This document shows positions 1 through 64,000 of a stretch of 64,000 bases of DNA, piece by piece; position 1 is the stretch's first letter; each line of letters begins with the position of its first letter. The stretch spans positions 436,001 through 500,000 of the forward strand of contig JAJPHC010000013.1 in assembly GCA_021325515.1 (NCBI GenBank), in the 5' to 3' direction. Made by a program: the position numbers and the translations under genes. Source of the DNA: Acidobacteriota bacterium (GTDB taxonomy: Bacteria; Acidobacteriota; Thermoanaerobaculia; Gp7-AA8). The notes under the pieces are model-generated. The model was not told the origin of the DNA. It worked only from the letters and a program-made list of their open reading frames with translations, and did not search any database.

Positions 1-1
1 C

Positions 2-2602
2 TCGCTCGACCGCACGGCGGATCCGCTGCAGGAAGTCGAGCGCCACACGAAGCTCATCGTCGACTGGGCGCGCACGCGCGGGCCGTTGCAGTCATTCGGC
101 GTGACGCTCGATGCGCCGAACGCGGACGTCGCGGCATATGCGATCAAGCGCCTCGCGGTGAGCGCCCAGGGGCTGAACGTCGCCGACCGCATCGTGGTCA
201 GCGGAGAGCCGCTGGAGGCAGCATCCGCATATTTCGACGAGATCCTCACCGATGCGCCGAACGTCGCCGCCACGATGAAGTGGATCGCGGAAAAGGATCC
301 CTCCAAGAAGATCATCGCGACCGTGACGCCGCAGTCGCCGAATGCGTTCTTCGATGCCGCGCAGGCATTCGCGGCAGGCGCCACGCGCGTCTTTCTCGCG
401 GGTGCAGCAGATCCGGCGGCGCTCGCGAATTTCAATCGCATGTTCGCCGGGGACTGGGCCTATGACTCGACTTCGCAGACGACGGTGCTCGATGCGAAAG
501 GCAACGCGTTCGCGATGCCGGTGCTGACGTTCGTGCGCGGCGAGGATCTGCGCACGATCGCCGTTCCGCGCGGCGACGCCGCGGCCGCGACGATCGTCTC
601 GCTTCCGACGGACCGGTACGAGCATCCGCATCGCGTGGACGCCGCGGGCGAGCGCGACATCACCGACACGGGCCGCAAGGGGGGGCATCTGCTCATCGGT
701 GTGCAGCCGGTGCGCGCTCCGTTCGCCATCACGGCGGAACATGCGGAGAAACCGCAGGGCAGCGTGACCAAAGAGTCGCTGGAGATCGCCACGCAGCGCG
801 GCATGACCGTCGAGGAGATCATCCGCAATCACCAGGCGTATCGCACGTATCTGGAGACGATTCAGCCGCGCTACATCGCGCGCAACACCACCCGGCTCCG
901 CTTCGAGATGACAGGCGGCGAAGCCATCGAGGCGACGATCGCGGGCGAGTACTTCTCCGAGCCGAAAGGCAGCAGCGACTGGGTGTGGCAGGACTTCTTC
1001 ATCAACGGAGTCCGCTGGAAGTACGGGCGCATTCCCGAGCTCCCGATCATTCAGCCGGAGAAGGTGACGCAGCTTCCCCTCGATATTCACCTGACCAACG
1101 AGTACCGCTATCAGCTCGTGCGCGAGGCGGATGTCGACGGCTATCACACGTACGAAGTCCGCTTCGAGCCTCCGCCGAACGCGCCGGAGTCGCTGCCTCT
1201 CTATCGCGGCACGGTGTGGATCGATGCGAAGAGCTGGGCGCGCGTCCGCCTCTCGATGGTGCAGCTCAACCTCACGGGTGAGGTGCTCTCGAACGAAGAG
1301 CAGGTCATCTTCCAGCCGTTCGACAAGGATTCGAACGCGCCGCTCACCGCGGCCGAAGTGGCGAAGCGCGATCCGCATTCGATCTTCTGGCTTGCCCGCG
1401 AGGTGAATGCGGAGCAGGTCGTATCCGCCGCCGGCCGTGCGACGCCGGTTCTGCGCTCGACGACCTTCACGGACTTCCGCATCAACACGCCGGAGTTCGA
1501 TCGTCTGCACGCGCAGGCCTCGGCGTCGGATGCGCGCATGATCCGCGAGACCACCGCCGGCATGAAGTATCTCGAGAAGACCGGCAGCGGCGAGCGCGTC
1601 GTGAAGGAAGGCTTCGACACCTCGCGCACCTTTCTCCTCGGCGGCATTCATCACGATTCGGGACTCGAGTTTCCCGTGGTGCCGCTCGGCGGCATCGACT
1701 ACTTCAACTTCAACCTCGCGCATCGTGGCATTCAGACGAACGTCTTCTTCGCCGGCATTCTCGTCGCGGCGAATGCGACCAATCCGAATGTCGCGAACAC
1801 GCGGACGAATGCCGGCGTCGATTTCTTCGGCATCGTGCTGCCGACGACCAACTCGATCTATCGCAACGGAATCGAGCAGAAAGGAGAGGCCGTGCGGACT
1901 CTCCCGACGAATCTGACGCTGCGCGCCGGACATCCGTTTCTCGACTTCGGCAAGGTGGACGTGTCGTTCGGCATCTCGCACCGCTACTTCCGGAAGGCCG
2001 ACGATACCGATCCGGGCTTCGTGATTCCTTCCAGCACCTTCGAGCTGACGCCGCACATCGACGGCCAGTACGCACGCTGGGGTTACACGGTGACCGGCTT
2101 CTACGACTACACGCATCGCACGTCGTGGAAGCCGTGGGGAAATCCCGCGGAGTACGACTCCGCGCAGCAGAACTACTCGTCGTTCGGCGCGTCGTTCGCG
2201 AAGAGCTTCTATCTTCCGAAGTTCCAGCGCATCTCGGTCGACCTGCACTATCTCGATGGTCAACATCTTGACCGCTTCTCGAAATACGAGCTTGGATTCT
2301 TCGGCTCGCAGCGCATTCACGGAATCCGGTCCGGCTCGGTGCGCGCGGAGAAGGCGGCGATCGGCCACCTCTCGTACGGCTTCGTCTTCTCGGAACAGTT
2401 CCGCCTCGAGGCGTTCTACGACCACGGCCTGATCACCGACCGCACCGCGGGCTACTCCCGCGAGCCGTTCCAGGGTCTGGGCATCGCCGGCCAGACGGTG
2501 GGTCCCTACGGCACGCTGCTGCGGCTCGACATCGGCAAGACCATCGGGCGAAACGCGCAGGACGGATTCGTGGCGAACGTCGTGTTCTTGAAACTGTTTT
2601 GA
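2..2602 (+). CDS. Outer-membrane beta-barrel protein with lipoprotein-sorting-like domain (5' end outside window)
   Basis: The reading frame is open from base 2, so the true start lies upstream; the first start-like codon in the window is a TTG at 86. The N-terminal 230 residues look globular. A central part (around residues 260-450) with strands such as LYRGTVWIDAKSWARVRL resembles the LolA/outer-membrane lipoprotein-sorting fold. The last 300 residues are rich in alternating aromatic strands and the protein ends in FLKLF with a terminal Phe, the usual signal for beta-barrel insertion by the BAM complex. It probably sits in the outer membrane; its substrate is unknown. A long antisense open frame over it is a codon-bias shadow. 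Confidence 0.7.
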   Translation, partial: SLDRTADPLQEVERHTKLIVDWARTRGPLQSFGVTLDAPNADVAAYAIKRLAVSAQGLNVADRIVVSGEPLEAASAYFDEILTDAPNVAATMKWIAEKDPSKKIIATVTPQSPNAFFDAAQAFAAGATRVFLAGAADPAALANFNRMFAGDWAYDSTSQTTVLDAKGNAFAMPVLTFVRGEDLRTIAVPRGDAAAATIVSLPTDRYEHPHRVDAAGERDITDTGRKGGHLLIGVQPVRAPFAITAEHAEKPQGSVTKESLEIATQRGMTVEEIIRNHQAYRTYLETIQPRYIARNTTRLRFEMTGGEAIEATIAGEYFSEPKGSSDWVWQDFFINGVRWKYGRIPELPIIQPEKVTQLPLDIHLTNEYRYQLVREADVDGYHTYEVRFEPPPNAPESLPLYRGTVWIDAKSWARVRLSMVQLNLTGEVLSNEEQVIFQPFDKDSNAPLTAAEVAKRDPHSIFWLAREVNAEQVVSAAGRATPVLRSTTFTDFRINTPEFDRLHAQASASDARMIRETTAGMKYLEKTGSGERVVKEGFDTSRTFLLGGIHHDSGLEFPVVPLGGIDYFNFNLAHRGIQTNVFFAGILVAANATNPNVANTRTNAGVDFFGIVLPTTNSIYRNGIEQKGEAVRTLPTNLTLRAGHPFLDFGKVDVSFGISHRYFRKADDTDPGFVIPSSTFELTPHIDGQYARWGYTVTGFYDYTHRTSWKPWGNPAEYDSAQQNYSSFGASFAKSFYLPKFQRISVDLHYLDGQHLDRFSKYELGFFGSQRIHGIRSGSVRAEKAAIGHLSYGFVFSEQFRLEAFYDHGLITDRTAGYSREPFQGLGIAGQTVGPYGTLLRLDIGKTIGRNAQDGFVANVVFLKLF

Positions 2603-2696
2603 CGATGGTCCCGCGGGCTCGCGGATATGCGGGCCCGCGGTGGAACCGTCCGCCGGTCACCGCGAGCCCTCGCGCCCGCGTATCCGCGCAACCCTA

Positions 2697-2702
2697 TATA
2701 AT
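2697..2702 (+). promoter_or_regulatory. -10 element (TATAAT) immediately before asnS
   Basis: A perfect TATAAT lies 11 bases before the asnS ATG. Transcription would start within a few bases of the start codon and there is no Shine-Dalgarno sequence, so the asnS mRNA may be leaderless or nearly so. No good -35 box is visible. Confidence 0.45.
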
Positions 2703-2713
2703 CCGCCTCCTTT

Positions 2714-4006
2714 ATGGCGAACGTCAGAATCAAGGATCTCCCGCAGCACGTTGGCGAGAAAGTCACGATCAGCGGCTGGCTGTACAACAAGCGCACGTCG
2801 GGCAAGCTGCAGTTCCCCATCATTCGTGATGGCAGCGGTTACCTGCAGTGCGTCGTCTTCAAGAAGGAAGTGAGCCCGGAGACGTGGGACGCTGCCGATT
2901 CCGTCACGCAGGAGTCGTCGGTTCGCGTGACGGGCACGGTTCGCGCGGAAGAGCGCGCGCAGGGTGGCGTCGAGCTCGGCGTCGAATCGTTCGAGATCCT
3001 CGGCACCGCGCAGGATTATCCGATCACACCGAAAGAGCACGGCACCGCGTTCCTCATGGACGTGCGCCATCTCTGGCTGCGCTCGAAGAATCAGCATGCG
3101 ATCCTGCGCATTCGCAATGAGGTCGAGAAATCGATTCGCGACTTTTTCTACGATCGCGATTTCGTCCTGATCGATTCGCCGATCCTCACCGCCAACGCGG
3201 CTGAGGGAACGTCGACGCTGTTCGAGACGGACTACTTCGGCGAGAAGGCGTTCCTGTCGCAGTCCGGCCAGCTTTATCTCGAGCCGGCTGCTGCTTCCTT
3301 CGGCCGTGTCTACTGCTTCGGCCCGACGTTCCGCGCCGAGAAGTCGAAGACGCGCCGCCATCTCATGGAGTTCTGGATGGTGGAGCCTGAGGTGGCGTTC
3401 CTCGAGTTCGACGGGCTGCAGGAGCTCGCGGAGGAATTCGTCGAATACATCGTCGGGCGCGCGATGGACCGCTGCGCCGAGGAGCTGAAGGTTCTCGAGC
3501 GCGATCTGACGCGGCTCGAAAATGTGAAGCGTCCCTTCCCGCGCATTACCTATCGCGATGCGATCGAGCTGCTGAAGTCGAAGGGCATGCCTGCGAACTT
3601 CGGCGACGACATCGGCGGCGACGAAGAGACGGTCATCGCCAACTCGTTCAACGCGCCGGTGATCATCACGCGCTATCCGGCTGCGATCAAGGCGTTCTAC
3701 ATGCAGCCCGCGCCGGAAGACGAATCGCTCGCGCTCGGCATGGACATGATCGCACCCGAAGGTTACGGCGAGATCATCGGCGGCTCGCAGCGCATTCACG
3801 ATCACGATCTGCTGCTCAAACGGATCCACGAGCACGGGTTGCCGGTCGACAAGTTCCAGTGGTATCTCGACACGCGCAAGTACGGCACGTTCCCGCACTC
3901 CGGGTTCGGTATGGGCATTGAAAGGTGTGTGGCGTGGATCAGTGGAGTGCCGCACCTTCGCGAGACGATTCCGTATCCGCGCATGCTGAACCGGATTTAC
4001 CCGTGA
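2714..4006 (+). CDS. asnS: Asparaginyl-tRNA synthetase
   Basis: A 430-residue class II aminoacyl-tRNA synthetase that charges tRNA-Asn in the cytoplasm. The N-terminal 100 residues form the OB-fold anticodon-binding domain ([19 protein letters not shown]). The catalytic domain shows motif 2 ([20 protein letters not shown], about residues 202-221) and motif 3 ([12 protein letters not shown] near 397). The pairing SQSGQLYLE and the overall length point to AsnRS rather than AspRS, which carries a longer insertion. The start is the ATG 11 bases after a TATAAT box. No operon partner is evident; the palindromic repeat downstream separates it from the RNase J gene. Confidence 0.95.
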
Positions 4007-4011
4007 CCCTC

Positions 4012-4073
4012 GTGGAGCGACAGGCGCCTCGCCTGTCAATGGGGCGGACAGGCGAGGGCGCCTGTCCCTCCAC
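4012..4073. repeat. Intergenic palindromic repeat, copy 1
   Basis: An imperfect inverted repeat whose arms run GTGGAGCGACAGGCG... and ...CGCCTGTCCCTCCAC, with nested CAGGCGCCTCGCCTG palindromes. A near copy stands before fabD (18196-18256). It contains no open frame and looks like a REP-type or hairpin element between asnS and the RNase J gene. Confidence 0.75.
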
Positions 4074-4090
4074 CAAGGATTGCTCGATCT

Positions 4091-5728
4091 GTGAGTAGCG
4101 CAACCTTCCGCATCATCCCTCTCGGCGGTCTCGGCGAGATCGGGATGAACTTCATGGTCTACGAGTACGGCGGCGATGCCATCGTCGTCGACTGCGGAAT
4201 GATGTTCCCCGACGCCGCCACGCTCGGCGTCGACGTCATCGTTCCCGACATGTCGTATCTCTTCGAGCGCGCCGACACGGTTCGTGCGGTGTTTCTCACG
4301 CACGGCCATGAAGATCACATCGGCGCCGTGCCGTTCCTCGTCGAGCGTCTCCACGTGCCGGTGTACGGAATGCCGCTCGCCCTCGGGTTCGTCGAAGACA
4401 AGCTCGATGAATTCGGCGTCGAGGCGGAACTGCGTCCGATTCAGCCACGCGACGTGATCGAAGCGGGAGCATTTCGCGTCGAGGCGATTCGCGTCACGCA
4501 CTCCATCGTCGATGCGCTCGGCTTTGCGATCACGACCGATGCCGGCACGATCATTCACACCGGCGACTTCAAGATCGATCACACACCTGTCGATGCGAAA
4601 ACGACCGACCTGGCGCGCTTCGCCGGCTATGGAGAGCGCGGCGTGCTCGCGCTGATGAGCGATTCGACGAACGCGCTCGTCCCCGGACACTGTCCGTCGG
4701 AGAAGACCGTCGGCTCCGCGCTCGAGCGTGTGTTCAGCGAGTCGCGGGGCCGCATCATCGTGACGACGTTCGCGTCGCACATCCATCGCGTGCAGCAGGT
4801 GATCGATCTCGCGCGCCGGCACAATCGCAAAGTCGTGCTCGTCGGCCGCTCGCTCGTCGACAACACGGAGACCGCCGAGCGTCTGGGCTACCTCCGCTTT
4901 CCGCGCGAACAGCGCGGCGCCAATCGCGACCTCGCGCCGCATGAGACCGTCATCCTCACCACCGGCACGCAGGGCGAACCGTCGTCCGCACTCTCGCGGA
5001 TGTCGATCGGAGAACACAAGCAGGTCGACATCCAGCGCGGCGACATCGTCGTCATCTCCGCGCGCACGATTCCCGGCAACGAGCGCGCCGTCAACCACGT
5101 CATCGACAATCTCTATCGCCGCGGTGCGGAAGTGATCTCGCACGAACGGCCGGATGTTCACGTCTCCGGACACGCCTGTCAGGAAGAGCTGAAACTGATG
5201 CTCAACCTCACGCGCCCGAAATTCTTCATCCCCATCCACGGGACGCTGCGGCATCTCATCCATCACGCGCGGCTCGCGCAGGAGACCGGGGTGCCGCATG
5301 GCGCGGTCGTGACCAACGGACAGGTGATCGAGATCGAAGGCGGCGAGTTGCGCGTGCTCGAGGATCGCGTGCCGAACGGCAAGGTATTCATCGACGCCGA
5401 GGCGGAGGAAGTGCCGGAGATCGTGGTACGGGACCGGCAACATCTCGCCGAGGATGGTTTCGTGATCGTGGTGGTGGCAGTCGACTCCGACGGGCGGCTC
5501 ATTCGCGAGGCGGAGATCATCACGCGCGGACTCGTGCATGTCGATGAGAGCCAGGATGTGCTCGATGAAGTGCGGGCGCTGCTTTCGCAGATCTTCACGA
5601 CGAGTCCCGCCGATGAGCTGCGCGATTCGGATCTGCTGCAGGAGAAGATGCGCGCCGCACTGAAGCGCTATTTCAGAAAGACGATGAGCCGCCGGCCGCT
5701 GATTCTGCCGGTGATCTGGGAAATGTGA
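4091..5728 (+). CDS. rnj: Ribonuclease J
   Basis: A 545-residue metallo-beta-lactamase/beta-CASP nuclease acting in mRNA decay and rRNA processing. The zinc-binding signature LTHGHEDHIG is at about residues 74-83, preceded by GGLGEIGMNFMV at residues 11-22, typical of RNase J. Later markers are GDFKIDHTPV, SDSTNA and the beta-CASP segment TTFASHIHRVQQ. The last 100 residues correspond to the RNase J C-terminal domain. The start is the GTG at 4091, with a weak AAGGA upstream. RNase J is found across many phyla, so it says little about lineage. Confidence 0.95.
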   Translation: MSSATFRIIPLGGLGEIGMNFMVYEYGGDAIVVDCGMMFPDAATLGVDVIVPDMSYLFERADTVRAVFLTHGHEDHIGAVPFLVERLHVPVYGMPLALGFVEDKLDEFGVEAELRPIQPRDVIEAGAFRVEAIRVTHSIVDALGFAITTDAGTIIHTGDFKIDHTPVDAKTTDLARFAGYGERGVLALMSDSTNALVPGHCPSEKTVGSALERVFSESRGRIIVTTFASHIHRVQQVIDLARRHNRKVVLVGRSLVDNTETAERLGYLRFPREQRGANRDLAPHETVILTTGTQGEPSSALSRMSIGEHKQVDIQRGDIVVISARTIPGNERAVNHVIDNLYRRGAEVISHERPDVHVSGHACQEELKLMLNLTRPKFFIPIHGTLRHLIHHARLAQETGVPHGAVVTNGQVIEIEGGELRVLEDRVPNGKVFIDAEAEEVPEIVVRDRQHLAEDGFVIVVVAVDSDGRLIREAEIITRGLVHVDESQDVLDEVRALLSQIFTTSPADELRDSDLLQEKMRAALKRYFRKTMSRRPLILPVIWEM

Positions 5729-5736
5729 GATGAAGC

Positions 5737-5817
5737 GAAATTGAAAATTGAAAATTGAAAATTGAAAATGCCGGGTTTCGAATTTTCAATTTTCGATTTT
5801 TCAAATTTCAATTTTCG
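5737..5817. repeat. AT-rich short tandem/inverted repeat
   Basis: Four tandem copies of about 8 bases (GAAAATT) are followed, after a short GC spacer, by the inverse run (AATTTTCAATTTTC). The stretch can fold into one AT-rich hairpin and is strikingly AT-rich against the surrounding sequence. It may end the rnj transcript or be a dispersed intergenic repeat. Confidence 0.7.
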
Positions 5818-5835
5818 CCAGCCAAGGAGCGAAGA

Positions 5836-6660
5836 TTGAACATCGTAGAAGCGATCGTGCTGGGCCTCGTGCAGGGGTTGACCGAATTCATCCCCGTCTC
5901 CTCCACCGCACATCTCGAGATCGTGCCGATTCTGCTCGGATGGGGCGATCCGGGAGCGGCAGCGAGTGCCGTGATTCAGTTCGGAACCTGGATCGCCGCG
6001 GTCATCTATTTCTTCAAAGACATCGTCCGGCTCGTTGCCGGATTCTTCAAAGGTCTCATCTCGCGCCGGCCGCTTGGCGATGTCGATTCGCGCGAATCAT
6101 GGCTGGTGATCATCGGCACGATTCCGATCGTCGCCCTCGGCCTGCTGCTGAAGAAGCACATCGAGTCGACTTTCCGCGGATTGTGGGTCATCACGACGAT
6201 GGTGATCGTCGTCGCGATTCTGATGGATCTCGCGGAGCGCTACGCGCGGCGCAGACAACTGCGCGAGTTCGACGAGATGAACGTGGGCGACGCGGTGGCC
6301 ATCGGTTTCGGACAGTGCCTCGCGCTGATTCCCGGATCATCGCGCAGCGGCTCGACGATCATGACCGCGCTCTTTCGCAAGATCGATCGCCCGACCGCCG
6401 CGCGCTACTCGTTCCTGTTGTCGATTCCCGCGGTCGGCGGCGCAGGCTTCCTCGAGCTCTTCAAGGAGCGCCATCATCTCGGTGAGCTCGGCTGGACATC
6501 GATCATCGTCGCGATCGCCGTCGCCTTCGTCTCCGGCTACGCGTCGATCTGGTTCCTGCTGCGCTACCTGCGGACGCACACGACCTACGTGTTCGTTTAT
6601 TACCGGTACGTGCTGGGCGCGGCGATGATCGCGCTGTTGTACTTCGGCGTCGTGAAGTAG
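5836..6660 (+). CDS. uppP: Undecaprenyl-diphosphatase
   Basis: A 274-residue BacA/UppP membrane phosphatase that regenerates undecaprenyl phosphate, the lipid carrier for peptidoglycan and surface glycans. Both signature segments are present: GLVQGLTEFIPVSSTAHL near the N-terminus and IPGSSRSGSTI near residue 165. About eight hydrophobic membrane segments are visible. I place the start at the TTG at 5836 because AAGGAG sits six bases upstream; a longer in-frame start at 5755 would read through the AT-rich repeat and adds nothing family-like. Confidence 0.92.
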   Translation: MNIVEAIVLGLVQGLTEFIPVSSTAHLEIVPILLGWGDPGAAASAVIQFGTWIAAVIYFFKDIVRLVAGFFKGLISRRPLGDVDSRESWLVIIGTIPIVALGLLLKKHIESTFRGLWVITTMVIVVAILMDLAERYARRRQLREFDEMNVGDAVAIGFGQCLALIPGSSRSGSTIMTALFRKIDRPTAARYSFLLSIPAVGGAGFLELFKERHHLGELGWTSIIVAIAVAFVSGYASIWFLLRYLRTHTTYVFVYYRYVLGAAMIALLYFGVVK

Positions 6661-6689
6661 TCAGGTCATCAGCCGGAGCGCAGCGAACA

Positions 6690-7205
6690 CTATTCGCTGA
6701 GCACCTGCACTTCGGGGATGTTCCGGTATTTCTCCGCGTAGTCCAGCCCGTAGCCGATCACGAACTGCGGCTCGATGGAGAAGCCGACATAATCGGCGCT
6801 GAAGGGAACCTTGCGCGCCGCCGGCTTGTCGAGAAATGTCGCGGTTCGCACCATCGACGCGCCGCGGCTCTCGATATAGCGGAACACTTCGCGCATCGAC
6901 AGGCCGCTGTCGATGATGTCTTCGATGATCAGCACGGCCTTGCCGTGCATATCGAGCTGCGGCTCCTTCAGGATCGTCACGACGCCCGAGGAGTATTTCT
7001 GGTTTCCGTAGCTGGAGACCTGGATGAAGTCGAGCGCGACATCGAGGGAGATGTTGCGCACGAGGTCGGTACAGAAGAACACCGCGCCTTTCAACACGCA
7101 GAGCGCGATCATTTCCCTGCCGGCGAAGTCAGCGCTGATCTGCTGCCCCATCTCGGCCACACGTTTCACGATCTCTTCACGGCTAAATAACGTTGTCTGT
7201 GCCAT
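6690..7205 (-). CDS. hpt: Hypoxanthine phosphoribosyltransferase
   Basis: A 171-residue purine-salvage enzyme converting hypoxanthine or guanine plus PRPP to IMP or GMP. The PRPP-binding loop VLIIEDIIDSGLSM (around residues 91-104) and the N-terminal LKGAVFF strand are diagnostic. It is transcribed leftward and convergent with uppP. A TATGAT box on the reverse strand ends 10 bases before the ATG and no Shine-Dalgarno is visible, again suggesting a leaderless message. Confidence 0.94.
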   Translation of the reverse strand: MAQTTLFSREEIVKRVAEMGQQISADFAGREMIALCVLKGAVFFCTDLVRNISLDVALDFIQVSSYGNQKYSSGVVTILKEPQLDMHGKAVLIIEDIIDSGLSMREVFRYIESRGASMVRTATFLDKPAARKVPFSADYVGFSIEPQFVIGYGLDYAEKYRNIPEVQVLSE

Positions 7206-7249
7206 CTATGAAAGAATCATAGCATCGCCTCTCGGGGTAGAAGGTAGAC

Positions 7250-8800
7250 GTGTCTGTCACTGAAATTGGAGTACTGCATGGGCGCTGGATGCGCCTCTCG
7301 GACCGCTTCAAGTCGCTCTGGACGTATCACCAGTTCGCGACCGGCGTGTATCGCAATCTCCTGCGGGAAAACGTCCCCTACCATTTCGATTTTCACAAGA
7401 CATACGAGCAGATCAAAGCCGTTACGGGCAAGCTGAATGCGACGGAAGTCGCGAATGCCGCGACGGATATCACGAGCTCGGAAGCGATCCTCGACCGCGC
7501 GACCGAGGTGCTGCTTCGCGCCGACGACGGCATCACGCCATCGCTCGTTCGCCGCTTTTTCGAGAAGCTGAAGCGGCAGGACGACAACATCATCCAGTAC
7601 CTCATCAAGTTCTATCTCTACTCGGATGCAGTGGAAGGCGATCGCCGTGACAAGATCGACTTCCTCTTCACCCGGCTCGGAGAGGACTTCCATGCGATGC
7701 GCGGCGAGTTCGCCTCGCGCGACTCCCTCGAGTTTCGCGAGCGCGTCGTGGCGCTTATCCACGTGCTGCGCGTCGCGCAGCCGCCGGCCGACGAAGTGAT
7801 GCGGATGATCCGGGCGATTCGCTCGATGCGCGATGAGATCCTCTCCGCCGAAGCGTTCGACGATCTCACGGACAAGAACCTCTTGAAGAACGCGCGGACG
7901 TTCAAGCACCGCGTCGGCGATCTCTACTTTCATCCCGACGTGCTGATGTCGATCATCGAGCTCAATGTCGCCGCGAAGAACCGCTTCCTCCGGCTCTACC
8001 ACTCGGAAGAGGACAGGCTCCTCGAAGAGGCGGACAAGCTGATGCAGCACGGCCAGGCGATCGAGCGCAATTTCGGCGATTCGAATCCGGGGCTCGTGCA
8101 GGAGATCGCGCGCTTCCGCAACTTCAAGGAGAAGTTCGACGAGCTGCGCGCGCAGTCGAATGTGAAGCACGACGTCATCGCCCAGCTCAAGGCGAGCATG
8201 AGCGCGATTCTCACGCAGCTCGAGGGTGGTATCGACCCGCCCGACGACGTCATGGAGATGCCGCAGGAGTTCATGATCGCCGCCGAGCAGAACGCGAACG
8301 TGACCGACCGCTTCGGGCACGACGACGTCCTTCTCCGCTTCCTGATGCGCATCGCCTCGGTTGCCGACTCGCTGCCGTCAGACCTGCCGGAGGAAGAGAT
8401 CGCGCAGCGAGCAGCCGTGCGCGACCTGCGGCTCGAACCGTGGGAAATCACCGCCTATCACAAGCTCTTCGACCGCCGCCTTCCCGATGCGGAAGAGGAC
8501 AACGAAGATCTCAACCTGCTGTTCCTGCGCGCGGCGGCGCTGCGGATCAAGATCGACGAAGAGGCGACGATCCTCGCCACGACGCTTGCCGCTGACGTCC
8601 GGCCCGAGGCCGAGCTGCAGTCGAAGGCGAAAACGAGTCTCGATACTGCGAAAGAGCTCGACGAGGATTTCGGCGAGTTTCTGCATGAAGCCGTCTACTA
8701 CGCGAATCCCAGCCTGCTGCACAAACTCTATCGATCGAGGTTTCGTCTGCTGCGCGGTTTCTCCCGGCTGTGGCTGATTTATGATCGAACGTCATCCTGA
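7250..8800 (+). CDS. Uncharacterised large helical protein
   Basis: A 516-residue soluble protein with no signal peptide or membrane segment. The sequence is almost wholly alpha-helical, charged, and rich in Glu, Arg and Leu; the part around residues 215-320 reads as coiled coil. I recognise no catalytic motif. It starts at GTG 7250 behind GAAGGT; ATG 7286 is an alternative. It lies divergent to hpt and just upstream of the FAH hydrolase. Possibly a lineage-specific family. Confidence 0.7.
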   Translation: MSVTEIGVLHGRWMRLSDRFKSLWTYHQFATGVYRNLLRENVPYHFDFHKTYEQIKAVTGKLNATEVANAATDITSSEAILDRATEVLLRADDGITPSLVRRFFEKLKRQDDNIIQYLIKFYLYSDAVEGDRRDKIDFLFTRLGEDFHAMRGEFASRDSLEFRERVVALIHVLRVAQPPADEVMRMIRAIRSMRDEILSAEAFDDLTDKNLLKNARTFKHRVGDLYFHPDVLMSIIELNVAAKNRFLRLYHSEEDRLLEEADKLMQHGQAIERNFGDSNPGLVQEIARFRNFKEKFDELRAQSNVKHDVIAQLKASMSAILTQLEGGIDPPDDVMEMPQEFMIAAEQNANVTDRFGHDDVLLRFLMRIASVADSLPSDLPEEEIAQRAAVRDLRLEPWEITAYHKLFDRRLPDAEEDNEDLNLLFLRAAALRIKIDEEATILATTLAADVRPEAELQSKAKTSLDTAKELDEDFGEFLHEAVYYANPSLLHKLYRSRFRLLRGFSRLWLIYDRTSS

Positions 8801-8818
8801 AGCGCGAAGACGCCGGCC

Positions 8819-9502
8819 ATGAAGATCTATCGCTATCTCGACCGCGGCTCGATCCGCGAGTCCTCGACTCCTCCTTCTGACGCCGTACTGCTCACACCGT
8901 GTGTGCCGTCGAAGATCGTCTGCGTCGGCCGCAACTATGCGGAGCATGCGAAGGAGCTCGGCAACGAAGCGCCCTCCGAGCCGATCATCTTTCTGAAGCC
9001 GCCGAGCGCGCTGCTCGCGCCGTTCGGAACGATCGTCAGACCTGCGATCTCGCAGCGTGTCGACCATGAAGCCGAGCTGGCGATCGTCATCGGCAAGCGC
9101 GCGCGTGATGTGCGGGCTGCGCAGTGGCGGGACTATGTCCTGGGATTCACCTGCGCCAACGACGTGACCGCTCGCGACATCCAGAAGAAGGATGTGCAGT
9201 TCACGCGCGGAAAAGGCTTCGACACGTTCGCGCCGCTCGGGCCGTGCATCGAGACGGAGCTCGACCCCGCTGCGCTGCAGGTGGCCGCGCGCGTGAACGG
9301 CGACACGCGGCAGAACGGAAATACCCGCGACATGATTTTTCCGTGCGGCTTCCTCGTGGAGTTCATCACTTCCGTGATGACACTCGAGCCGGGCGACGTG
9401 ATTCTGACCGGCACTCCATCGGGAGTCGGACCGCTGCAGGCGGGCGACACCGTGGAAGTCGAGATCGAAGGGATCGGTGTGCTGAGGAATCCGGTCGCCT
9501 GA
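8819..9502 (+). CDS. Fumarylacetoacetate hydrolase family protein
   Basis: A 227-residue FAH-fold enzyme. Family markers are [15 protein letters not shown] (about residues 36-50), the metal-binding [10 protein letters not shown] near residue 84, [14 protein letters not shown], and the closing block [17 protein letters not shown]. Relatives are acylpyruvases, oxaloacetate decarboxylases or hydratases that cleave or decarboxylate beta-diketo acids with a divalent metal; the exact substrate cannot be told from sequence. The end of the gene is two bases from the next start, so the two are probably co-transcribed. Confidence 0.9.
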
Positions 9503-9504
9503 TC

Positions 9505-10566
9505 ATGTCTTTGCGCGCGGAGCTTCTTCGTATGTTTCCGGCGCTCGCACATCTTCCGCCGCACGCGTTCGTCGTCGGCGGAGCGATCCGCGATCTGCTC
9601 CAGGGAAAGAAGCCGGTCGACATCGATGTCACGTGCCGTGATCCGTACGAGTGTGCCGAGGCGATCTCGCCGCGGGTGATCCGGCTGGGGAAGGAGCATC
9701 TTTCCGCTTACCGTGTGATCGTCGACGAGCAGGTTTACGATTTCGCGCCGCTTCTCGACAACGACATCGATCGCGATCTCGCGCGCCGCGACTTCACGGT
9801 GAATGCGATGGCACTCCCGCTCGATCGGGATGAGCTGCTCGATCCGCACGGCGGACAGCGCGATCTGATGTCGCGCGTCGTCCGGATGGTCGATCCGAAA
9901 AACTTCACGGACGATCCCTTGCGTACGCTGAAGGGCGTTCGCATGGCGGTGAGGTATCAGTGCTCGATCGAGCAGGAGACGATTCGCGCGATTCATGAGC
10001 GGGCGATGCTGATCACGACCGTCGCTCCGGAACGCGTCGACCATGAACTGTCGCTGATTTTCTCGTCGAACGAATTTCGCAAGGCTGTCGCTCTGCTTCA
10101 TGAGACGGGACTCGATGCGCCGGTCTTTGGCCGCGAGCTCGATGCGTCGCAGTTTCGTGCGGACGATCTGTCGTTTGCCGCGGCGCTCGCGCTGCTGGTC
10201 GAAGAGCCGAAGGTGTTCGCGGAGCGATGGCGAATCGCCGAATCGGTTCTGCGCGACGTTCAGGCGCTCAAGCGGCTCGCCTGCGATCATTCGCTTGTCG
10301 AGCTCTACGATGCCGGCGAGGCCGCGGCCCGCCAGCTCGGCCCGATGCTTCGTGCCCTCGGCCGCAGCGATGACTTCGCGATGCCCGACTTCGCGGCGGT
10401 GCCGTATCTGACCGGCAGCGAGATCGCGTCGATCACCGGACGCGCGCCGGGCCCGGAGCTGGGCCGCGTCAAGCGGAGTCTGCTCGAGGCGCAGATCCGC
10501 GGCGAAGTGCAGTCGCGCGACGAGGCGATCGCGTTTGTCACGGACGAAGCGCCGCGCTCAGGGTGA
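9505..10566 (+). CDS. tRNA nucleotidyltransferase / poly(A) polymerase family protein
   Basis: A 353-residue class II nucleotidyltransferase. The N-terminal head has VVGGAIRDLL and the catalytic DIDVTC (two Asp), followed by RRDFTVNAMA and the RNA-binding-region motif DPLRTLKGVRMA. Members add CCA to tRNA 3' ends or add poly(A). Many tRNA genes in GC-rich lineages encode CCA, as the tRNA-Thr here does, so the role may be repair. A longer in-frame opening reaching back into the FAH gene is a shadow; the ATG at 9505 follows that gene's stop directly. Confidence 0.88.
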   Translation: MSLRAELLRMFPALAHLPPHAFVVGGAIRDLLQGKKPVDIDVTCRDPYECAEAISPRVIRLGKEHLSAYRVIVDEQVYDFAPLLDNDIDRDLARRDFTVNAMALPLDRDELLDPHGGQRDLMSRVVRMVDPKNFTDDPLRTLKGVRMAVRYQCSIEQETIRAIHERAMLITTVAPERVDHELSLIFSSNEFRKAVALLHETGLDAPVFGRELDASQFRADDLSFAAALALLVEEPKVFAERWRIAESVLRDVQALKRLACDHSLVELYDAGEAAARQLGPMLRALGRSDDFAMPDFAAVPYLTGSEIASITGRAPGPELGRVKRSLLEAQIRGEVQSRDEAIAFVTDEAPRSG

Positions 10567-11241
10567 AGTTCCGGTCAGCGTGACGTGGACCTCGCCCGCC
10601 GTCGTGTGGAGATTGACGGTCGAGTGTCCGCCCTCGGGATTGACGAAGTGCGTCGTGCCGGGCAGCACCCCTTCGCGAGTGATCGTCCGGTCGCCGAGCG
10701 ATGCGTGCACTTCGCCGATGCGGCACGATGCGTTGAGCTCGCGTACCGCGGCGCGCGGAGTCGTCAGATGGATTTCGCCGGCGCGCAGATCCGCGTCGAG
10801 ATCGCCGAAGGTTCCTTCCAGCCAGAGCTCACCCGCTTTCGTTTCGAAGCTGATGGCCACACCTTTCGGAACCGTGAGGTCGAGATCGATCGCCGAGAAC
10901 TTCGTCACGCGCCAGCCGCGCGCATTCGGGCCGAAGTGGCGGCGGACGATCGCGGTGTCGTTGTTGGTGTAGACCTCGACGCTGACATCGTTGATGGCGC
11001 GCTGCAGTCCGGCGCGGTCGTCATCATCGTCGTCGTCCGCATCCTGGCGGACGGCGCCGCTGGCGACGAGGTCGTTCGTATTGCCATTGCGGACGTGAAT
11101 CTCGCCGGCGGGAATCTCGACGATGACCTGGCGGACCGATCGCAGCGGGACCGCGGTCTCGAAGCGGTGAGAGATCCGCTCGTCGGCGTTGAGTGCGAGA
11201 GCGGCGATGAAGAAGAGTGCGGTGAGAATCAGCCGGCGCAT
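10558..11241 (-). CDS. Exported DUF4097-type beta-strand repeat protein
   Basis: A 227-residue protein with a clear signal peptide (MRRLILTALFFIAALALNA) and a body of short repeating beta strands (for example VIVEIPAGEIHVRNG, AISFETKAGELWLEG, TTAGEVHVTL) typical of DUF4097/adhesin-like beta-helix proteins. A run of Asp around residues 68-74 may bind calcium or be a flexible loop. Function unknown; periplasm or outer surface. The ATG follows GGAGG. Its 3' end overlaps the nucleotidyltransferase gene by nine bases tail to tail. Confidence 0.8.
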   Translation of the reverse strand: MRRLILTALFFIAALALNADERISHRFETAVPLRSVRQVIVEIPAGEIHVRNGNTNDLVASGAVRQDADDDDDDDRAGLQRAINDVSVEVYTNNDTAIVRRHFGPNARGWRVTKFSAIDLDLTVPKGVAISFETKAGELWLEGTFGDLDADLRAGEIHLTTPRAAVRELNASCRIGEVHASLGDRTITREGVLPGTTHFVNPEGGHSTVNLHTTAGEVHVTLTGTSP

Positions 11242-11294
11242 GGTGCCTCCGTATCGTGTTGATAGAACGAAGGAGAGGGGGAGAAGTTTCAGGT

Positions 11295-11329
11295 AAAAAA
11301 ACGAGAGGCCGGCTTACGCCGGCCTCTCG
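11295..11329 (-). terminator. Rho-independent terminator of the 20-residue Lys/Ala gene
   Basis: A perfect 12-bp stem (11302-11313 with 11318-11329) and a four-base loop, followed on the reverse strand by seven T. It lies 35 bases after the small reverse-strand gene at 11365-11427. Confidence 0.9.
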
Positions 11330-11364
11330 AGTACGACTCCCCAAAAAAGTCGATTGGTATTCGC

Positions 11365-11427
11365 TTATTTCTTCTTCGCTGCCTTCTTGGCGGGCTTCTT
11401 AGCGGCTGCCTTCTTCTTCGTGGCCAT
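11365..11427 (-). CDS. 20-residue Lys/Ala-rich basic peptide (histone H1 tail-like)
   Basis: The frame encodes 20 residues, of which 10 are Lys and 7 Ala, with one Pro, like a single C-terminal repeat of bacterial histone H1-like proteins (AlgP/HctB type). A strong Shine-Dalgarno (AAAGGTGGTGAG) precedes the ATG and an ideal terminator follows, so a short dedicated transcript is likely. The peptide would bind nucleic acid non-specifically; that is inference. It is too short for most gene finders. Confidence 0.65.
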   Translation of the reverse strand: MATKKKAAAKKPAKKAAKKK

Positions 11428-11755
11428 TAATGCTCACCACCTTTCATGCCGTACGGGACCTCCCGGTCGCGCCTACTTGGCAAAAAACGCCGGAATGCTC
11501 CGGCAAAGCTTGTGTGCGATGGGATGGGGAAACGGGAAGAGACGAGTGCTGACGACCTTCGACATTTACTGAACTCAGAATCCAGTTTCTGGCGATCGTC
11601 ATTTTCTTGTACGTAATATGAGATGGTTAAACGATATTGTCAAGCAATTGTTTATCAAAATCGAAATCGGATCGCGACGTTCCACGGTGTTCCACGAAAA
11701 ATCGGAGCTCGGACATCCGATCCGCGGCCGTCGAATGTTCCTTCCGCCGGCGATT
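11428..11755. other. 328-base gene-free stretch upstream of the Lys/Ala peptide
   Basis: No convincing gene. The part at 11580-11680 is AT-rich compared with its surroundings and holds a reverse-strand promoter candidate: TTGACA (11638-11643), a 19-base spacer and TATTAC (11613-11618), giving a leader of about 180 bases before the Lys/Ala gene. Confidence 0.5.
11613..11643 (-). promoter_or_regulatory. Candidate sigma-70-type promoter for the Lys/Ala peptide gene
   Basis: Reverse-strand TTGACA is a perfect -35 box, and TATTAC 19 bases on is a fair -10 box in an AT-rich pocket. The spacing is slightly long. Confidence 0.35.
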
Positions 11756-12778
11756 TCAGATCGCGCGAGACGCTCGCGCACTACGCAGATAGGCCGCGCG
11801 CGTTTTCATCGCGCATGCGCTCCATGTGAACTGCGCGGCGCGGGCCACGCCGCGCTGTGCGAGCTCGCGCCGCAGCGACTCGCCGCTCGCGATGCGCAGC
11901 ATCGCTTCCGCGAAATCGTCCGTGTGCAGCGCCGCATCGCCTGTCACTTCCACCAGCGCCGGCGCGAAGGATGTGATCACCGGTGTGCCGCAGGCCATCG
12001 CCTCCAGCGCCGGCAATCCGAATCCTTCTTCCCTTGACGGGACGATCACCGCGAGCGCATCGCGGTAGAGTTGCGCGAGGTCGTCGACGAATCCGGCGCA
12101 CTCCACGCCATCGCGCTTCGCGAAACGCGCGAACGCCGCGCCGGCGAGCACGAGCCGCAGGTCAGGCCTCTTCGCGTGAACGTCCGAGAACGCAGCCACC
12201 AGTGCCTCGACGTTCTTGTGCGGCTTGTCGTTGCCCGCGTAGAGGAAATACCTGCTGCCTGCTGCACGCTGCCCGCTGCCTGCCGACGTGAACTGCGGAT
12301 CGACGCCGTTCGGCGTCACGACCACGTGCTCGCTGCTGCATGCGAACGTCGAGATGATGTCCCGCCGGACGTACTCGCTCACGGTCAGCACGCAGACGCT
12401 CCTCCGCACGGCGCGGCGCAGCATCGTGCGCGCGTAGAGCGGCTTGAGCGGATTGCGATGCCGCGCGTGGAGGTGAATGAGATCGTGGATCGTGACCACG
12501 GCCGGCGTCTCCGTCACCGGCACGACGTAATGCGGCGCGTGAAAGAGATCGAGCTTCGCATCGCGGATCGCGCGCCCCAGCGAAAAGAGCTCGCGTGCGG
12601 AGTAATGAGGAGCGTCGAAGACGACGTGCTCGAAGCGCGGCGGAACCGCAGCGTCGCGCGGCGCGAAGACGACATACTCTTCCGGCGCATCGATCTCGTC
12701 CAGCCCGCGCAGCAGCCCGCGGATGTACGTCCCGATGCCGTAGTCGCCGATCTTTCTGCCGTCGATTCCGATTCTCAA
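11756..12778 (-). CDS. Family 4 glycosyltransferase (third gene of a three-gene operon)
   Basis: A 340-residue GT-B glycosyltransferase. It opens with the nucleotide-sugar enzyme start MRIGIDGRKIGDYGIGTYI, has VTIHDLIHLH and VSEYVRRDI in the acceptor domain, then the GT4 donor-site block VIVPSREEGFGLPALEAMAC with the EX7E-type glutamates. It transfers a sugar from an activated donor onto a growing glycan at the cytoplasmic membrane. Its ATG overlaps the stop of the preceding gene by four bases, so the three enzymes are probably translationally coupled. Confidence 0.88.
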   Translation of the reverse strand: MRIGIDGRKIGDYGIGTYIRGLLRGLDEIDAPEEYVVFAPRDAAVPPRFEHVVFDAPHYSARELFSLGRAIRDAKLDLFHAPHYVVPVTETPAVVTIHDLIHLHARHRNPLKPLYARTMLRRAVRRSVCVLTVSEYVRRDIISTFACSSEHVVVTPNGVDPQFTSAGSGQRAAGSRYFLYAGNDKPHKNVEALVAAFSDVHAKRPDLRLVLAGAAFARFAKRDGVECAGFVDDLAQLYRDALAVIVPSREEGFGLPALEAMACGTPVITSFAPALVEVTGDAALHTDDFAEAMLRIASGESLRRELAQRGVARAAQFTWSACAMKTRAAYLRSARASRAI

Positions 12779-13788
12779 GAAGCCGCCGCGTCCTCGAGCA
12801 GTCCTCTCATTGTCTGCGCGCTTGCTTCCCAGCGATAGAGCGAAGCGCGTTCCGGCCCGCGCGCGCGCAGCTCGCGCCGCAGCGCCGCATCGCGCAGCAA
12901 TCGCAGCAGCGCCTCCCGCAGCGCTTCGCGATCACCCGGATTCACCAGCAGCGCGGCGCCCCCTGCGAACTCCGGAATCGCGCCGGTGCGCGTCGCAACC
13001 ACCGGCGCACCGCACGCCAGCGCTTCGAGCGGCGGAATCCCGAAGCCTTCGTAGTGCGATGGATAGACGAAGGCGATGGCGCCGCGATACAGATCGCGCA
13101 GACGCGTGCGATCCACGTACCCCGTGATCTCGATTCCCTCGCGCTGCGCGATCGATGTCTTCCAGCCGCTGCCGCCGCACACCACCAGCCGCGGCCGCGG
13201 CGAAAGAGAGGACCAGACGGCGAAGAGATCGTCGAGCCCCTTTCGCGGCTCGAGCGTTCCGACGAAGAGCAGGTAATCGGATTCCTCACCGCCCGGCGAA
13301 AAAAATTCGTCGACGCCGTTCGGCACGATCTCGATCTTCGATCGCGGTATGCCGAAGCCTCGCATCGTCTCGTCGGCGATCGCGCGCGACACCGCCGCCA
13401 CGCGCCGCGCGCGCTCGAGACTTCTTCCGATGAAAACGTTGTAGGAGAAAAGCGTCTTCAGCCGATGGCGTCCCGGCATCGTGATCGACGTGAAGTCGTG
13501 AATCGTGATCACCGCCGGCGTCTTGCCGGCGACGGGGAGCGTTCCATGCGGCCCCCACAAGACGTCGGCTTCGATGCGCGGCAGGACGAGCTGCTGCCAC
13601 AACACGCCGAGCGGCATGCGGTCCACGCGAAAGTCGCAATGCTCGAGTCCGGAGAGATCGTGGATCTCCCGGTGCGATGCGATGAGGGGAGCCGGCTCGA
13701 CGTGCAGCCGCCGCGTGATCTCCGCGGCGTGAACACCGATGCCCGTGCGATGCCCCACGAGCGGTCGCCCGTCGACGAGCACTCTCAT
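12775..13788 (-). CDS. Family 4 glycosyltransferase (second gene of operon)
   Basis: A 337-residue GT4 enzyme starting MRVLVDGRPLVGHRTGIGVH. Seen in order are VITIHDFTSITMPGRH, the hinge segment LLFVGTLEPRKGLDDL and the donor-site block FVYPSHYEGFGIPPLEALAC. I use the ATG at 13788, which overlaps the upstream gene's stop by four bases, instead of an earlier in-frame start 57 bases upstream. Together with its neighbours it probably builds an extracellular or LPS-type glycan. Confidence 0.88.
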   Translation of the reverse strand: MRVLVDGRPLVGHRTGIGVHAAEITRRLHVEPAPLIASHREIHDLSGLEHCDFRVDRMPLGVLWQQLVLPRIEADVLWGPHGTLPVAGKTPAVITIHDFTSITMPGRHRLKTLFSYNVFIGRSLERARRVAAVSRAIADETMRGFGIPRSKIEIVPNGVDEFFSPGGEESDYLLFVGTLEPRKGLDDLFAVWSSLSPRPRLVVCGGSGWKTSIAQREGIEITGYVDRTRLRDLYRGAIAFVYPSHYEGFGIPPLEALACGAPVVATRTGAIPEFAGGAALLVNPGDREALREALLRLLRDAALRRELRARGPERASLYRWEASAQTMRGLLEDAAAS

Positions 13789-14990
13789 GAAGCGCCTGCG
13801 GCTCTCCTGAGGACCTCGAGCGTTTGCTCCGCGCAGACATCCCATCGAAACTTCGCGACCTGATCGTAGCCGCGCACGATGAGTTGTTCGCGGAGCGCCG
13901 GATCCTGCGTGACCCGCCGCAACTGGGACGTCAGCTCGCCGGCATCATGCGGCTCGAAGTAGAGCGCCGCATCGCCGCCGATCTCCGGCAGCGACGACGA
14001 GCGCGCCGCGAGCGCAGGGACGCCGAACGCCATCGCTTCGAGCAGCGGGAACCCGAACCCCTCATAGATCGACGGAAAGACGAACGCCTCCGCACGTTGA
14101 TATACGGTCGCGAGCCGCCCGGCGTCGAGGTAATCGAGATGCACGATCCCTTCGCCGCGCAGCCGCTGTTCGATCTCGCGCGACTTCCAGCCGATCTTTC
14201 CGACGACGACCAGCGAGCCTTCGTAACCTTCGCCGCGAAGCCGTGCGAATGCGTCGAGGAGCACGCCGAGGTTCTTGCGCGGCTCGATGGTCGAAACGAA
14301 GAGGAGGTATCGCGCCGGAAGATCGATCGGCGCCGGCGACGCGCTCTTGCCGAGGCCGGAGTGAATCGCGAACGCGCGCGCCGGATCGAGATCGTAGTAG
14401 TGAATGAGATCGCGCCGCGTGGATTCCGAAACGCAGATGATCGCGTCCGCGCGCCCGATCTCGCGCGGCATGTGCGCCTCCAGATTGTCGAGCGTCTCGT
14501 TCTGCAGCAGCTCCGGGAAACGCTTGTAGGTGAGGTCGTGGATCGTGATCACGCGATGCCGTGCAATCGCGCCGAGGAGCCGCGGCAGAAAATAGTTCGC
14601 ACCGAACATGACGTCGGGGTCGATCAGCTTCATCCAGAGCACATACGCCGCCGCCGTGAATGGACGTGCCAGCCGCGATTGCGGCAGGCCGCGGAGATCG
14701 AACCAGCAGACCCGCGCGTTCGGCGGGGTGGGTGCGTGCAGCGAGGGGCCGAGGTCGGTCACGCGCGCGTCGCCGAAGAGATAGAGCTCGACGTCGTCGT
14801 GTTTCGCGAGCTCCTGAAGAAGAAAGTGCAGATACCAGCCGATGCCGGTGAGCGGTTCGTAGAATGGACGGATATCGATGCCGATGCGCAGTTTCCGCTC
14901 GCGTTTCGTCGCGGCGTTCCACGCGCCCAGCAGCCGCTCGAGGAGCGCGTGGCGCAGAGTGTGAAACACGATCGCGAACGTCCGCAGCAT
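13785..14990 (-). CDS. Family 4 glycosyltransferase (first gene of operon)
   Basis: A 401-residue GT4 enzyme with a 33-residue N-terminal extension before the usual opening LRIGIDIRPFYEPLTGIGWY. The donor domain shows LLFVSTIEPRKNLGVLLDAF and VFPSIYEGFGFPLLEAMAFG. The three enzymes share the same plan but are well diverged, as expected for successive steps in one glycan pathway. The region upstream holds paired palindromes and the divergent gene at 15085. Confidence 0.88.
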   Translation of the reverse strand: MLRTFAIVFHTLRHALLERLLGAWNAATKRERKLRIGIDIRPFYEPLTGIGWYLHFLLQELAKHDDVELYLFGDARVTDLGPSLHAPTPPNARVCWFDLRGLPQSRLARPFTAAAYVLWMKLIDPDVMFGANYFLPRLLGAIARHRVITIHDLTYKRFPELLQNETLDNLEAHMPREIGRADAIICVSESTRRDLIHYYDLDPARAFAIHSGLGKSASPAPIDLPARYLLFVSTIEPRKNLGVLLDAFARLRGEGYEGSLVVVGKIGWKSREIEQRLRGEGIVHLDYLDAGRLATVYQRAEAFVFPSIYEGFGFPLLEAMAFGVPALAARSSSLPEIGGDAALYFEPHDAGELTSQLRRVTQDPALREQLIVRGYDQVAKFRWDVCAEQTLEVLRRAAGAS

Positions 14991-15010
14991 CAGACGCGCA
15001 TGGTAGCGTA

Positions 15011-15077
15011 GGACAACCTCTCAGGTTGTCGTGTCAGGGGACGAGCGAGGGAAGGGGGACAAGCTGAGAGCTTGTCC
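15011..15077. repeat. Paired intergenic palindromes
   Basis: Two separate short palindromes: 15011-15030 (arms ACAACCT / AGGTTGT) and 15057-15077 (GGACAAGCT / AGCTTGTCC). They lie between divergent genes and are probably members of the genome's intergenic hairpin family, not operators. Confidence 0.6.
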
Positions 15078-15084
15078 TGCACAG

Positions 15085-16299
15085 ATGCGCAAACTGGTTG
15101 TCGTTGTGTTGATTCTCGCCATCGCGATCGGCGCATGGCTCCTGCTGACGGTTCCGCGGACCTCGCGCGGCATCCGCCTTCCGCTGTCTGCCCAGGACCG
15201 CGCGCTGCTCGCGCAGGTCCCCGACTCGGCCGAGGAGCTCGCGCTCGTGCCGAATGCCGCGGCACTCGAAGCGAAGCTCGACGCGAACCCCGTCACGCGC
15301 GACGCGCTCGCTCGCGCGATGCAGAAGCAGACGCTTCCGCTCACCTGGATGCTCGGCGGTGCGGACGTCGTCGTGTGGCGAAGCAATGGAAGGACGTCGT
15401 GGCTCGTGCAGCTCGATCCGGTCCGCGCGATCATCGCGCGCACCTATCTGATGCTGCGCGGCAACGGCAACAACGCCGTGCTGATCAACGCGCCGGCCGG
15501 ACATCCGATCGACGGCGCCGAGCTCGATCGCATCCTCTCGATCGGCGCCGGCCTGCCGCCCGGCGACGCGCTGACGATTCAGCGCACGAGCTCGCGCGGT
15601 GCATTTCCTCCGCTGCCGCGGCCTGCAGTCAGCAGCATCGCGATCACGGCGAACGAAGTCGACATCACCTCGCGTGCGACGCCGGATCCCGGAACGGTGA
15701 TTCCTCCCCAGCCGCTCCATGTGCGCTTCCCGAAGAGCGCGATTCTCACCGCGTCGTTCGCGACGCCTCCTCGCGCCATCGAGCTCCATCGCATCTTTTC
15801 GAAAGAGATCACCACCCTCCTCGGCGACGGCGGCACGATCGCCATCTACGACATCGACACACGCAAGCTCCTGCCGAAGCCGCGGCAGGTGATCGCGTTT
15901 CCGGCGACGCCCGAGCGCCGCCAGGCGCTTACCGGCATCATCAACATGATCGGGAAAACCGGGCAGGAAATGACCGGGTTGCGCACCGTTGACTCCGGCA
16001 CGGAGCTGGTGGTCGGATTCGACGAAACGTCGATGGACCATTATCTAAAGGATGGGAGCGACGAGGCGCGCTGGCCGGCCAACCTCTGGGCCGCGAAGAT
16101 CGACCCGAAGCGTATGGTCCCACTGCTCAATGAGATAGACGGGAATCCCGCGCTCAGAATCGTGGCGCCGAAGCTCCATCGCTCGATCCGCGACCTCAAG
16201 CATTGGATCGGCTCTCTGGAGAGCGCCGAGTCGATCGAGGCGGCCGATACGATCGACGCCCACAGCGAGGAGCTCCGCGTCGTCGTCAAGGCGAAATAG
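15085..16299 (+). CDS. Membrane-anchored protein of unknown function
   Basis: A 404-residue protein with an uncleaved N-terminal membrane anchor (KLVVVVLILAIAIGAWLLL) and a large extracytoplasmic part. I recognise no family motif. The body looks like two similar alpha/beta halves, including VWRSNGRTSWLVQLDP and TIAIYDIDTRKLLPKP. The ATG at 15085 starts the anchor; an earlier frame start would run through the palindromes. It lies just upstream of yceD and could be co-transcribed with it. Confidence 0.65.
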   Translation: MRKLVVVVLILAIAIGAWLLLTVPRTSRGIRLPLSAQDRALLAQVPDSAEELALVPNAAALEAKLDANPVTRDALARAMQKQTLPLTWMLGGADVVVWRSNGRTSWLVQLDPVRAIIARTYLMLRGNGNNAVLINAPAGHPIDGAELDRILSIGAGLPPGDALTIQRTSSRGAFPPLPRPAVSSIAITANEVDITSRATPDPGTVIPPQPLHVRFPKSAILTASFATPPRAIELHRIFSKEITTLLGDGGTIAIYDIDTRKLLPKPRQVIAFPATPERRQALTGIINMIGKTGQEMTGLRTVDSGTELVVGFDETSMDHYLKDGSDEARWPANLWAAKIDPKRMVPLLNEIDGNPALRIVAPKLHRSIRDLKHWIGSLESAESIEAADTIDAHSEELRVVVKAK

Positions 16300-16329
16300 T
16301 TCTCTCCTTTCAGAAGTTTAGGGGCGAAC

Positions 16330-16899
16330 ATGCAGCAGAATCCCATCATCGACTTCGACGTGATCGACAAGGATGGGCCGCAGGAGTACGGCGGCACCGT
16401 GACGATCGCGCGTGCGGACGTCGATCGCGAAGAAATCGCGGACGTGGCTCCCGTCGAGATCACTGCGCGCGCGGAGAAGGGCAACCTTCCCGGCGAGTAT
16501 CTGATCGATGGGAAGGCGAGCTTCACGGCGGACCTGAACTGCGCGCGTTGTGTCGATCCCTATCCGTTTGCGAACGCGTCGGAGTTTCACGTAAGATTCC
16601 GCCCTCGTCCGCAGGGCTTCGGGGAAGAAAACGAGGAAGTCGAGATCACCAATGAGGATGAGCTCGACGTCGAGTACTACACCGAGCGTGCGGTTCCGCT
16701 GAAGGATCTGGCGCTCGAGCAGGTCCAGCTCGCGATTCCGATGAAGCCTCTGTGCGATGAGAAGTGTCTCGGCCTTTGCCCGGCCTGCGGCTCGAATCGG
16801 AACCGCGAGGCGTGCAGGTGCGAGATGCCGGCAGGTGACGAGCGTTGGGGAGCGTTGAAGGGGATCCGGGAAGAGCTCGCGAAGAAGAGAGAAAGTTGA
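16330..16899 (+). CDS. yceD: YceD / DUF177 family protein
   Basis: A 189-residue DUF177 protein. The N-terminal beta domain contains the CARC pair (about residue 71) and the C-terminal part has the CDEKCLGLCPACGSN zinc-ribbon block typical of the family. Members sit directly before rpmF in many bacteria and affect 23S rRNA accumulation. That order holds here: rpmF starts 33 bases later. Confidence 0.88.
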   Translation: MQQNPIIDFDVIDKDGPQEYGGTVTIARADVDREEIADVAPVEITARAEKGNLPGEYLIDGKASFTADLNCARCVDPYPFANASEFHVRFRPRPQGFGEENEEVEITNEDELDVEYYTERAVPLKDLALEQVQLAIPMKPLCDEKCLGLCPACGSNRNREACRCEMPAGDERWGALKGIREELAKKRES

Positions 16900-16932
16900 G
16901 GCGCGACCCGCCTCGTAAGAAAAGGAAACACG

Positions 16933-17118
16933 ATGCCTAATCCAAAACGACGCCACTCCAAAGCCCGTACGCGCACACGCCGCGCGCACGATTTCCTCGA
17001 AGCGAAGTCGCTCTCGACGTGCCCGCAGTGCCACGAGGCGAAGCTTCCGCATCGCGTCTGCCCGAAGTGCGGCTTCTACAAAGGCCGTGAAGTGATCGCG
17101 GTCAAGGACAACTTCTAG
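16933..17118 (+). CDS. rpmF: 50S ribosomal protein L32
   Basis: A 61-residue L32 protein beginning [20 protein letters not shown], with the zinc-finger pairs CPQCHEAK and [12 protein letters not shown]. The ATG follows AAGGAAACACG. It lies between yceD and plsX, the conserved bacterial order. Confidence 0.97.
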
Positions 17119-17134
17119 TAGTCCGATCGACGCG

Positions 17135-18184
17135 ATGACCGCCGGCGGTACGAGCTCCAACGCGATCAGGATCGCCCTCGATGCAATGGGTGGCGATCAT
17201 GCTCCGCATGAGATCGTTGCCGGTGCGCTTCTCGCGGCGAAGGAGTATCCGATCGAAATTCTCCTGGTTGGCCAGGAGGAGGTCGTCCGGAAACACCTCG
17301 CTGCCTTCACTCCGGACATACCGCGCAACATCGAGATCGTCGACGCGCGGGAAGTCGTCGAGATGGACGACCCGCCGATGACGCCGTTGCGCAAGAAGCG
17401 GAACTCGTCAGTGCGAATCTGCGCGAACCTCGTTGGCGAGGGGCGCGCGGATGCATTTGTCTCCGCGGGACAGACTCCCGCGACGTGGACGTCCGCGCGT
17501 CTCGTGCTGGGGATGCTGGAAGGTGTCGAGCGCCCGGCGCTCGCGCAGATCATGCCGCGGCAGAACGGCGTCACGCTGCTGCTGGACGTCGGTGCGAACG
17601 TGCAGGCGAAGGTCGAATATCTCCGCGAGTTCGCCGTCATGGGACATGCGTTCTCGCAGACCGTCCTCGGCATCGAGTCGCCGCGCGTCGGCATCCTCTC
17701 GATCGGTGAAGAAGAGGGGAAGGGCAACGAGCTGACGAAGGAGACGTTCCGCGTGCTGAAGGAGACGGGACTCAACTTCATCGGCAACGCCGAAGGCCGC
17801 GACATCTTCAACGGTCACGCCGACGTCGTCGTTTGCGATGGCTTCACCGGCAATGTCGTGCTGAAGGCTTCCGAAGCGCTCGGCGAGATGGTGTGGGCAT
17901 CGATGCGTGAGGAATTGAGCCGCAACGCGATCCGCATGACGGCGGGCGCGATCGTGCAGCCGTTCCTCAAGAATCTGAAGAAGCGGATGGACTGGCGCGA
18001 GTACGGCGGCGCGCCGCTGCTCGGCGTGAAGGGCGGATGCATCGTCTGTCACGGCCGGTCGAACTCGAAGGCGATCAAGAACGCGATCCGCGTCGCGCGC
18101 GAATTCGCGGTCAACCGCATCGACGAGAAGATCCAGCAGAAGATCGCCGAACTGCACAATCGCGAAGGTCTGCCCTCGGCGTAA
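17135..18184 (+). CDS. plsX: Phosphate acyltransferase PlsX
   Basis: A 349-residue enzyme that makes acyl-phosphate from acyl-ACP for phospholipid synthesis. The N-terminal IALDAMGGDHAPHEIVAGA and the central VSAGQTPATWTSARLVLG and GFTGNVVLKASEALG blocks are diagnostic. It starts 16 bases after rpmF, without a clear Shine-Dalgarno, and is probably co-transcribed. The usual next gene, fabH, is missing. Confidence 0.95.
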   Translation: MTAGGTSSNAIRIALDAMGGDHAPHEIVAGALLAAKEYPIEILLVGQEEVVRKHLAAFTPDIPRNIEIVDAREVVEMDDPPMTPLRKKRNSSVRICANLVGEGRADAFVSAGQTPATWTSARLVLGMLEGVERPALAQIMPRQNGVTLLLDVGANVQAKVEYLREFAVMGHAFSQTVLGIESPRVGILSIGEEEGKGNELTKETFRVLKETGLNFIGNAEGRDIFNGHADVVVCDGFTGNVVLKASEALGEMVWASMREELSRNAIRMTAGAIVQPFLKNLKKRMDWREYGGAPLLGVKGGCIVCHGRSNSKAIKNAIRVAREFAVNRIDEKIQQKIAELHNREGLPSA

Positions 18185-18195
18185 CGCCCGCCTTC

Positions 18196-18256
18196 GTGGA
18201 GCGACAGGCGCCTCGCCTGTCGGCTCGGTGGACAGGCGAGGCGCCTGTCCGTCCAC
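18196..18256. repeat. Intergenic palindromic repeat, copy 2
   Basis: A near copy of the element at 4012-4073: arms GTGGAGCGACAGGCG and CGCCTGTCCGTCCAC. It lies between plsX and the fabD promoter. Confidence 0.75.
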
Positions 18257-18270
18257 GAGATCTCGTCGGG

Positions 18271-18276
18271 TATGAT
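18271..18276 (+). promoter_or_regulatory. -10 element (TATGAT) before fabD
   Basis: TATGAT ends nine bases before the fabD ATG and there is no Shine-Dalgarno, so this is another likely leaderless transcript. Confidence 0.4.
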
Positions 18277-18285
18277 TCGCGCCCT

Positions 18286-19224
18286 ATGGAGCACAACACC
18301 GCATTCGTTTTCCCCGGTCAGGGGAGTCAGTACGCGGGGATGGGGAAGGACGTCGCCGAAAAATACCCCGTCGCCCGCCGCGTTTTCGAGGAGATCGACG
18401 AAGCCCTCGGCTTCTCGATTTCGAAGCTCTGCTTCGAAGGTCCCGATGAAGAGCTGAAGCTCACGCAGAACACGCAGCCGGCGATCCTCGCCGTCTCCTC
18501 CGCGATCCACGCGGTGCTGGAAGAGCTCGGAATCGCGCGCCGCGATCTCGTCGCCGGTCATTCCCTCGGCGAGTACAGCGCGATCGTCAGCGTCGGCGGA
18601 CTCACTCCGGGCGAAGCGGCGAAGATCGTTCATCTTCGCGGCAAGTTCATGCAGGAAGCCGTTCCCGTCGGAAGCGGCGGCATGGCGGCGATCATCGGAC
18701 CCTCCGTCGAAGAAGTGCAGTCGGTCTGCGATGAAGCCGCGCAGGGCGACGTCGTCTCCGTGGCGAACATCAACTCGCCGGGACAGGTCGTGATCGCCGG
18801 AAGCGCAGCCGCAATCCAGCGCGCGATCGAAGTGGCGAAGAGCCGCGGCTTCCGCAAGGCGATTCCTCTCGAAGTCTCCGCACCCTTCCATTGCGCGCTG
18901 ATGCAGCCCGCCGAAGAGAAGTTGAAGCCTGTGCTGGAAGCGGCGAACTTCAAGGATCTCTGGGTGTCGCTCGTCTCGAATGTCGACGCCTCGCCGATCG
19001 GCACGCCGACCGCGGTGCGCAATGCGCTGATCCGCCAGGTCGTCTCGCCGGTGCGCTGGGTCGAATCGGTCGAGAAGATGATCGCGATGGGCGTTCGCCG
19101 CTTCGTCGAGGTCGGACCGAAGAACGTGCTCACCGGAATGATCAAGCGGATCGACAAGTCGGTCGAGCTGTTCAACGTGTCCGACGTTCCGTCGATCGAA
19201 GCATTCGCGGCAGCGATGAAATAG
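18286..19224 (+). CDS. fabD: Malonyl-CoA:ACP transacylase
   Basis: A 312-residue FabD. The N-terminal VFPGQGSQYAGMGKD and the catalytic GHSLGEYSAI (nucleophile Ser near residue 93) are present, with the partner His in VSAPFHCALM near residue 204. It loads malonate on acyl carrier protein for fatty-acid elongation. The ATG at 18286 gives the full family length; an earlier frame start within plsX is a shadow. Confidence 0.95.
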   Translation: MEHNTAFVFPGQGSQYAGMGKDVAEKYPVARRVFEEIDEALGFSISKLCFEGPDEELKLTQNTQPAILAVSSAIHAVLEELGIARRDLVAGHSLGEYSAIVSVGGLTPGEAAKIVHLRGKFMQEAVPVGSGGMAAIIGPSVEEVQSVCDEAAQGDVVSVANINSPGQVVIAGSAAAIQRAIEVAKSRGFRKAIPLEVSAPFHCALMQPAEEKLKPVLEAANFKDLWVSLVSNVDASPIGTPTAVRNALIRQVVSPVRWVESVEKMIAMGVRRFVEVGPKNVLTGMIKRIDKSVELFNVSDVPSIEAFAAAMK

Positions 19225-19228
19225 GAGC

Positions 19229-19264
19229 GCGGACGTCTCGTCCGCAACGGAGCGGGCGTCCCGC
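19229..19264. repeat. Two short intergenic palindromes
   Basis: GCGGACG/CGTCCGC (19229-19245) and GCGGG/CCCGC (19252-19264) between fabD and fabG. They resemble the other palindromic intergenic elements in the host part. Confidence 0.5.
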
Positions 19265-19288
19265 CCTTCCGCAAAAGGAGAGCTCATC

Positions 19289-20023
19289 ATGAAAGTCGAT
19301 CTCACCGGCAAAACTGCACTCGTCACCGGCGCGTCGCGCGGCATCGGCGAAGCGATCGCGCGCCGCCTCGGCGAAACCGGAGCGAAGGTGCTGTGCGCCG
19401 CTCGCACACTCGACGCGGTGCAGCGCGTCGCCGCCGAGATCGGCGAGAAGGGCGTCGCCGTGCAGCTCGACATCACGGCGCCCGACGTCCGCGATCGCAT
19501 CAAGGCGCTACTCGACGAACATACGAACATCGACATCCTCGTCAACAACGCCGGCGTCACGGAAGACGATCTCTTCATCCGCATGAAGCCGGAGCAGTGG
19601 GACCGCGTGCTGCGCACGAATCTCGATTCGGCGTTTCACATCACGCAGGAAGTCGCGAAGAAGATGATCCGCGCACGCTGGGGCCGCATCATCAACATCA
19701 CCTCGGTGGTGGGCCTGAGCGGAAATCCGGGGCAGGTGAACTACGCGTCATCGAAGGCCGGGATCATCGGCTTCACGAAGGCGCTCGCACTCGAGATCGG
19801 ATCGCGGAACGTCACGGTGAATGCGATCGCGCCAGGCTTCATCCAGACGTCGATGACCGAGGCGATGACCGACGACGCGAAGAAGAAGCTCGAGGAGAAG
19901 ATTGCCGCGAAGCGCCTCGGCACGCCGGACGATATCGCCTGGGCCGCCGTCTTTCTTGCCTCAGAGGAGGCGGGCTACGTCACCGGCACGGTCCTCAACG
20001 TCAGCGGCGGTCTCTACACGTAG
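19289..20023 (+). CDS. fabG: 3-oxoacyl-[ACP] reductase
   Basis: A 244-residue short-chain dehydrogenase. The NADPH motif TGASRGIG is at residues 12-19, followed by the NNAG motif, and the catalytic Ser and Tyr-Lys pair in ITSVVGLSG and YASSKAG. It is the ketoreductase of fatty-acid synthesis, in line with fabD 64 bases upstream. The ATG follows AAAGGAGAGC. Its last 63 bases are overlapped by the reverse-strand PIG-L gene. Confidence 0.93.
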   Translation: MKVDLTGKTALVTGASRGIGEAIARRLGETGAKVLCAARTLDAVQRVAAEIGEKGVAVQLDITAPDVRDRIKALLDEHTNIDILVNNAGVTEDDLFIRMKPEQWDRVLRTNLDSAFHITQEVAKKMIRARWGRIINITSVVGLSGNPGQVNYASSKAGIIGFTKALALEIGSRNVTVNAIAPGFIQTSMTEAMTDDAKKKLEEKIAAKRLGTPDDIAWAAVFLASEEAGYVTGTVLNVSGGLYT

Positions 20024-20755
20024 CTCGTGATGGCGTCCAAAGAGGACGAACAGCGCGTGCTTCATGCGCAGCGCGAAGCACTTCCATCGCGAGTCGACGC
20101 GCACAACGTCGAATTCCGCGCGGTAGAACGTCTCGTCGGCCGTGGCGTAGGAGAGAAAACGTTCGCGGCTGAGGAGCAGTTGCGACTTGTGACTCAGGAT
20201 CGCGGCTCGCTTTCGTTGCCGTTCATCCTCCGCGAGCTCGAGCACGGCGCGCACGCGGTTCCGCGGTGCGCCGCCGTGAATCGAATACGTGACGATCTCC
20301 GCTCCGCACTCCCTCGCCGCCTGATGCGCGTACCACGCAATCGCGCGATGGTCGTAATGTGCGTCGAAGGTGGAAGGCGACACGATCAGCGTCGGAGCGA
20401 ACGTGCGGATCTCTTCGGTGAGCAGCGCCAGCAGCCGGCGGTCGCCGCGCCGCGCCAGCGACATCAGGCGTTGGTCGGGAAAACCGAGGAAGCGGGTCTG
20501 GTGTTCGCCGGCGCCGGTGATCTGCAGCGACTCGAGCGCCTCACGCCGGCGCATGGCTCCCCATTGCGCGCGGTCTTCATCGGTGAGACGGAGCTTTCCG
20601 AAGAGGAAACGCTGCGGCCAGGGATTCCGTTCGCCGTCGGTGACGAACAGGATGCGCGGCTCTCCCGCGCGTTGCAGCAGTCCGGCGCAGGCGATCACGT
20701 CGTCGTCCGGATGTGGAGCGATGACCAGAACGCGATGCAGCGAAAGGTTAGCCAT
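19961..20755 (-). CDS. PIG-L family deacetylase
   Basis: A 264-residue LmbE/PIG-L zinc deacetylase. The metal motif HPDDD is at residues 15-19, and the second metal segment is DAHYDHRAI near residue 150. Relatives remove N-acetyl groups from GlcNAc-containing lipids or glycosides. I choose the ATG at 20755, which shares one base with the stop of the upstream GT39-like gene; the long upstream extension of this frame is out of phase with that gene. The C-terminus overlaps fabG by 63 bases tail to tail. Confidence 0.88.
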   Translation of the reverse strand: MANLSLHRVLVIAPHPDDDVIACAGLLQRAGEPRILFVTDGERNPWPQRFLFGKLRLTDEDRAQWGAMRRREALESLQITGAGEHQTRFLGFPDQRLMSLARRGDRRLLALLTEEIRTFAPTLIVSPSTFDAHYDHRAIAWYAHQAARECGAEIVTYSIHGGAPRNRVRAVLELAEDERQRKRAAILSHKSQLLLSRERFLSYATADETFYRAEFDVVRVDSRWKCFALRMKHALFVLFGRHHELRVETAADVEDRAGDVARLL

Positions 20756-22350
20756 CAGAAGTCCAGATCGCGCAGGTGAAACGGTGAGTAGCCGCGCTCG
20801 AAGGCAGGAGCCCAGAGCCACGCCACCCGTTCGTCTGCCGCACGGGCGAAGTGATGCATACCCGGTGCAAGCTCGACTGCGCCGTGATATCTGGCGCCGT
20901 CGAGTGTGCCCGCTGCACCGCCGTGCGGGTCGATGATCACGTAGCGGCCGGGGATGGCCGTCTCGAACGCGCCCGACTCCGGAATGACGTTGCCCGAAAC
21001 CCGGAGGCGGCCGACGTCGATGAAGTGCTCGAGCAGAAATTGTTTCGCGCGCGGAGGCCAGAAGCGTCCGTCGGCCTGCGCGACGTGGCAGCGCGCCCTG
21101 ATCATGTCGGTGGCGATCGTATCGGGAATGAGGCCGTGCCTCATCTCGGCGCGGCCGATCGCCTCGAAGATGAAGTAGTAGGGGCGGCGGCGATAGATCG
21201 TTTCGCCCTTGAAATCCATCAGCGGCTCGCCCGGCCTCGTCAGGCCGAGAGCCTGATTCATCATCGTCGTGAACTCGCGTGTGTCGTTCTTCAGCCATTC
21301 CGTGTAATGGCCGAGGCCGTAGAGGCAGAGCAGAGTCCAGGCGGCGAGCGCGGGAGCTCGGAACGGCTGCACGTCGATCCAGAACGCGATGATCATCGCG
21401 TAGAGGGGAAGCACCGCCAGCGCATCGCGCGCGGAGATCAGGATCCACCAGCAGGCGAGCGTCAGGGTGAAGAGGAGCGCGAAGGTGAAGATGAAGAAGC
21501 GCCAGCGCGCGGCGCGGTCGAAAACGATCTTTGCCGCGCGCTCGCGCAGCGCGTAGAGCATCAGGAAGAGCGACGGGAAGTAGATCAGGCGGACGAACTG
21601 CGAGTGGGGCCGCGTCTTCGAGACGAGCTCGTTGAAGGTGAAGTTGCAGTACACGAGGTCAGGCCATGCGCCGAGCTTCACGAAGACCGCGGCCAGCAGC
21701 GAGGGAACGATCGCCAGGCCGAGGAGCGCCGGAATGACGACGCGCGCCGCGTCGCGCCAGCGGCGCGTTTCGTTCGAGAAAATCCACGTCGTTGCCCCCG
21801 CGAGCAGCAGCGTGATGACGAGCAGCGAGGTCTTGAGAGATACGCACGCGGCGGTGCCGAGAATGAGGCCCGTGGTGAAGAGGCGGAGCCGCGTCAGTTC
21901 CCCGCCGGTCAGCACGAGCAGCGCCGCCATCCAGAGTCCGAGCCAGAGATTGTCGGTGCGGTACTCGAGCGATTTCAGGAAGAAAGTGGGGAAGAGGTGA
22001 AGGATGAGCAGCGACCAGATGGCGACGCGCTGCGAGTAGAAGCGGCGGGCGACGATCCAGGTGACTGCGCTGACGAAGAGCCAGATGGGAATCATCAGCG
22101 CGCGCATGTAGAAGAGGATATCGGCGCGTTCGCCGAAGAGTGCCAGCCACGGTGCGGTGACCATGTGGAAGAGAGGGGTGTGATTGTCGAAGAGGTCGCG
22201 ATACTGGACGAGGCCCTGGGTCCAGCCCCAGGCGACGTGGAGATGCTGCGGCTCGTCGGAGTCGAACCGATAACGAAAGAAGGCGGCGGCGCGGCTGAGG
22301 AGCAGCAGCAGAGCCAGCCCGCCGGCGAGAAAGCGCTCGATTCTGGACAT
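20755..22350 (-). CDS. GT39/ArnT-like integral-membrane glycosyltransferase
   Basis: A 531-residue protein with about ten hydrophobic segments over the first 380 residues and a soluble C-terminal part. The first periplasmic loop holds the Asp/Glu signature (FDSDEPQHLH near residue 32), as in dolichyl-phosphate-mannose and ArnT-like transferases that use polyprenyl-linked sugars. It is coupled to the PIG-L deacetylase by a TGATG overlap, which suggests modification of a lipid-linked glycan. I use the ATG at 22350; a TTG 42 bases upstream lies inside the tRNA promoter region. Confidence 0.82.
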   Translation of the reverse strand: MSRIERFLAGGLALLLLLSRAAAFFRYRFDSDEPQHLHVAWGWTQGLVQYRDLFDNHTPLFHMVTAPWLALFGERADILFYMRALMIPIWLFVSAVTWIVARRFYSQRVAIWSLLILHLFPTFFLKSLEYRTDNLWLGLWMAALLVLTGGELTRLRLFTTGLILGTAACVSLKTSLLVITLLLAGATTWIFSNETRRWRDAARVVIPALLGLAIVPSLLAAVFVKLGAWPDLVYCNFTFNELVSKTRPHSQFVRLIYFPSLFLMLYALRERAAKIVFDRAARWRFFIFTFALLFTLTLACWWILISARDALAVLPLYAMIIAFWIDVQPFRAPALAAWTLLCLYGLGHYTEWLKNDTREFTTMMNQALGLTRPGEPLMDFKGETIYRRRPYYFIFEAIGRAEMRHGLIPDTIATDMIRARCHVAQADGRFWPPRAKQFLLEHFIDVGRLRVSGNVIPESGAFETAIPGRYVIIDPHGGAAGTLDGARYHGAVELAPGMHHFARAADERVAWLWAPAFERGYSPFHLRDLDF

Positions 22351-22385
22351 GGTCAAAGGGCGCGCGGATGGTAACAAAAAATCGC

Positions 22386-22414
22386 TCGACAACCGCCGCC
22401 GCGGTGAATAGAAT
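22386..22414 (+). promoter_or_regulatory. Promoter of tRNA-Thr
   Basis: TCGACA (22386-22391), exactly 17 bases, then TAGAAT (22409-22414), 40 bases before the mature tRNA. This is a good sigma-70-type pair. Confidence 0.6.
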
Positions 22415-22436
22415 CGCGCGCCTTGTTGTTCGGAAG

Positions 22437-22454
22437 GCCGTTGTAGCTCAGCAG
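22437..22454 (+). repeat. Tandem partial duplication of the tRNA-Thr 5' end
   Basis: The first 15 bases of the tRNA (GCCGTTGTAGCTCAG) occur once more directly upstream, with an 18-base period. It lies in the tRNA leader and lacks anticodon and T arms, so it is not a second gene. Confidence 0.85.
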
Positions 22455-22530
22455 GCCGTTGTAGCTCAGTTGGTAGAGCAGCTGATTCGTAATCAGCAGG
22501 TCACCGGTTCAAGTCCGGTCAACGGCTCCA
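22455..22530 (+). tRNA. tRNA-Thr (anticodon CGT)
   Basis: A 76-base cloverleaf. Acceptor stem GCCGTTG (22455-22461) pairs with CAACGGC (22520-22526); the anticodon stem is GCTGA/TCAGC with loop TTCGTAA and anticodon CGT; the T loop is GGTTCAAGTCC; CCA is encoded. The phage integrase gene lies just past its 3' end, so this tRNA is probably attB and remains intact after integration. Confidence 0.95.
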
Positions 22531-22549
22531 TCTAAGTTACTGAAAAGAT

Positions 22550-22568
22550 GCGCCGAAAGGCGCGTTTT
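22550..22568 (+). terminator. Terminator of tRNA-Thr (near phage attL)
   Basis: A five-base stem GCGCC/GGCGC with a GAAA loop, then GTTTTGCTTTT, 20 bases after the tRNA. It lies on the phage side of the presumed crossover, so the tRNA may use a phage-supplied terminator. Confidence 0.6.
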
Positions 22569-22584
22569 GCTTTTCTGAATAACT

Positions 22585-22645
22585 CGGGTAGTTCCGTGTG
22601 AAAACGGGTAGATATGGGCCGAAACCATAGGCGTTTCCATAGGCG
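22585..22645. promoter_or_regulatory. Candidate integrase arm-type binding repeats
   Basis: Two CGGGTAG repeats (22585-22591, 22605-22611; 20-bp spacing) and two CCATAGGCG repeats (22625-22633, 22637-22645; 12-bp spacing) between the tRNA and the integrase stop. This is where arm sites for Int would be expected. Confidence 0.4.
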
Positions 22646-22652
22646 CTTTTCC

Positions 22653-23846
22653 TCACGCGCTGCGCTTCAGTGGGATCGCGTTCGCGATGATCTCGGCCGG
22701 CCGGAACTTCTCGATCAATTTTCGGCGCGTCAGGCGGTTCTTTACATACCAGCGCTCTGTGGTTTTCTCATCCGCGTGGCCGAGGTGAGCCGCTGCCGCT
22801 TTCATGTCCGACGTCTCTTCATAGACGGCGGTTGCGATCTCGGCGCGGATCTGGGCGAGGGTATCGATCGCGCCGATCCTCACCGGGTTCTTCTTCGCTC
22901 CGTCGCGCTTCATGGCGATGAAGCCGGCGGCTTTCGAGGCGGCGCGAATGCGCGGCCGCATCAGCTCGCGCGTCATCGGCTTGCCGGTGTCGTCGGTGAA
23001 GACGTATCCCCCAGGCGCCGCCTTCCGGACGAAGGGGCGGATCTTCTCGACCGCATCGGATGTGATGACGTAAACGTGGCGCTTCCGTACACGAGAGCCT
23101 TTGTTGTGAAGAATCGGACGAAAGACACCGATCGCGACTTCGCGGCCGTCGACGTCGATCGAGAGATCGAGATCGAATTCATCCTTCTTCGCGCTGAGGA
23201 TTTCGACGTCGCGAGCTCCAGTACGTGCTTTCAGGTATGCCACGGCTTGCTCGAGCGAACCTTCTGGCATCGCGGCGATCAGCTTCCGGATCGTTTCCGC
23301 GTCGAGATCCTTCTTCTCGCGAGTCTCGGCGCGGATCTCGTCATGCGGGATCTTCCAATCGACGGCGATCCACTTCCATCGCAGCATCGTGCGGAGAGCT
23401 GAAAGCGTCTTCGCGATCAGCGAGCCTTTGCTGCTGGTGTTCTGGCGCATCCAGCGGATGAATGCGGAGATGCGTGAGGAGTCGAGATCGCTCGCCAGGC
23501 GAACGCCGATATCGTGCATGCCGCGCTTCAGATAGTCGGTGGCGATCGCGTAATGGCGCGTGGTCTGCGGATCCCTGATCTTTTCGACTTCGAGTTGTTC
23601 AACGTGAGCGAGCCATTCATCACACAGCTGCTCGATCGCTACGTCGCGATCGCGCCGGCCGTACACGTGATAGTTCGTGTCGTGCTCCGCGCGCACACCT
23701 TTCGCGTCGGTTTTGAATCCTGGGATGAACTGCTCGTGATACGGATGTGACTTTCTCTGACAGACGAACACGTATCCCGCCCCATGCTTTGGGTGATCGT
23801 ATGGCGCCAGTCGATCTTCGAATTGAAGTCCCTTAGGCAGCGGCAT
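22653..23846 (-). CDS. int: Phage tyrosine integrase
   Basis: A 397-residue tyrosine recombinase reading toward the tRNA. An N-terminal arm-binding region (residues 1-65) and a core-binding helical domain (about 70-175) precede the catalytic domain. Catalytic residues seen are Arg212 (TGARDVEIL), Arg334 (LAQIRAE), His354/His357 (AAHLGHADE) and Tyr367 (RWYVKN); the first His of the usual HxxR box is not obvious. It inserts and excises the prophage at tRNA-Thr. GGAG lies nine bases before the ATG. The 5' end is abutted by an HNH gene and appears to have been rebuilt (see the remnant at 24355-24399). Confidence 0.92.
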   Translation of the reverse strand: MPLPKGLQFEDRLAPYDHPKHGAGYVFVCQRKSHPYHEQFIPGFKTDAKGVRAEHDTNYHVYGRRDRDVAIEQLCDEWLAHVEQLEVEKIRDPQTTRHYAIATDYLKRGMHDIGVRLASDLDSSRISAFIRWMRQNTSSKGSLIAKTLSALRTMLRWKWIAVDWKIPHDEIRAETREKKDLDAETIRKLIAAMPEGSLEQAVAYLKARTGARDVEILSAKKDEFDLDLSIDVDGREVAIGVFRPILHNKGSRVRKRHVYVITSDAVEKIRPFVRKAAPGGYVFTDDTGKPMTRELMRPRIRAASKAAGFIAMKRDGAKKNPVRIGAIDTLAQIRAEIATAVYEETSDMKAAAAHLGHADEKTTERWYVKNRLTRRKLIEKFRPAEIIANAIPLKRSA

Positions 23847-23847
23847 C

Positions 23848-23853
23848 TATAAT
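23848..23853 (+). promoter_or_regulatory. -10 element (TATAAT) six bases before the HNH start
   Basis: A perfect TATAAT ends six bases before the ATG at 23860, so transcription would begin at or next to the start codon. There is no Shine-Dalgarno. Confidence 0.45.
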
Positions 23854-23859
23854 GTCTCC

Positions 23860-24351
23860 ATGGATGTCGCATCTCAATTCCCTCACGCGGACGAGAGTGC
23901 AGTTGCCCGTTTCATCGCGAAGGTCGAATTCAGCGGGTCCTGTTGGTTGTGGACAGCTGCTATGAATCGCGGCGGGTACGGAAAGTTCAATTACAAAGGG
24001 AAGGCAACGCGTGCGCATCGAGTAAGTTTTCTCTGGGCGCGCGGCTATCTTCCGCGGGTGATCGATCATGTGTGCAGAAATCGCGCATGCGTGAATCCTC
24101 TGCACTTGGACGCTGTCACCTATACAGAGAACTGTCTGCGTGGCATCTCGCCTGCTGCTATGAACATGAGGAAAACGCACTGTCCTCGTGGACACGCTTA
24201 CGATGAAGCAAACACATGGTCTTCCCCGACGCGCAATGGACGTTGGTGCCGCGAATGCCATCGCTTGGCTGCGGCGCGCCGCTACAAAGCGAACAAGGCC
24301 GCGATAAATGCGCGTCGTGCTGAGCTCTATCGAATGCGCTCGGCGCGGTGA
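23860..24351 (+). CDS. HNH endonuclease (free-standing homing type), divergent from int
   Basis: A 163-residue HNH_3-type nuclease: N-terminal SCWLWTAAMNRGGYGKF, AHRVSFLWARGYLPRVIDH, then CRNRACVNPLHLDAVT carrying the HNH core, and a C-terminal zinc segment CPRGH...CRECH. Such enzymes nick or cut DNA and spread their own gene by homing. It lies between the integrase start and a leftover copy of the same integrase start, so it was probably introduced as a cassette. It is homologous to the second HNH gene at 29095. Confidence 0.88.
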   Translation: MDVASQFPHADESAVARFIAKVEFSGSCWLWTAAMNRGGYGKFNYKGKATRAHRVSFLWARGYLPRVIDHVCRNRACVNPLHLDAVTYTENCLRGISPAAMNMRKTHCPRGHAYDEANTWSSPTRNGRWCRECHRLAAARRYKANKAAINARRAELYRMRSAR

Positions 24352-24354
24352 TGG

Positions 24355-24399
24355 CGGCGCGATGCGCTCTTCGAACTTCAGACCCTTGGGGAGCGGCAT
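24355..24399 (-). pseudogene. Remnant of a second integrase 5' end
   Basis: On the reverse strand an ATG at 24399 opens 15 codons reading MPLPKGLKFEERIAP, against MPLPKGLQFEDRLAP for the functional integrase start at 23846. By hand alignment 34 of 45 bases match and most changes are silent. Beyond codon 15 the similarity stops and the frame runs antisense into the HNH gene. It looks like the original int start left behind when the HNH cassette entered. Confidence 0.7.
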
Positions 24400-24404
24400 G
24401 CGCT

Positions 24405-24421
24405 TTAACCCTTGGGGTTAA
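24405..24421. promoter_or_regulatory. Perfect palindrome TTAACCC-N3-GGGTTAA
   Basis: Seven-base arms around TTG, just upstream of the int remnant and covering the stop of the reverse gene at 24418. It could be an operator of the ancestral int promoter or a weak hairpin at the end of the repressor operon. Confidence 0.4.
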
Positions 24422-24807
24422 TTGTTCTTCCATGGCACGGTGTTCATCGCCGTAACCTTGCCATCGGTGAACGTGATCGCCGTCATCTGCTCGTTCGTGT
24501 AATTGACCATGTAGAGCCACGATTCATAGTCATGTCCATCGCTCGTCTTCGCTTCGCGACGTTCGGCAGGATGCTCCATGATCTTCAGGACGTCGTCCTT
24601 CGTCATGCCGAGCGAGATCTTCGCAAGTCGAGGCGCATTGAACAGCGCAGCGCCGCATGCGTCAGGATCGGTGTGATGGCCGCCGCATGGAAGGATGCGG
24701 CCGTTTTCCATCACTCCGGGTCCTTCGTTATCGCCAACTGAATGACAGGCTTGTCCGGCAGCCACTGATAAAACAAGCAGAAAAAGGCCAAGCTGTTTCA
24801 TTTTCAT
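24418..24807 (-). CDS. Exported SmpA/OmlA (BamE)-like small protein, repressor operon
   Basis: A 129-residue protein with a signal sequence (KQLGLFLLVLSVAAGQAC) that may be lipidated at the Cys, though the lipobox is weak. The C-terminal 65 residues (ISLGMTKDDVLKIMEHPAE, then DYESWLYMVNYT and ITFTDGKVTAM) match the BamE/SmpA/OmlA fold pattern. The start at 24807 follows GAGGTGATC. It is the last gene of the leftward operon that begins with the phage repressor, so it should be made in the lysogen. A role in altering the cell surface or excluding other phages is inference. Confidence 0.7.
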   Translation of the reverse strand: MKMKQLGLFLLVLSVAAGQACHSVGDNEGPGVMENGRILPCGGHHTDPDACGAALFNAPRLAKISLGMTKDDVLKIMEHPAERREAKTSDGHDYESWLYMVNYTNEQMTAITFTDGKVTAMNTVPWKNN

Positions 24808-24814
24808 GATCACC

Positions 24815-25204
24815 TCACAGGTGGTTGTAGGATGAATACACCGACGCGAATTGGTCGACGACGTCATGCCATGGCGTGTCCCACGGAGCGAGCTTCCCAG
24901 CATGTGCGCTCCAGACATGGTGAACATGTCCGCCCTCGGTGACTCGATCCGCCACGGCCTTCGCTTCGTTAGAAGTTGCTCTCACGTGAAGAATGACATC
25001 TGCATCCGAGTCATCATCAACGAACGCCACTGGAGCGTGGATCTTGTCCCTCAACCGCTCGACGATCCGATCGTGAAGATCGACGTTGTCACCCGTATCA
25101 ACAAAGAGGCGCTTCGCTCCGCGCAACTCGGATTCGTCACCGTATCCAGCACCGAAGGCTAGGAAAAGAAGTAACGCCATCACTATGCGAACGGGTCGGT
25201 TCAT
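24815..25204 (-). CDS. Exported protein of unknown function, repressor operon
   Basis: A 129-residue protein with a signal peptide (MNRPVRIVMALLLFLAFGAG) and a mature part with VDDDSDADVILHVRATSN and several His (GGHVHHVWSAHAG). The pattern ADVILHVRA resembles the beta strand of small periplasmic proteins, but I do not recognise the family. The start at 25204 follows GGAGAAAACG. The next gene starts 7 bases after its stop. Confidence 0.65.
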   Translation of the reverse strand: MNRPVRIVMALLLFLAFGAGYGDESELRGAKRLFVDTGDNVDLHDRIVERLRDKIHAPVAFVDDDSDADVILHVRATSNEAKAVADRVTEGGHVHHVWSAHAGKLAPWDTPWHDVVDQFASVYSSYNHL

Positions 25205-25230
25205 CGTTTTCTCCGTTTCGGTTCCGGTCA

Positions 25231-25503
25231 TCAGCACCCTTCGAATCGATAGGACGTTATGGTGCGCTTCGGTGATGTCACGAAGAAGAATCGACAGTAT
25301 GGCCCACCGGGACCGCCGTGGAATGCGTAGATCGCTCCTCCGTCATCGAGAGGCGTGATTCGATCGGCGGCATAGGCCCGCTCCTTCATGAAGTCGTCGA
25401 TCGACCTGCCAACGTACGGCTGCAGCATCCGGTTAGTCCGGGTGAGGTTCGCGCAGCTGGAGAGCGCGGCAAGAATGAGAAGAGCGGCTGCTATGCGCCT
25501 CAT
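25231..25503 (-). CDS. Small lipoprotein, repressor operon
   Basis: A 90-residue lipoprotein with signal MRRIAAALLILAALSSC and lipobox LSSC, followed by a short mature domain (YVGRSIDDFMKERAYA, then AFHGGPGGPYCRFFFV). Its ATG overlaps the repressor stop (TGATG), so it is translationally coupled to the repressor. Family not recognised. Lysogenic-conversion or superinfection-exclusion proteins are often found in this position. Confidence 0.7.
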   Translation of the reverse strand: MRRIAAALLILAALSSCANLTRTNRMLQPYVGRSIDDFMKERAYAADRITPLDDGGAIYAFHGGPGGPYCRFFFVTSPKRTITSYRFEGC

Positions 25504-26366
25504 CACAGATCCCCCGTGTTTCCGATCGCGATGCCAAAGAACTGCACGTCATCACCAGGCTTCAACTCGATCGGTTCATATCCCGGAGCCTTCGGTATCA
25601 GTTGCACAGCTGCGCCACGTCCATCGCGCCGCAGCTTTTTGATATATACCTTTCGATTGACTGTGCAGATCACGATGCTGCCGTTCGGCGGCTCAGGTGT
25701 CGGCTTCACGAAGATGATCTGCCCGTCCGCGATGCCCATGTCGAGCATCGACCAACCCTTCACCTTGAAGATGCCGCGCGCTCCGCGCTTGTACGCCCAC
25801 TGCGGAATCTGCCGATACTCCTCGGGGATGTCGTCGAAGAACTCGACACCCTCACCCGCTGACGCTTCACCGTAGAAGCGAACCTCGCGCTCGGGACCGA
25901 TCGCGGCCTTGCGCGGTTCGAGACCGGCTTCTTCGAGGATTCTGCTCAGGCGCTCCATCGCGTCATCGGACAGTTCGTTGTGCGGCTCTACCGGACGTGG
26001 AAACGGTCTGACGTTATCGGGCGTGCTGGTCGCGAACGTCGAGACGGCAGCGACTGCATGTTCGCGCATGTCCAGAAGCGAGTTGATCGTTGACATCACG
26101 ATGTCCCGCTGATCGCTTGGTATGCCGTTCAGCCGCCCAAGTAATTGTCGCGATTCGGGATAGAGCCCTGTCGAATTCGGCAGAAGGTCACCCGGCTGGC
26201 AGCCGAGAGCCCTAGCGATTTCAATAAAGACATCGATATCAAGGCCACGCTCGCCGCGTTCGAGCTTTGAGAGCTGCGCCACGCTGAGGTTAGCTCTATC
26301 AGCTACCTCTTTCAGCGATTTTCGCTGATCTTCCCTGAGCTTTCTCAGCGAGTTGCCTAGCGACAT
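25503..26366 (-). CDS. LexA/CI-type prophage repressor (XRE + S24 peptidase)
   Basis: A 287-residue repressor. Residues 1-60 are an XRE helix-turn-helix (SLKEVADRANLSVAQLSKLE). Residues 165-287 are a S24 self-cleavage domain: an Ala-Gly cleavage site in GEASAGEGVEF (170/171), Ser206 in GWSMLD and a Lys in VYIKKL. It should hold the lytic genes off and be cut during an SOS response. No Shine-Dalgarno precedes the ATG at 26366; a TATTAG box ends four bases upstream, as for leaderless lambda cI. Confidence 0.9.
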   Translation of the reverse strand: MSLGNSLRKLREDQRKSLKEVADRANLSVAQLSKLERGERGLDIDVFIEIARALGCQPGDLLPNSTGLYPESRQLLGRLNGIPSDQRDIVMSTINSLLDMREHAVAAVSTFATSTPDNVRPFPRPVEPHNELSDDAMERLSRILEEAGLEPRKAAIGPEREVRFYGEASAGEGVEFFDDIPEEYRQIPQWAYKRGARGIFKVKGWSMLDMGIADGQIIFVKPTPEPPNGSIVICTVNRKVYIKKLRRDGRGAAVQLIPKAPGYEPIELKPGDDVQFFGIAIGNTGDL

Positions 26367-26478
26367 TGGCTAATACGATGCACCCGTTTCTCCAAATCGT
26401 CAACGGACCAGCCTGTAACTTCTCCAAATTGGATAATCAAAGAAATCTCTTGACCAGATTATCCGAATTGGCTAATCT
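26365..26478. promoter_or_regulatory. Immunity region: divergent promoters and three operator copies
   Basis: Three copies of an ATTGGNTAAT word lie at 26365-26374, 26428-26437 and 26467-26476, the last as part of an imperfect 21-bp palindrome (26457-26477). A strong rightward promoter overlaps it: TTGACC (26450-26455), exactly 17 bases, TAATCT (26473-26478). The leftward TATTAG box (26370-26375) overlaps the first operator. This is the layout of a CI/Cro switch. Confidence 0.7.
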
Positions 26479-26522
26479 CGCACTCGTTCAATTCAATAGT
26501 TGCCGGAATGGAGAAGGAACGG

Positions 26523-26753
26523 GTGGAAGACAAACCTCGCATCTATCACGCGCGGGTGGCCAAGGGCGAAACGCAGGAAGAGTTTGCGAAGCACGTCGGC
26601 GTTCACCCGGTCACGCTTTCCAAGCTCGAATCGTGGGGAATCATGGTCCCCGGCAAGCGTGTGGCTCGAAAGATCGGCCTGATCACCGGACAGTCCGCGG
26701 GTGAAGTCATTCATGACTACGAGGTCGCAAGCGAACAGCGGAGGGCGTCGTAA
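26523..26753 (+). CDS. Cro-like small HTH regulator
   Basis: A 76-residue protein from the GTG at 26523, which follows GGAGAAGGA; an ATG 15 bases earlier lacks a ribosome site. The centre (KGETQEEFAKHVGVHPVTLSKLE) is an XRE/Cro-type helix-turn-helix. It is the first gene rightward of the immunity region, the position of Cro, and would repress the repressor promoter at lytic commitment. Confidence 0.78.
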   Translation: MEDKPRIYHARVAKGETQEEFAKHVGVHPVTLSKLESWGIMVPGKRVARKIGLITGQSAGEVIHDYEVASEQRRAS

Positions 26754-26935
26754 TGCTCACTGCCTTCCTTGTTGCGTTCACAGTGGTCTTTCTGTTCGTT
26801 GTGATCCTCGGAATCGCTGGTTTTGCGATCCTCGTCATCGCCTCCCGCTTCGATGATGACGACGAGCCCGAGACCCCGGCGCACGACTGCGGCGCGAAGT
26901 GCGCGGAATGCCGCGCGGAAGCGGAGGCTCTGTGA
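26753..26935 (+). CDS. Small single-span membrane protein
   Basis: A 60-residue protein: residues 1-31 are one hydrophobic span (VVFLFVVILGIAGFAILVIA), and the tail is acidic with CGAKCAEC, a possible metal site. Its ATG overlaps the previous stop (TAATG). Family unknown; an early phage membrane protein. Confidence 0.6.
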   Translation: MLTAFLVAFTVVFLFVVILGIAGFAILVIASRFDDDDEPETPAHDCGAKCAECRAEAEAL

Positions 26936-27150
26936 ATACCAGAGTGTTTCTCCGTCGCACGCGGCAGTTCGACATCTACTTCCTGTCGCTGACGGACGAC
27001 TACACGCCGGAAGGGTACTTCGATTTACTACGGCGCTTTGGCGTGAGTTGGCTGGATGACGTTCAGCCCGCAGGGAATCGCGCGGAAGTCGAGAAGTGGG
27101 CACAGCAGCGCGATCTCGAGATCGTTGACCGCACGGAGGCCACGTCGTGA
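26932..27150 (+). CDS. Small early phage protein, unknown
   Basis: A 72-residue protein starting at a GTG that overlaps the upstream stop (GTGA), with GGAGG ahead of it. It contains FDIYFLSLTDDYTPEGYFD. No family recognised. Confidence 0.6.
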   Translation: MNTRVFLRRTRQFDIYFLSLTDDYTPEGYFDLLRRFGVSWLDDVQPAGNRAEVEKWAQQRDLEIVDRTEATS

Positions 27151-27239
27151 GCTGGCCGAATGCGCTCTTTCTCATTGCGCTGCTCGCCTTCTACGCCGTG
27201 ATCTTCCGCGGCTGGCCTGGACGGGGGAACGATGAGTAA
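27147..27239 (+). CDS. 30-residue membrane peptide
   Basis: The frame GTG (27147) to TAA encodes 30 residues with one hydrophobic span (NALFLIALLAFYAVIF) and a basic tail. It overlaps both neighbours (GTGA at its start, ATG of the next gene inside its last codons), as in the rest of this tightly packed operon. Confidence 0.5.
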   Translation: MSWPNALFLIALLAFYAVIFRGWPGRGNDE

Positions 27240-27381
27240 CTTCGACTTCGATCCTCCGGCGAGCTACTACGAGCCGCCGCCTGAGCCGTGCCCTGAGTGC
27301 GGTGGCGAAAGCCGCCATGCACGCGAGTGCGAGATCGGGATCGCCATTCGTGAAGCGGAGCTGCGCGAGGTTTGCCCATGA
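27232..27381 (+). CDS. 49-residue Cys-containing early protein
   Basis: Encodes 49 residues with a Pro-rich start (YYEPPPEPCPECGGE) and four Cys, two of them a CPEC zinc-ribbon half-site. It overlaps the membrane peptide upstream and the next gene (ATGA). Function unknown. Confidence 0.5.
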   Translation: MSNFDFDPPASYYEPPPEPCPECGGESRHARECEIGIAIREAELREVCP

Positions 27382-27575
27382 GCGTCATCCGCAAGCCTGA
27401 ACTGTCCGTCGATGACCTGCACATCATCGTGTGCGGACTGCGAGCTATCTCCGATGACGCAAAGGTCGGCGCGCGTGCGGCCGTGCTCTGCGAATACATC
27501 GAGCGCATTGGTAGCGAGTGGGAGTCGATCAACGCTGAATGGTGGGACTCCAACGGGGAGATGCGCCAGCCATGA
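27378..27575 (+). CDS. 65-residue early protein, unknown
   Basis: Starts at an ATG that overlaps the previous stop. It is mostly helical (VDDLHIIVCGLRAISDDAKV) with an acidic, Trp-rich end. No family recognised. Confidence 0.55.
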   Translation: MSVIRKPELSVDDLHIIVCGLRAISDDAKVGARAAVLCEYIERIGSEWESINAEWWDSNGEMRQP

Positions 27576-28222
27576 AACAGCTCACGAAAGCCGGTGACGC
27601 GTCACAACCGGCGAGAAACAACCGCGACGCAGACGGGCGGCCGGTTGCGCAAACCCTCCCGGTGCCGGCGCCCGTCACCTTTGATTCTTCGTGCTCTGCA
27701 GATGGCGCTCGCAAGGGCCGGCCGGATGCGGAAGCTCAGCAGCGAGGCCGCTTCAGTGAGGCTCACGACGCGTCGGCTCCGAACGCGGCTGCGAATCGGG
27801 CATTTCCTTCCTCTGAACTTCACGCCCGCCAGGGCAACGAAGAACCGGCTGGCGCGCTCACCTCCCGTCAGTCGGCGCCGCGCGCAGCGGCGAAGGTCAA
27901 TCGCCGCGGGCTGGACTCCCAGCGGCGGTCGATCGCTGCGCAACCTTCAGACCTGTTCCTCTCGCTGCAGGAGGTCGCTCCGCAGTTCAATCGCACCGTT
28001 GCGCATCTCCGCGAGATCGCGGAAGCGCAGCACGGCGTATTCAGCAAGCCGCGCTTTTCTCAGCGCGCGCTGAACAGCTATCCGCGATTCACGCTCGGCC
28101 CCGGCGGACGGTGGGGAATCTTCGCATCTCAGCTCGCTGACTTCTGGAACGCCATCCGCGCGAAGGGTCGCTCTTACGCGAACGTCGTCCCGGCCGGTCA
28201 GAGATTTCGCTCATCAAAATGA
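27572..28222 (+). CDS. Early phage protein with disordered N-terminus
   Basis: A 216-residue protein from the ATG at 27572 (ATGA overlap). Residues 1-125 are low-complexity and polar, probably disordered. Residues 130-216 look like a compact helical domain with a possible helix-turn-helix (LQEVAPQFNRTVAHLREIAE). A DNA-binding role is only a guess. Other frames are also open here, so the exact frame rests on the neighbour overlaps. Confidence 0.5.
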   Translation: MKQLTKAGDASQPARNNRDADGRPVAQTLPVPAPVTFDSSCSADGARKGRPDAEAQQRGRFSEAHDASAPNAAANRAFPSSELHARQGNEEPAGALTSRQSAPRAAAKVNRRGLDSQRRSIAAQPSDLFLSLQEVAPQFNRTVAHLREIAEAQHGVFSKPRFSQRALNSYPRFTLGPGGRWGIFASQLADFWNAIRAKGRSYANVVPAGQRFRSSK

Positions 28223-28238
28223 ATGGAGGAAATGCGTA

Positions 28239-28607
28239 ATGGAAAATGATGTGGAAAAGTTTCTGGAATCGCTGAAGAAAGGTGACCTGGTGTTCTACGG
28301 CGGCGTGTCGTCGCAGATCACTGCGGTTCATGAAGACGGCACGCTCGACATTCAGGAACTCGTCAGCGGCGTGAAGGACAAGGACGGCAACGAACTGCCG
28401 CCGCGGTGGTTCCATCGGATCGATCCAAAGGGGCTGGAGTTCCCCGGTCCTTCGACTCCGATCGACGCAACGCCGACCGACGCAACGCCCACGGACATCA
28501 CGATCCCCGTCGATGGTGTCATGACGAGCAGCGCCCCGACGTTCGATGTGCCGTCGCAGGAGAACGCGACTGCATCGAGCAACCCGGACGCCGGAGCAGA
28601 GGAGTAG
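28239..28607 (+). CDS. Early phage protein, unknown
   Basis: A 122-residue acidic protein behind an excellent ribosome site (GGAGG). The N-terminal half is a small beta domain (GDLVFYGGVSSQITAVHEDG, SH3-like in feel); the C-terminal half is Thr/Pro/Ala-rich with the repeat DATPTDATPTD. No family recognised. Confidence 0.6.
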   Translation: MENDVEKFLESLKKGDLVFYGGVSSQITAVHEDGTLDIQELVSGVKDKDGNELPPRWFHRIDPKGLEFPGPSTPIDATPTDATPTDITIPVDGVMTSSAPTFDVPSQENATASSNPDAGAEE

Positions 28608-28612
28608 CGCCG

Positions 28613-28861
28613 GTGAAGCGCTGCGCAAGATGCACGCATAAGTGGCATCCGGGAGGCGCCTGTGTTCACACGGGCGCCGTCGTTACCTCGGATGGCCAGC
28701 CGCACGACAACGGCTGCCCGTGCCCTGTCTCTCTCACCCACGAGGAGATGCTGCGCATCCAGAACGATCGCGTGATCTATCTCCTCACCGCTCTGTGTGT
28801 CGCCACGGGTGCGCTGCAGCAATCGCCGGAGGCGGCCCCGCGCATCGTCACCCTGTCTTGA
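28613..28861 (+). CDS. Small Cys/His-rich protein
   Basis: An 82-residue protein from GTG 28613. It has CARCTHKWHPGGACVH and CPCPVS, a likely zinc site, then a helical tail. Unknown function. Confidence 0.5.
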   Translation: MKRCARCTHKWHPGGACVHTGAVVTSDGQPHDNGCPCPVSLTHEEMLRIQNDRVIYLLTALCVATGALQQSPEAAPRIVTLS

Positions 28862-28875
28862 ACCCCAAAACGAAA

Positions 28876-28901
28876 GGCCCGACTGCGCGAACAGTCGGGC
28901 C
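28876..28901. other. Strong 10-bp hairpin before the next gene
   Basis: A perfect stem GGCCCGACTG/CAGTCGGGCC with a six-base loop, 17 bases before the ATG at 28919. On the forward strand no T run follows; on the reverse strand TTTCGTTTT follows. It could be an attenuator, an mRNA processing site or a reverse-strand terminator. Confidence 0.6.
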
Positions 28902-28918
28902 GAAAGGAAACCAGTTCG

Positions 28919-29098
28919 ATGAAGAACGAAAGAAAGGATACCCCGGTCTCCATGAAGAATCAACCTGCGGTCCCTTTCGCGCAGCGATTCGTGAAGCGTC
29001 ACGGCGAATTGCATTGCGCGCACTGCCTCGCGGAACTGAAGTCTAACCAGCGGCTGCCGCATGTCTGCGGCGATGCGCGGACGTGGGGTGCGCGGTGA
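28919..29098 (+). CDS. 59-residue basic Cys/His protein
   Basis: Reads from the ATG at 28919 behind AAAGGA. The basic N-terminus is followed by LHCAHCLAEL and HVCGD, a likely zinc ribbon. Its stop overlaps the HNH start (GTGA). Unknown function. Confidence 0.5.
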   Translation: MKNERKDTPVSMKNQPAVPFAQRFVKRHGELHCAHCLAELKSNQRLPHVCGDARTWGAR

Positions 29099-29544
29099 GC
29101 GCGACCGAACAACGCTCGTATCGGCGCCGCATCGGTTGGACGAGGCGCCCATTCTCTGAACGGATACGCGACTACACGGTCGATCCGGCGACAGGCTGCT
29201 GGAACTGGACTGGCCACATGGGAGGCACCGGATACGGTCTCGTGTTCGCCGAGGGAAAGCGTCGCGTTGCTCACCGCGTAGTTTACAAAGTGCTGAGAGG
29301 CGATGTTCCGAAGGGCCTCGATCTCGACCATCTGTGCCGCAATCGGCGGTGCGTCAATCCCGACCATCTGGAGATCGTCACGCACCGCGAGAACGTGTTG
29401 CGCGGCGAAGGTATCGCGGCGAAGAAAGCACGAGCCACCGAATGCCCCAATGGGCATCCGTATCCGCCTGACTCTCGCCGCTGTGCGATCTGTCGCAAGG
29501 CAACGCTTGAACGATATGCCGCGAAGAAAGGACGTCGGTCATGA
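29095..29544 (+). CDS. HNH endonuclease
   Basis: A 149-residue HNH_3 nuclease from GTG 29095. It shows GCWNWTGHMGGTGYGLVF, DLDHLCRNRRCVNPDHLE with the HNH core, and a C-terminal CPNGH...CAIC zinc segment. It is clearly related to the HNH at 23860. It overlaps the genes on both sides by four bases, so it has been fitted into the operon without leaving a gap. It may be a homing nuclease or a host-DNA or packaging nuclease. Confidence 0.85.
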   Translation: MSATEQRSYRRRIGWTRRPFSERIRDYTVDPATGCWNWTGHMGGTGYGLVFAEGKRRVAHRVVYKVLRGDVPKGLDLDHLCRNRRCVNPDHLEIVTHRENVLRGEGIAAKKARATECPNGHPYPPDSRRCAICRKATLERYAAKKGRRS

Positions 29545-30539
29545 CCGGCACGCCGTGTCGAATCTGCGGATCTCTGGAAGATCATCGCGGCATCGGCGGC
29601 AGCATGATCGCCGCTGTCCTCGGTCAATCGAAATGGAATACGCCATTGGATGCGTATCTCATCCTCCGCGGCAATCTCGAAGTCACCGAAACGAGCGCGA
29701 TGGAAGAGGGACATTACCTCGAAGAGCCTCTGTTGCGCTGGTATTCGGAAAAACACGATCGGTCCGCTCAACTGGTACGACGCCAGGACTTTCTGCGCCA
29801 TCCAGAGCTGCCGTGGCTCGTGGGGCATGTCGACGCGCGATATCGCAACGCTGCGGGTGACGAATGGTTCGCTGATGCGAAATCCGTCAACTGGCGAGCG
29901 GTCACAGCGTGGGGCGACGCTGGTACGGACGAGGTGCCACTCGATGCGTTTTGGCAGGGTCACTCCTATCTGTGGCTGGACCCATCCGCTCACAAGATCG
30001 ACTTTGTAGCGCGTCTCGGAGTGTGGCCTCCGAGAGTGTTCACGCTCACGCGCGATGACGAGCTGTTCGAGATGGTCAAGCCGAAGCTGATCGATTTTTG
30101 GAAGCACGTCGAAGAGGGCGTCCCGCCGGAGCCCGATTACGCCGACGATAAGACGCTCAACAGCATCAAGTCTCTCTACCCGCCGCACGAAGAGAAAACG
30201 CCACCCGTTGAACTTCTGCCCGTCGTCGATCTCGGCGGCGATCGCGTCGTCCGTCTCGAAGAACTGTGCGAGGCATACGAAGTGATCGGCAAGCGAGCGA
30301 AGGAGCTCGAATCGCTGAAGAAGCGGATCGAGGCTGCTCTCCGCGTCTCTCTCGGCACCGCGAAGAGCGGAAAGATCGGCTCGGCCACGATCAATCGCAT
30401 CTTCAACCGTGGCGGATTCCGGCCGGCAACAACCATCGATCCCTACGACTACCTGAAGCTCAACTTCCCCAAAGGCTACGAAATGAAGCTGACGATCAGC
30501 GCAGCACAGCGGCTGATCGAAGGAGAAACGAATGTCTGA
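29541..30539 (+). CDS. YqaJ-type viral recombination exonuclease
   Basis: A 332-residue lambda-exonuclease-like nuclease. The start GIGGSMIAAVLGQSKWNTP and EEGHYLEEPLLRWY, then HVDARY, WFADAKSV and FWQGHSYLWL, fit the PD-(D/E)xK core of YqaJ proteins. It resects double-stranded ends to give 3' single strands for the RecT protein encoded next (8-base overlap). Confidence 0.88.
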   Translation: MTGTPCRICGSLEDHRGIGGSMIAAVLGQSKWNTPLDAYLILRGNLEVTETSAMEEGHYLEEPLLRWYSEKHDRSAQLVRRQDFLRHPELPWLVGHVDARYRNAAGDEWFADAKSVNWRAVTAWGDAGTDEVPLDAFWQGHSYLWLDPSAHKIDFVARLGVWPPRVFTLTRDDELFEMVKPKLIDFWKHVEEGVPPEPDYADDKTLNSIKSLYPPHEEKTPPVELLPVVDLGGDRVVRLEELCEAYEVIGKRAKELESLKKRIEAALRVSLGTAKSGKIGSATINRIFNRGGFRPATTIDPYDYLKLNFPKGYEMKLTISAAQRLIEGETNV

Positions 30540-31686
30540 AATGCCGCCTGCTGCTCCTGCTGCGGGATCACCGTCGAAGGCTCTCACCGTCGCTGACAAA
30601 GCACTCGCGGTGAAGACGTACATCGAGAAGAACAGCGCCGCGATCGCCCAGGCGTTGCCGCGGATCGGGCTGACGCCTGAAGCGTTGACGCGCACTGCTC
30701 TCTCGCAGATTTACCGCAATCCGACGCTCATGGAGTGCGACAAAACTTCGCTGATGCGGTCGATTGTCGAAGCCGCATCCCTCGGGCTGTCGTTCTCTCT
30801 CGGCCGCGCCTACCTCGTGCCGTATCGCAACAATAAGAAGAACCGCATGGAGGCGCAGCTGATCCCCGGATACTTGGGGCTCGCTGACATCGCGCGCCGT
30901 TCAGGTGAAGTCGCTTCGATTACCGCCCAGGCGGTCTACAAGGGCGACGAGTTCAATTACGAGTTCGGCCTGGAGCGTGACGAGCTCCATCACAAGCCGG
31001 TCTCGGATCCGGACGATGCGAACCTCACGCACGTCTACGCGATCGTCCGCTTCAAGAACAACGGCGGCTATCAGGTCGTCGTGATGACGCGGAAGCAGGT
31101 CGAGTCGATCCGCAAGCGTTCGAAGAGCGCGAGCAATGGCCCTTGGGTGACGGATTACGCCGCGATGGCGAAGAAGACCGTCATCAAGCAGGTGCTGAAG
31201 CTCTGCCCTGCGTCGATCGATCTGATGCGTGCGATCGATCTGGACGAGCGCCACGATGCCGGTAAGCCTCAGTCTCTCGCACCAGAAGTCTTCGGCGACG
31301 ACGACACGATCGACGTCGAGCCTTCTTCGGATACTGAGACCGCAGCAGCAGCGCCGGCAGAAGAGCAGGCACCCGCTGCGGAACAGCAGCCACGGACACG
31401 CACGCAGACCGTCAAGGATGCGTTGACGAAGGCGAAGAAGACCGGCGACAAGGTCGCTACCGCTCAGGATGACGGCGAGACTCGCGCGGCACAGTGGGAT
31501 GCCACCTACAACGTGCTGACGAGAGTCGCGCGGTCTCACGCCGAAGCGGACGTCGAAATCTCCGCTGCAACCGGTGGCCGGATCCAGTCGATCGACAAGC
31601 TGAAGTCCGAGGGAACGATCGCCGACCTGAAGGCTGTCGAGACGCATCTCCTCGCGATCGCCGGTGAACGGGAGAGCGAGCAGTGA
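30532..31686 (+). CDS. recT: RecT family single-strand annealing protein
   Basis: A 384-residue RecT. The core runs from about residue 20 to 235 with LIPGYLGLADIARRSG, AIVRFKNNGGYQVVVMTR and PWVTDYAAMAKKTVIKQVLK, all typical. The C-terminal 140 residues are acidic and low-complexity, then a helical tail. It pairs single strands made by the YqaJ exonuclease, giving RecA-independent recombination and possibly concatemer formation. Confidence 0.93.
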   Translation: MSEMPPAAPAAGSPSKALTVADKALAVKTYIEKNSAAIAQALPRIGLTPEALTRTALSQIYRNPTLMECDKTSLMRSIVEAASLGLSFSLGRAYLVPYRNNKKNRMEAQLIPGYLGLADIARRSGEVASITAQAVYKGDEFNYEFGLERDELHHKPVSDPDDANLTHVYAIVRFKNNGGYQVVVMTRKQVESIRKRSKSASNGPWVTDYAAMAKKTVIKQVLKLCPASIDLMRAIDLDERHDAGKPQSLAPEVFGDDDTIDVEPSSDTETAAAAPAEEQAPAAEQQPRTRTQTVKDALTKAKKTGDKVATAQDDGETRAAQWDATYNVLTRVARSHAEADVEISAATGGRIQSIDKLKSEGTIADLKAVETHLLAIAGERESEQ

Positions 31687-31937
31687 AGGTTGAGCTCACG
31701 GTAGTCGAACGCTCTTACGTCGCGAACCTGCTGCGTCGCCGCTCGATGGAGGCGCAGCACAACCGTGATGTCACGAAGTCTGATCGACAGCGCGTCGAGT
31801 TCGAAGAAGAAGCGCGAATCGCGGAATCGCTCGCCATTCGCTTCGACGACGGAGAAGACCTGCAGCTCGAACAGAAGACGCCGATCATCCCGTCGCCGAA
31901 TCGGGACATCAACTACCTCGAGGAGCGCACGAGCTGA
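31683..31937 (+). CDS. Small early protein, unknown
   Basis: An 84-residue helical, charged protein (VERSYVANLLRRRSMEAQHN) overlapping recT by four bases. No family recognised; probably an accessory of the recombination module by position. Confidence 0.55.
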   Translation: MKVELTVVERSYVANLLRRRSMEAQHNRDVTKSDRQRVEFEEEARIAESLAIRFDDGEDLQLEQKTPIIPSPNRDINYLEERTS

Positions 31938-32329
31938 TGGCAACGATGACGGATTTCGAGATCGCGTTGCTCGAGCGCCTGGACAAGATCATCGAAGCGC
32001 TCGAAGCCGGTCCTCGCGGTCGCACGGTGGTTCGCACGAAGGGCGGACTGCGCGAGACCACGGGCGTGATCGAACGATACGACCCGCCCAATGACGCCGG
32101 CTTCGCGGGCGCGTGGATGAAGGGCGTCGTGTTCGCGACCAAGAACCCGGTGCTGATCCGCGCTGCTGAGAAAGCGTATGTCGATCAGGCGCATGTGCGC
32201 ATCACGTTCGTGATGAAGAAGAAGGGCCGCTACACAAATCGCTACATCGATGCCGTCGACGTTCTGCCGGCGGTTGAAGAACAACCCGCAACGCCTTGGA
32301 AGAGTGAAGCGGAGCAGGAATTCGTTTGA
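31937..32329 (+). CDS. Early protein with possible OB-fold
   Basis: A 130-residue protein with a helical opening (TDFEIALLERLDKIIEALEA) and a beta-rich body (GVIERYDPP, KGVVFATKN, HVRITFVMKKKGRYTNR). Strand pattern and position after recT suggest a single-strand-binding or OB-fold protein, but no signature proves it. Its ATG overlaps the upstream stop (single base). Confidence 0.5.
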   Translation: MATMTDFEIALLERLDKIIEALEAGPRGRTVVRTKGGLRETTGVIERYDPPNDAGFAGAWMKGVVFATKNPVLIRAAEKAYVDQAHVRITFVMKKKGRYTNRYIDAVDVLPAVEEQPATPWKSEAEQEFV

Positions 32330-32342
32330 GGAGGTGATGCGG

Positions 32343-32354
32343 ATGAAGAAGTAG
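32343..32354 (+). other. Possible three-codon minigene (Met-Lys-Lys-stop)
   Basis: A consensus AGGAGG (32329-32334) overlaps the upstream stop and stands eight bases before ATG AAG AAG TAG; another ATG at 32337 gives five codons in the same frame. No longer frame follows. It could be a leader peptide, a tRNA-starving minigene, or the relic of a lost gene. Confidence 0.3.
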
Positions 32355-32375
32355 CTCGCGACACGCTGGTGGAAA

Positions 32376-32551
32376 GGTCGTGGGGGCGTTCGATTACGCC
32401 ACTGAACCTGGGTCCGGACGCCTCCACGTAATCACGCGATTCATTGACAACTGATTCAGGACGATGCGGCTGTTGAGACCCGCTCGGTGCCGACACGCCT
32501 AGCGGCGAGCACACGTCGGCCCGCATTCCCTGAGTCAGTTGTGAGTGAGTC
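32376..32551 (+). ncRNA. Candidate structured RNA in the early operon
   Basis: Gene-free part of the 261-base gap 32330-32590. A long hairpin pairs 32438-32460 with 32529-32551: 23 positions with three U-G wobbles and one mismatch. It continues inward with 32463-32469/32521-32527, 32489-32494/32515-32520 and 32496-32499/32504-32507. A 5' element pairs GTGGGGGCG (32380-32388) with CGCCTCCAC (32420-32428), one G-U. The wobbles are favourable only in the forward transcript. No T run follows, so it is not a simple terminator. Confidence 0.5.
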
Positions 32552-32590
32552 GGTCACTCCGCAACCGAACAAATTGAAAGTGAGGAAACC

Positions 32591-32902
32591 ATGATCTACA
32601 GACAGGGTGATGTTCTCGTCCAGAAGGTCCGCTCAATCCCCGCGAATGCAAAGCCGGTGAAGCTCGACAACGGCCGCGTGATCCTCGCTTATGGCGAAGT
32701 CACGGGACACGCTCACGCGATCGCTGAAGTCGAACATGTCTCAATGGTGGAAGTCGACAACGGCATCCGCTATCTCGACGTGCAGATGGAAGCGTTCCTG
32801 CGTCACGAGGAACACGCGACCGTGAAGCTGCCGCCCGGTAAGTACCGCGTGATCCGCCAGCGCGAATACACGCCGGAGGCGATTCGCAATGTCGCCGACT
32901 AA
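32591..32902 (+). CDS. Small phage beta-barrel-like protein
   Basis: A 103-residue protein: MIYRQGDVLVQKV, then ILAYGEVTGHAHAI and KLPPGKYRVIRQREY. This pattern, with TGHAH, recurs in small proteins of many phages and actinobacterial plasmids, but the function is unknown. The ATG follows GTGAGGAAACC. It overlaps the next gene by 14 bases. Confidence 0.6.
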   Translation: MIYRQGDVLVQKVRSIPANAKPVKLDNGRVILAYGEVTGHAHAIAEVEHVSMVEVDNGIRYLDVQMEAFLRHEEHATVKLPPGKYRVIRQREYTPEAIRNVAD

Positions 32903-34307
32903 CCAGCGGATGCAACGTCTGTCGCCGGAAGAGGAAGCTGCTCTTCCGGCAATTCGCGACAAGTGGCTGAGCATCGGCCTTCAGACGCACGAGGGCGATC
33001 GGCAGCGCGCCTGGGAAGCGATCCGCCGCGCTTACAGCGCGGCGGGCCGCGCGGTGCCGAAGCTATGGATATGGATGGACTCTCCGTTGCGGATGGTTTA
33101 CGCGTGCGCAGTGCTGCGCGACAGCGCGGCACTGCGCGATCAGGTCCTCGCTCAGGTCAGCGATCAGGTCCTCGATCAGGTCCTCGCTCAGGTCAGCGAT
33201 CAGGTCCTCGATCAGGTCAGCGCTCAGGTCAGCGCTCAGGTCCTCGCTCAGGTCCGCGATCAGGTCGGCGCTCAGGTCCTCGCTCAGGTCAGCGATCAGG
33301 TCCGCGATCAGGTCGGCGCTCAGGTCCTCGCTCAGGTCCGCGCTCAGGTCCGCGCTCAGGTCCGCGCTCAGGTCCGCGATCAGGTCCGCGCTCAGGTCCT
33401 CGCTCAGGTCAGCGATCAGGTCCTCGATCAGGTCGGCGCTCAGGTCAGCGATCAGGTCCTCGATCAGGTCGGCGCTCAGGTCAGCGCTCAGGTCAGCGCT
33501 CAGGTCCGCGATCAGGTCGGCGCTCAGGTCCTCGATCAGGTCCGCGCTCAGGTCAGCGAGATCGCCTGGTGGGGCTGGTGGTATCAGCCAGGCCAGTTCG
33601 ATTGCTACTGGCTTTCGTTCTACGACGCGCTGCGTAAGTACTGCGATCCGACGCGTCTCGACAACCTGATCGCCGTCGCCGAGTCCTGCGCGATTGCATG
33701 GACGTTTCCGGACTTCGTCATGTTCTGCGCGCCGCCTGCGAACATCGATCGCGATGACTCTGGTCGTCTCCATTCAGAGCATCGCGCTGCGGTCGGATTC
33801 CGTGACGGGTGGGGTGTGTACGCGTGGCACGGGCTGCGTGTGCCGGCCGACATCATCGAGCACCCTGAGACCATAACGCTCGCGCAGATCAAGTCCTGCA
33901 CGAATCAGGAGCTTCGCCGCGTGATGATCGAGCGCTACGGCCAGTCGCGCTACCTGCTCGACTCTGGCGCCGAGCTCGTGTCCCAGGACGAATGTGGGGC
34001 TCTCTATCGCTCCGAGATCGAAGGCGATGAACCTCTCGTGATGGTTCGCGTTCTCAACTCGACGCCTGAACCGGATGGCAGTCTTACGCGCGATGAAGCG
34101 ATGCAGGCTTTCCCCGGCGTGAAGGTAGCGAGCGGCGATCTGCGCGGCGGTGAAGTGGAGATGGTCGGCATCGACCAACTGCCCGAGGACTCTCGCTTCA
34201 AGAGCTACTTCCTTCGCGTGCCTCCAGCCATCGAGACGGCTCGCGAGGCGGTCGCCTGGACCTTCGATGTACCTGCTGCGAAGTACCACCCATCGGTTCA
34301 GACATAA
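32889..34307 (+). CDS. DUF6745-like protein with 35 tetrapeptide repeats
   Basis: A 472-residue protein. Residues 1-84 form a helical N-terminus (PEEEAALPAIRDKWLSIGL, then WIWMDSPLRMVYA). Residues 85-224 are 35 perfect Gln-Val-x-(Ala/Asp) tetrapeptides. Residues 225-472 are a Trp-rich domain with GVYAWHGLRVPADIIEHPE, LRRVMIERYG and later strands, which I recognise as DUF6745-like. The biochemical role is unknown. The repeats may form a long helix or a quadrilateral beta-solenoid. It lies between recombination and replication genes. Confidence 0.75.
   Translation: MSPTNQRMQRLSPEEEAALPAIRDKWLSIGLQTHEGDRQRAWEAIRRAYSAAGRAVPKLWIWMDSPLRMVYACAVLRDSAALRDQVLAQVSDQVLDQVLAQVSDQVLDQVSAQVSAQVLAQVRDQVGAQVLAQVSDQVRDQVGAQVLAQVRAQVRAQVRAQVRDQVRAQVLAQVSDQVLDQVGAQVSDQVLDQVGAQVSAQVSAQVRDQVGAQVLDQVRAQVSEIAWWGWWYQPGQFDCYWLSFYDALRKYCDPTRLDNLIAVAESCAIAWTFPDFVMFCAPPANIDRDDSGRLHSEHRAAVGFRDGWGVYAWHGLRVPADIIEHPETITLAQIKSCTNQELRRVMIERYGQSRYLLDSGAELVSQDECGALYRSEIEGDEPLVMVRVLNSTPEPDGSLTRDEAMQAFPGVKVASGDLRGGEVEMVGIDQLPEDSRFKSYFLRVPPAIETAREAVAWTFDVPAAKYHPSVQT
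33141..33560 (+). repeat. 35 tandem 12-bp coding repeats
   Basis: Unit CAGGTC-NNC-G(C/A)T without a single break. The first six bases never change; the third codon is CTC, AGC, CGC or GGC (Leu, Ser, Arg, Gly) and the fourth GCT or GAT (Ala, Asp; the final unit ends GAG). The antisense and other forward frames stay open here only because the unit lacks stops. Confidence 0.95.
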
Positions 34308-34327
34308 AGCGGCGAGGCGGGAGCGAC

Positions 34328-35089
34328 ATGGCGCGCGTGAACATGGAGCAGAGCGTTTTCAGCGATCCCCGATATCGGGTTCTCGCACGCGAACTCGGCG
34401 TCGACGTGTGGTCCGCAATCGGGCGGATGACGATGGTTTGGAACCACTGCCAGGAGACGTGCTCACACGTGTTGCGAGAAGAAATAGTGAACCATCTGTT
34501 TGAAGACGCTCCGCAGCTCAGTGAAGCACTACTGAAGTCGGAGTTGGGCAAGAAACACCGCCATGGCATCTACATCAGCGGTTCGCGTGGTCGCATCGAA
34601 TGGCTTGAAAACAAACGACGTGCGGGCAGGAAAAATGGCAAGAAGGGTGGACGTCCAAAGAAAACCGATCCGAAACCTACGGAAAACCAAGATAGGTTAC
34701 GGACGGAAACCCCTCCTGCTCCTGCTCCTGCTCTTGCTCCTGCTCCTGCAGTAGAAGACGAAAAGAAAAAGACTCCTTCGGAGTCTTCAAAGAAACCCTC
34801 CGCGAAAGAGTTGGTCGAGAGTTTCGTTCTGATGCCGAAGCACCGCGAGTGGGGTGCGAAGAATTGCCCGTCCGTTCCGCTCGAAGCCGAGCTCGATGCG
34901 TGGCGCGATCGGTTGCGAGCATCCGAGTACAAGTACGGCAAGGCTCGGACGCCAGTCGCTGACGCACAGGCGAGTTTCTACACGTCGTGCCGGTACGCGG
35001 AACAAGACGGCCGCTATCGCAAGGGCGGTTCGCTATTCGGGCAGTCGCCTACGAAGCCGTTCGCACAGGCGCCGCGGAGGTCTGAATGA
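34328..35089 (+). CDS. Replication initiator-like protein
   Basis: A 253-residue protein. The N-terminal 95 residues (DPRYRVLARELGVDVWSAIG, IEWLENKRRAG) resemble the winged-helix start of phage replisome organisers. A basic, Pro-rich linker (GRKNGKKGGRPKK, then repeated PAPA) leads to a C-terminal domain. Position before the methylase and helicase genes supports a role in loading the helicase; this is inference. Confidence 0.6.
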   Translation: MARVNMEQSVFSDPRYRVLARELGVDVWSAIGRMTMVWNHCQETCSHVLREEIVNHLFEDAPQLSEALLKSELGKKHRHGIYISGSRGRIEWLENKRRAGRKNGKKGGRPKKTDPKPTENQDRLRTETPPAPAPALAPAPAVEDEKKKTPSESSKKPSAKELVESFVLMPKHREWGAKNCPSVPLEAELDAWRDRLRASEYKYGKARTPVADAQASFYTSCRYAEQDGRYRKGGSLFGQSPTKPFAQAPRRSE

Positions 35090-35538
35090 TGGCTGCCCGA
35101 CTCTCGATCGTGCCGATCACCATCGCTGATGCGAAAGAGTTTGTTCGGCTGCATCACCGGCATCACCGCGCGCCTGTGGGAGGACTTTTCGCTGTCGCTG
35201 TTGCGAGGTCTGGAAGCGTTGTCGGCGTCGCGATTGTCGGTCGCCCTGTTGCACGTGGCAACCAGGACGGGTTCACCGCGGAAGTGACGCGACTCGCGAC
35301 TGACGGATCGCGTAACGCCTGTTCGATGCTCTATGCCGCGAGTTGGCGCGCTGCGAGGGCGCTCGGATATCGCCGGATGGTCACCTACACGCTCGCTTCA
35401 GAAAGCGGCGTGTCGCTGCGGGCTGCCGGATGGTTTCTGATCGCCGAAGTGAGTGGACGATCGTGGGACTGTCCATCACGCCCGAGAACCGACCGACATC
35501 CGACGCAGGACAAGCTGCGGTGGGAGGCATCGGTATGA
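35086..35538 (+). CDS. XF1762-like / GNAT-fold phage protein
   Basis: A 150-residue protein with the pattern KEFVRLHHRHHRAPVGGLFA, VVGVAIVGRPVAR, EVTRLATDG and ACSMLYAASWRAARALGYRR, matching the GNAT-related XF1762 family common in phages. Substrate unknown. It overlaps its neighbours by four bases on both sides. Confidence 0.75.
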   Translation: MMAARLSIVPITIADAKEFVRLHHRHHRAPVGGLFAVAVARSGSVVGVAIVGRPVARGNQDGFTAEVTRLATDGSRNACSMLYAASWRAARALGYRRMVTYTLASESGVSLRAAGWFLIAEVSGRSWDCPSRPRTDRHPTQDKLRWEASV

Positions 35539-36371
35539 GGCGGCAGCGTCCCGTGCTGCGCTACCACGGCGGGAAATGGCGCCTCGCCTCGTGGATCATC
35601 AGCCACTTTCCCGAGCACCGCTGCTACGTCGAGCCGTTCGCTGGAGCAGCTTCGGTTCTGCTCCGAAAGCAGCGGTCTTACGCTGAAATCTACAACGACG
35701 TCGACGACGAAATCGTGAACGTATTTCGCGTCCTGCGAGATCAGAACGAAGCGAGCGAGTTGACCCGGTTGCTGCGACTCACGCCGTTTTCGAGAACAGA
35801 ATTTGAGCAGGGATACGAGGACTCGCAAGGAATCGAACGTGCCAGGCGCACGATCGTTCGATCGCTGATGGGCTTCGGTTCCGACGCCGTGAACGGTCAT
35901 CACAAGACCGGGTTTCGAAGCAACAGCAACCGCTCGCATACCACGCCAGCACATGACTGGAAAAACTACGCCGATGCGATTCCGTTCTTCACGCAACGAC
36001 TCGCCGGCGTGGTGATCGAGAATCGGGATGCGTGCGAGGTCATCGCACAGCACGATTCACCGCAAACGCTTTTCTACGTGGATCCGCCATACGTGCACAG
36101 CACGCGCAACAAGGCACACAACTCATCGAAGCGCAACTATCGGCACGAGATGACGGACGAAGATCACGTGCGTCTCGCAGACGCGCTGCGGCGCGTGCGA
36201 GGCATGGTGATCATCTCCGGCTACGAGTCTGATCTCTACGCTGAGCTTTACGCCGGATGGTCGACGGCCACACGAAACGCGCTGGCAGACGGCGCGCGCA
36301 AGCGAGAGGAAGTCCTGTGGCTGTCGCCGAACGCGGTGGCTCAGGCGAATCTGGCGGTGGCGAATGGCTGA
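35535..36371 (+). CDS. dam: DNA adenine methylase (D12 class)
   Basis: A 278-residue Dam-like methyltransferase. The target-recognition start LRYHGGKWRLASWI, the AdoMet motif EPFAGAASV (33-41) and the catalytic DPPY (183-186) are intact. It probably protects phage DNA from host restriction or marks origins. The ATG at 35535 overlaps the previous stop; the earlier frame start is a shadow. Confidence 0.92.
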   Translation: MRRQRPVLRYHGGKWRLASWIISHFPEHRCYVEPFAGAASVLLRKQRSYAEIYNDVDDEIVNVFRVLRDQNEASELTRLLRLTPFSRTEFEQGYEDSQGIERARRTIVRSLMGFGSDAVNGHHKTGFRSNSNRSHTTPAHDWKNYADAIPFFTQRLAGVVIENRDACEVIAQHDSPQTLFYVDPPYVHSTRNKAHNSSKRNYRHEMTDEDHVRLADALRRVRGMVIISGYESDLYAELYAGWSTATRNALADGARKREEVLWLSPNAVAQANLAVANG

Positions 36372-37761
36372 GAAAACAGCAGTCGCTCTCGATCGCCCTC
36401 TCCCGCAATCTCCTGATGCTGAGCGCGCAGTACTCGGCTCCGTGCTAACGAACTCGCAGTGCTATTGGCGCCTCACGCAGATCATCACCCCGGAAGACTT
36501 CTTCCGCGATGCGCATCGCTCGATCTGGTCGGTGATCAAAGCCATGGCGAACGCCGGCAGCGAGATCGACACGCTCACGGTGAAAGAAGAGCTCGTGCGC
36601 CGCGGGCAGCTCGAACAGGTCGGCGGACACGCTTACGTCTCAGCGCTGATGGACGGAGTGCCCGACATTGCGAACGTCGAGAAGTACGCGCAGCTCGTGG
36701 TTAGAGCCGCGAAGCTGCGCCGGATCATCGTGATCGGCAATGAGCTGATGCGCGGTGCACTCGACACGCCGGAAGACGATCCCGAGGACATCGCGAGCGT
36801 TGCAATGGCGAAGCTGACGAACCTCGCGACGAACGAAGAAGCGCGCGTCCAGCCGCTCTACGACGTGGTCTCGACGGCATATGAAACGCTGCAGCGTCGA
36901 CGCAACGGAGAGTCAGTCGGATCACTTTCAACGGGCTGGATGTCTCTCGATCTCGTGAAAGCGATTCGCCGGACGTTCACGATCGTCGGCTGTCCGTCCG
37001 GTCACGGGAAGACCGCGTTCGCCGTCAATGTCGCGGATCGACTCGCAGCGAACACACACCGCGTGGCGATCTTCTCGCTCGAATCGACCGAAGAAGAATC
37101 GGCATTGCGGTGGGTGTCGGCGACATCGCAGATTCCACACAGCCGCGTGCAGGACTGGACGCAGCTGCGCGATGACGATCTCTCGAAGCTTGCTGAAGCG
37201 CACATGATCGCGAAGCGTCGAACGATCTGGCTCACGCGCCGGCTTCGCACGATCGAGGAGATTTACGCGGAGAGTCGGCGCCTGGTCGCAATGGGTGGGC
37301 TCGATGCAATCGTGATCGATTACATCCAGCTGATTCGCACCGAACAGAAGATCCGCGACATGGAGCCGCGCATGTCGATGGTGTCGCAGACGCTGCTCGA
37401 GATGGCGATTGATCTCGAGATCGGTGTGATCGCAACCAGCCAGGTGAACAAAGAACACCGGCAGCGCGATAACGGCCGGCTCTACATGGAAGACCTGAAG
37501 TATGCCGCCGCGATCGGCGAGAGCTCGCGCGTTGGGCTGCTGTTCCAGCGGCCATGGGTCTACGACAAGAGCAACGCGGATCTCGCGCCGTGCCTGGTGC
37601 GATTCCAGATCGAGAAGAACAACGAAAACATCACCAATGACGTGGTGATGCACTTCGACGACAGGACTCAACGATTCAGCGAGGGCGATTGTGCAGCGAA
37701 CGGCTGCAGGCGTGCTCGCGTGAGTAACCACGAGGAAGAAGAGTCGCCGCTATTCAGGTGA
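36364..37761 (+). CDS. dnaB: DnaB-type replicative helicase
   Basis: A 465-residue helicase. The N-terminal domain begins RPLPQSPDAERAVLGSVL and ends near residue 155; the RecA-like ATPase has Walker A GCPSGHGKT (209-217) and later IVIDYIQLI. It unwinds the phage replication fork. The start overlaps the methylase gene by eight bases. Confidence 0.94.
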   Translation: MAEKTAVALDRPLPQSPDAERAVLGSVLTNSQCYWRLTQIITPEDFFRDAHRSIWSVIKAMANAGSEIDTLTVKEELVRRGQLEQVGGHAYVSALMDGVPDIANVEKYAQLVVRAAKLRRIIVIGNELMRGALDTPEDDPEDIASVAMAKLTNLATNEEARVQPLYDVVSTAYETLQRRRNGESVGSLSTGWMSLDLVKAIRRTFTIVGCPSGHGKTAFAVNVADRLAANTHRVAIFSLESTEEESALRWVSATSQIPHSRVQDWTQLRDDDLSKLAEAHMIAKRRTIWLTRRLRTIEEIYAESRRLVAMGGLDAIVIDYIQLIRTEQKIRDMEPRMSMVSQTLLEMAIDLEIGVIATSQVNKEHRQRDNGRLYMEDLKYAAAIGESSRVGLLFQRPWVYDKSNADLAPCLVRFQIEKNNENITNDVVMHFDDRTQRFSEGDCAANGCRRARVSNHEEEESPLFR

Positions 37762-37913
37762 AGCAACTGAACAGAGCACAGAACGGAAAGGACGAGGAGA
37801 AAAGCACAATGGAAGACCACGTCAGCAGCGTCATCAACGAAGATGCCCCCAAGGTGCGCGGCCGTAAGAAGTCGTCGAAGAACGTCAGCGGCACGGAAGC
37901 AGAGGTGCACTGA
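37758..37913 (+). CDS. 51-residue early protein, unknown
   Basis: Frame from a GTG overlapping the helicase stop to a TGA overlapping the next ATG. The sequence is polar and charged (VRGRKKSSKN). An inner ATG at 37809 has GAGGAG upstream and gives 34 residues, so the start is uncertain. Confidence 0.45.
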   Translation: MKQLNRAQNGKDEEKSTMEDHVSSVINEDAPKVRGRKKSSKNVSGTEAEVH

Positions 37914-38494
37914 TGGCGCGCTGTTGGGTCGGCATCGACTGCGGCTTCACTGGAGGCATCGCTGCGATTATCGACGGCGCACCGATGCCGTCCTTGTGGG
38001 AGATGCCGACCACACAGTACAGCGTCTCACGCGTTCGCAAGGGCAAGCGCGTGGAAGGCACAGAGACCGAGCTCGCAACGCACAGAGTCGTGATGCTGCT
38101 CGAAGAGCTGCGCAACTATGACCCGTTCGTTTTCATCGAGAAGGCTCAATTGCGGCCCGCGACACAGAACGGCGATCGCAAAGGCCAGGGCGTTGTTTCA
38201 CAGGCGAAGTTCTTCGGTCAATTCACGGAGCTGCGCGGCGTGCTCTATGCGATGAAGATTTCATTCGAGCCGGTGCACCCGGCAACGTGGAAGGCGAACA
38301 TCTTCCACGGGCAGACACGGACGAATGGGGACGAAGAGAGCGAGAGCGCGAAAGAGATCGCGCGACAGAAGGCGATCCAGTTGTTTCCCGTGTGCGCGCA
38401 GAAGTTGTCATTGAAGAAGTCGCACGGGATGGCAGAAGCGCTGCTGATCGCGGAATACGGGCGGCGGCGCAATGACGTGGATGCGCCGTTCTGA
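37913..38494 (+). CDS. RuvC-like Holliday-junction resolvase
   Basis: A 193-residue RNase H-fold nuclease. Asp9 in VGIDCGFTGG, Glu76 in FVFIEKA and the C-terminal HGMAEALLIAEY (His171, Glu175) form a RuvC-type acidic site, with Glu in place of one usual Asp. It resolves branched DNA before packaging. It overlaps the preceding gene (TGATG). Confidence 0.85.
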   Translation: MARCWVGIDCGFTGGIAAIIDGAPMPSLWEMPTTQYSVSRVRKGKRVEGTETELATHRVVMLLEELRNYDPFVFIEKAQLRPATQNGDRKGQGVVSQAKFFGQFTELRGVLYAMKISFEPVHPATWKANIFHGQTRTNGDEESESAKEIARQKAIQLFPVCAQKLSLKKSHGMAEALLIAEYGRRRNDVDAPF

Positions 38495-38508
38495 GGGAAG
38501 GAAAGTCA

Positions 38509-38754
38509 ATGCAAAACGTGGAAAACGTGAAGTGCAAGAAATGCGGTTTCGAACCAAGCTCAATTGTCGATTCGATCGCGCATAAGCAGAAGCGTGTGGC
38601 AACGTGGGAGGAGCGCGTGATCGTGACGTGCAATCGCGGCAAGCCACGCGAGGAACATCGCTATAACGGGATCACATCAGAAATCGAGGGATGCCGGCAC
38701 GGATTACGATCCATGCAGCGTCGACGGGTTGCTGATGAGTGCTCCACCGGATGA
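38509..38754 (+). CDS. Small zinc-ribbon protein
   Basis: An 81-residue protein with CKKCGFEPSS at residues 9-18 and two further Cys. A basic C-terminus follows. The ATG lies behind GGAAAG. Unknown function. Confidence 0.5.
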   Translation: MQNVENVKCKKCGFEPSSIVDSIAHKQKRVATWEERVIVTCNRGKPREEHRYNGITSEIEGCRHGLRSMQRRRVADECSTG

Positions 38755-38887
38755 ACCGTTGGAGCTATGCCGCTGCGGGCACATAGCGAGCGTTCACAAT
38801 GCCGAGCGCTGCCAGTTCTGTTCGTGCCGCGGTTTCATTACACCGGAGGCTGTGCGCCAGGCGATCAACTTACTCGAACGCATCTAG
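38735..38887 (+). CDS. 50-residue Cys-rich protein
   Basis: Reads from the ATG at 38735 (overlapping the previous gene by 20 bases) to TAG. CRCGH at residues 12-16 and CQFCSCRGF form a zinc-binding set, followed by a short helix (PEAVRQAINLLER). It is the last forward gene of the early operon. Confidence 0.5.
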   Translation: MSAPPDEPLELCRCGHIASVHNAERCQFCSCRGFITPEAVRQAINLLERI

Positions 38888-39142
38888 CCATGAATCCGAC
38901 GTCGATTCGTCGCGCGTCGATTGTCGATCGCTCGATTCCTTCGCCGGCCTGATCTCGATTCGGTCTCGAAACTTCGCCCGCAACATGAACGCCACGGCCA
39001 GCTCCAACATGCGCGGATACTTACACCACGAATTGCGCTCCCATGACCCATACGTCATGTGCGGGACACCGAGCTCGCGCGCCATCTCAATTTGCGTCAA
39101 TCCCAGGCGCGTGCGCGCGTCGATCAGATCGCAGCGTCGCAT
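38870..39142 (-). CDS. XRE family regulator, divergent
   Basis: A 90-residue protein with an HTH (IDARTRLGLTQIEMARELGV, then MTYGSWERNSW). I start at the ATG at 39142; a longer frame reads into simple repeats. It converges on the early operon with an 18-base overlap. The TCGAWTC array upstream of its start is its likely binding region. Confidence 0.72.
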   Translation of the reverse strand: MRRCDLIDARTRLGLTQIEMARELGVPHMTYGSWERNSWCKYPRMLELAVAFMLRAKFRDRIEIRPAKESSDRQSTRDESTSDSWLDAFE

Positions 39143-39146
39143 GATC

Positions 39147-39260
39147 TCGATTCTCGATTCTCGATTCTGTCGATTCTCTCGATGCGTCGATTCTCGATTC
39201 TCGATCGTCTCGAATCTCGAATCGCGGAGATGTCGATTCTCGAATCTCGAATCTCGAATT
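39147..39260. repeat. Array of about 12 TCGAWTC repeats
   Basis: Runs of TCGATTC and TCGAATC, some directly abutting with a 7-base period, fill 114 bases upstream of the XRE gene start. Two GTGCACGCGT repeats (39266-39275, 39282-39291) follow. They could be iterons, operators or a partition site. Confidence 0.8.
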
Positions 39261-39312
39261 GCACAGTGCACGCGTAATCATGTGCACGCGTGCCGTACGT
39301 GGGTGGGAGGCG

Positions 39313-39318
39313 TAGAAT
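39313..39318 (+). promoter_or_regulatory. -10 element (TAGAAT) for a short RNA or for the VWA gene group
   Basis: TAGAAT with no clear -35 box. Transcription from about 39325 would reach the terminator after some 80 bases. Confidence 0.3.
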
Positions 39319-39365
39319 CATCACGCGCAGGATAACGCCGTTCACGCGGCGCTTGTCCTCCGGGG

Positions 39366-39406
39366 ATGCCGCAGTGCACGTGCTAGGTGCCTGCGGCATT
39401 TTTCTT
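39366..39406 (+). terminator. Rho-independent terminator (end of early region)
   Basis: A 9-bp stem ATGCCGCAG/CTGCGGCAT extended by four more pairs, then TTTTTCTT. It would stop transcripts from the early operon or a short RNA started near 39325. Confidence 0.85.
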
Positions 39407-39411
39407 CCCAC

Positions 39412-39750
39412 GTGTGGCAGCGCATTCACGACGTGGTGAGTCATGCGGCCGAACGCCTTACCGCGTACTCTGCTGACTCCTGGACAGGCAAGGTTTCTAA
39501 CCCCTTCCGCGACACTCTGATCACCAATATCCGCGACCTGGTCTCACTCCTGCCGCGTCTCAACGTCACGGCGGATGCGCAACTCGAAGCGATGCGCGCC
39601 CGTCTCGAGCAGACACTGTGCGCGTACGATCCGCAGCAGCTGCGCGAGTCTCCCATCGTGCGCCAGACAGCAGCCGACGAAGCGGCGCGGATCCTCGCAG
39701 ACATGGCCGGTTACGCGAGCAATGGGAGTGCAGCAGCACGCGAATCGTAG
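39412..39750 (+). CDS. Hypothetical helical phage protein
   Basis: A 112-residue, mostly helical protein from GTG 39412 (DVVSHAAERLTAYS, NVTADAQLEAMRARLEQTL). It overlaps the VWA gene start by 29 bases. Family not recognised. Confidence 0.5.
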   Translation: MWQRIHDVVSHAAERLTAYSADSWTGKVSNPFRDTLITNIRDLVSLLPRLNVTADAQLEAMRARLEQTLCAYDPQQLRESPIVRQTAADEAARILADMAGYASNGSAAARES

Positions 39751-40183
39751 GCACGTGTGGCGCGGCATCTACTTGCCATCACTCGCCCCAGGCAAGATGG
39801 CGCCCGTCGTGGTCGTGGTGGATACATCCGGCAGCATCACACCGGCAGCACTGGACGCGTTCGCGGCAGAGATCACCAGCGTTACCGAGGACTGCGAGCC
39901 CGAGCGCGTGCACGTGGTGTATTGCGACGACGACGTGCGCGGCGCGGAAGTGTTCGAACCTAGTGACAGCATCGAGCTACATCCAGCCGGCCATGGCGGA
40001 ACAGACTTCCGGCCGCCGTTCGCATGGGTGGCAGAGCAGGAGATCGAACCGGCCTGCCTGATCTATCTCACTGACCTGTGCGGCCCGTTCCCGAGCGAAG
40101 AGCCGGAGGGATATCCAGTGCTCTGGATCGCGACCACTGACGACACCGCGCCATTCGGCGAGACTGTGAGGATCCGCGTATGA
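39722..40183 (+). CDS. VWA-like (DUF2201-type) domain protein, short form
   Basis: A 153-residue protein consisting of a VWA-like domain only. The lead-in RRHVWRGIYLPSL and the MIDAS set D34-x-S36-x-S38 (DTSGS), T94 (GGTDF) and D118 (LTDL) match the C-terminal domain of DUF2201 proteins. These normally carry an N-terminal metallopeptidase-like domain, absent here and not encoded just upstream. The metal site is intact, so the domain may act in binding. Confidence 0.75.
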   Translation: MGVQQHANRRHVWRGIYLPSLAPGKMAPVVVVVDTSGSITPAALDAFAAEITSVTEDCEPERVHVVYCDDDVRGAEVFEPSDSIELHPAGHGGTDFRPPFAWVAEQEIEPACLIYLTDLCGPFPSEEPEGYPVLWIATTDDTAPFGETVRIRV

Positions 40184-40338
40184 GCATTCAGCAACTGCAG
40201 CAGGCAAGCGCTTCGATCCGCACCCATGCAGTGCGCGCCTACATCGAGCGGCGCATCGTGCACGGGTCAGGGCAGCACATCACCAGCACACCAGGAAGAC
40301 ATCAGCAGGACACCAGCACCCTATCCCGCAAGGCATAG
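40180..40338 (+). CDS. 52-residue hypothetical protein
   Basis: Frame ATG 40180 (ATGA overlap with the VWA gene) to TAG. Polar, Gln/His/Ser-rich, helical start (SIQQLQQASASIRTHAVRAY). Unknown. Confidence 0.4.
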   Translation: MSIQQLQQASASIRTHAVRAYIERRIVHGSGQHITSTPGRHQQDTSTLSRKA

Positions 40339-40356
40339 CAGCAGCACCCAGACTCC

Positions 40357-40392
40357 GGCCGGCAGCCATCCAAAACGGTTGCCGGCCGTTCT
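40357..40392 (+). terminator. Probable terminator after the VWA group
   Basis: An 8-bp stem GGCCGGCA/TGCCGGCC with three inner pairs, then GTTCTATT, 19 bases after the previous stop. The T run is imperfect. Confidence 0.6.
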
Positions 40393-40403
40393 ATTACCCC
40401 AAC

Positions 40404-40436
40404 GGGGGCGAGGGGGGATATAGGGGGGAGTGGGGG
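40404..40436 (+). other. Potential G-quadruplex motif
   Basis: Four G runs of 5, 6, 6 and 5 bases separated by CGA, ATATA and AGT on the forward strand. Four or five stacked tetrads are possible. It lies in the gap between the early and late regions. Confidence 0.8.
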
Positions 40437-40459
40437 CCGCGAGTGTTCCGAGATTCCCG

Positions 40460-40681
40460 ATGGAATCTCCTACTGTGAAAGAGCTATGGGAACGAGCGCG
40501 CGAACTGTGGCGCGCTTTCTTGGTTGGAATAACCATCGGCGGAGACCAGAAAACAGCAGCCGCGCGACGTGCAAATAACACGCGCTCACCACGTGATGCA
40601 GGCGCGTTGTCGTTGATCTCGCTTGATCTCGCGTGCATGCCTTACGCTTCCATAGAAAAACGTAAGCAATGCGACGTGTGA
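40460..40681 (+). CDS. Doubtful small ORF
   Basis: A 73-residue frame (ESPTVKELWERARELWRAFL at its start looks helical). There is no good ribosome site. If it is not a gene, 40339-40947 is a 609-base non-coding control region. Confidence 0.3.
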   Translation: MESPTVKELWERARELWRAFLVGITIGGDQKTAAARRANNTRSPRDAGALSLISLDLACMPYASIEKRKQCDV

Positions 40682-40779
40682 GGGGCAGCGATGGGCGCGG
40701 CAGCGCGTGCCGAGCCCGTGTGCAGGAGAAAATCCCGAGGGGGCCGGGGCCGGGGGCCGGACACCCTTCGATTCGCGGC

Positions 40780-40937
40780 GGGTCCCATCTCCTAAGAGCC
40801 ATCTGTTCCCCCATCTCTCTCCGGGGAAAACCGGGGTGGGTCCCATAGGGCGGGTCCCATCGGACAGAAACCCGACAGAAAAGCGACAGTTACGCGACAG
40901 TGACCCATTGACGAGCCCATGGGCGCGGGCCGATACT
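40780..40937 (+). promoter_or_regulatory. Late-gene control region
   Basis: Three GGGTCCCAT words (40780, 40838, 40852) are followed by four GACAG words starting at 40863, 40874, 40885 and 40896, exactly 11 bp apart. Eight bases after the last comes TTGACG (40908-40913), an 18-base spacer and GATACT (40932-40937). The late genes begin at 40948. Helically phased repeats against a -35 box suggest a phage activator of late transcription. Confidence 0.6.
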
Positions 40938-40947
40938 GAAGGGCGTC

Positions 40948-41493
40948 ATGTCGTCGGCGCACAAGCAAGCGATTGCTCACGAGATCGGAGAGATCGAGCA
41001 GTTCATCGGTCGTCCGCTTGGGGGCGTCACCATTCCGCGCACGCCTGCTCCAAGCGTGACGCTGAACGTTCTCGGCAGCAGACCGCCGCGCGGGCCGCAA
41101 GTCACGAGTCCGGACCCAAAAAAATGTGCTTGCGGAGGCACGGGGACCTACGGACGAAACACGGCGCCGGGCACGATCCTCACGACGGTCTGCGAATTCC
41201 ACGGTTTCTGGGGCGCGAAGTCGCCGCAGGAAGACTTCCTGCTCTCGATGATGCTGGCGGGCGCTCAGGCTGACGACCAAGAGGCGAAGCTGCGCTGCCT
41301 CGGAAGGCTGATCGAGATCGGGCCGCAGTACGTCGAGTGTGTCGGCTGCAATCACACGCTGAAGTGGCATGAGATGCGGAACCACGAGACGCGGAAGGGC
41401 GGGGCGGTCACCTGCACCTGCTGCCGCGGTCACATCACGGCGCATTACGTTCGGCTGGTTGAAGGAGTGGCAGATGCCTTTGCGCCGCGGTAG
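40948..41493 (+). CDS. First late gene; zinc-binding protein, unknown
   Basis: A 181-residue protein with a helical start (HKQAIAHEIGEIEQFIG) and two Cys/His clusters: CACGGTGTYG...CEFH and CVGCNHTLKWHEMRNH...CTCC. It lies right after the late promoter and overlaps the next gene by 20 bases. Unknown function. Confidence 0.65.
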   Translation: MSSAHKQAIAHEIGEIEQFIGRPLGGVTIPRTPAPSVTLNVLGSRPPRGPQVTSPDPKKCACGGTGTYGRNTAPGTILTTVCEFHGFWGAKSPQEDFLLSMMLAGAQADDQEAKLRCLGRLIEIGPQYVECVGCNHTLKWHEMRNHETRKGGAVTCTCCRGHITAHYVRLVEGVADAFAPR

Positions 41494-41677
41494 CGATCGG
41501 GCGACGATCTCGAGCAACATCCGCGAGATGTCGGATGCTGGATACCCGCAGAAGCAGGCGGTAGCTGCTGCGATGCGGACGGCGGATGCGGACGACAATT
41601 CGATGCCGCGGCCGGCTGTGAACCGAAAGAAGATGCTGAGGGACATGCGGAGACGCATGCTCGATCGTGTCGGCTGA
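41474..41677 (+). CDS. Small conserved phage protein
   Basis: A 67-residue protein: MPLRRGSDRATISSNIREM, then GYPQKQAVAAAM. This pattern is common in short phage proteins near structural genes; role unknown. AAGGAG precedes the ATG. Confidence 0.65.
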   Translation: MPLRRGSDRATISSNIREMSDAGYPQKQAVAAAMRTADADDNSMPRPAVNRKKMLRDMRRRMLDRVG

Positions 41678-41783
41678 GCGATGTGGGCCGATGTACATCG
41701 CTGTCTAGCACTTCGCGCAAAGGACCGCTCCTGCTCCGCAACCTTCGGCACCCGTCGCGCCCGCGGCGGCGAGTGAGTTGACG

Positions 41784-41996
41784 ATGCGGACGAAGATCGC
41801 GCATCCGCCGTACACCGATGAAGAACTCGGGCTGGAGACGTGGACCGAGAAGCTGCTCTATCGGTTCATCCTGGAGAAGAAGAAGCGCATCTCCGAGTTG
41901 CAGACGCAGGTGTCGCACGCTTTGCTCGGCGGCTTCTCTCTCGGTCTCGCGTCCGGCGTCGTGGTTGCCGCAGCAATTCGGCATTTTCTCGCATGA
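41784..41996 (+). CDS. Small C-terminal membrane-anchored protein
   Basis: A 70-residue protein with a coiled-coil-like middle (LLYRFILEKKKRISELQTQV) and a C-terminal hydrophobic span (GGFSLGLASGVVVAAAI). Unknown. Confidence 0.5.
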   Translation: MRTKIAHPPYTDEELGLETWTEKLLYRFILEKKKRISELQTQVSHALLGGFSLGLASGVVVAAAIRHFLA

Positions 41997-42015
41997 CCCC
42001 TTGACGCCTCGCTAA

Positions 42016-42036
42016 TTCGTATATACGTTATACGAA
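42016..42036. promoter_or_regulatory. lox-like palindrome before the second recombinase
   Basis: Perfect 8-bp arms TTCGTATA and TATACGAA around TACGT, ending 16 bases before the recombinase ATG. The arms equal the inner eight bases of the P1 loxP arms; the spacer is 5 bases against 8. A TTGACG at 42001 raises the alternative of an operator over the gene's own promoter. Confidence 0.55.
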
Positions 42037-42052
42037 ACGCGAGGTGATCATC

Positions 42053-42649
42053 ATGGGTTTCGGCGGCACAACGACGAAGGGGCAGCGGTTTCCGGTTGAG
42101 ATTCTGAATCCCGAGGAAGTGCAGGCGCTGATTGACAACGCATCGAAGCGCTTTGCGTCGGGCATTCGCGATCGTGCGTTGATCGCGACGCTGTATCGCG
42201 CGGGACTGCGCGTGAGCGAAGCGCTCGACCTGATGCCGAAAGACGTTGACCTCGTGAGCGGCGTCGTGCAGGTGCTCGATGGCAAAGGGCACAAGGCGCG
42301 CGTGGTCGCGGTGGACGATGGGACGCTCGAGCTGCTGCGGCGATGGATCGATGCCCGCACGAAGCGCGGGATCAACGGTAAGAACCGGCTCTTCTGCACG
42401 CTTGCAGGCGGCGAGCTATCGCGGGTGCAGGTGACGCAGCGGCTGAAAGCTCTCGCGGAGAAGGCGGGCATCGAGAAGCGTGTGCATCCGCATGGACTGC
42501 GGCACGCTCGCGCGGTTGATCTGGTGCGGCGCGGCGTGGCGATGCCGACGATTCAGGCTGCGCTCGGGCACACGTCGCTCGCGACGACTCAGACCTACGT
42601 GAATCACATCGCGCCCACCGCGGTGATCGATGCGATGAGGGAGGCGTGA
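42053..42649 (+). CDS. Second tyrosine recombinase (catalytic core, Xer-like)
   Basis: A 198-residue protein containing a complete catalytic domain and almost nothing else: Arg53 (GLRVSEALDL), Lys81, His147/Arg150 (HPHGLRH), His173 (LGHTS) and Tyr182 (TYVN). The N-terminal core-binding domain of XerC/D or phage integrases is missing. It starts at the ATG at 42053 behind GAGGTG. With the palindrome upstream it could resolve multimers or invert or circularise phage DNA; it is not the tRNA integrase. Confidence 0.88.
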   Translation: MGFGGTTTKGQRFPVEILNPEEVQALIDNASKRFASGIRDRALIATLYRAGLRVSEALDLMPKDVDLVSGVVQVLDGKGHKARVVAVDDGTLELLRRWIDARTKRGINGKNRLFCTLAGGELSRVQVTQRLKALAEKAGIEKRVHPHGLRHARAVDLVRRGVAMPTIQAALGHTSLATTQTYVNHIAPTAVIDAMREA

Positions 42650-42933
42650 TGGCGCGGCCAACTCGAGGGACCCCCGAAGATCCGATCGTGACGATCCTGT
42701 TCAAGGCGCTCGCATCCGAGCGCGACTGGCTCTTGCGTCAGCCAGGCGGGACGACGCAGACCATCCTCACCTGGATTCACCGCGGCCAACGCGCGGAGAA
42801 ACGGCGAGAAGCGCGGCGCGCGGCGGCCTGCTGCGTTCACGCGAAAACACGCCATCGGCAGCAATACGGCGAGCCTCACTCGGGCGCCTGCCGCGACTGC
42901 CCCTGCCAGAAATACCGGGCCGCCCTTCGCTGA
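42649..42933 (+). CDS. Small Cys/His-rich basic protein
   Basis: A 94-residue protein whose ATG overlaps the recombinase stop (TGATG). A helical half (DPIVTILFKALASERDWLL) precedes a basic tail with CC, H and CRDCPC. Coupled to the recombinase, so perhaps an accessory DNA-binding factor; unproven. Confidence 0.55.
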   Translation: MARPTRGTPEDPIVTILFKALASERDWLLRQPGGTTQTILTWIHRGQRAEKRREARRAAACCVHAKTRHRQQYGEPHSGACRDCPCQKYRAALR

Positions 42934-42937
42934 ACTG

Positions 42938-42967
42938 TTGACAGCATCATAGGTAAGCGTGCATTCT
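42938..42967 (+). promoter_or_regulatory. Possible promoter upstream of parS and lysis genes
   Basis: A perfect TTGACA at 42938-42943, an 18-base spacer and a weak CATTCT. Confidence 0.25.
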
Positions 42968-43006
42968 TGCCGCAATTGCGTGACAGCAGCGGCTCGGGAG
43001 AGCCCT

Positions 43007-43022
43007 TGTTCCACGTGGAACG
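43007..43022. promoter_or_regulatory. parS-like site
   Basis: TGTTCCACGTGGAACG: 15 of 16 positions agree with the chromosomal ParB site TGTTCCACGTGGAACA, and the inner 14 bases are a perfect palindrome. It lies in the 181-base gap between the recombinase group and the endolysin. No parA or parB gene is visible in the window. Confidence 0.7.
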
Positions 43023-43114
43023 GTCAACAGGTCACCACCGAAACCAAACGAAGGACACACCCCGCGGAGCGGAGGGCTTGACCTTCGACCGCGACTCGGA
43101 GGCCGGACACAGCC

Positions 43115-43567
43115 GTGGCGTCAAGGGATCTCACGCAGGCAGACCCGCAGCTTCAGAAGTTCTTCGAAGCAGTGAAAGACACGTTCGCGCGTGAGTTTGT
43201 GGACGGCGGGTACACCATCCGGCTCACCTGCGTTTACCGCAGCCCGCAAGAACAGAACACGATCTTCAAGCTCGCTGAAGGCCGCACGCAAATCGACGGC
43301 ATCACGAAGCTCGGGAAACACAACGTCATTCCGTCTCAGGCGATCGACTTCGGCGTGTTCGACGCTCGCGGGCGCTACATCGACGAGATCCCCGCGTTCA
43401 ACCCGGTTCTGCGCAAGGCGCTCTACGCGTTCGTCGGTCACACCGCGATGCTGCAGGGCTTTCGGTGGGGCGGCGACTGGAATAGCAACGAAGTGCCGGT
43501 CGACGTCGATCCGGCTGAGCATCTGAACGACCCGTACCACATCGAGACCAGGGGAACCGACGCATGA
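43115..43567 (+). CDS. M15 family peptidoglycan peptidase (endolysin)
   Basis: A 150-residue VanY/M15-type L,D or D,D-peptidase. CVYRSPQEQNTIF, the zinc ligands His69 and Asp78 (GKHNVIPSQAIDFG) and His142 (DPYHIE) are in place, with GFRWGGDWN before the last. It lacks a signal peptide, so a holin is needed. It starts at GTG 43115 and overlaps the next gene by four bases. Confidence 0.88.
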   Translation: MASRDLTQADPQLQKFFEAVKDTFAREFVDGGYTIRLTCVYRSPQEQNTIFKLAEGRTQIDGITKLGKHNVIPSQAIDFGVFDARGRYIDEIPAFNPVLRKALYAFVGHTAMLQGFRWGGDWNSNEVPVDVDPAEHLNDPYHIETRGTDA

Positions 43568-43812
43568 AGACCTCGCTTTCGACGACGCTGGTGATCATCG
43601 CGACACTGATGGCGGTCGGCGGATACCTCGAGCGTGTTCCGACCGGCGCGGACCTCCTCACGCCGCATTACATCGGCGGCTTCCTGAAGGTCGTGGCCGG
43701 AACCCTTCTCGCTGGCCTGAGCGGATCCCCGATTCAGGCTCTCATCGACAAGCTCTCTGCTGGCAACAGCTCGACGAGCAATAACACATCGAAAAACGAC
43801 GGAACGGAATGA
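43564..43812 (+). CDS. Holin candidate
   Basis: An 82-residue protein with two hydrophobic stretches (TLVIIATLMAVGGYL and YIGGFLKVVAGTLLAGL) and a polar, charged tail, overlapping the endolysin stop. Size, topology and position fit a class II holin. Confidence 0.6.
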   Translation: MKTSLSTTLVIIATLMAVGGYLERVPTGADLLTPHYIGGFLKVVAGTLLAGLSGSPIQALIDKLSAGNSSTSNNTSKNDGTE

Positions 43813-43816
43813 TCAC

Positions 43817-44068
43817 ATGACGATCTTCAGAAAGATTCTTGCCTTCATCCTCGGTCATCGAGCGCAGATCGAAGTGATCGCGCAGCAGGTATTCGACAAG
43901 CTCGGCGGCGACATCCTCACGATCTCGGCCGACGAGCGACGCAATCGCATTGTCGCGCTGACGAAGTCGTTCATCGCGACGAGGTATCCCGAGTTCGCCG
44001 GCTACTCGGACGTGGTGATCGATCTGGTCGTCGCGAAGGTTCGCGATGTGCTGCGGGGTCACCCGTAA
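43817..44068 (+). CDS. Small protein after the lysis genes
   Basis: An 83-residue protein with a hydrophobic start (IFRKILAFILG) and an amphipathic helical body. A lysis accessory or membrane-associated protein is possible; no family recognised. Confidence 0.5.
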   Translation: MTIFRKILAFILGHRAQIEVIAQQVFDKLGGDILTISADERRNRIVALTKSFIATRYPEFAGYSDVVIDLVVAKVRDVLRGHP

Positions 44069-44410
44069 ATGGCGGCGACGTACACCGTCACGAGCGGATC
44101 ACCAACCCCGTGGATGGATCTCACGGGATTGACGGAGTCGTTCACGCTCAACGGGAAGAACATCTCGGCCGGGACGATCCTCCTGGAAACCTCACATGAC
44201 ATCACGTCATCGAAGGCCGACGCGGTCACCATTCAGAGCTTTTCGGCTGACTTCGCGAAAGTGATCACGAAGCCGATGCCGCGATATCTCCGGCTTCGCG
44301 CGACCTCGGGACAGTGGGTCGTCGGGTTCGGCCGCAGCGCAGACCTGAAAGGCAATTTCGTGGACGTGCCGGTGCAGGGAGCATCGAGCACGCCGAGCGG
44401 CTCATTCTGA
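44069..44410 (+). CDS. Small phage structural protein (beta-rich)
   Basis: A 113-residue beta-rich protein (TYTVTSGSPTPWMDLTG, RYLRLRATSGQWVVGF), like small phage virion or tail-decoration proteins. The ATG directly follows the previous TAA. Confidence 0.5.
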   Translation: MAATYTVTSGSPTPWMDLTGLTESFTLNGKNISAGTILLETSHDITSSKADAVTIQSFSADFAKVITKPMPRYLRLRATSGQWVVGFGRSADLKGNFVDVPVQGASSTPSGSF

Positions 44411-44411
44411 G

Positions 44412-45875
44412 ATGAACGCGCTGGCAAATTGGCTGCCGTCGAATCAGCTCGAAGCGATCAGCGGATCGGCCTCTTCAACGTTTCCGTTCCTGAACGTGAA
44501 GGATTACGGCGCATTGGGCGACGGCGTCACCGACGACACGGCTGCCATTCAAGCGGCGATCGCCGTGAGCGGGCCTCACGCCGTCATCTTCGGCGCCGGC
44601 ACTTTCCTCGTCACCGACACAATCAACATCACGCAGTCGCGCGTGAACGTTTACGGCGCCGGCGAGCAGTCGACGATCATCAAGTTTCAGCCTCTCGCGG
44701 GCGGAAAGTCCGTCTTCAAGCTCGCCAACACGCTCGCGCAGATCTCGATCATCGGGTTCGGGTTCACATCGACCGACACCACGCTCCAGAAAATCATGAT
44801 CGAGACCACGAACAACGAGGAAGTCGAGATCGCTCACATCGCCTCGGCCGACACGGCGTGGACCGGAGCAACGAGCGAGGGTATTCGCTCGCATGGCCGG
44901 CAGTTCCTTCACATCCACGATGTGACGATCTCGACGGATCTGCCGATTCACTTCATGCAGAACACGACGGCTCCGGGGATCGACTGCGATCACTATCGCC
45001 TCGGCCCGAGCCTGTATCTCATCGCCAACAACAACCCGAACATCTTGATCGATCCGGCCGCGATCGTGAACAACCTCACGATCGACGGATTCTCGTTCAA
45101 CAGGGGCACGAACGGACTTGTCTTCGCAGGCACTGCCGCCTCCGCCGGCAACACGATCACGATCGCGAATGGACGTTGGGAGCAACAGCAGGGCGGTACC
45201 GGATGGCTGATCGATATCTCCGGCACGGAGTTGATCAACGGCCTGAAGATCGATCAGGTCTACGGCGTGGTCGGAGCGAAATTCATTCGCCTCCGCAACG
45301 TCACCTTTGCAACGCTCTCGAATTGCTTCTACGTCGGTACGTCAACCTCGCTCGACGTCGACTCGACTGTCTTCGCGCTGGTCCTCACAAACTTCTACGG
45401 AGGCGCCACCGGATCCGGCGCGAATGCTTCGCTCGCAGGACAGACTCAGATTTCCGGCGACGAAGTGAACACGCTCAGCGTTCCTGTAAACGCTCGCTAC
45501 AAGTCGACCGACGCGGGATCAGTGAATTCGCGCTTCAGCGTCCTCAACGACGTGAATATGCGCGCGTTCACCGGGACCATCGCGAACGGCGCGACGGTCA
45601 ACCTGTGGGCCGATTTCGCGGGCACTGAAAAGGGCGTCATCTTCATCATCGCGGCGCGAAACAACACGACGGGAGCGCCCGAGGGCGGAATTGTCGTCTC
45701 GACAGGCACCGCCTCCGGTTCGTCATTCCTCGCCTCGAACACAACGAACTTCTCCCTCGCTGCAGGCGCTGGCAAGTTGTCTCTCACGTGGGGCAACTCA
45801 ACAAACATGCAATTCACGAATCAGCTCGCCGCCGGTGCTACGGCGACGTACTCGGTCTTGATGCTCTGGAAATGA
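44412..45875 (+). CDS. Pectate-lyase-fold tailspike
   Basis: A 487-residue protein. FLNVKDYGALGDGVTDDTAA near residue 27 opens a right-handed beta-helix of the Pectate_lyase_3 type, and the rest is repeating short strands up to a C-terminal beta cap. In phages these are tailspikes that bind or cut capsule or O-antigen. Catalytic residues cannot be told by eye. Confidence 0.85.
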   Translation: MNALANWLPSNQLEAISGSASSTFPFLNVKDYGALGDGVTDDTAAIQAAIAVSGPHAVIFGAGTFLVTDTINITQSRVNVYGAGEQSTIIKFQPLAGGKSVFKLANTLAQISIIGFGFTSTDTTLQKIMIETTNNEEVEIAHIASADTAWTGATSEGIRSHGRQFLHIHDVTISTDLPIHFMQNTTAPGIDCDHYRLGPSLYLIANNNPNILIDPAAIVNNLTIDGFSFNRGTNGLVFAGTAASAGNTITIANGRWEQQQGGTGWLIDISGTELINGLKIDQVYGVVGAKFIRLRNVTFATLSNCFYVGTSTSLDVDSTVFALVLTNFYGGATGSGANASLAGQTQISGDEVNTLSVPVNARYKSTDAGSVNSRFSVLNDVNMRAFTGTIANGATVNLWADFAGTEKGVIFIIAARNNTTGAPEGGIVVSTGTASGSSFLASNTTNFSLAAGAGKLSLTWGNSTNMQFTNQLAAGATATYSVLMLWK

Positions 45876-45885
45876 AGGAATCGGT

Positions 45886-47514
45886 ATGACGACGTGGAAG
45901 CGGTGGATCTGTTTCGCGAGTCTTCTTTTTATGGCTCAGAGGACGTACGGCGATACTACGTTCATTCGCTCAGCATTGAGCCGCGCGCTGGCCGACACTC
46001 TCTATGCTCCGCTGACGCGGACGATCTCGACCACGGCGCCTCTCGGTGGCGGCGGGGATCTATCCGCCGATCGCACGCTCACGTGCACGACGTGCGCAAC
46101 GTCGGCGAACAATCTTTCGTTTTTCTCGGCAACATCGTCAGCCCAGCTCCTCGGGGTGCTGAACGACGAAACAGGCACCGGCCTCGCCGTCTTCAACAAT
46201 GGACCGACGTTCATCGCTCCGATTCTCGGCACGCCGGCATCAGGCGTGATGACAAACGTAACCGGAACAGCGGCTGGCCTCACGGCAGGCACCGCGACTA
46301 ACGCGGTGAACGTCGGGATCACGGACGACACGACGACCAACGCCACGATGTACCCGTTGTGGGTCACGGCGTCGAGCGGAAACGTGCCCGCGAAGGTCTC
46401 GTCGACGAAGCTCAACTACAACCCTTCGACCGGAACGATCACCGCGACGGTGGGCAACTCCGCAGGCATCGTGGTTCGAAGCGCGAATGCTTGTTTCTTC
46501 GATGTCGGACGCACAAGCAACGCGAGCTGGAGACTCTCGACCGACTTCAACACAGCGGACACATTCGAGCTCCTGGGCGGCACGGGCGGCGGCGCTGCGA
46601 GCACGCAGCTCCTCGCGGCTACGACCGCGGGCAGCTTCACATTGCGCGGCGGCCTAACCCTCGGCAGCACCGCTCAAGTTCTTCCGGCATACACGACCAC
46701 AGGCGCCGATTTCGCCATTCTCGCGCGATCGATCACTGATTCGACGAGCAGTGGAACGGTGGCTGTGAACGCGGTAAACGCCATCGGCATACCGACGCTT
46801 CTCGCTTCGAGCGCGACGACGTACACGGACAGCTCGACACTTCAGTTGAACGGGCCTCCAGTCGCGTCTACAAATGTCACGCAGACACGCGCGCACACGC
46901 TCTCGATCGTGGACTCGACGAGCGCGGCTTCCTCGATCACAGGCGGTCTCGTCGTAGCAGCGACTTTGGGCACTGCAGCAACGTCTGTCGGAATCGGCGG
47001 TGGCAACGTGATCGCGGGCGGAAACATCACCGCAGCCGGAACCGCCTCGATCGGCTCGTCGGCTCAGTTCGTGGTGAACGCGTCTGGACTCCCGACGAAG
47101 ATCAACAACCTGAGCACCGCGGGAGAGGGCGCGCCGATCATTCTCGGTCTGACGTCACAGAAAGCGGAAACTGGCAGCGCTGACGCCAACGTGCTTACGG
47201 TTACTCCGGCCGCAGCAGTCGGAAACTACCGTGTCTGCACCGCGATCTCAGTCGCTTCGGCCACGTCCGGTGTCATCAGCTGGACCCTCAGTTGGACCGA
47301 CTCAAACGGCAACGCTCAATCGAACATCGCACAGCAAATTTTCCAAATGGGCACCGCGGCGCCGAATACCACGTTCACCACAAGCGCAGCTGGCAACTAC
47401 TACGGCTGCGCAATGATCGACGTGAACAACGGTGCAGCGAACATCGTCGTCAAATGGGTTGGCGGCGGGACCACGTCCGCAAAGATGACTGCCAGCGTGG
47501 AGCGCCTTAACTGA
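45886..47514 (+). CDS. Tail fibre-like repetitive protein with signal-peptide-like start
   Basis: A 542-residue Thr/Ala/Ser/Gly-rich protein with phrases typical of tail fibres: APLGGGGDLSADRTLTC and FNNGPTFIAPILGTPASG. Unusually it opens with a signal-like sequence (WKRWICFASLLFMAQRTYG). It overlaps no neighbour and follows the tailspike by 10 bases. It probably forms a trimeric fibre. Confidence 0.75.
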   Translation: MTTWKRWICFASLLFMAQRTYGDTTFIRSALSRALADTLYAPLTRTISTTAPLGGGGDLSADRTLTCTTCATSANNLSFFSATSSAQLLGVLNDETGTGLAVFNNGPTFIAPILGTPASGVMTNVTGTAAGLTAGTATNAVNVGITDDTTTNATMYPLWVTASSGNVPAKVSSTKLNYNPSTGTITATVGNSAGIVVRSANACFFDVGRTSNASWRLSTDFNTADTFELLGGTGGGAASTQLLAATTAGSFTLRGGLTLGSTAQVLPAYTTTGADFAILARSITDSTSSGTVAVNAVNAIGIPTLLASSATTYTDSSTLQLNGPPVASTNVTQTRAHTLSIVDSTSAASSITGGLVVAATLGTAATSVGIGGGNVIAGGNITAAGTASIGSSAQFVVNASGLPTKINNLSTAGEGAPIILGLTSQKAETGSADANVLTVTPAAAVGNYRVCTAISVASATSGVISWTLSWTDSNGNAQSNIAQQIFQMGTAAPNTTFTTSAAGNYYGCAMIDVNNGAANIVVKWVGGGTTSAKMTASVERLN

Positions 47515-47555
47515 CATGAACATCGAAACCGGAATCCTGCCGTAAGGAGTGACCA

Positions 47556-47864
47556 ATGGGCCTGCAAACAGTTCTCGAAGCGGCATACCAGGGCTACGGA
47601 ACGACGCGGCTAAATGGCGCGGGTCCATTGGCGGACGCCGCGTTGACCGCGCTCCTGACGATTCCAACGACGGTGAGCGGCGCAGACATTCAGGTGATCA
47701 CCGGGCCGATCTACTACGAAAACGACGGGACTGCGGCCGACGCGACGACAACGCAGGTCAATGGCGGCGAGACGCTACGTATCCGCAATGCGCGCGCTCT
47801 TCTCAGCACGCTGCATCTGTACGCACCCGGCGCCTATGACATCCGCGTGACTCTCTGGGGGTAA
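47556..47864 (+). CDS. Small phage structural protein
   Basis: A 102-residue beta-rich protein (LTIPTTVSGADIQVITG, LHLYAPGAYDIRVTLWG) behind TAAGGAGTG. Perhaps a virion decoration or fibre cap; no family recognised. Confidence 0.55.
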   Translation: MGLQTVLEAAYQGYGTTRLNGAGPLADAALTALLTIPTTVSGADIQVITGPIYYENDGTAADATTTQVNGGETLRIRNARALLSTLHLYAPGAYDIRVTLWG

Positions 47865-47866
47865 AC

Positions 47867-48103
47867 GTGATCGGACTGATTGAAGGACGCGCGGTTCACT
47901 ATGTCGGCGAAAGCGGCGAGCACTATGCCGCCACGATCGTGCATGTGCACTCAGTGAACGGCGTGCACACGAGCGATGGGAAGGTGAACCTCTTCGTGCC
48001 GCCGCGCAATGCTTCCGAAGATGCGCGGGTAGCGGAGTCTGTCTCGTTCTCGACGCGCAAGCACATCGGCACGTGGCACTGGCCGGAAAGAGTGGAGGCG
48101 TAA
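47867..48103 (+). CDS. Small conserved phage protein, unknown
   Basis: A 78-residue protein from GTG 47867 (GRAVHYVGESGEHYAATIVH, ending HIGTWHWPE). Proteins with this His-rich beta pattern are common near phage terminases; function unknown. Confidence 0.6.
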   Translation: MIGLIEGRAVHYVGESGEHYAATIVHVHSVNGVHTSDGKVNLFVPPRNASEDARVAESVSFSTRKHIGTWHWPERVEA

Positions 48104-48522
48104 TGCCGCGACCAAAGAAATCAGCGGAGATCGTCACGCGCACGTTCTACCTCGATGCCGATGGCGCCGAGGTTGAAGTGACGGTGAAGGGACCGCGCAA
48201 GGCAGTTCGCCTATCAGCGAGCGATACATCGCTCTTCATCGTGACCGGCGAAACCGCGCTGCCGCAGGAAATAGGAGCGCCGCAGCGACCAGCAGCGATC
48301 GGCTACGTCGATGCGCCGCCCGTTGTTCCGTCCACCAACAGAGATTTGCCTGCGCACCTGCAAGGCCGCTTCGCGGAGCTGCAGGCGCAAGGCCGTGCAC
48401 AGCGAGAATCCACACCGTCGCAGGGACCGACCGCCGCTGAAAAGCAGCAGGCGATTCTCGATGACATCGGCGCACCTGACCTGCTGAAGGAACTTCAGGA
48501 GATGACGATCCCGGATGCCTAA
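48103..48522 (+). CDS. Protein in the small-terminase position
   Basis: A 139-residue protein from the ATG at 48103 (overlapping the previous stop). A basic start (MPRPKKSAEIVTRTFYLD), a Pro/Ala linker and a helical end (AEKQQAILDDIGAPDLLKEL). It overlaps terL by eight bases. Position suggests a small terminase or accessory, but there is no clear HTH. Confidence 0.5.
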   Translation: MPRPKKSAEIVTRTFYLDADGAEVEVTVKGPRKAVRLSASDTSLFIVTGETALPQEIGAPQRPAAIGYVDAPPVVPSTNRDLPAHLQGRFAELQAQGRAQRESTPSQGPTAAEKQQAILDDIGAPDLLKELQEMTIPDA

Positions 48523-50503
48523 CGGCGTCCTCACTCACGTAATCGAAAATCGCAACATCGTCATCAACGGCTCCACGGTCTGCCCAGATCGTGAGTCGTG
48601 CGACATCCGCACCGGCGAGACCTACGAGCAGTACGTCCACCGTCATTGCGCTGATCACTGCCTGGGCGAGTTCTCGCTGCTGGAAGACGCCGAGCGCAAT
48701 CTCGGGCTCTACTGCCTCTACTTCCTCCACAAGTTCATCATCGGCAACCCGAAGCTGACTCCCGATCCGTTCTGGGAGATTCACGCATTCGTCGCTGAAT
48801 GGACGTGGCATCCGGACGATCTCGAGCAGAGCGTGCCGTTCAATCAGCGGCTCTACGTTCTGCCGCCGGCGAGCGATCGCAAGGTCGGAGAGTTCCGCCG
48901 CTACAAGCAGCTCGAAGTTCCGCGTAAGTGTCAGAAAACGTCGACGGTGTCCAAGGCGTACGTGACGCAGGAGTCTCTCCGTCAATTCTTCATCTTCTCC
49001 AACATCTACTTCCGCGTAATTCTCACTTCAGCGACGTCGACGCTCACCACGCAACTCCTGCGCGCGTACAAGGGCATCTGGGCGAAGAACCTCAACATCA
49101 AACGTCTATACGGAACGGATGTTACCCGCGGTTACGGCAATCGTCAGTACCTCGAGCGGATCGGCATGCTCGATCGCAACTGCAAGGCCGGTCACGACGC
49201 GATCGCCTTTCGTTGGTTGTCGAACGCATCCGACTCCACCGGTAAAGCCGCCTTCAATGTGATGGTGGCGGGCGTTCAGACCGAGACCACCGGTCAGCGC
49301 GCGGACCTCTACATCTTCGACGATCCCGCGACTGCAAAGAATTCCAACACCGCATCAAAGCGCGACGCGATCCGCGCGCTGTTCAGCGAGCAGTGCCGCC
49401 AGCTCGAACACACGGGCCGGATGATCGTCTGCAACACCCGGAAGCACCTCGAAGACTTCGGCGGCATGATCGGGAAGGAGCCGTTTCGTTCGCGCTTCTT
49501 CTCACTGCACCGCAAGGCAGAGTGGGTGGATCCGGTCACCGGGCTGGAACGGCTCTATTACCCGGTCGACGGTGAAGGCGAAGAGCAGCTTTCGCGGCAG
49601 GAGCTCGATCGGCTCCGCGCTTCAATGCCTGAGCGCGAGTACTCGAGCGAATACCTCAACGAACCGCTCGATCCTTCGCGCGCTCTCTTCCGCCGCGAGG
49701 ACTTCCAGATCATCGATCCGTCACGCGCACCGATCGAAGTGCGGTACGGCCTCGGTCGCGAGCTCACGGACGACGAGAAGTCGGATCTGTTGCGCGAACG
49801 CGCAGACATCGTCGCGTACAACCATTGCGACCCGGCCGGCAAGGAAGAGCAGAGCGCGAAGGGTGACGATTCGGCGATCGTCGGATGGCGGCGCGATCGC
49901 TACGGCAGCGTCTACTTCACCTATCTCCGCAGCGGGCAGTTCACGAGCTCGCAGCTGTGGGATCAGCTCTATCTCGCGTTCTGCTACAACCGCCCGCTCT
50001 TCACAGACTACGAGAAGGCCGATAACGACCTCCACACGCCCTCCGCATACCGCGGCTGGTGCGCACGCAAGCAATTGGAGCTCGATGCCGAAGCAGCAGC
50101 CGGCCACATTCCATCGTCGGCTGACATCCGTCCACGGTTCGAGAAGGTTTCGAAGGCGAACAAGAATTCGCGCATCGAACAGATGGAACCGCTCGCACGC
50201 GCGAAGCGGCTGTTCATCCTGTCGAACGCTGCACCGCCCGAAGAGATCGAGAAGTTCATCAGTCAGTTCCTCTCGCATCTCATCGCGGACCACGACGACT
50301 ACCCCGACTGCGCGTCGCGTCTGCTGCGCTATCACCGCGCCGGCGAATACCAGGAGCAGGTGAAGCGCGAGGCTCCGAAGGAAGACTTCGCGACGAAGGA
50401 CGGCGTGACAACGATTCCGTTCGCCGCGCTCGCGGAGATGTCGATCGGCAACGGCGACGGTCTGGTCTGGGGCCAGAAGGGGGCGATCAAGAATGTCGCG
50501 TGA
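48515..50503 (+). CDS. terL: Terminase large subunit
   Basis: A 662-residue packaging motor. A degenerate Walker A (RKCQKTS, residues 137-143), Walker B LYIFDD (265-270) and an RNase H-type nuclease starting at HCDPAG (Asp439), with later FTDYEKADND, are visible. It drives DNA into the prohead and cuts concatemers. The long N-terminal 110 residues before the ATPase are unusual. Confidence 0.88.
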   Translation: MPNGVLTHVIENRNIVINGSTVCPDRESCDIRTGETYEQYVHRHCADHCLGEFSLLEDAERNLGLYCLYFLHKFIIGNPKLTPDPFWEIHAFVAEWTWHPDDLEQSVPFNQRLYVLPPASDRKVGEFRRYKQLEVPRKCQKTSTVSKAYVTQESLRQFFIFSNIYFRVILTSATSTLTTQLLRAYKGIWAKNLNIKRLYGTDVTRGYGNRQYLERIGMLDRNCKAGHDAIAFRWLSNASDSTGKAAFNVMVAGVQTETTGQRADLYIFDDPATAKNSNTASKRDAIRALFSEQCRQLEHTGRMIVCNTRKHLEDFGGMIGKEPFRSRFFSLHRKAEWVDPVTGLERLYYPVDGEGEEQLSRQELDRLRASMPEREYSSEYLNEPLDPSRALFRREDFQIIDPSRAPIEVRYGLGRELTDDEKSDLLRERADIVAYNHCDPAGKEEQSAKGDDSAIVGWRRDRYGSVYFTYLRSGQFTSSQLWDQLYLAFCYNRPLFTDYEKADNDLHTPSAYRGWCARKQLELDAEAAAGHIPSSADIRPRFEKVSKANKNSRIEQMEPLARAKRLFILSNAAPPEEIEKFISQFLSHLIADHDDYPDCASRLLRYHRAGEYQEQVKREAPKEDFATKDGVTTIPFAALAEMSIGNGDGLVWGQKGAIKNVA

Positions 50504-52616
50504 CGATCTTCTTTCGCGCCTGAAGCAGTACGCCTATCGCGGGCGCCTTGAAGACCCACTCGGAAAGGTCTGGTATGCGCGCTATCAGGCGTCCGATCAG
50601 TACCACCGCGACAACTCGTGGGATTGGGAAGAGAACCGCCGGCTGCTGACCGACTTCCGAAACATGATCAATCGCTACGGGACCTACGTCGCGATGGGTT
50701 ATGCCGTGATGTCGAACCTCGTCAGCGACCTGTACTTCCAGAATCCCGATCCCTGGGTGCAGGACAAGCGCGGCAATGAAGACCTCTCGCGCATTCTGAC
50801 GGCCGTCTTCAAGGCGGTTCACGCCGAGGCGAGAACAGAGCGGAAGATGAAGGACGCTCTCTTCGACACCGGATGGGCGGGACTCGGCGCGATCTGGCTG
50901 GCTTTCGAGCAGAACGAGCACGAAGAGTACGAGCCGATCTACGACGAGGAAACCGGCGAGCCGATCCTCGATGACGAGACCGGCGAAACGCCTGTCGTTC
51001 AGACCGAGGACGGACAGCTCGTTCGCGTTGCGCAGTTCGATGAAGCGCTCGGCGATTACACGAAGCGGATGGTTGTCGATCGACAGCGCATCGTCGAGCG
51101 TCGCATCGAGCCGTGGCGCATGCGCTTCGATCCGAACGGCTCCGACTGGGAGTTCGAAGATCACCGCTACGTGATCATCCGCTTCACGCGGTCACTCGCG
51201 GAATGCCTCACCGATCCGCGATTCACGATTGAAGGCCGGCAGAAGCTCATCACGTGGTATGCGCAGCGCGGCGGAAACGATCCGGCGCTCATGCAGCGCA
51301 TCAGCTACGCGATGCTCGCCGACTCCGAAGAGCGCGATCCCGCGTATCTCCCGGTCGATCTCATTGAAATTTGGGATCGAGTGAAGAAGCAGATCATCTG
51401 GATGCCGCCTGGTGCGATGTTCACGCTCGGCACGCATCCGTGGCCGCGGCACTTCGCAGAGAAAGACATGTTCCCGGTGCGGCTCATCGCGTTCCATCGC
51501 GAGCCGCCGACTGAGGACGGTCTGCGCGGGTTCTATCCGGTCCCGATCATCCGGATGATCAAGCCGCAGCTGTATGCGATCAACCGGCTCGACGCGCTCT
51601 TCCTCGAAGCAAACACGCACGTCATCAACAAGTACGCGATGGCCGCGGGCCTCTTCACGCCGCAGGAGCTGCAGAAGCTCACGAGCGACAAGAATCGCGA
51701 AGTCGTCACGTATGACCCGAAAGCGCTGTCGGCAATGTTCGGCGGCGTCGACATCACACCGCAACTCGTGAAGGCCGCGTTCGGGCTGATCCCACAGGGC
51801 GAGATCAAGGAAATGCGGCACCTCGAGGGCATCCAGCACGAGCTCGACATGATCGCGCAGATCATCGGGCAGGCGCCGGGTGATCGCGGCGGTCTCGCGG
51901 AAGCCGGCAGCGCGACCGAAGCGCTCGGTCTGCAGCAGCGTCTCCAGCAACGTCTCGCCGAAATGCGGAATGAAGCGGGCCAGCACTACAAGGCTGTCAC
52001 CGAGATCATCTACCTGATCCTGAAGTGCTGCCAGACGCTTCCGATCCGCTATCAGATGGTCACGGAGTATGACCAGAAGGTCTGGGGCGAATTCACTGCG
52101 GATCGGTGGGAAGACCTCGATCTGCATTTCGATTTCGCTGTCGGCTCGCAGGCACCGCGCACGCGTCAGAGCGAGATCGCGCTGCGTCAGCAAGTCTTCC
52201 AGGTCGTCATGCCGTACGCGCAGGAGCTCGGCGATCGCCGCCTGATGCTCTTCATGACGAAGATGCTCGCGGAGCCGCTGGAGATTCGCGGTCTGGACGC
52301 GTTCCTCACTGACGAAGCGAGCGAGATTGCGAAGCAGCTGCTGATGCTGAATATGGCGATCCGCGATGGACGCGCGTCAGCGGGCGACATGCAGGTTGCT
52401 GCGCAGAAGCAGGAGCTCGAGTCAGCGCTGATTCAGTCCGTCATCACCACGCCGGACATGATGGAAGTCGCGGAGTCCACCGCGCAGCCAGGCGAAGTGA
52501 TGCCGCAGCAGGGCGGTGGCGGCGGCGGGATGGGCTCGCAGAAGAATCCCGTACGTTCCGCCGGCCAGAAAGCCGCGGCGATGGCTGCCGCCGGCACGAT
52601 CGGAGGTATGGCGTGA
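50493..52616 (+). CDS. Portal protein
   Basis: A 707-residue protein overlapping terL by 11 bases. It has long helical stretches, IEPWRMRFDPNGSDWEFEDH, a stem/crown region near residues 360-460 (QLYAINRLDALFLEANTHVI) and a Gly/Met-rich tail. Size, order and composition match portals of short-tailed phages. It forms the ring through which DNA enters. Confidence 0.8.
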   Translation: MSRDDLLSRLKQYAYRGRLEDPLGKVWYARYQASDQYHRDNSWDWEENRRLLTDFRNMINRYGTYVAMGYAVMSNLVSDLYFQNPDPWVQDKRGNEDLSRILTAVFKAVHAEARTERKMKDALFDTGWAGLGAIWLAFEQNEHEEYEPIYDEETGEPILDDETGETPVVQTEDGQLVRVAQFDEALGDYTKRMVVDRQRIVERRIEPWRMRFDPNGSDWEFEDHRYVIIRFTRSLAECLTDPRFTIEGRQKLITWYAQRGGNDPALMQRISYAMLADSEERDPAYLPVDLIEIWDRVKKQIIWMPPGAMFTLGTHPWPRHFAEKDMFPVRLIAFHREPPTEDGLRGFYPVPIIRMIKPQLYAINRLDALFLEANTHVINKYAMAAGLFTPQELQKLTSDKNREVVTYDPKALSAMFGGVDITPQLVKAAFGLIPQGEIKEMRHLEGIQHELDMIAQIIGQAPGDRGGLAEAGSATEALGLQQRLQQRLAEMRNEAGQHYKAVTEIIYLILKCCQTLPIRYQMVTEYDQKVWGEFTADRWEDLDLHFDFAVGSQAPRTRQSEIALRQQVFQVVMPYAQELGDRRLMLFMTKMLAEPLEIRGLDAFLTDEASEIAKQLLMLNMAIRDGRASAGDMQVAAQKQELESALIQSVITTPDMMEVAESTAQPGEVMPQQGGGGGGMGSQKNPVRSAGQKAAAMAAAGTIGGMA

Positions 52617-52951
52617 CCGCGAAGGCGAAGCTCTACCTCGCGCGCTTCGGAATCCTGAAGCTCGACGTCGACGCGGTCGAACAGCTGATGCGGCAGAACC
52701 TCATCACCGATCGCGATCTCGTCTACTCGGCATGGGCGCGCTGCGAATGCGGCGCTGGTCTCGCGCATGTGCGCGGTGCCGCTTTCTGGTGCTGCAGCGC
52801 GGTGCTCTCCGGTCGAATGATCACCGGCGGACACGAAGGCGTCCTGCCGTTCTCTGACTACTGCATCCCGGCTGAAGGCGACGCCTCGGCGCCTGGAGAG
52901 ACGACACGTCCAGCGAAGAAGACCAAGGGGGTTACTCGTGCCGCTGTATGA
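52613..52951 (+). CDS. Small Cys-containing protein after the portal
   Basis: A 112-residue protein overlapping the portal stop. CECGAGLAHVRGAAFWCC is a possible zinc site. Unknown; it overlaps the next gene by 14 bases. Confidence 0.5.
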   Translation: MTAKAKLYLARFGILKLDVDAVEQLMRQNLITDRDLVYSAWARCECGAGLAHVRGAAFWCCSAVLSGRMITGGHEGVLPFSDYCIPAEGDASAPGETTRPAKKTKGVTRAAV

Positions 52952-53429
52952 CTTCGTCTGCGACGCCTGCAAGGTCGTCTTCGACGACTACTCCACGCCG
53001 CTGCCGGAAGGCGGCATTGCGCCGGTGAACTGCTCGTGCGGCGCGCTTGCGCGTCACGTGTGGATCACCGCACCAGGCGTGAAGAGCGACGACAGCATTC
53101 CGTGGGAGATGGCTGCGGCGGCGCGCACGCAACTCGGCCGCAACTTCGAGACTCGGAAGCAGCTCGAGGATCACCTCCAGGCTGAAGGTCTGATCGCGGT
53201 CACGAGGAAAGAGTTCGAACAGAACATGCCGAGCGGCGACAAGCGCGAAACGCCTGTCGATCCGCATCTCGACGACCGGATTCACGAGTCGCTGAAAAAG
53301 AACATGGAAAAGCTCGCAGCGGGAACGCTCAAGCCCGCGGAGGCAACCCCGCCTCCGCAGGAAGTTCTCGATCACGCGAAAAAAATCACGGGGATCGATT
53401 TCTCAAAAGGAGCAGCAAATGCCGGTTGA
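52938..53429 (+). CDS. FmdB-like zinc-ribbon protein
   Basis: A 163-residue protein. Residues 1-45 (MPLYDFVCDACKVVFDDYST, then VNCSCGALARH) are an FmdB-type zinc ribbon; the rest is helical. Proteins of this sort occur before scaffold genes in several phages. Function unknown. Confidence 0.7.
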   Translation: MPLYDFVCDACKVVFDDYSTPLPEGGIAPVNCSCGALARHVWITAPGVKSDDSIPWEMAAAARTQLGRNFETRKQLEDHLQAEGLIAVTRKEFEQNMPSGDKRETPVDPHLDDRIHESLKKNMEKLAAGTLKPAEATPPPQEVLDHAKKITGIDFSKGAANAG

Positions 53430-54564
53430 ACCAGCGAAGACGGAAGTGACGACGCAGACCGAGCAGGGCGCGGCCACGCCAACGCTCGACGAGCGCATTC
53501 TCAAATCCGTTGAAGCGAACGCGGCGCGGTTCGGTGCGACCAAGGAAGGCACCTCCGAAGAAACGACGGAATCCGACACGAAAGCTGACGCCGACGCGGA
53601 CACCACGTCCGACGAAGCGAAAGCGGACACGGAAGCCGGCGCGGAAACGGAAGCCGAGACCGATGGCGAAGACGAAACGGACGATCACGCGGAGTGGACC
53701 GATGAAGAGATGTCGGCCAAGGTCGCAGAGGATCCGAAGTTCTTCTCACGTCTCGACAAGGATGGATGGGCGCGGGTTCCTGCTCACTGGGCGCGGGCGT
53801 ACAAGTCCACCCAGGCGCTGCTGACCGATCGCGAACAGCGTGTGGCGCAGCGTGAGCGCGAGCTCGCGACCACGAGAGATACGAACAAGGCTGATCAGAC
53901 GAAGCAGCCGGCGAAGCAGGCGACAGCCGACATCAATACGGCCGACCTGGTCGACGCACTGAACGATCCTGAGCGTGTCGGAGAAGCGGCGAAGACTCTC
54001 TTCACTCTTCCCGGCGTCGCAGAAGCGCTCGATCGGTGGTTCGAACAGCGGACAGGTGTGAAGCCGGAAACGCTCGCGGAATCTGGCAAGCAGACCGTCT
54101 TCGAGCAGGGATACGACATCGCCGTTCGCGGCAGCTCGGATCTCGGCATGAAGCCGGTTGAAGCGCTCTCTGACAAAGCCATTCTCGACGAGATCGAAAA
54201 CAACGAGGACGACCCTCGCGTGATTGCTCTGCTCAAAGCGAATGACCCGGCAACGGTGGCATTCGGCTGGGAGCTCGCAGCGAAAAACGCGCAGTTGCGC
54301 CTCGGTGCTCGAGATCGTGCTCGAGATGAAGCCGGCCGATTCGTGAAGGAAGATCCGAAACCGGCACCGACCAAGGACGCGAAGGTCGACGCAGCGAAGA
54401 AGATTCTCGATGCAAAGGCGCGAGCCAATGCGAAGCAGAAGCCTTCCGCCGCGGTCGAGCCGAATCGCAGCTCGGTGTTGGGTGACGACGATCCAAGCCT
54501 GTCGCTCGACGAACGTATCGCTCGCAAAGTGAACAGCAGACTTCAGTCGCTCGGAGCCTCGTGA
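53419..54564 (+). CDS. Scaffolding protein
   Basis: A 381-residue, very acidic N-terminus (residues 30-100 Glu/Asp/Thr/Ala-rich) followed by helices and a basic, Lys-rich end. Such composition directly before the capsid gene is typical of internal scaffolds, which guide capsid assembly and then leave. Confidence 0.75.
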   Translation: MPVEPAKTEVTTQTEQGAATPTLDERILKSVEANAARFGATKEGTSEETTESDTKADADADTTSDEAKADTEAGAETEAETDGEDETDDHAEWTDEEMSAKVAEDPKFFSRLDKDGWARVPAHWARAYKSTQALLTDREQRVAQRERELATTRDTNKADQTKQPAKQATADINTADLVDALNDPERVGEAAKTLFTLPGVAEALDRWFEQRTGVKPETLAESGKQTVFEQGYDIAVRGSSDLGMKPVEALSDKAILDEIENNEDDPRVIALLKANDPATVAFGWELAAKNAQLRLGARDRARDEAGRFVKEDPKPAPTKDAKVDAAKKILDAKARANAKQKPSAAVEPNRSSVLGDDDPSLSLDERIARKVNSRLQSLGAS

Positions 54565-54611
54565 TGCGAATCGCGATGGCATCTGAACGATCGGGATTTT
54601 GGGGGTAGCGA

Positions 54612-55601
54612 GTGACTACCTACGCGCAGTTGTCAGCACAGGATCTGAACAACCTGTACTCGTCAACGCTCGCGGACTTTTCCTCGGATGTCGAAAAGCA
54701 GACGTTTGACAACGCTCCTGCGCTGCGAAAGATGACGCAGAACAAGCGGATGTCGTCGGGTGGGCTCCGAATCGAAAAACGCCTTCGGGCTGGCCGGAAC
54801 ACGAACGCGAAGCATCTGCGTTCGGATGCTGACCAGGTCGAGCTCTCGGATCAGAACGTGCTGACCGTCGCCACATGGCCGATGGTCATGATGGCCGTTC
54901 CGGTCCTCCACTCCAAGCTCGAGGAGTCGATCAACTCTGGTCCGCAGAAGATCGTCGACCTCGTGAAGCAGCGCATGCAGCAGGCCAGCGACACCACGCG
55001 CGACCTGCTCTCCACGGGCCTCTTCGGTGATGGCTCGGACGGCACGATGATCGGTCTGCAGGCGGCGGTCCCGGATGTCTCGGGTTCCAACACCTACGCC
55101 GGTCTCTCGGAGTCGTCCACGCCGTTCTGGGTGTCGTACTACGCATCGGGCGCAGGCTCGTTCGCGGCGAACGGCTACCTCGGCACGTCGACCGACAAAC
55201 TGACGTCAGCGTTCCTGATTTGCTCGGACAACGGGCAGCAGACGCCGAATCAGGTGCTGTCGGATCGTCTCACATGGGAGTACTACCATCGCGCACTCGG
55301 CCAGCAGATCCGGTACACGAAGGCTGCCGATTTCGGCAGCGTCGCGGGTCCGCAGTCGACGACGCTCAAGCTGTTCGACGCTGATTGGGATTGGGACATG
55401 CAGTGCCGCGCGGGTTACGCGTACCTGCTGCACACCGATTCCTTCGAATTCACCGTCGATCCGAACTTCAACTACAAGTGGATGGGACCGTTCGCTCTCG
55501 GACGTCAGTTCCTGCTCACGTTCGACGTGCTCACGCTGCGCTATCAGCTCGTGTGCGTTCGTCGCAACTGGCAGGGTGTGACGTACGGGTGGACGGCGTA
55601 A
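54612..55601 (+). CDS. Major capsid protein
   Basis: A 329-residue protein. An N-arm (TFDNAPALRKMTQNKRMSSG), then helices (IVDLVKQRMQQASDTTRDLL) and strands (FEFTVDPNFNYKWMG) follow the HK97-fold order. It is 47 bases after the scaffold and starts at GTG 54612. Confidence 0.85.
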   Translation: MTTYAQLSAQDLNNLYSSTLADFSSDVEKQTFDNAPALRKMTQNKRMSSGGLRIEKRLRAGRNTNAKHLRSDADQVELSDQNVLTVATWPMVMMAVPVLHSKLEESINSGPQKIVDLVKQRMQQASDTTRDLLSTGLFGDGSDGTMIGLQAAVPDVSGSNTYAGLSESSTPFWVSYYASGAGSFAANGYLGTSTDKLTSAFLICSDNGQQTPNQVLSDRLTWEYYHRALGQQIRYTKAADFGSVAGPQSTTLKLFDADWDWDMQCRAGYAYLLHTDSFEFTVDPNFNYKWMGPFALGRQFLLTFDVLTLRYQLVCVRRNWQGVTYGWTA

Positions 55602-55619
55602 GGAAGGAGGAAGCGAACA

Positions 55620-56453
55620 ATGGCGAACTTTCGTGTTGCTTACGCTCCTCACCTCGGCGCTGGTTGGGCGTCGGCGTTCCGTGACGGCAACGTCATCGAC
55701 ACCGATTTCCGCACGATCGGCGGCGCGCCCGGTCTGGTGTTCCCCTTCGAGGGGAATCTGTACCAGGTCGTGCGCAATCGCACGGGGGGTGCTCTCGCCG
55801 AGGGCGACCTCGTGAAGCTGTTCTTCAACGATGCCACGCGTGTCGGTACTGCCTCGGCGGGTGCTGCTGACACACTCACCACAACCCAGACGTACACGGC
55901 CGGCTTGCTCGTCGACAAGTCGACGCCGTCGTACATCTTCCTGCGCGCAGGCACTGGCGTGAATCAGCGTCGTCGCATCCTGTCTCATACCTCGGGCGCG
56001 AACTCCGTCATCACGACGTCGATCTTCGATCGCTCGCTCGGTCTGACCAATGGTGCGTCAACGACTGGTCCCGACAAGTGGGGCACGACTCCCGACAACA
56101 CGTCGCAGTACTCGATCGTGTTGCCGTGGGAAATGGCCAAGAGCTCGGGCGTCGGTGATTACATCACCGGCGTTGCGCTGGCAGCCGTCACGGATGCGTA
56201 CTGGACGATCATTCAGATCGCCGGTTTCGGTCTGTGCAAGGCTGTCGGCTCGACGGACGCGCTCACCGCCGGTGGTCCCATCGTTCCGTCAGCGACGGCC
56301 GGTGTCGGCAAGGGCTTCACGACTGCGGGTGAAACCGCGGCTGAAGCGCGCCTCGCGTTCGGTATGGCGATCGACGCCTATACCGGCGCGTCAGCGCTGC
56401 GGCACATCCTGATGCTGCCGCGTCTTCTCACCGTGCATCACCGCTCGCTGTAA
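55620..56453 (+). CDS. Head decoration or minor capsid protein
   Basis: A 277-residue beta-rich protein directly after the capsid gene, with GAGG before the ATG. Strands such as PWEMAKSSGVGDYITGVAL suggest a head-surface protein. A strong hairpin follows. Family not certain. Confidence 0.55.
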   Translation: MANFRVAYAPHLGAGWASAFRDGNVIDTDFRTIGGAPGLVFPFEGNLYQVVRNRTGGALAEGDLVKLFFNDATRVGTASAGAADTLTTTQTYTAGLLVDKSTPSYIFLRAGTGVNQRRRILSHTSGANSVITTSIFDRSLGLTNGASTTGPDKWGTTPDNTSQYSIVLPWEMAKSSGVGDYITGVALAAVTDAYWTIIQIAGFGLCKAVGSTDALTAGGPIVPSATAGVGKGFTTAGETAAEARLAFGMAIDAYTGASALRHILMLPRLLTVHHRSL

Positions 56454-56466
56454 TCAATCAACCTGA

Positions 56467-56490
56467 GAAGGCGGGCTTCGGCCCGCCTTC
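56467..56490 (+). terminator. Hairpin with UUCG loop after the capsid genes
   Basis: A perfect 10-bp stem GAAGGCGGGC/GCCCGCCTTC closed by a C(TTCG)G loop, ending 22 bases before the next ATG. Only ATTC follows, so it could be a partial terminator or an mRNA-stabilising hairpin that sets capsid mRNA level apart. Confidence 0.7.
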
Positions 56491-56512
56491 ATTCAAACGG
56501 AGAGGAAATCAG

Positions 56513-57097
56513 ATGGAAGGCTTCATTCGCGGTACTTCGGAAACGCCGATCGATCTGCTGGAGATCCTGCCAGCAACGCTGAAGGGTTTCTCTTCGAAGG
56601 ATCAACAGCGCGCGTTCGGCGAGTCGTGGCAGGAGAAGCACGGCCGCTTCGTGCAGTTCCCCTGGGAGACGACCGAGGAACGCGGGCGCCGGCGCGAAAT
56701 CTTCGAAAAGGTGACGAAGAAGCCCGAGCCGCCGCCGATGAACATGTCGAAGGAAGTCGCGGAGCGCGAACTGAAGACGCTCTGGGCTGAGTACACGCCG
56801 AAGCACCCAGACGAGGCTCGTCTGAAATCGATCTGCGACCAGATCAACGCGCTCGAAAAGCTCGTCGGCCGCGAGCCCACGGACTTCACGAAAACGTATG
56901 ACGATCGTCGTCGTGTCGGCGAAGCGAAGCTGCGCGATCAGTTCAAAAAGTACTCGGCCGAAGACATCACCTCACGAAAGAAGATCGTCGCGAAGATCAG
57001 CAACCTGCCACTGCTCCGGATGATCCGCGACACCGAAGAAGTCAAAGAAATCGTCGATCTCGCCATTCAGCGCGTTGCGCAACTCGAGCTGGAGTGA
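56513..57097 (+). CDS. Head-region protein, unknown
   Basis: A 194-residue, charged helical protein (AERELKTLWAEYTPKHPDEA, KSICDQINALEKLVG). No family recognised; possible assembly factor. Overlaps the next gene by four bases. Confidence 0.55.
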   Translation: MEGFIRGTSETPIDLLEILPATLKGFSSKDQQRAFGESWQEKHGRFVQFPWETTEERGRRREIFEKVTKKPEPPPMNMSKEVAERELKTLWAEYTPKHPDEARLKSICDQINALEKLVGREPTDFTKTYDDRRRVGEAKLRDQFKKYSAEDITSRKKIVAKISNLPLLRMIRDTEEVKEIVDLAIQRVAQLELE

Positions 57098-57297
57098 TCT
57101 GCAAGGACTGCTCTGTCGTAATCCATCAGCCATCTGACGCAAAGCCCGACACACAGGTCTGGGTCTGCCCGCGTTGCTTCCGTCTTCGTTGGACGGAAGC
57201 CGGCCATCCATCGAATCCCGTCACGGGACAAATCGAACTGTTCGAAAACGACAAGCGCGTGCGCTGGTCGAACGTGGAGGGAGATAGCCCGTCATGA
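57094..57297 (+). CDS. Small zinc-ribbon protein in the head-tail operon
   Basis: A 67-residue protein with CKDC (residues 3-6) and CPRC (25-28), a classic four-Cys ribbon. It overlaps both neighbours by four bases. Unknown function. Confidence 0.65.
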   Translation: MICKDCSVVIHQPSDAKPDTQVWVCPRCFRLRWTEAGHPSNPVTGQIELFENDKRVRWSNVEGDSPS

Positions 57298-58226
57298 TGA
57301 CAGTCGGCCTGCTCGCGACGCGCCTCATGGATGAAGTTCCCGGCATCGGGCCGCGCGAAGCACGGAAGCGCATTGCTCGAGCAATCAAGGAAGTGTGCGA
57401 GCTGCATCCGTGGTCGCACCTCATCGCACAATACGCGCTTCAGACAGAAGACTCGTACAACACCGGAACCGTCGCTGTAGTGAACGGATCGACGAGTGTC
57501 ACGCTGACTTCCGGCACGTGGCAAACGTCCTGGTCTACTGCTCCGTCGAGTCGAAAGATCGTGATTCAGGGGAGAGCAGAGCCCTACACCATCACGATCA
57601 ACACGTCGACCACCGGGACTCTCAGCGATCCGTTCATTGGAGCGACGAACAGCGTGGCGACCTATCGCATGTTCCGCGACACGTACCCGCTTCCCTCAGA
57701 TTGCGACTACGGCAAGATCATGACGCTGTGGGACGTGCTCAACAACCGCGCGATGTACTTCCGCGACTTCCCATTCTTTATTCGCAGGAAGAACGAGGCG
57801 CAGGGCATCGTGGGGACGCCTGTCGAGTATGCGCTGGTGGGAATGACGACCGAGCAGCCGCCGCGACCGCAGATCGAATTCGGATGGGAATCGCCATCGG
57901 TCGCAACGACGTACCGACTCTGGTACTTCAAACGTCCGGCGTTTCCGTCTGCCGATGGCGATTACCCGAATTTCCCTGAGCGGTTCGAAAACCTGCATTG
58001 GCTTCGCGCGGCGATCGACATCGGCCTGTCCGCGCGCACGCCGAACAAGAACGTGCCGCAGTGGAAAGCTCAGTACGACGAGCTGCTGCTGCAGGCGAAG
58101 GCGGAGATGGACGGCGGTGCGGCCGTCGATCGCGAAGTGCAGAGCGTCTACCTCGGGCGGCAGCAGGGCATTTACGCCGGTCCCTCGAATCCTGACTTCC
58201 AGAACAACGCGAGGTATCTCGGCTGA
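57294..58226 (+). CDS. Head-tail connector protein
   Basis: A 310-residue protein: helical start (ATRLMDEVPGIGPREARKRI, ELHPWSHL), a beta middle and helices near the end (QYDELLLQAKAEMDGGA). It resembles adaptor/head-completion proteins that cap the portal. The exact family is not certain. Confidence 0.65.
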   Translation: MMTVGLLATRLMDEVPGIGPREARKRIARAIKEVCELHPWSHLIAQYALQTEDSYNTGTVAVVNGSTSVTLTSGTWQTSWSTAPSSRKIVIQGRAEPYTITINTSTTGTLSDPFIGATNSVATYRMFRDTYPLPSDCDYGKIMTLWDVLNNRAMYFRDFPFFIRRKNEAQGIVGTPVEYALVGMTTEQPPRPQIEFGWESPSVATTYRLWYFKRPAFPSADGDYPNFPERFENLHWLRAAIDIGLSARTPNKNVPQWKAQYDELLLQAKAEMDGGAAVDREVQSVYLGRQQGIYAGPSNPDFQNNARYLG

Positions 58227-58408
58227 TGCGAGTCTGCCCGAAGTGCCATGAGCCTCGCGCGGAGAACGAGTTTCAGCGCGTGATCAAAACGCCGAGCGGC
58301 GAGGCGGTCACGCTCCCAACGCGCGACTGCATCCGCTGCATCAGCGACGAAGCGCGCGACTTTCACAAGAAACGGCATGCACGTGAGCGTTCGCAGAGGA
58401 GAGCGTAA
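58226..58408 (+). CDS. Small zinc-finger protein
   Basis: A 60-residue protein with CPKCHEPRAENEF at residues 4-16 and CIRCIS near 36-41, then a basic tail (FHKKRHARERSQRR). It resembles the short HNH-less zinc ribbons of phages. Confidence 0.65.
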   Translation: MRVCPKCHEPRAENEFQRVIKTPSGEAVTLPTRDCIRCISDEARDFHKKRHARERSQRRA

Positions 58409-58410
58409 GC

Positions 58411-59121
58411 ATGGCGAAGACGACGATCGACATCCTCGTGACGGAGCTGTGCAATCGCATCGGGTGGGACACTGCCGGATCCACGCAGCGCGCTGACGCT
58501 CTGAAGGAGCTCGATCGCGCAGAGAAGTACATCCAGCAGCGGCACTCGCTTCTGAATCTGATGTATGCGACGACCGCGACGCTGAACAACAACTCCTCGC
58601 AGGTCGCGATGCCTTCGAACTTCGATTATGGGAAGGACGTCATCGTGCAGGACAGCGCGAGCGGCGACCAACTCGAATACATTCCGCCCTCTGACTGGTG
58701 GGATTCCGATCAGGACTCCTATGGCGATTGGAAGGCAACGCGCCCGGAAGGATTCACGTTCTTCGGTGACGGCACTGGCGTGATGTTCATCAACTTCCGC
58801 CCGAAGAACATGACGGGCGGTGGCCTGACATACAACATCCTCGGGCAGCGCACGCTCATCACGCTCATCGATGCGAACAACGGCGTCGGCTCGACGTCAC
58901 TCCTGCCCGAAGGCTTCGAGACAACGCTTCTCCTCAATCGCGCTGAAGCTGTGCTGAAACGCGTCCTTCGTCGCGCTGGATGGGAAGAGCTGATGCAGAC
59001 CGTCGAGGGCGACATCGAGGCGTTCTATGCGAGCTATCGCGCATCGAAGGAAGAGGCGATGACGGATCGCGAACAGAAGGAGAGAAAGATTGCAGCAACG
59101 CAGTTCGCCGAGGGCGTGTGA
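58411..59121 (+). CDS. Head-tail adaptor protein
   Basis: A 236-residue protein starting with a helical block (TIDILVTELCNRIGWDTAG), then beta strands, and a closing helix (VEGDIEAFYASYRASKEEAM). This is the plan of podovirus connector/adaptor proteins (gp4-like). Two bases separate it from the zinc-finger gene. Confidence 0.65.
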   Translation: MAKTTIDILVTELCNRIGWDTAGSTQRADALKELDRAEKYIQQRHSLLNLMYATTATLNNNSSQVAMPSNFDYGKDVIVQDSASGDQLEYIPPSDWWDSDQDSYGDWKATRPEGFTFFGDGTGVMFINFRPKNMTGGGLTYNILGQRTLITLIDANNGVGSTSLLPEGFETTLLLNRAEAVLKRVLRRAGWEELMQTVEGDIEAFYASYRASKEEAMTDREQKERKIAATQFAEGV

Positions 59122-59237
59122 TGAAAAAAGCACGCGGGAAATGCGAGTGCTGCGGCGCGTGGCGGATGCTCTTCTCGTTCAGGAAGTGGGCGCTGTGCAC
59201 AGACTGCATCGACGCGCTGCGAAAGGGGAATCGGTGA
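59121..59237 (+). CDS. 38-residue zinc-ribbon peptide
   Basis: The ATG shares one base with the upstream stop (TGATG). CECCGAW and CTDCIDA give a four-Cys site in 38 residues. Too short for usual gene calls but fits the dense operon. Confidence 0.55.
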   Translation: MKKARGKCECCGAWRMLFSFRKWALCTDCIDALRKGNR

Positions 59238-59246
59238 CATAGAACC

Positions 59247-61592
59247 GTGGACGCATCGAATCCGGTCGAAGTCGTCATCGACGGCACCGGTTCCCTCGTA
59301 AGCAATGTTTCAACGTTCACCGGAGACGCGAAGGACTTCGTCGACTTCAAGGACTTCATCACCGATATCGCCGGCCGCATTCGCAAGCGACCGGGCAAGA
59401 CTCTGAAGGGCACTTCCGCCGGCGCGAAGATCACGACGCTCTGGGAGTACACCTACACGAATCCGTCCACCGGCGCGACGACGAACTTCCGTCTGCGCAC
59501 GTTCGGGACCTCGATTCAGTACGACAACGCGGGCACGTGGGCGGCGATGACGTTGCCATACTCGCCGACGTCCTCGGCGTGGGTGTTCATCAACGCGAAC
59601 AATCGCTGCTTCGCGGTCAACGGCGCCGACGACATGATCGTGTTCGACGGCACCGGGACGACGTGGCGCGCAGTTGGTCAGGATGGGCCGAGCGTGCCGA
59701 TGATCTACGCGCTCGGGGGAAGCGTGAGCTTCGGCGTCGTGGCAATCACGCAGGGCAGCCGCACGCTGACGCAGTCGGGCGCTGTCATCTCAGTGCTCAC
59801 GAGCGTTGGAACGACGGCAACGGCAACGACGGCCTCTCCGCACAATCTCGCGGTCGGTGACACCGTCACGATCTCCGGCGCTGGTGTGGGTGCATACAAC
59901 GGCTCATTCGCGGTCACGTCAATCAACCCGGCGCTGCAGCAGTTCACCTATACATTCGGTGGGGGCGCAAGTCCGGCGGGCGGCGCGCCGATCGGTTATC
60001 GCAACTGGGTCACAGGTCTCGCGTGGGTGCAGAAGTACGTCGACATCAACGGCGTGCGCTATCGCATCAACACGGTCGACTCAGCGACGCAGATAACACT
60101 CACGGAACAAGTAAAGGAAGCGACAGCCTCTGGACTCCCGTACGCGATTCACATCGGTGTCATGGATTGGGACATCGGGCCGCGCTACGCGTGGGCGTAC
60201 TACAACCCGACGACCGGCCACTGCAGCAACATCCGTTCGTCTTCGAGCTCCACCGCGACGGCGACACAGATCACCGAATCCGATCAGGTCGGCGTGACTC
60301 CAACGCTGACGATCGGCGCGAGTGCGGTCAACCAAGCGGCGTATGTCGCCGGATACACGCAAATCAAGATTTTCCGCACGCCGAAGAACGGCAACGTGCT
60401 GGTTGCGATCGATACGACCGTCAACAACGTGAACAGCGCGGTTACGACGATCACGTTCACCGAGAACTCGACGACAGGCGTCGACACCGCGCTGACGATG
60501 CTCGAGGCGCCACTGATCCTCAATAGGAAGCCGCCTGCGGGCCTCGTGGCGATCGCGTATCACCAGCAGCGCCTCTGGGCGTTCTCGCGCACTGGCGTCT
60601 ACTTCTCGGCCGCGCCCTCGGAAGTCGCGCTCGGCGTCGCTGAGGAATGCTGGCCGGCAAAGTTCTACATCGCGGTGAACGAACCGACCGGGCTTCTCAC
60701 GGTCGGGGGACCGGGCGGCAGCGACAACCTGATCATCCAGACCCGCCGCGGCAATTACTCGGTCGATGGCTACGACAATCGCACGTTCTACGCGTACCGC
60801 CTGCCTCACCGCGGCACGGGCAGCTTCCAGTACAACGCGACGGCGATCGAGGGCGCTCTCACCGCAATCTATGCAGATAAGCGCGTGATCGAGTACCCGA
60901 ATGGGACCGATTACGGTGCACCGATTCAGGACAAGCTCACGGCAATGCGCGCTTCGCTCCTTTCCGGTGCACGAATGCACTGGTTTGCGAACGAATCGCG
61001 TTCCCTACTTTTCATCTCGGGACCGAAAACAGGAGCGAGCAGCGGTAATGACGTCACCTATGTCTTCGATCGCGATCTCCAGAAGTGGTACGAATGGAAC
61101 GTCGGCTTCACCGCTTTCGCGACGGTTCACAACGATTCGACCTCGGCTCTGGAGCTCTGGGCGGGCGATGGCAGCGGCAACGTCTTTCAGATCGTCGGTT
61201 CTACGTTCACGGACAACGGCAGCAACTTCCAGCCGACCCTGACGACGTCGTACATCCGGCCATTCGGAACAGAAGGCAGCGGGCGGCTCCAGTATCTGAA
61301 GGCGTTCGTCTCGGACGGCGCGAACCTGCCGACCGGCTTCGTGCTCATCGAAGAGCAGAGCAACACGGGTGCAACGGATGGTTCGGCGATTCCGATCACG
61401 TTCACTCTGGCTCCGCATCATTCACAGTCGGCGCAGGGCCGTGAAGTCTGGTTTGTGCCGCCGGCAAGTTTCCGCGCGTTTGCGAACACGTTCCAGTTCA
61501 TCCTCACGCTGCCGTCGATCGCAGGCGACTACTACTTCGATCGACTCGTCGCAGTCTTCGATCCCGATCAGGACACACCCGCGAAGGCGTGA
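59247..61592 (+). CDS. Large tail hub/needle-base protein
   Basis: A 781-residue beta-rich protein with repeated blade-like motifs (AWVFINANNRCFAVNGADDM, WEYTYTNPSTGATTNFRLR) and an Ig-like insert around 175-260. It is of the size and place of P22 gp10-like tail stabilisation/hub proteins. GTG start at 59247. Confidence 0.65.
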   Translation: MDASNPVEVVIDGTGSLVSNVSTFTGDAKDFVDFKDFITDIAGRIRKRPGKTLKGTSAGAKITTLWEYTYTNPSTGATTNFRLRTFGTSIQYDNAGTWAAMTLPYSPTSSAWVFINANNRCFAVNGADDMIVFDGTGTTWRAVGQDGPSVPMIYALGGSVSFGVVAITQGSRTLTQSGAVISVLTSVGTTATATTASPHNLAVGDTVTISGAGVGAYNGSFAVTSINPALQQFTYTFGGGASPAGGAPIGYRNWVTGLAWVQKYVDINGVRYRINTVDSATQITLTEQVKEATASGLPYAIHIGVMDWDIGPRYAWAYYNPTTGHCSNIRSSSSSTATATQITESDQVGVTPTLTIGASAVNQAAYVAGYTQIKIFRTPKNGNVLVAIDTTVNNVNSAVTTITFTENSTTGVDTALTMLEAPLILNRKPPAGLVAIAYHQQRLWAFSRTGVYFSAAPSEVALGVAEECWPAKFYIAVNEPTGLLTVGGPGGSDNLIIQTRRGNYSVDGYDNRTFYAYRLPHRGTGSFQYNATAIEGALTAIYADKRVIEYPNGTDYGAPIQDKLTAMRASLLSGARMHWFANESRSLLFISGPKTGASSGNDVTYVFDRDLQKWYEWNVGFTAFATVHNDSTSALELWAGDGSGNVFQIVGSTFTDNGSNFQPTLTTSYIRPFGTEGSGRLQYLKAFVSDGANLPTGFVLIEEQSNTGATDGSAIPITFTLAPHHSQSAQGREVWFVPPASFRAFANTFQFILTLPSIAGDYYFDRLVAVFDPDQDTPAKA

Positions 61593-61594
61593 CG

Positions 61595-63730
61595 ATGGTG
61601 CAGAGACTCAATCAGGATGTGACGGATAGCGGCGGCTCGTTCCGCGAGGATGCGACGTCCGATCTCATCGTCCGTTCGTCGAGCCGTCCGGGCATCCTGC
61701 CACCGAAGTCGTTCCGCGTCGAGAAGGCGCAGAACGGTCTGCGGTTCTACGCAGCCGATCGCGGGAAGCAGGCAACGGAAGACGGACGACTCTCGAGCAG
61801 CGTGCGCTATCGCGTTCGGTGGGCGGAACTCGTCGATACATCCGACAGCGACAAGATCGACGCCGGTTTCGCGCGCTCGATCATCATCGGCACGATCGAA
61901 GGAACAGGGAAGGAAGGCATCGAGGCGAGCTGCTTCGTCATCGATCCGAAATACGGCTCCGGCTACTACTACTGCACCGGGGTCGATTCCGCCGGCAACG
62001 AAGGCACCGAGTATTCGACGCCGCAGAACGCGACAAATCAGATTCTCGACGGCGCGATCCCTGATGACGTGACGCATCCGCAAATCAGCGAGAGCGGCGC
62101 GGTGCACGATGACGTCGTCTTCTCCGAGCTGTCGATTTCGTGCGTTGCACCGTTCTCCGCGAGCTTCGCGGGCGTGCAGCTCTTCTTCGTTCACTACCCG
62201 ACGCTGAGCGCTATTCAGGAAGGCTATTTCCATCCGTACACGAGCTCACCAGGCGGGCCTATTCGCTTCAAGGTGGACTATCCGGTAGCACGGCGCGCCG
62301 GCGAAGGGACGCTGACGATCACGAACGGATCGGCTGCTGTTACGGGCTCGGGCTTTCTCACCCAGGCGCGTGCTGGCGATCTCGTCGAAGCATTCGGTGT
62401 GCGCGGGACGATCCAGTCGGTCAACAGCGATACATCAATCACGCTCACGGCCAACTGGTCTGGCAAGTCGCTCGTCGCATCAACGGAATACGCATTCATC
62501 GGCCTCGTGGATATCTATCTCGTCGCGGTCTCGAAGGCCGGGACGCATCGTTTCGACTGGACGAACTCTCCGATGAAGTCCGTGCTGATGGACGGCGATC
62601 TCTCAGCGCCGAACTCTCCGTCGATCGCGGCAACGTCGCAGGGCAATGACGTACGCATTGACCTAACTCCGGTGATTGGAACGAAGATCGATCATTACGT
62701 GATCTACCGCGGCACTGGCGCGGGACTCGCGTTTTCTGCATGCTCGCCACTGAAGACGATCGCAGCAGATACCAACAACACGACCGGGCTGCTGCAGTGG
62801 ATCGATTCTGACTTCACGCTCTATGAACGCGAGCAGGGCCAGGTGTTCACGTATTACGCGACGGCCGTGAACACGGGCAATCAGGAGTCAGCTCCGAGCG
62901 CGGAAGTCGAAGCCGCATGCCGGCTGGACGCACCAGGCGACAACGGCCCCCTGGTGCCCGCGCGTGAACTCCCGAAAAACCTGCTGTGGAACGGGATGCT
63001 TTCTGGAACCGGCTCAGTGAGTACCGCAGACGCGACGCAGGACAACGGCATGGGCGCCACGGTCACGGGTGCCGCGTTTCCGCCGCCTGTGGGCTTCTAT
63101 CGATGGAACGGAAGCACGACAGGCGTCGGCAGCGCTCCGGGCTTTCAGAACACCACGGAAGTCGTGCTCGCGATGACTGGTGCAGGCGCCGGCGTGAGCA
63201 ACCTCGAGCAGCAGATTGACGCATGGGGACATGCAACCGCATCGCATCGTCGCGTGCCGCGCGGGAAGATGGTCTGCTTTCAATGCAAGGTGCGCACGAG
63301 CGGAGGACCGCCGAACGGCATCCTCTACATGGACATCCTTGAGATGAACGGGGGAGCGCTCGTCGCGAACTCTCTTCTGCGTCAACGCCTCAGCGATGAC
63401 ACGATCGATTTCTCCGCGACACAACTCAGCGTCAACGGCAGTGAAATCGTCACGGATCCGCAGATCGTCTTCGGGATCTTCCAGCTCGGCAGCGATGCGT
63501 CCGTCACGAATCTGCTCTGCCGCATTCACTACGACGTGACGAATTGGAATGGCGTGAACGTCTTCATCACCGAAGTGATGCTTGCCCTCGCGGACACGCT
63601 GACCCCATACACGCCAGAGCATGTCGATGCGAACGTCATCTACAACCCGCCGACAGGTGGGGCTCCGGATCCTCCGGGACGGTTCGACGACAGCGAGGGG
63701 CGCTTTCGCCCGAGGTTCGATCTGCCATGA
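61595..63730 (+). CDS. Tail protein with fibronectin-III-like domains
   Basis: A 711-residue protein. Early part RYRVRWAELVDTSDSDKIDA and CTGVDSAGNEGTEYS, and a middle with DHYVIYRGTGAG...FTYYATAVNTGNQES, look like FN3 modules; the C-terminal part resembles a carbohydrate-binding beta sandwich. Start may be ATG 61595 or GTG 61589. A tail or fibre component. Confidence 0.65.
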   Translation: MVQRLNQDVTDSGGSFREDATSDLIVRSSSRPGILPPKSFRVEKAQNGLRFYAADRGKQATEDGRLSSSVRYRVRWAELVDTSDSDKIDAGFARSIIIGTIEGTGKEGIEASCFVIDPKYGSGYYYCTGVDSAGNEGTEYSTPQNATNQILDGAIPDDVTHPQISESGAVHDDVVFSELSISCVAPFSASFAGVQLFFVHYPTLSAIQEGYFHPYTSSPGGPIRFKVDYPVARRAGEGTLTITNGSAAVTGSGFLTQARAGDLVEAFGVRGTIQSVNSDTSITLTANWSGKSLVASTEYAFIGLVDIYLVAVSKAGTHRFDWTNSPMKSVLMDGDLSAPNSPSIAATSQGNDVRIDLTPVIGTKIDHYVIYRGTGAGLAFSACSPLKTIAADTNNTTGLLQWIDSDFTLYEREQGQVFTYYATAVNTGNQESAPSAEVEAACRLDAPGDNGPLVPARELPKNLLWNGMLSGTGSVSTADATQDNGMGATVTGAAFPPPVGFYRWNGSTTGVGSAPGFQNTTEVVLAMTGAGAGVSNLEQQIDAWGHATASHRRVPRGKMVCFQCKVRTSGGPPNGILYMDILEMNGGALVANSLLRQRLSDDTIDFSATQLSVNGSEIVTDPQIVFGIFQLGSDASVTNLLCRIHYDVTNWNGVNVFITEVMLALADTLTPYTPEHVDANVIYNPPTGGAPDPPGRFDDSEGRFRPRFDLP

Positions 63731-64000
63731 AGAAAGAGAACGAGCCGAACATCATCGTTGCGTCGAAGCCGATTCGCGACAAGCGCGGACGTCACGGCGT
63801 CCGCATTGCGATCGAGATCACCGATTCGCCGTGGCACGGCCGCTACGAATTCACGACGCACGGAATGCACTCATCGGAGGTGGCGGCGAAGCGCGACGCG
63901 ATCATCGCTCACCACGAGAAGATTTCCGCGCGCCTGGTGGATTTCGCGGCAGTTCTCGGGAGTCGTACAATTGCTGGAGACTCGGTCGTAGTTCGGGACT
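63727..64000 (+). CDS. Phage protein, unknown (3' end outside window)
   Basis: Frame open from an ATG overlapping the previous stop to the window edge: 91 codons without a stop. It has a beta-rich start (NIIVASKPIRDKRGRHGVRI) and a helix. Not recognised. Confidence 0.55.
   Translation, partial: MKKENEPNIIVASKPIRDKRGRHGVRIAIEITDSPWHGRYEFTTHGMHSSEVAAKRDAIIAHHEKISARLVDFAAVLGSRTIAGDSVVVRD

Follow-up and report, generated by a model that had tools for sequence, protein, structure and literature searches.

The window, a stretch of 64,000 nucleotides from an Acidobacteriota contig, contains a prophage that adjoins a tRNA-Thr gene (22455-22530); its gene for a tyrosine integrase (22653-23846) is encoded on the minus strand. 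The early operon of this prophage lies on the plus strand and comprises, among others and in this order, genes for a YqaJ/RecE-like exonuclease, RecT and two small ORFs, a gap of 261 bases, and genes for a 103-aa protein, a DUF6745 protein, a replisome organizer and a DnaB helicase. The gap is conspicuous because the other genes of the operon overlap by a few bases or lie about 20 nt apart. The features around it are as follows.

29541-30539, 30532-31686, 31683-31937 and 31937-32329, plus strand: genes 5' of the gap (gene calls)
31937-32329, plus strand: upstream 130-aa orphan ORF, with no PHROG or Pfam match and no viral relative
32330-32590, plus strand: non-coding intercistronic gap, with no gene-like ORF and no codon periodicity; RNA minimum free energy (MFE) -111 kcal/mol, z -3.9
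32330-32354, plus strand: putative SD-like GGAGG and minigene-like ATG AAG AAG TAG (MKK stop), read from the sequence
32591-32902, plus strand: downstream 103-aa protein, PHROG match phrog_27831, with an SD-like GAGG at about 32582
32889-34307, plus strand: DUF6745 protein, overlapping partner of the 103-aa gene (Pfam PF20530, E 6e-55)
32591-32902, 32889-34307, 34328-35089, 35086-35538, about 35343-36371 and 36364-37761, plus strand: genes 3' of the gap (gene calls)

The initial annotation described the gap as gene-free in an operon of nearly touching genes, and both the flanking gene coordinates and the codon-position GC bear this out. The latter is flat across the gap (0.61/0.61/0.54), compared to about 0.64/0.43/0.75 in most neighbouring genes. 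No protein frame through the region, which would have spoken against an RNA, was found: there is no codon-position signal, and a comparison of the small ORFs of the gap with PHROG gave zero matches. A hidden protein gene was thus rejected. The minigene-like signal, which the initial annotation had missed, follows directly after the upstream stop codon, with GGAGG and then, 8 nt on, ATG AAG AAG TAG. As this SD and ATG stand exactly where the next gene of the operon would be expected to start, they could be what is left of an ORF that mutation or insertion destroyed, with an accidental fold. We consider such a decayed gene very unlikely given the lack of codon periodicity, the small ORFs without a PHROG match and a fold that is far from chance (see below).

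The gene pair downstream of the gap is recurrent in phages, where relatives of the 103-aa protein are encoded in no fewer than 517 viral stretches. The pair also occurs on plasmids, beside genes of the STM4011-STM4015 family. The DUF6745 gene contains a 12-nt repeat in about 35 copies (33135-33558). Many contigs of IMG/VR terminate within this gene and two carry its halves at opposite ends, a pattern expected if the repeats make assemblies break. A literature search for DUF6745 by name found no paper.

Predicted fold of the gap transcript

Folding of the plus strand of the gap predicted two adjacent hairpins and a possible stem that closes them, with the helices and pair probabilities (p) given below.

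32379-32428, plus strand: hairpin 1, 14-bp stem 32379-32392/32415-32428 (12 Watson-Crick, 2 G-U; p about 0.95-1.0)
32437-32460, plus strand: 5' arm of the hairpin 2 main stem, 24 positions (20 Watson-Crick, 3 G-U, 1 G-G; p about 1.0)
32529-32552, plus strand: 3' arm of the hairpin 2 main stem, pairing with 32437-32460 (p about 1.0)
32463-32469, plus strand: 5' side of the hairpin 2 inner helix, partner 32521-32527, 7 pairs (6 Watson-Crick, 1 G-U; p about 1.0)
32521-32527, plus strand: 3' side of the hairpin 2 inner helix, partner 32463-32469 (p about 1.0)
32472-32520, plus strand: apical region of hairpin 2, competing folds including GCTCG/CGAGC (pair probabilities about 0.25)
32338-32346, plus strand: 5' side of a possible long-range closing stem, partner 32554-32563 (from the MFE structure of the gap)
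32554-32563, plus strand: 3' side of the possible closing stem, partner 32338-32346 (from pair probabilities)

The 23-position hairpin of the initial annotation (32438-32460/32529-32551, three wobbles and one mismatch) was recovered at its exact position, with 19 Watson-Crick pairs, three G-U pairs, one G-G and a p of about 1.0. It extends to 24 positions with the C-G pair 32437-32552, and the duplex of hairpin 2 reaches about 30 pairs when the inner helix is included. The main helices of both hairpins hold a p of at least 0.95 when 200 nt of flank are added on each side. The separate upstream helix exists as well and had been under-called, as it has 14 bp with two G-U pairs instead of 9 bp with one. 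Of three helices said to be nested inside the long stem, 32463-32469/32521-32527 is solid, while the apical ones belong to competing folds (p about 0.25). The proposed crossing pair of GCTCG (32482-32486) with CGAGC (32506-32510) was correctly located; however, it is nested in the MFE structure, has a p of about 0.26 and crosses nothing but an alternative helix, and a pseudoknot was therefore rejected. The closing stem had been missed; its p is 0.7-0.8 for the gap alone and 0.3-0.4 with flanks. An alternative pairing of 32332-32342 with 32521-32531 is possible and competes with the inner helix. The SD of the downstream gene is unpaired in the MFE structure. Overall, we confirmed the earlier observation, which was slightly under-called.

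Fold stability and strand asymmetry against the host background

The forward strand of the gap folds at -111 kcal/mol compared to -91.1 +/- 5.1 kcal/mol for its shuffles (z -3.9; 0 of 200 shuffles), whereas the fold of the reverse strand is ordinary (z -1.0; 32 of 200 shuffles). In 620 kb each, Markov-2 random sequence contained one inverted repeat of this quality, giving a chance of about 4e-4 per gap, and the actual host contig contained 55. Since the host contig is so rich in long hairpins, stem length alone is a poor argument here; strand asymmetry is a better one. Background sequence was taken from 556 kb of this contig that lie beyond the window. Among 6,887 windows of 180 nt on the host contig, 38 fold as strongly on their better strand, four are as asymmetric and none is both, in a test that was chosen after the feature had been seen and in which the test window, unlike the background windows, was centred on the feature. 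As initially annotated, only the forward transcript allows the wobbles to pair; with three G-U and no A-C, however, a single stem carries little weight alone (two-sided 0.25). The three robust helices together have seven non-Watson-Crick positions (six G-U, one G-G, no A-C). This bias of 6 to 0 for G-U over A-C runs in the same direction as the strand asymmetry and carries small weight because two of the helices came from a method that allows G-U. Taken against the host contig, fold energy and strand asymmetry support with moderate strength a predicted structured RNA in the forward transcript; this part of the initial proposal stands, and its pseudoknot-like element does not.

The same background raises the question of a palindrome that matters as DNA, be it of the host intergenic type, the relic of a small mobile element or a protein or replication site, with an incidental RNA fold. 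The host contig (C51) contains many long palindromes whose arms are facing tandem repeats of 7-9 nt (TGGGACGGA, AAAATTG, GAGTGAC, AATTCAG), and a REP/MITE-like family, GTTAAGTTGGTTTTCGGGGGTCACACCTGGAAAATCAACTTAAC, that occurs as inverted pairs; the best of the 55 inverted repeats are DNA palindromes of these two kinds. Examples are listed here.

303640-303757, 513031-513144, 430675-430757 and 39058-39228 on C51: tandem-repeat palindromes
121143-121269, 572766-572874 and 583363-583469 on C51: REP/MITE-like family GTTAAGTTGGTTTTCGGGGGTCACACCTGGAAAATCAACTTAAC

A comparable palindrome of AGTCCTG units was seen in one relative (L062). An origin of the gap structure as such a palindrome would agree with this abundance and with the 28.7 bits that the reverse strand of the gap still reaches against the RNA model. 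However, host palindromes fold about equally on both strands and the gap structure does not, the gap element is single copy in the genome, and its arms contain no tandem unit and have no visible similarity to the host families. A DNA-level palindrome hence appears unlikely.

Other repeats and structures were noted within the window. A second and stronger structured element of the same prophage lies at 39262-39425 (z -5.4 on the plus and -4.8 on the minus strand), beside a minus-strand HTH_3 gene. Its fold resembles a four-way junction and combines an outer stem and inner hairpins with a terminator-like hairpin that carries a U-tract. Phages gave no match to this element; an exact piece of 20 nt recurs in the host genome and a 27-nt piece occurs in one genome of the class, and nothing beyond these was found. 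Adjacent to it, about 15 imperfect heptamers (TCTCGAT) form an array at 39145-39257 that overlaps the 5' part of the HTH_3 ORF. An inverted repeat at 57470-57647 appears, by inspection only, to be coding and coincidental.

Search for relatives of the gap

Rfam covariance models identified only the tRNA in the window and gave only chance matches on the gap itself, none above the gathering threshold. This agrees with the initial annotation, which had not recognised the RNA and had suggested such a search; a known Rfam RNA was rejected, as was a tRNA or tmRNA identity of the gap. By blastn, the gap had no homologue among phages and plasmids and gave short, chance-level pieces only in 149 genomes of the class. 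A covariance model built from the single sequence was run on 38 additional loci, another 130 viral loci (the related loci amounting to about 1.2 Mb), the 149 genomes of the class, 396 of the phylum and 46 viral records in full; it found no homologue, although such a model is weakly informed and could miss distant homologues. The single near-threshold match in a genome (G013, 23.6 bits) was rejected as a heptamer-repeat palindrome. Scans of IMG/VR with two degenerate patterns gave zero matches. Neither of the two outcomes that the initial annotation had named as refuting, homologous gaps that lack compensatory changes in the stem and a conserved protein frame, was observed. The prophage lineage itself has no close relatives in the collections searched: the upstream 130-aa ORF has no viral relatives and two weak partial matches in the 396 phylum genomes, and no viral relatives of the replisome organizer were found.

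The downstream 103-aa gene allowed a comparison of the gap across related phages, as had been proposed initially. Half of its approximately 86 viral relatives have less than 25 nt upstream of the gene, and most have a short gap or none. Of the few with long gaps, two fold fairly well, without resemblance to the structure described here, and the others have unremarkable folds; the covariance model had no match upstream of any of the relatives. The gap is thus mostly absent from these phages and its structure was found in none, which is why we rejected a conserved leader of the 103-aa/DUF6745 pair. In a rival reading, a 5' leader would control the pair located directly downstream, either autogenously or by attenuation through the minigene (SD-ATG-AAG-AAG-TAG), whose AUG lies within the possible closing stem. 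The minigene signals, the closing stem and the pairing that competes with the inner helix are all compatible with such control; the comparison with the 103-aa relatives and the unpaired downstream SD speak against it, and we regard a leader as rather improbable.

Another rival is a stand-alone small RNA of about 180-230 nt, transcribed from a separate promoter or released from the operon mRNA by processing, which would act in trans on targets of the host or the phage. Its compact fold with a possible closing stem, typical size and strand specificity would suit this role. However, it has no conserved relative, and neither a sigma-70-like promoter within the gap nor an intrinsic terminator behind it was found, although a GC-rich host may use other signals. 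We rate a small RNA of this kind as rather improbable. A bolder proposal is a new class of phage non-coding RNA of about 200 nt, with two long hairpins on a closing stem and a built-in minigene, which would act as a regulator or decoy in early infection; represented so far by one prophage, it is improbable.

A possible processing site in the early mRNA

We tentatively favour, at somewhat less than even confidence, a cis-acting pair of RNA hairpins between cistrons whose duplex would be cut by host RNase III or would block exonucleases, and which would split the operon mRNA. The gap would then be a structured segment of the polycistronic early mRNA of the prophage, presumably transcribed as one operon, in which two adjacent long, irregular hairpins separate the recombination genes from the block of 103-aa, DUF6745, replisome organizer and DnaB genes. 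The long and near-perfect duplex of hairpin 2 may be cleaved by RNase III or may simply act as an exonuclease block, and the two halves of the operon would become separate mRNAs that differ in stability, with a possible effect on expression. Translational coupling would end at the gap, so that the 103-aa gene would need its own SD.

Three features expected of an RNase III site were found: the gap lies between cistrons of tightly packed genes on the same strand, which are probably co-transcribed, its duplex exceeds 20 bp with a p of about 1.0 in the operon context, and the host encodes RNase III (TIGR02191, 244 bits, above the cut-off). The unpaired downstream SD was also counted in favour of a processing site. 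An intrinsic terminator was rejected because the hairpin has no U-tract, and no such site was found on the plus strand of the gap. A processing hairpin depends on shape and not on sequence and may have evolved locally, in keeping with the absence from relatives. Against a processing site, the 230-nt structure of two hairpins and a possible closing stem exceeds what a simple site requires. The abundance of long hairpins on the host contig, the choice of the strand test after the feature was known and the lack of a homologue in the searches weigh against it as well.

If real, the structure would show where early mRNA is controlled in a phage lineage remote from those studied. It is of modest interest, being a lone sequence without relatives that an ordinary mechanism would explain; as a single-sequence candidate, it is a useful case for judging fold energy and strand asymmetry. 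Comparative genomics has yielded orphan candidates for structured non-coding RNAs (e.g. PMC2864571), which are likewise unannotated structured intergenic RNAs without an Rfam family; in contrast to the gap RNA with its single representative, they have many homologues and covariation. The put RNAs of phage HK022 have two stem-loops in about 70 nt near early promoters (PMC9378689). A comparable element for processive antitermination, acting on RNA polymerase during transcription of the early operon, would also place two adjacent hairpins in an early phage transcript, but the gap structure measures about 200 nt and lies mid-operon, outside the size and position of put, making this highly improbable. 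The closest likeness is to the RNase III sites in the early polycistronic mRNA of phages (T7 R-sites, e.g. R1.1), which share the intercistronic position, the irregular hairpin with a long duplex and the presence of host RNase III. The gap structure differs in being larger (two hairpins and a possible closing stem) and in belonging to a temperate prophage of an unrelated host, where cleavage is only proposed; the comparison is offered as an analogy and not as a claim of membership.
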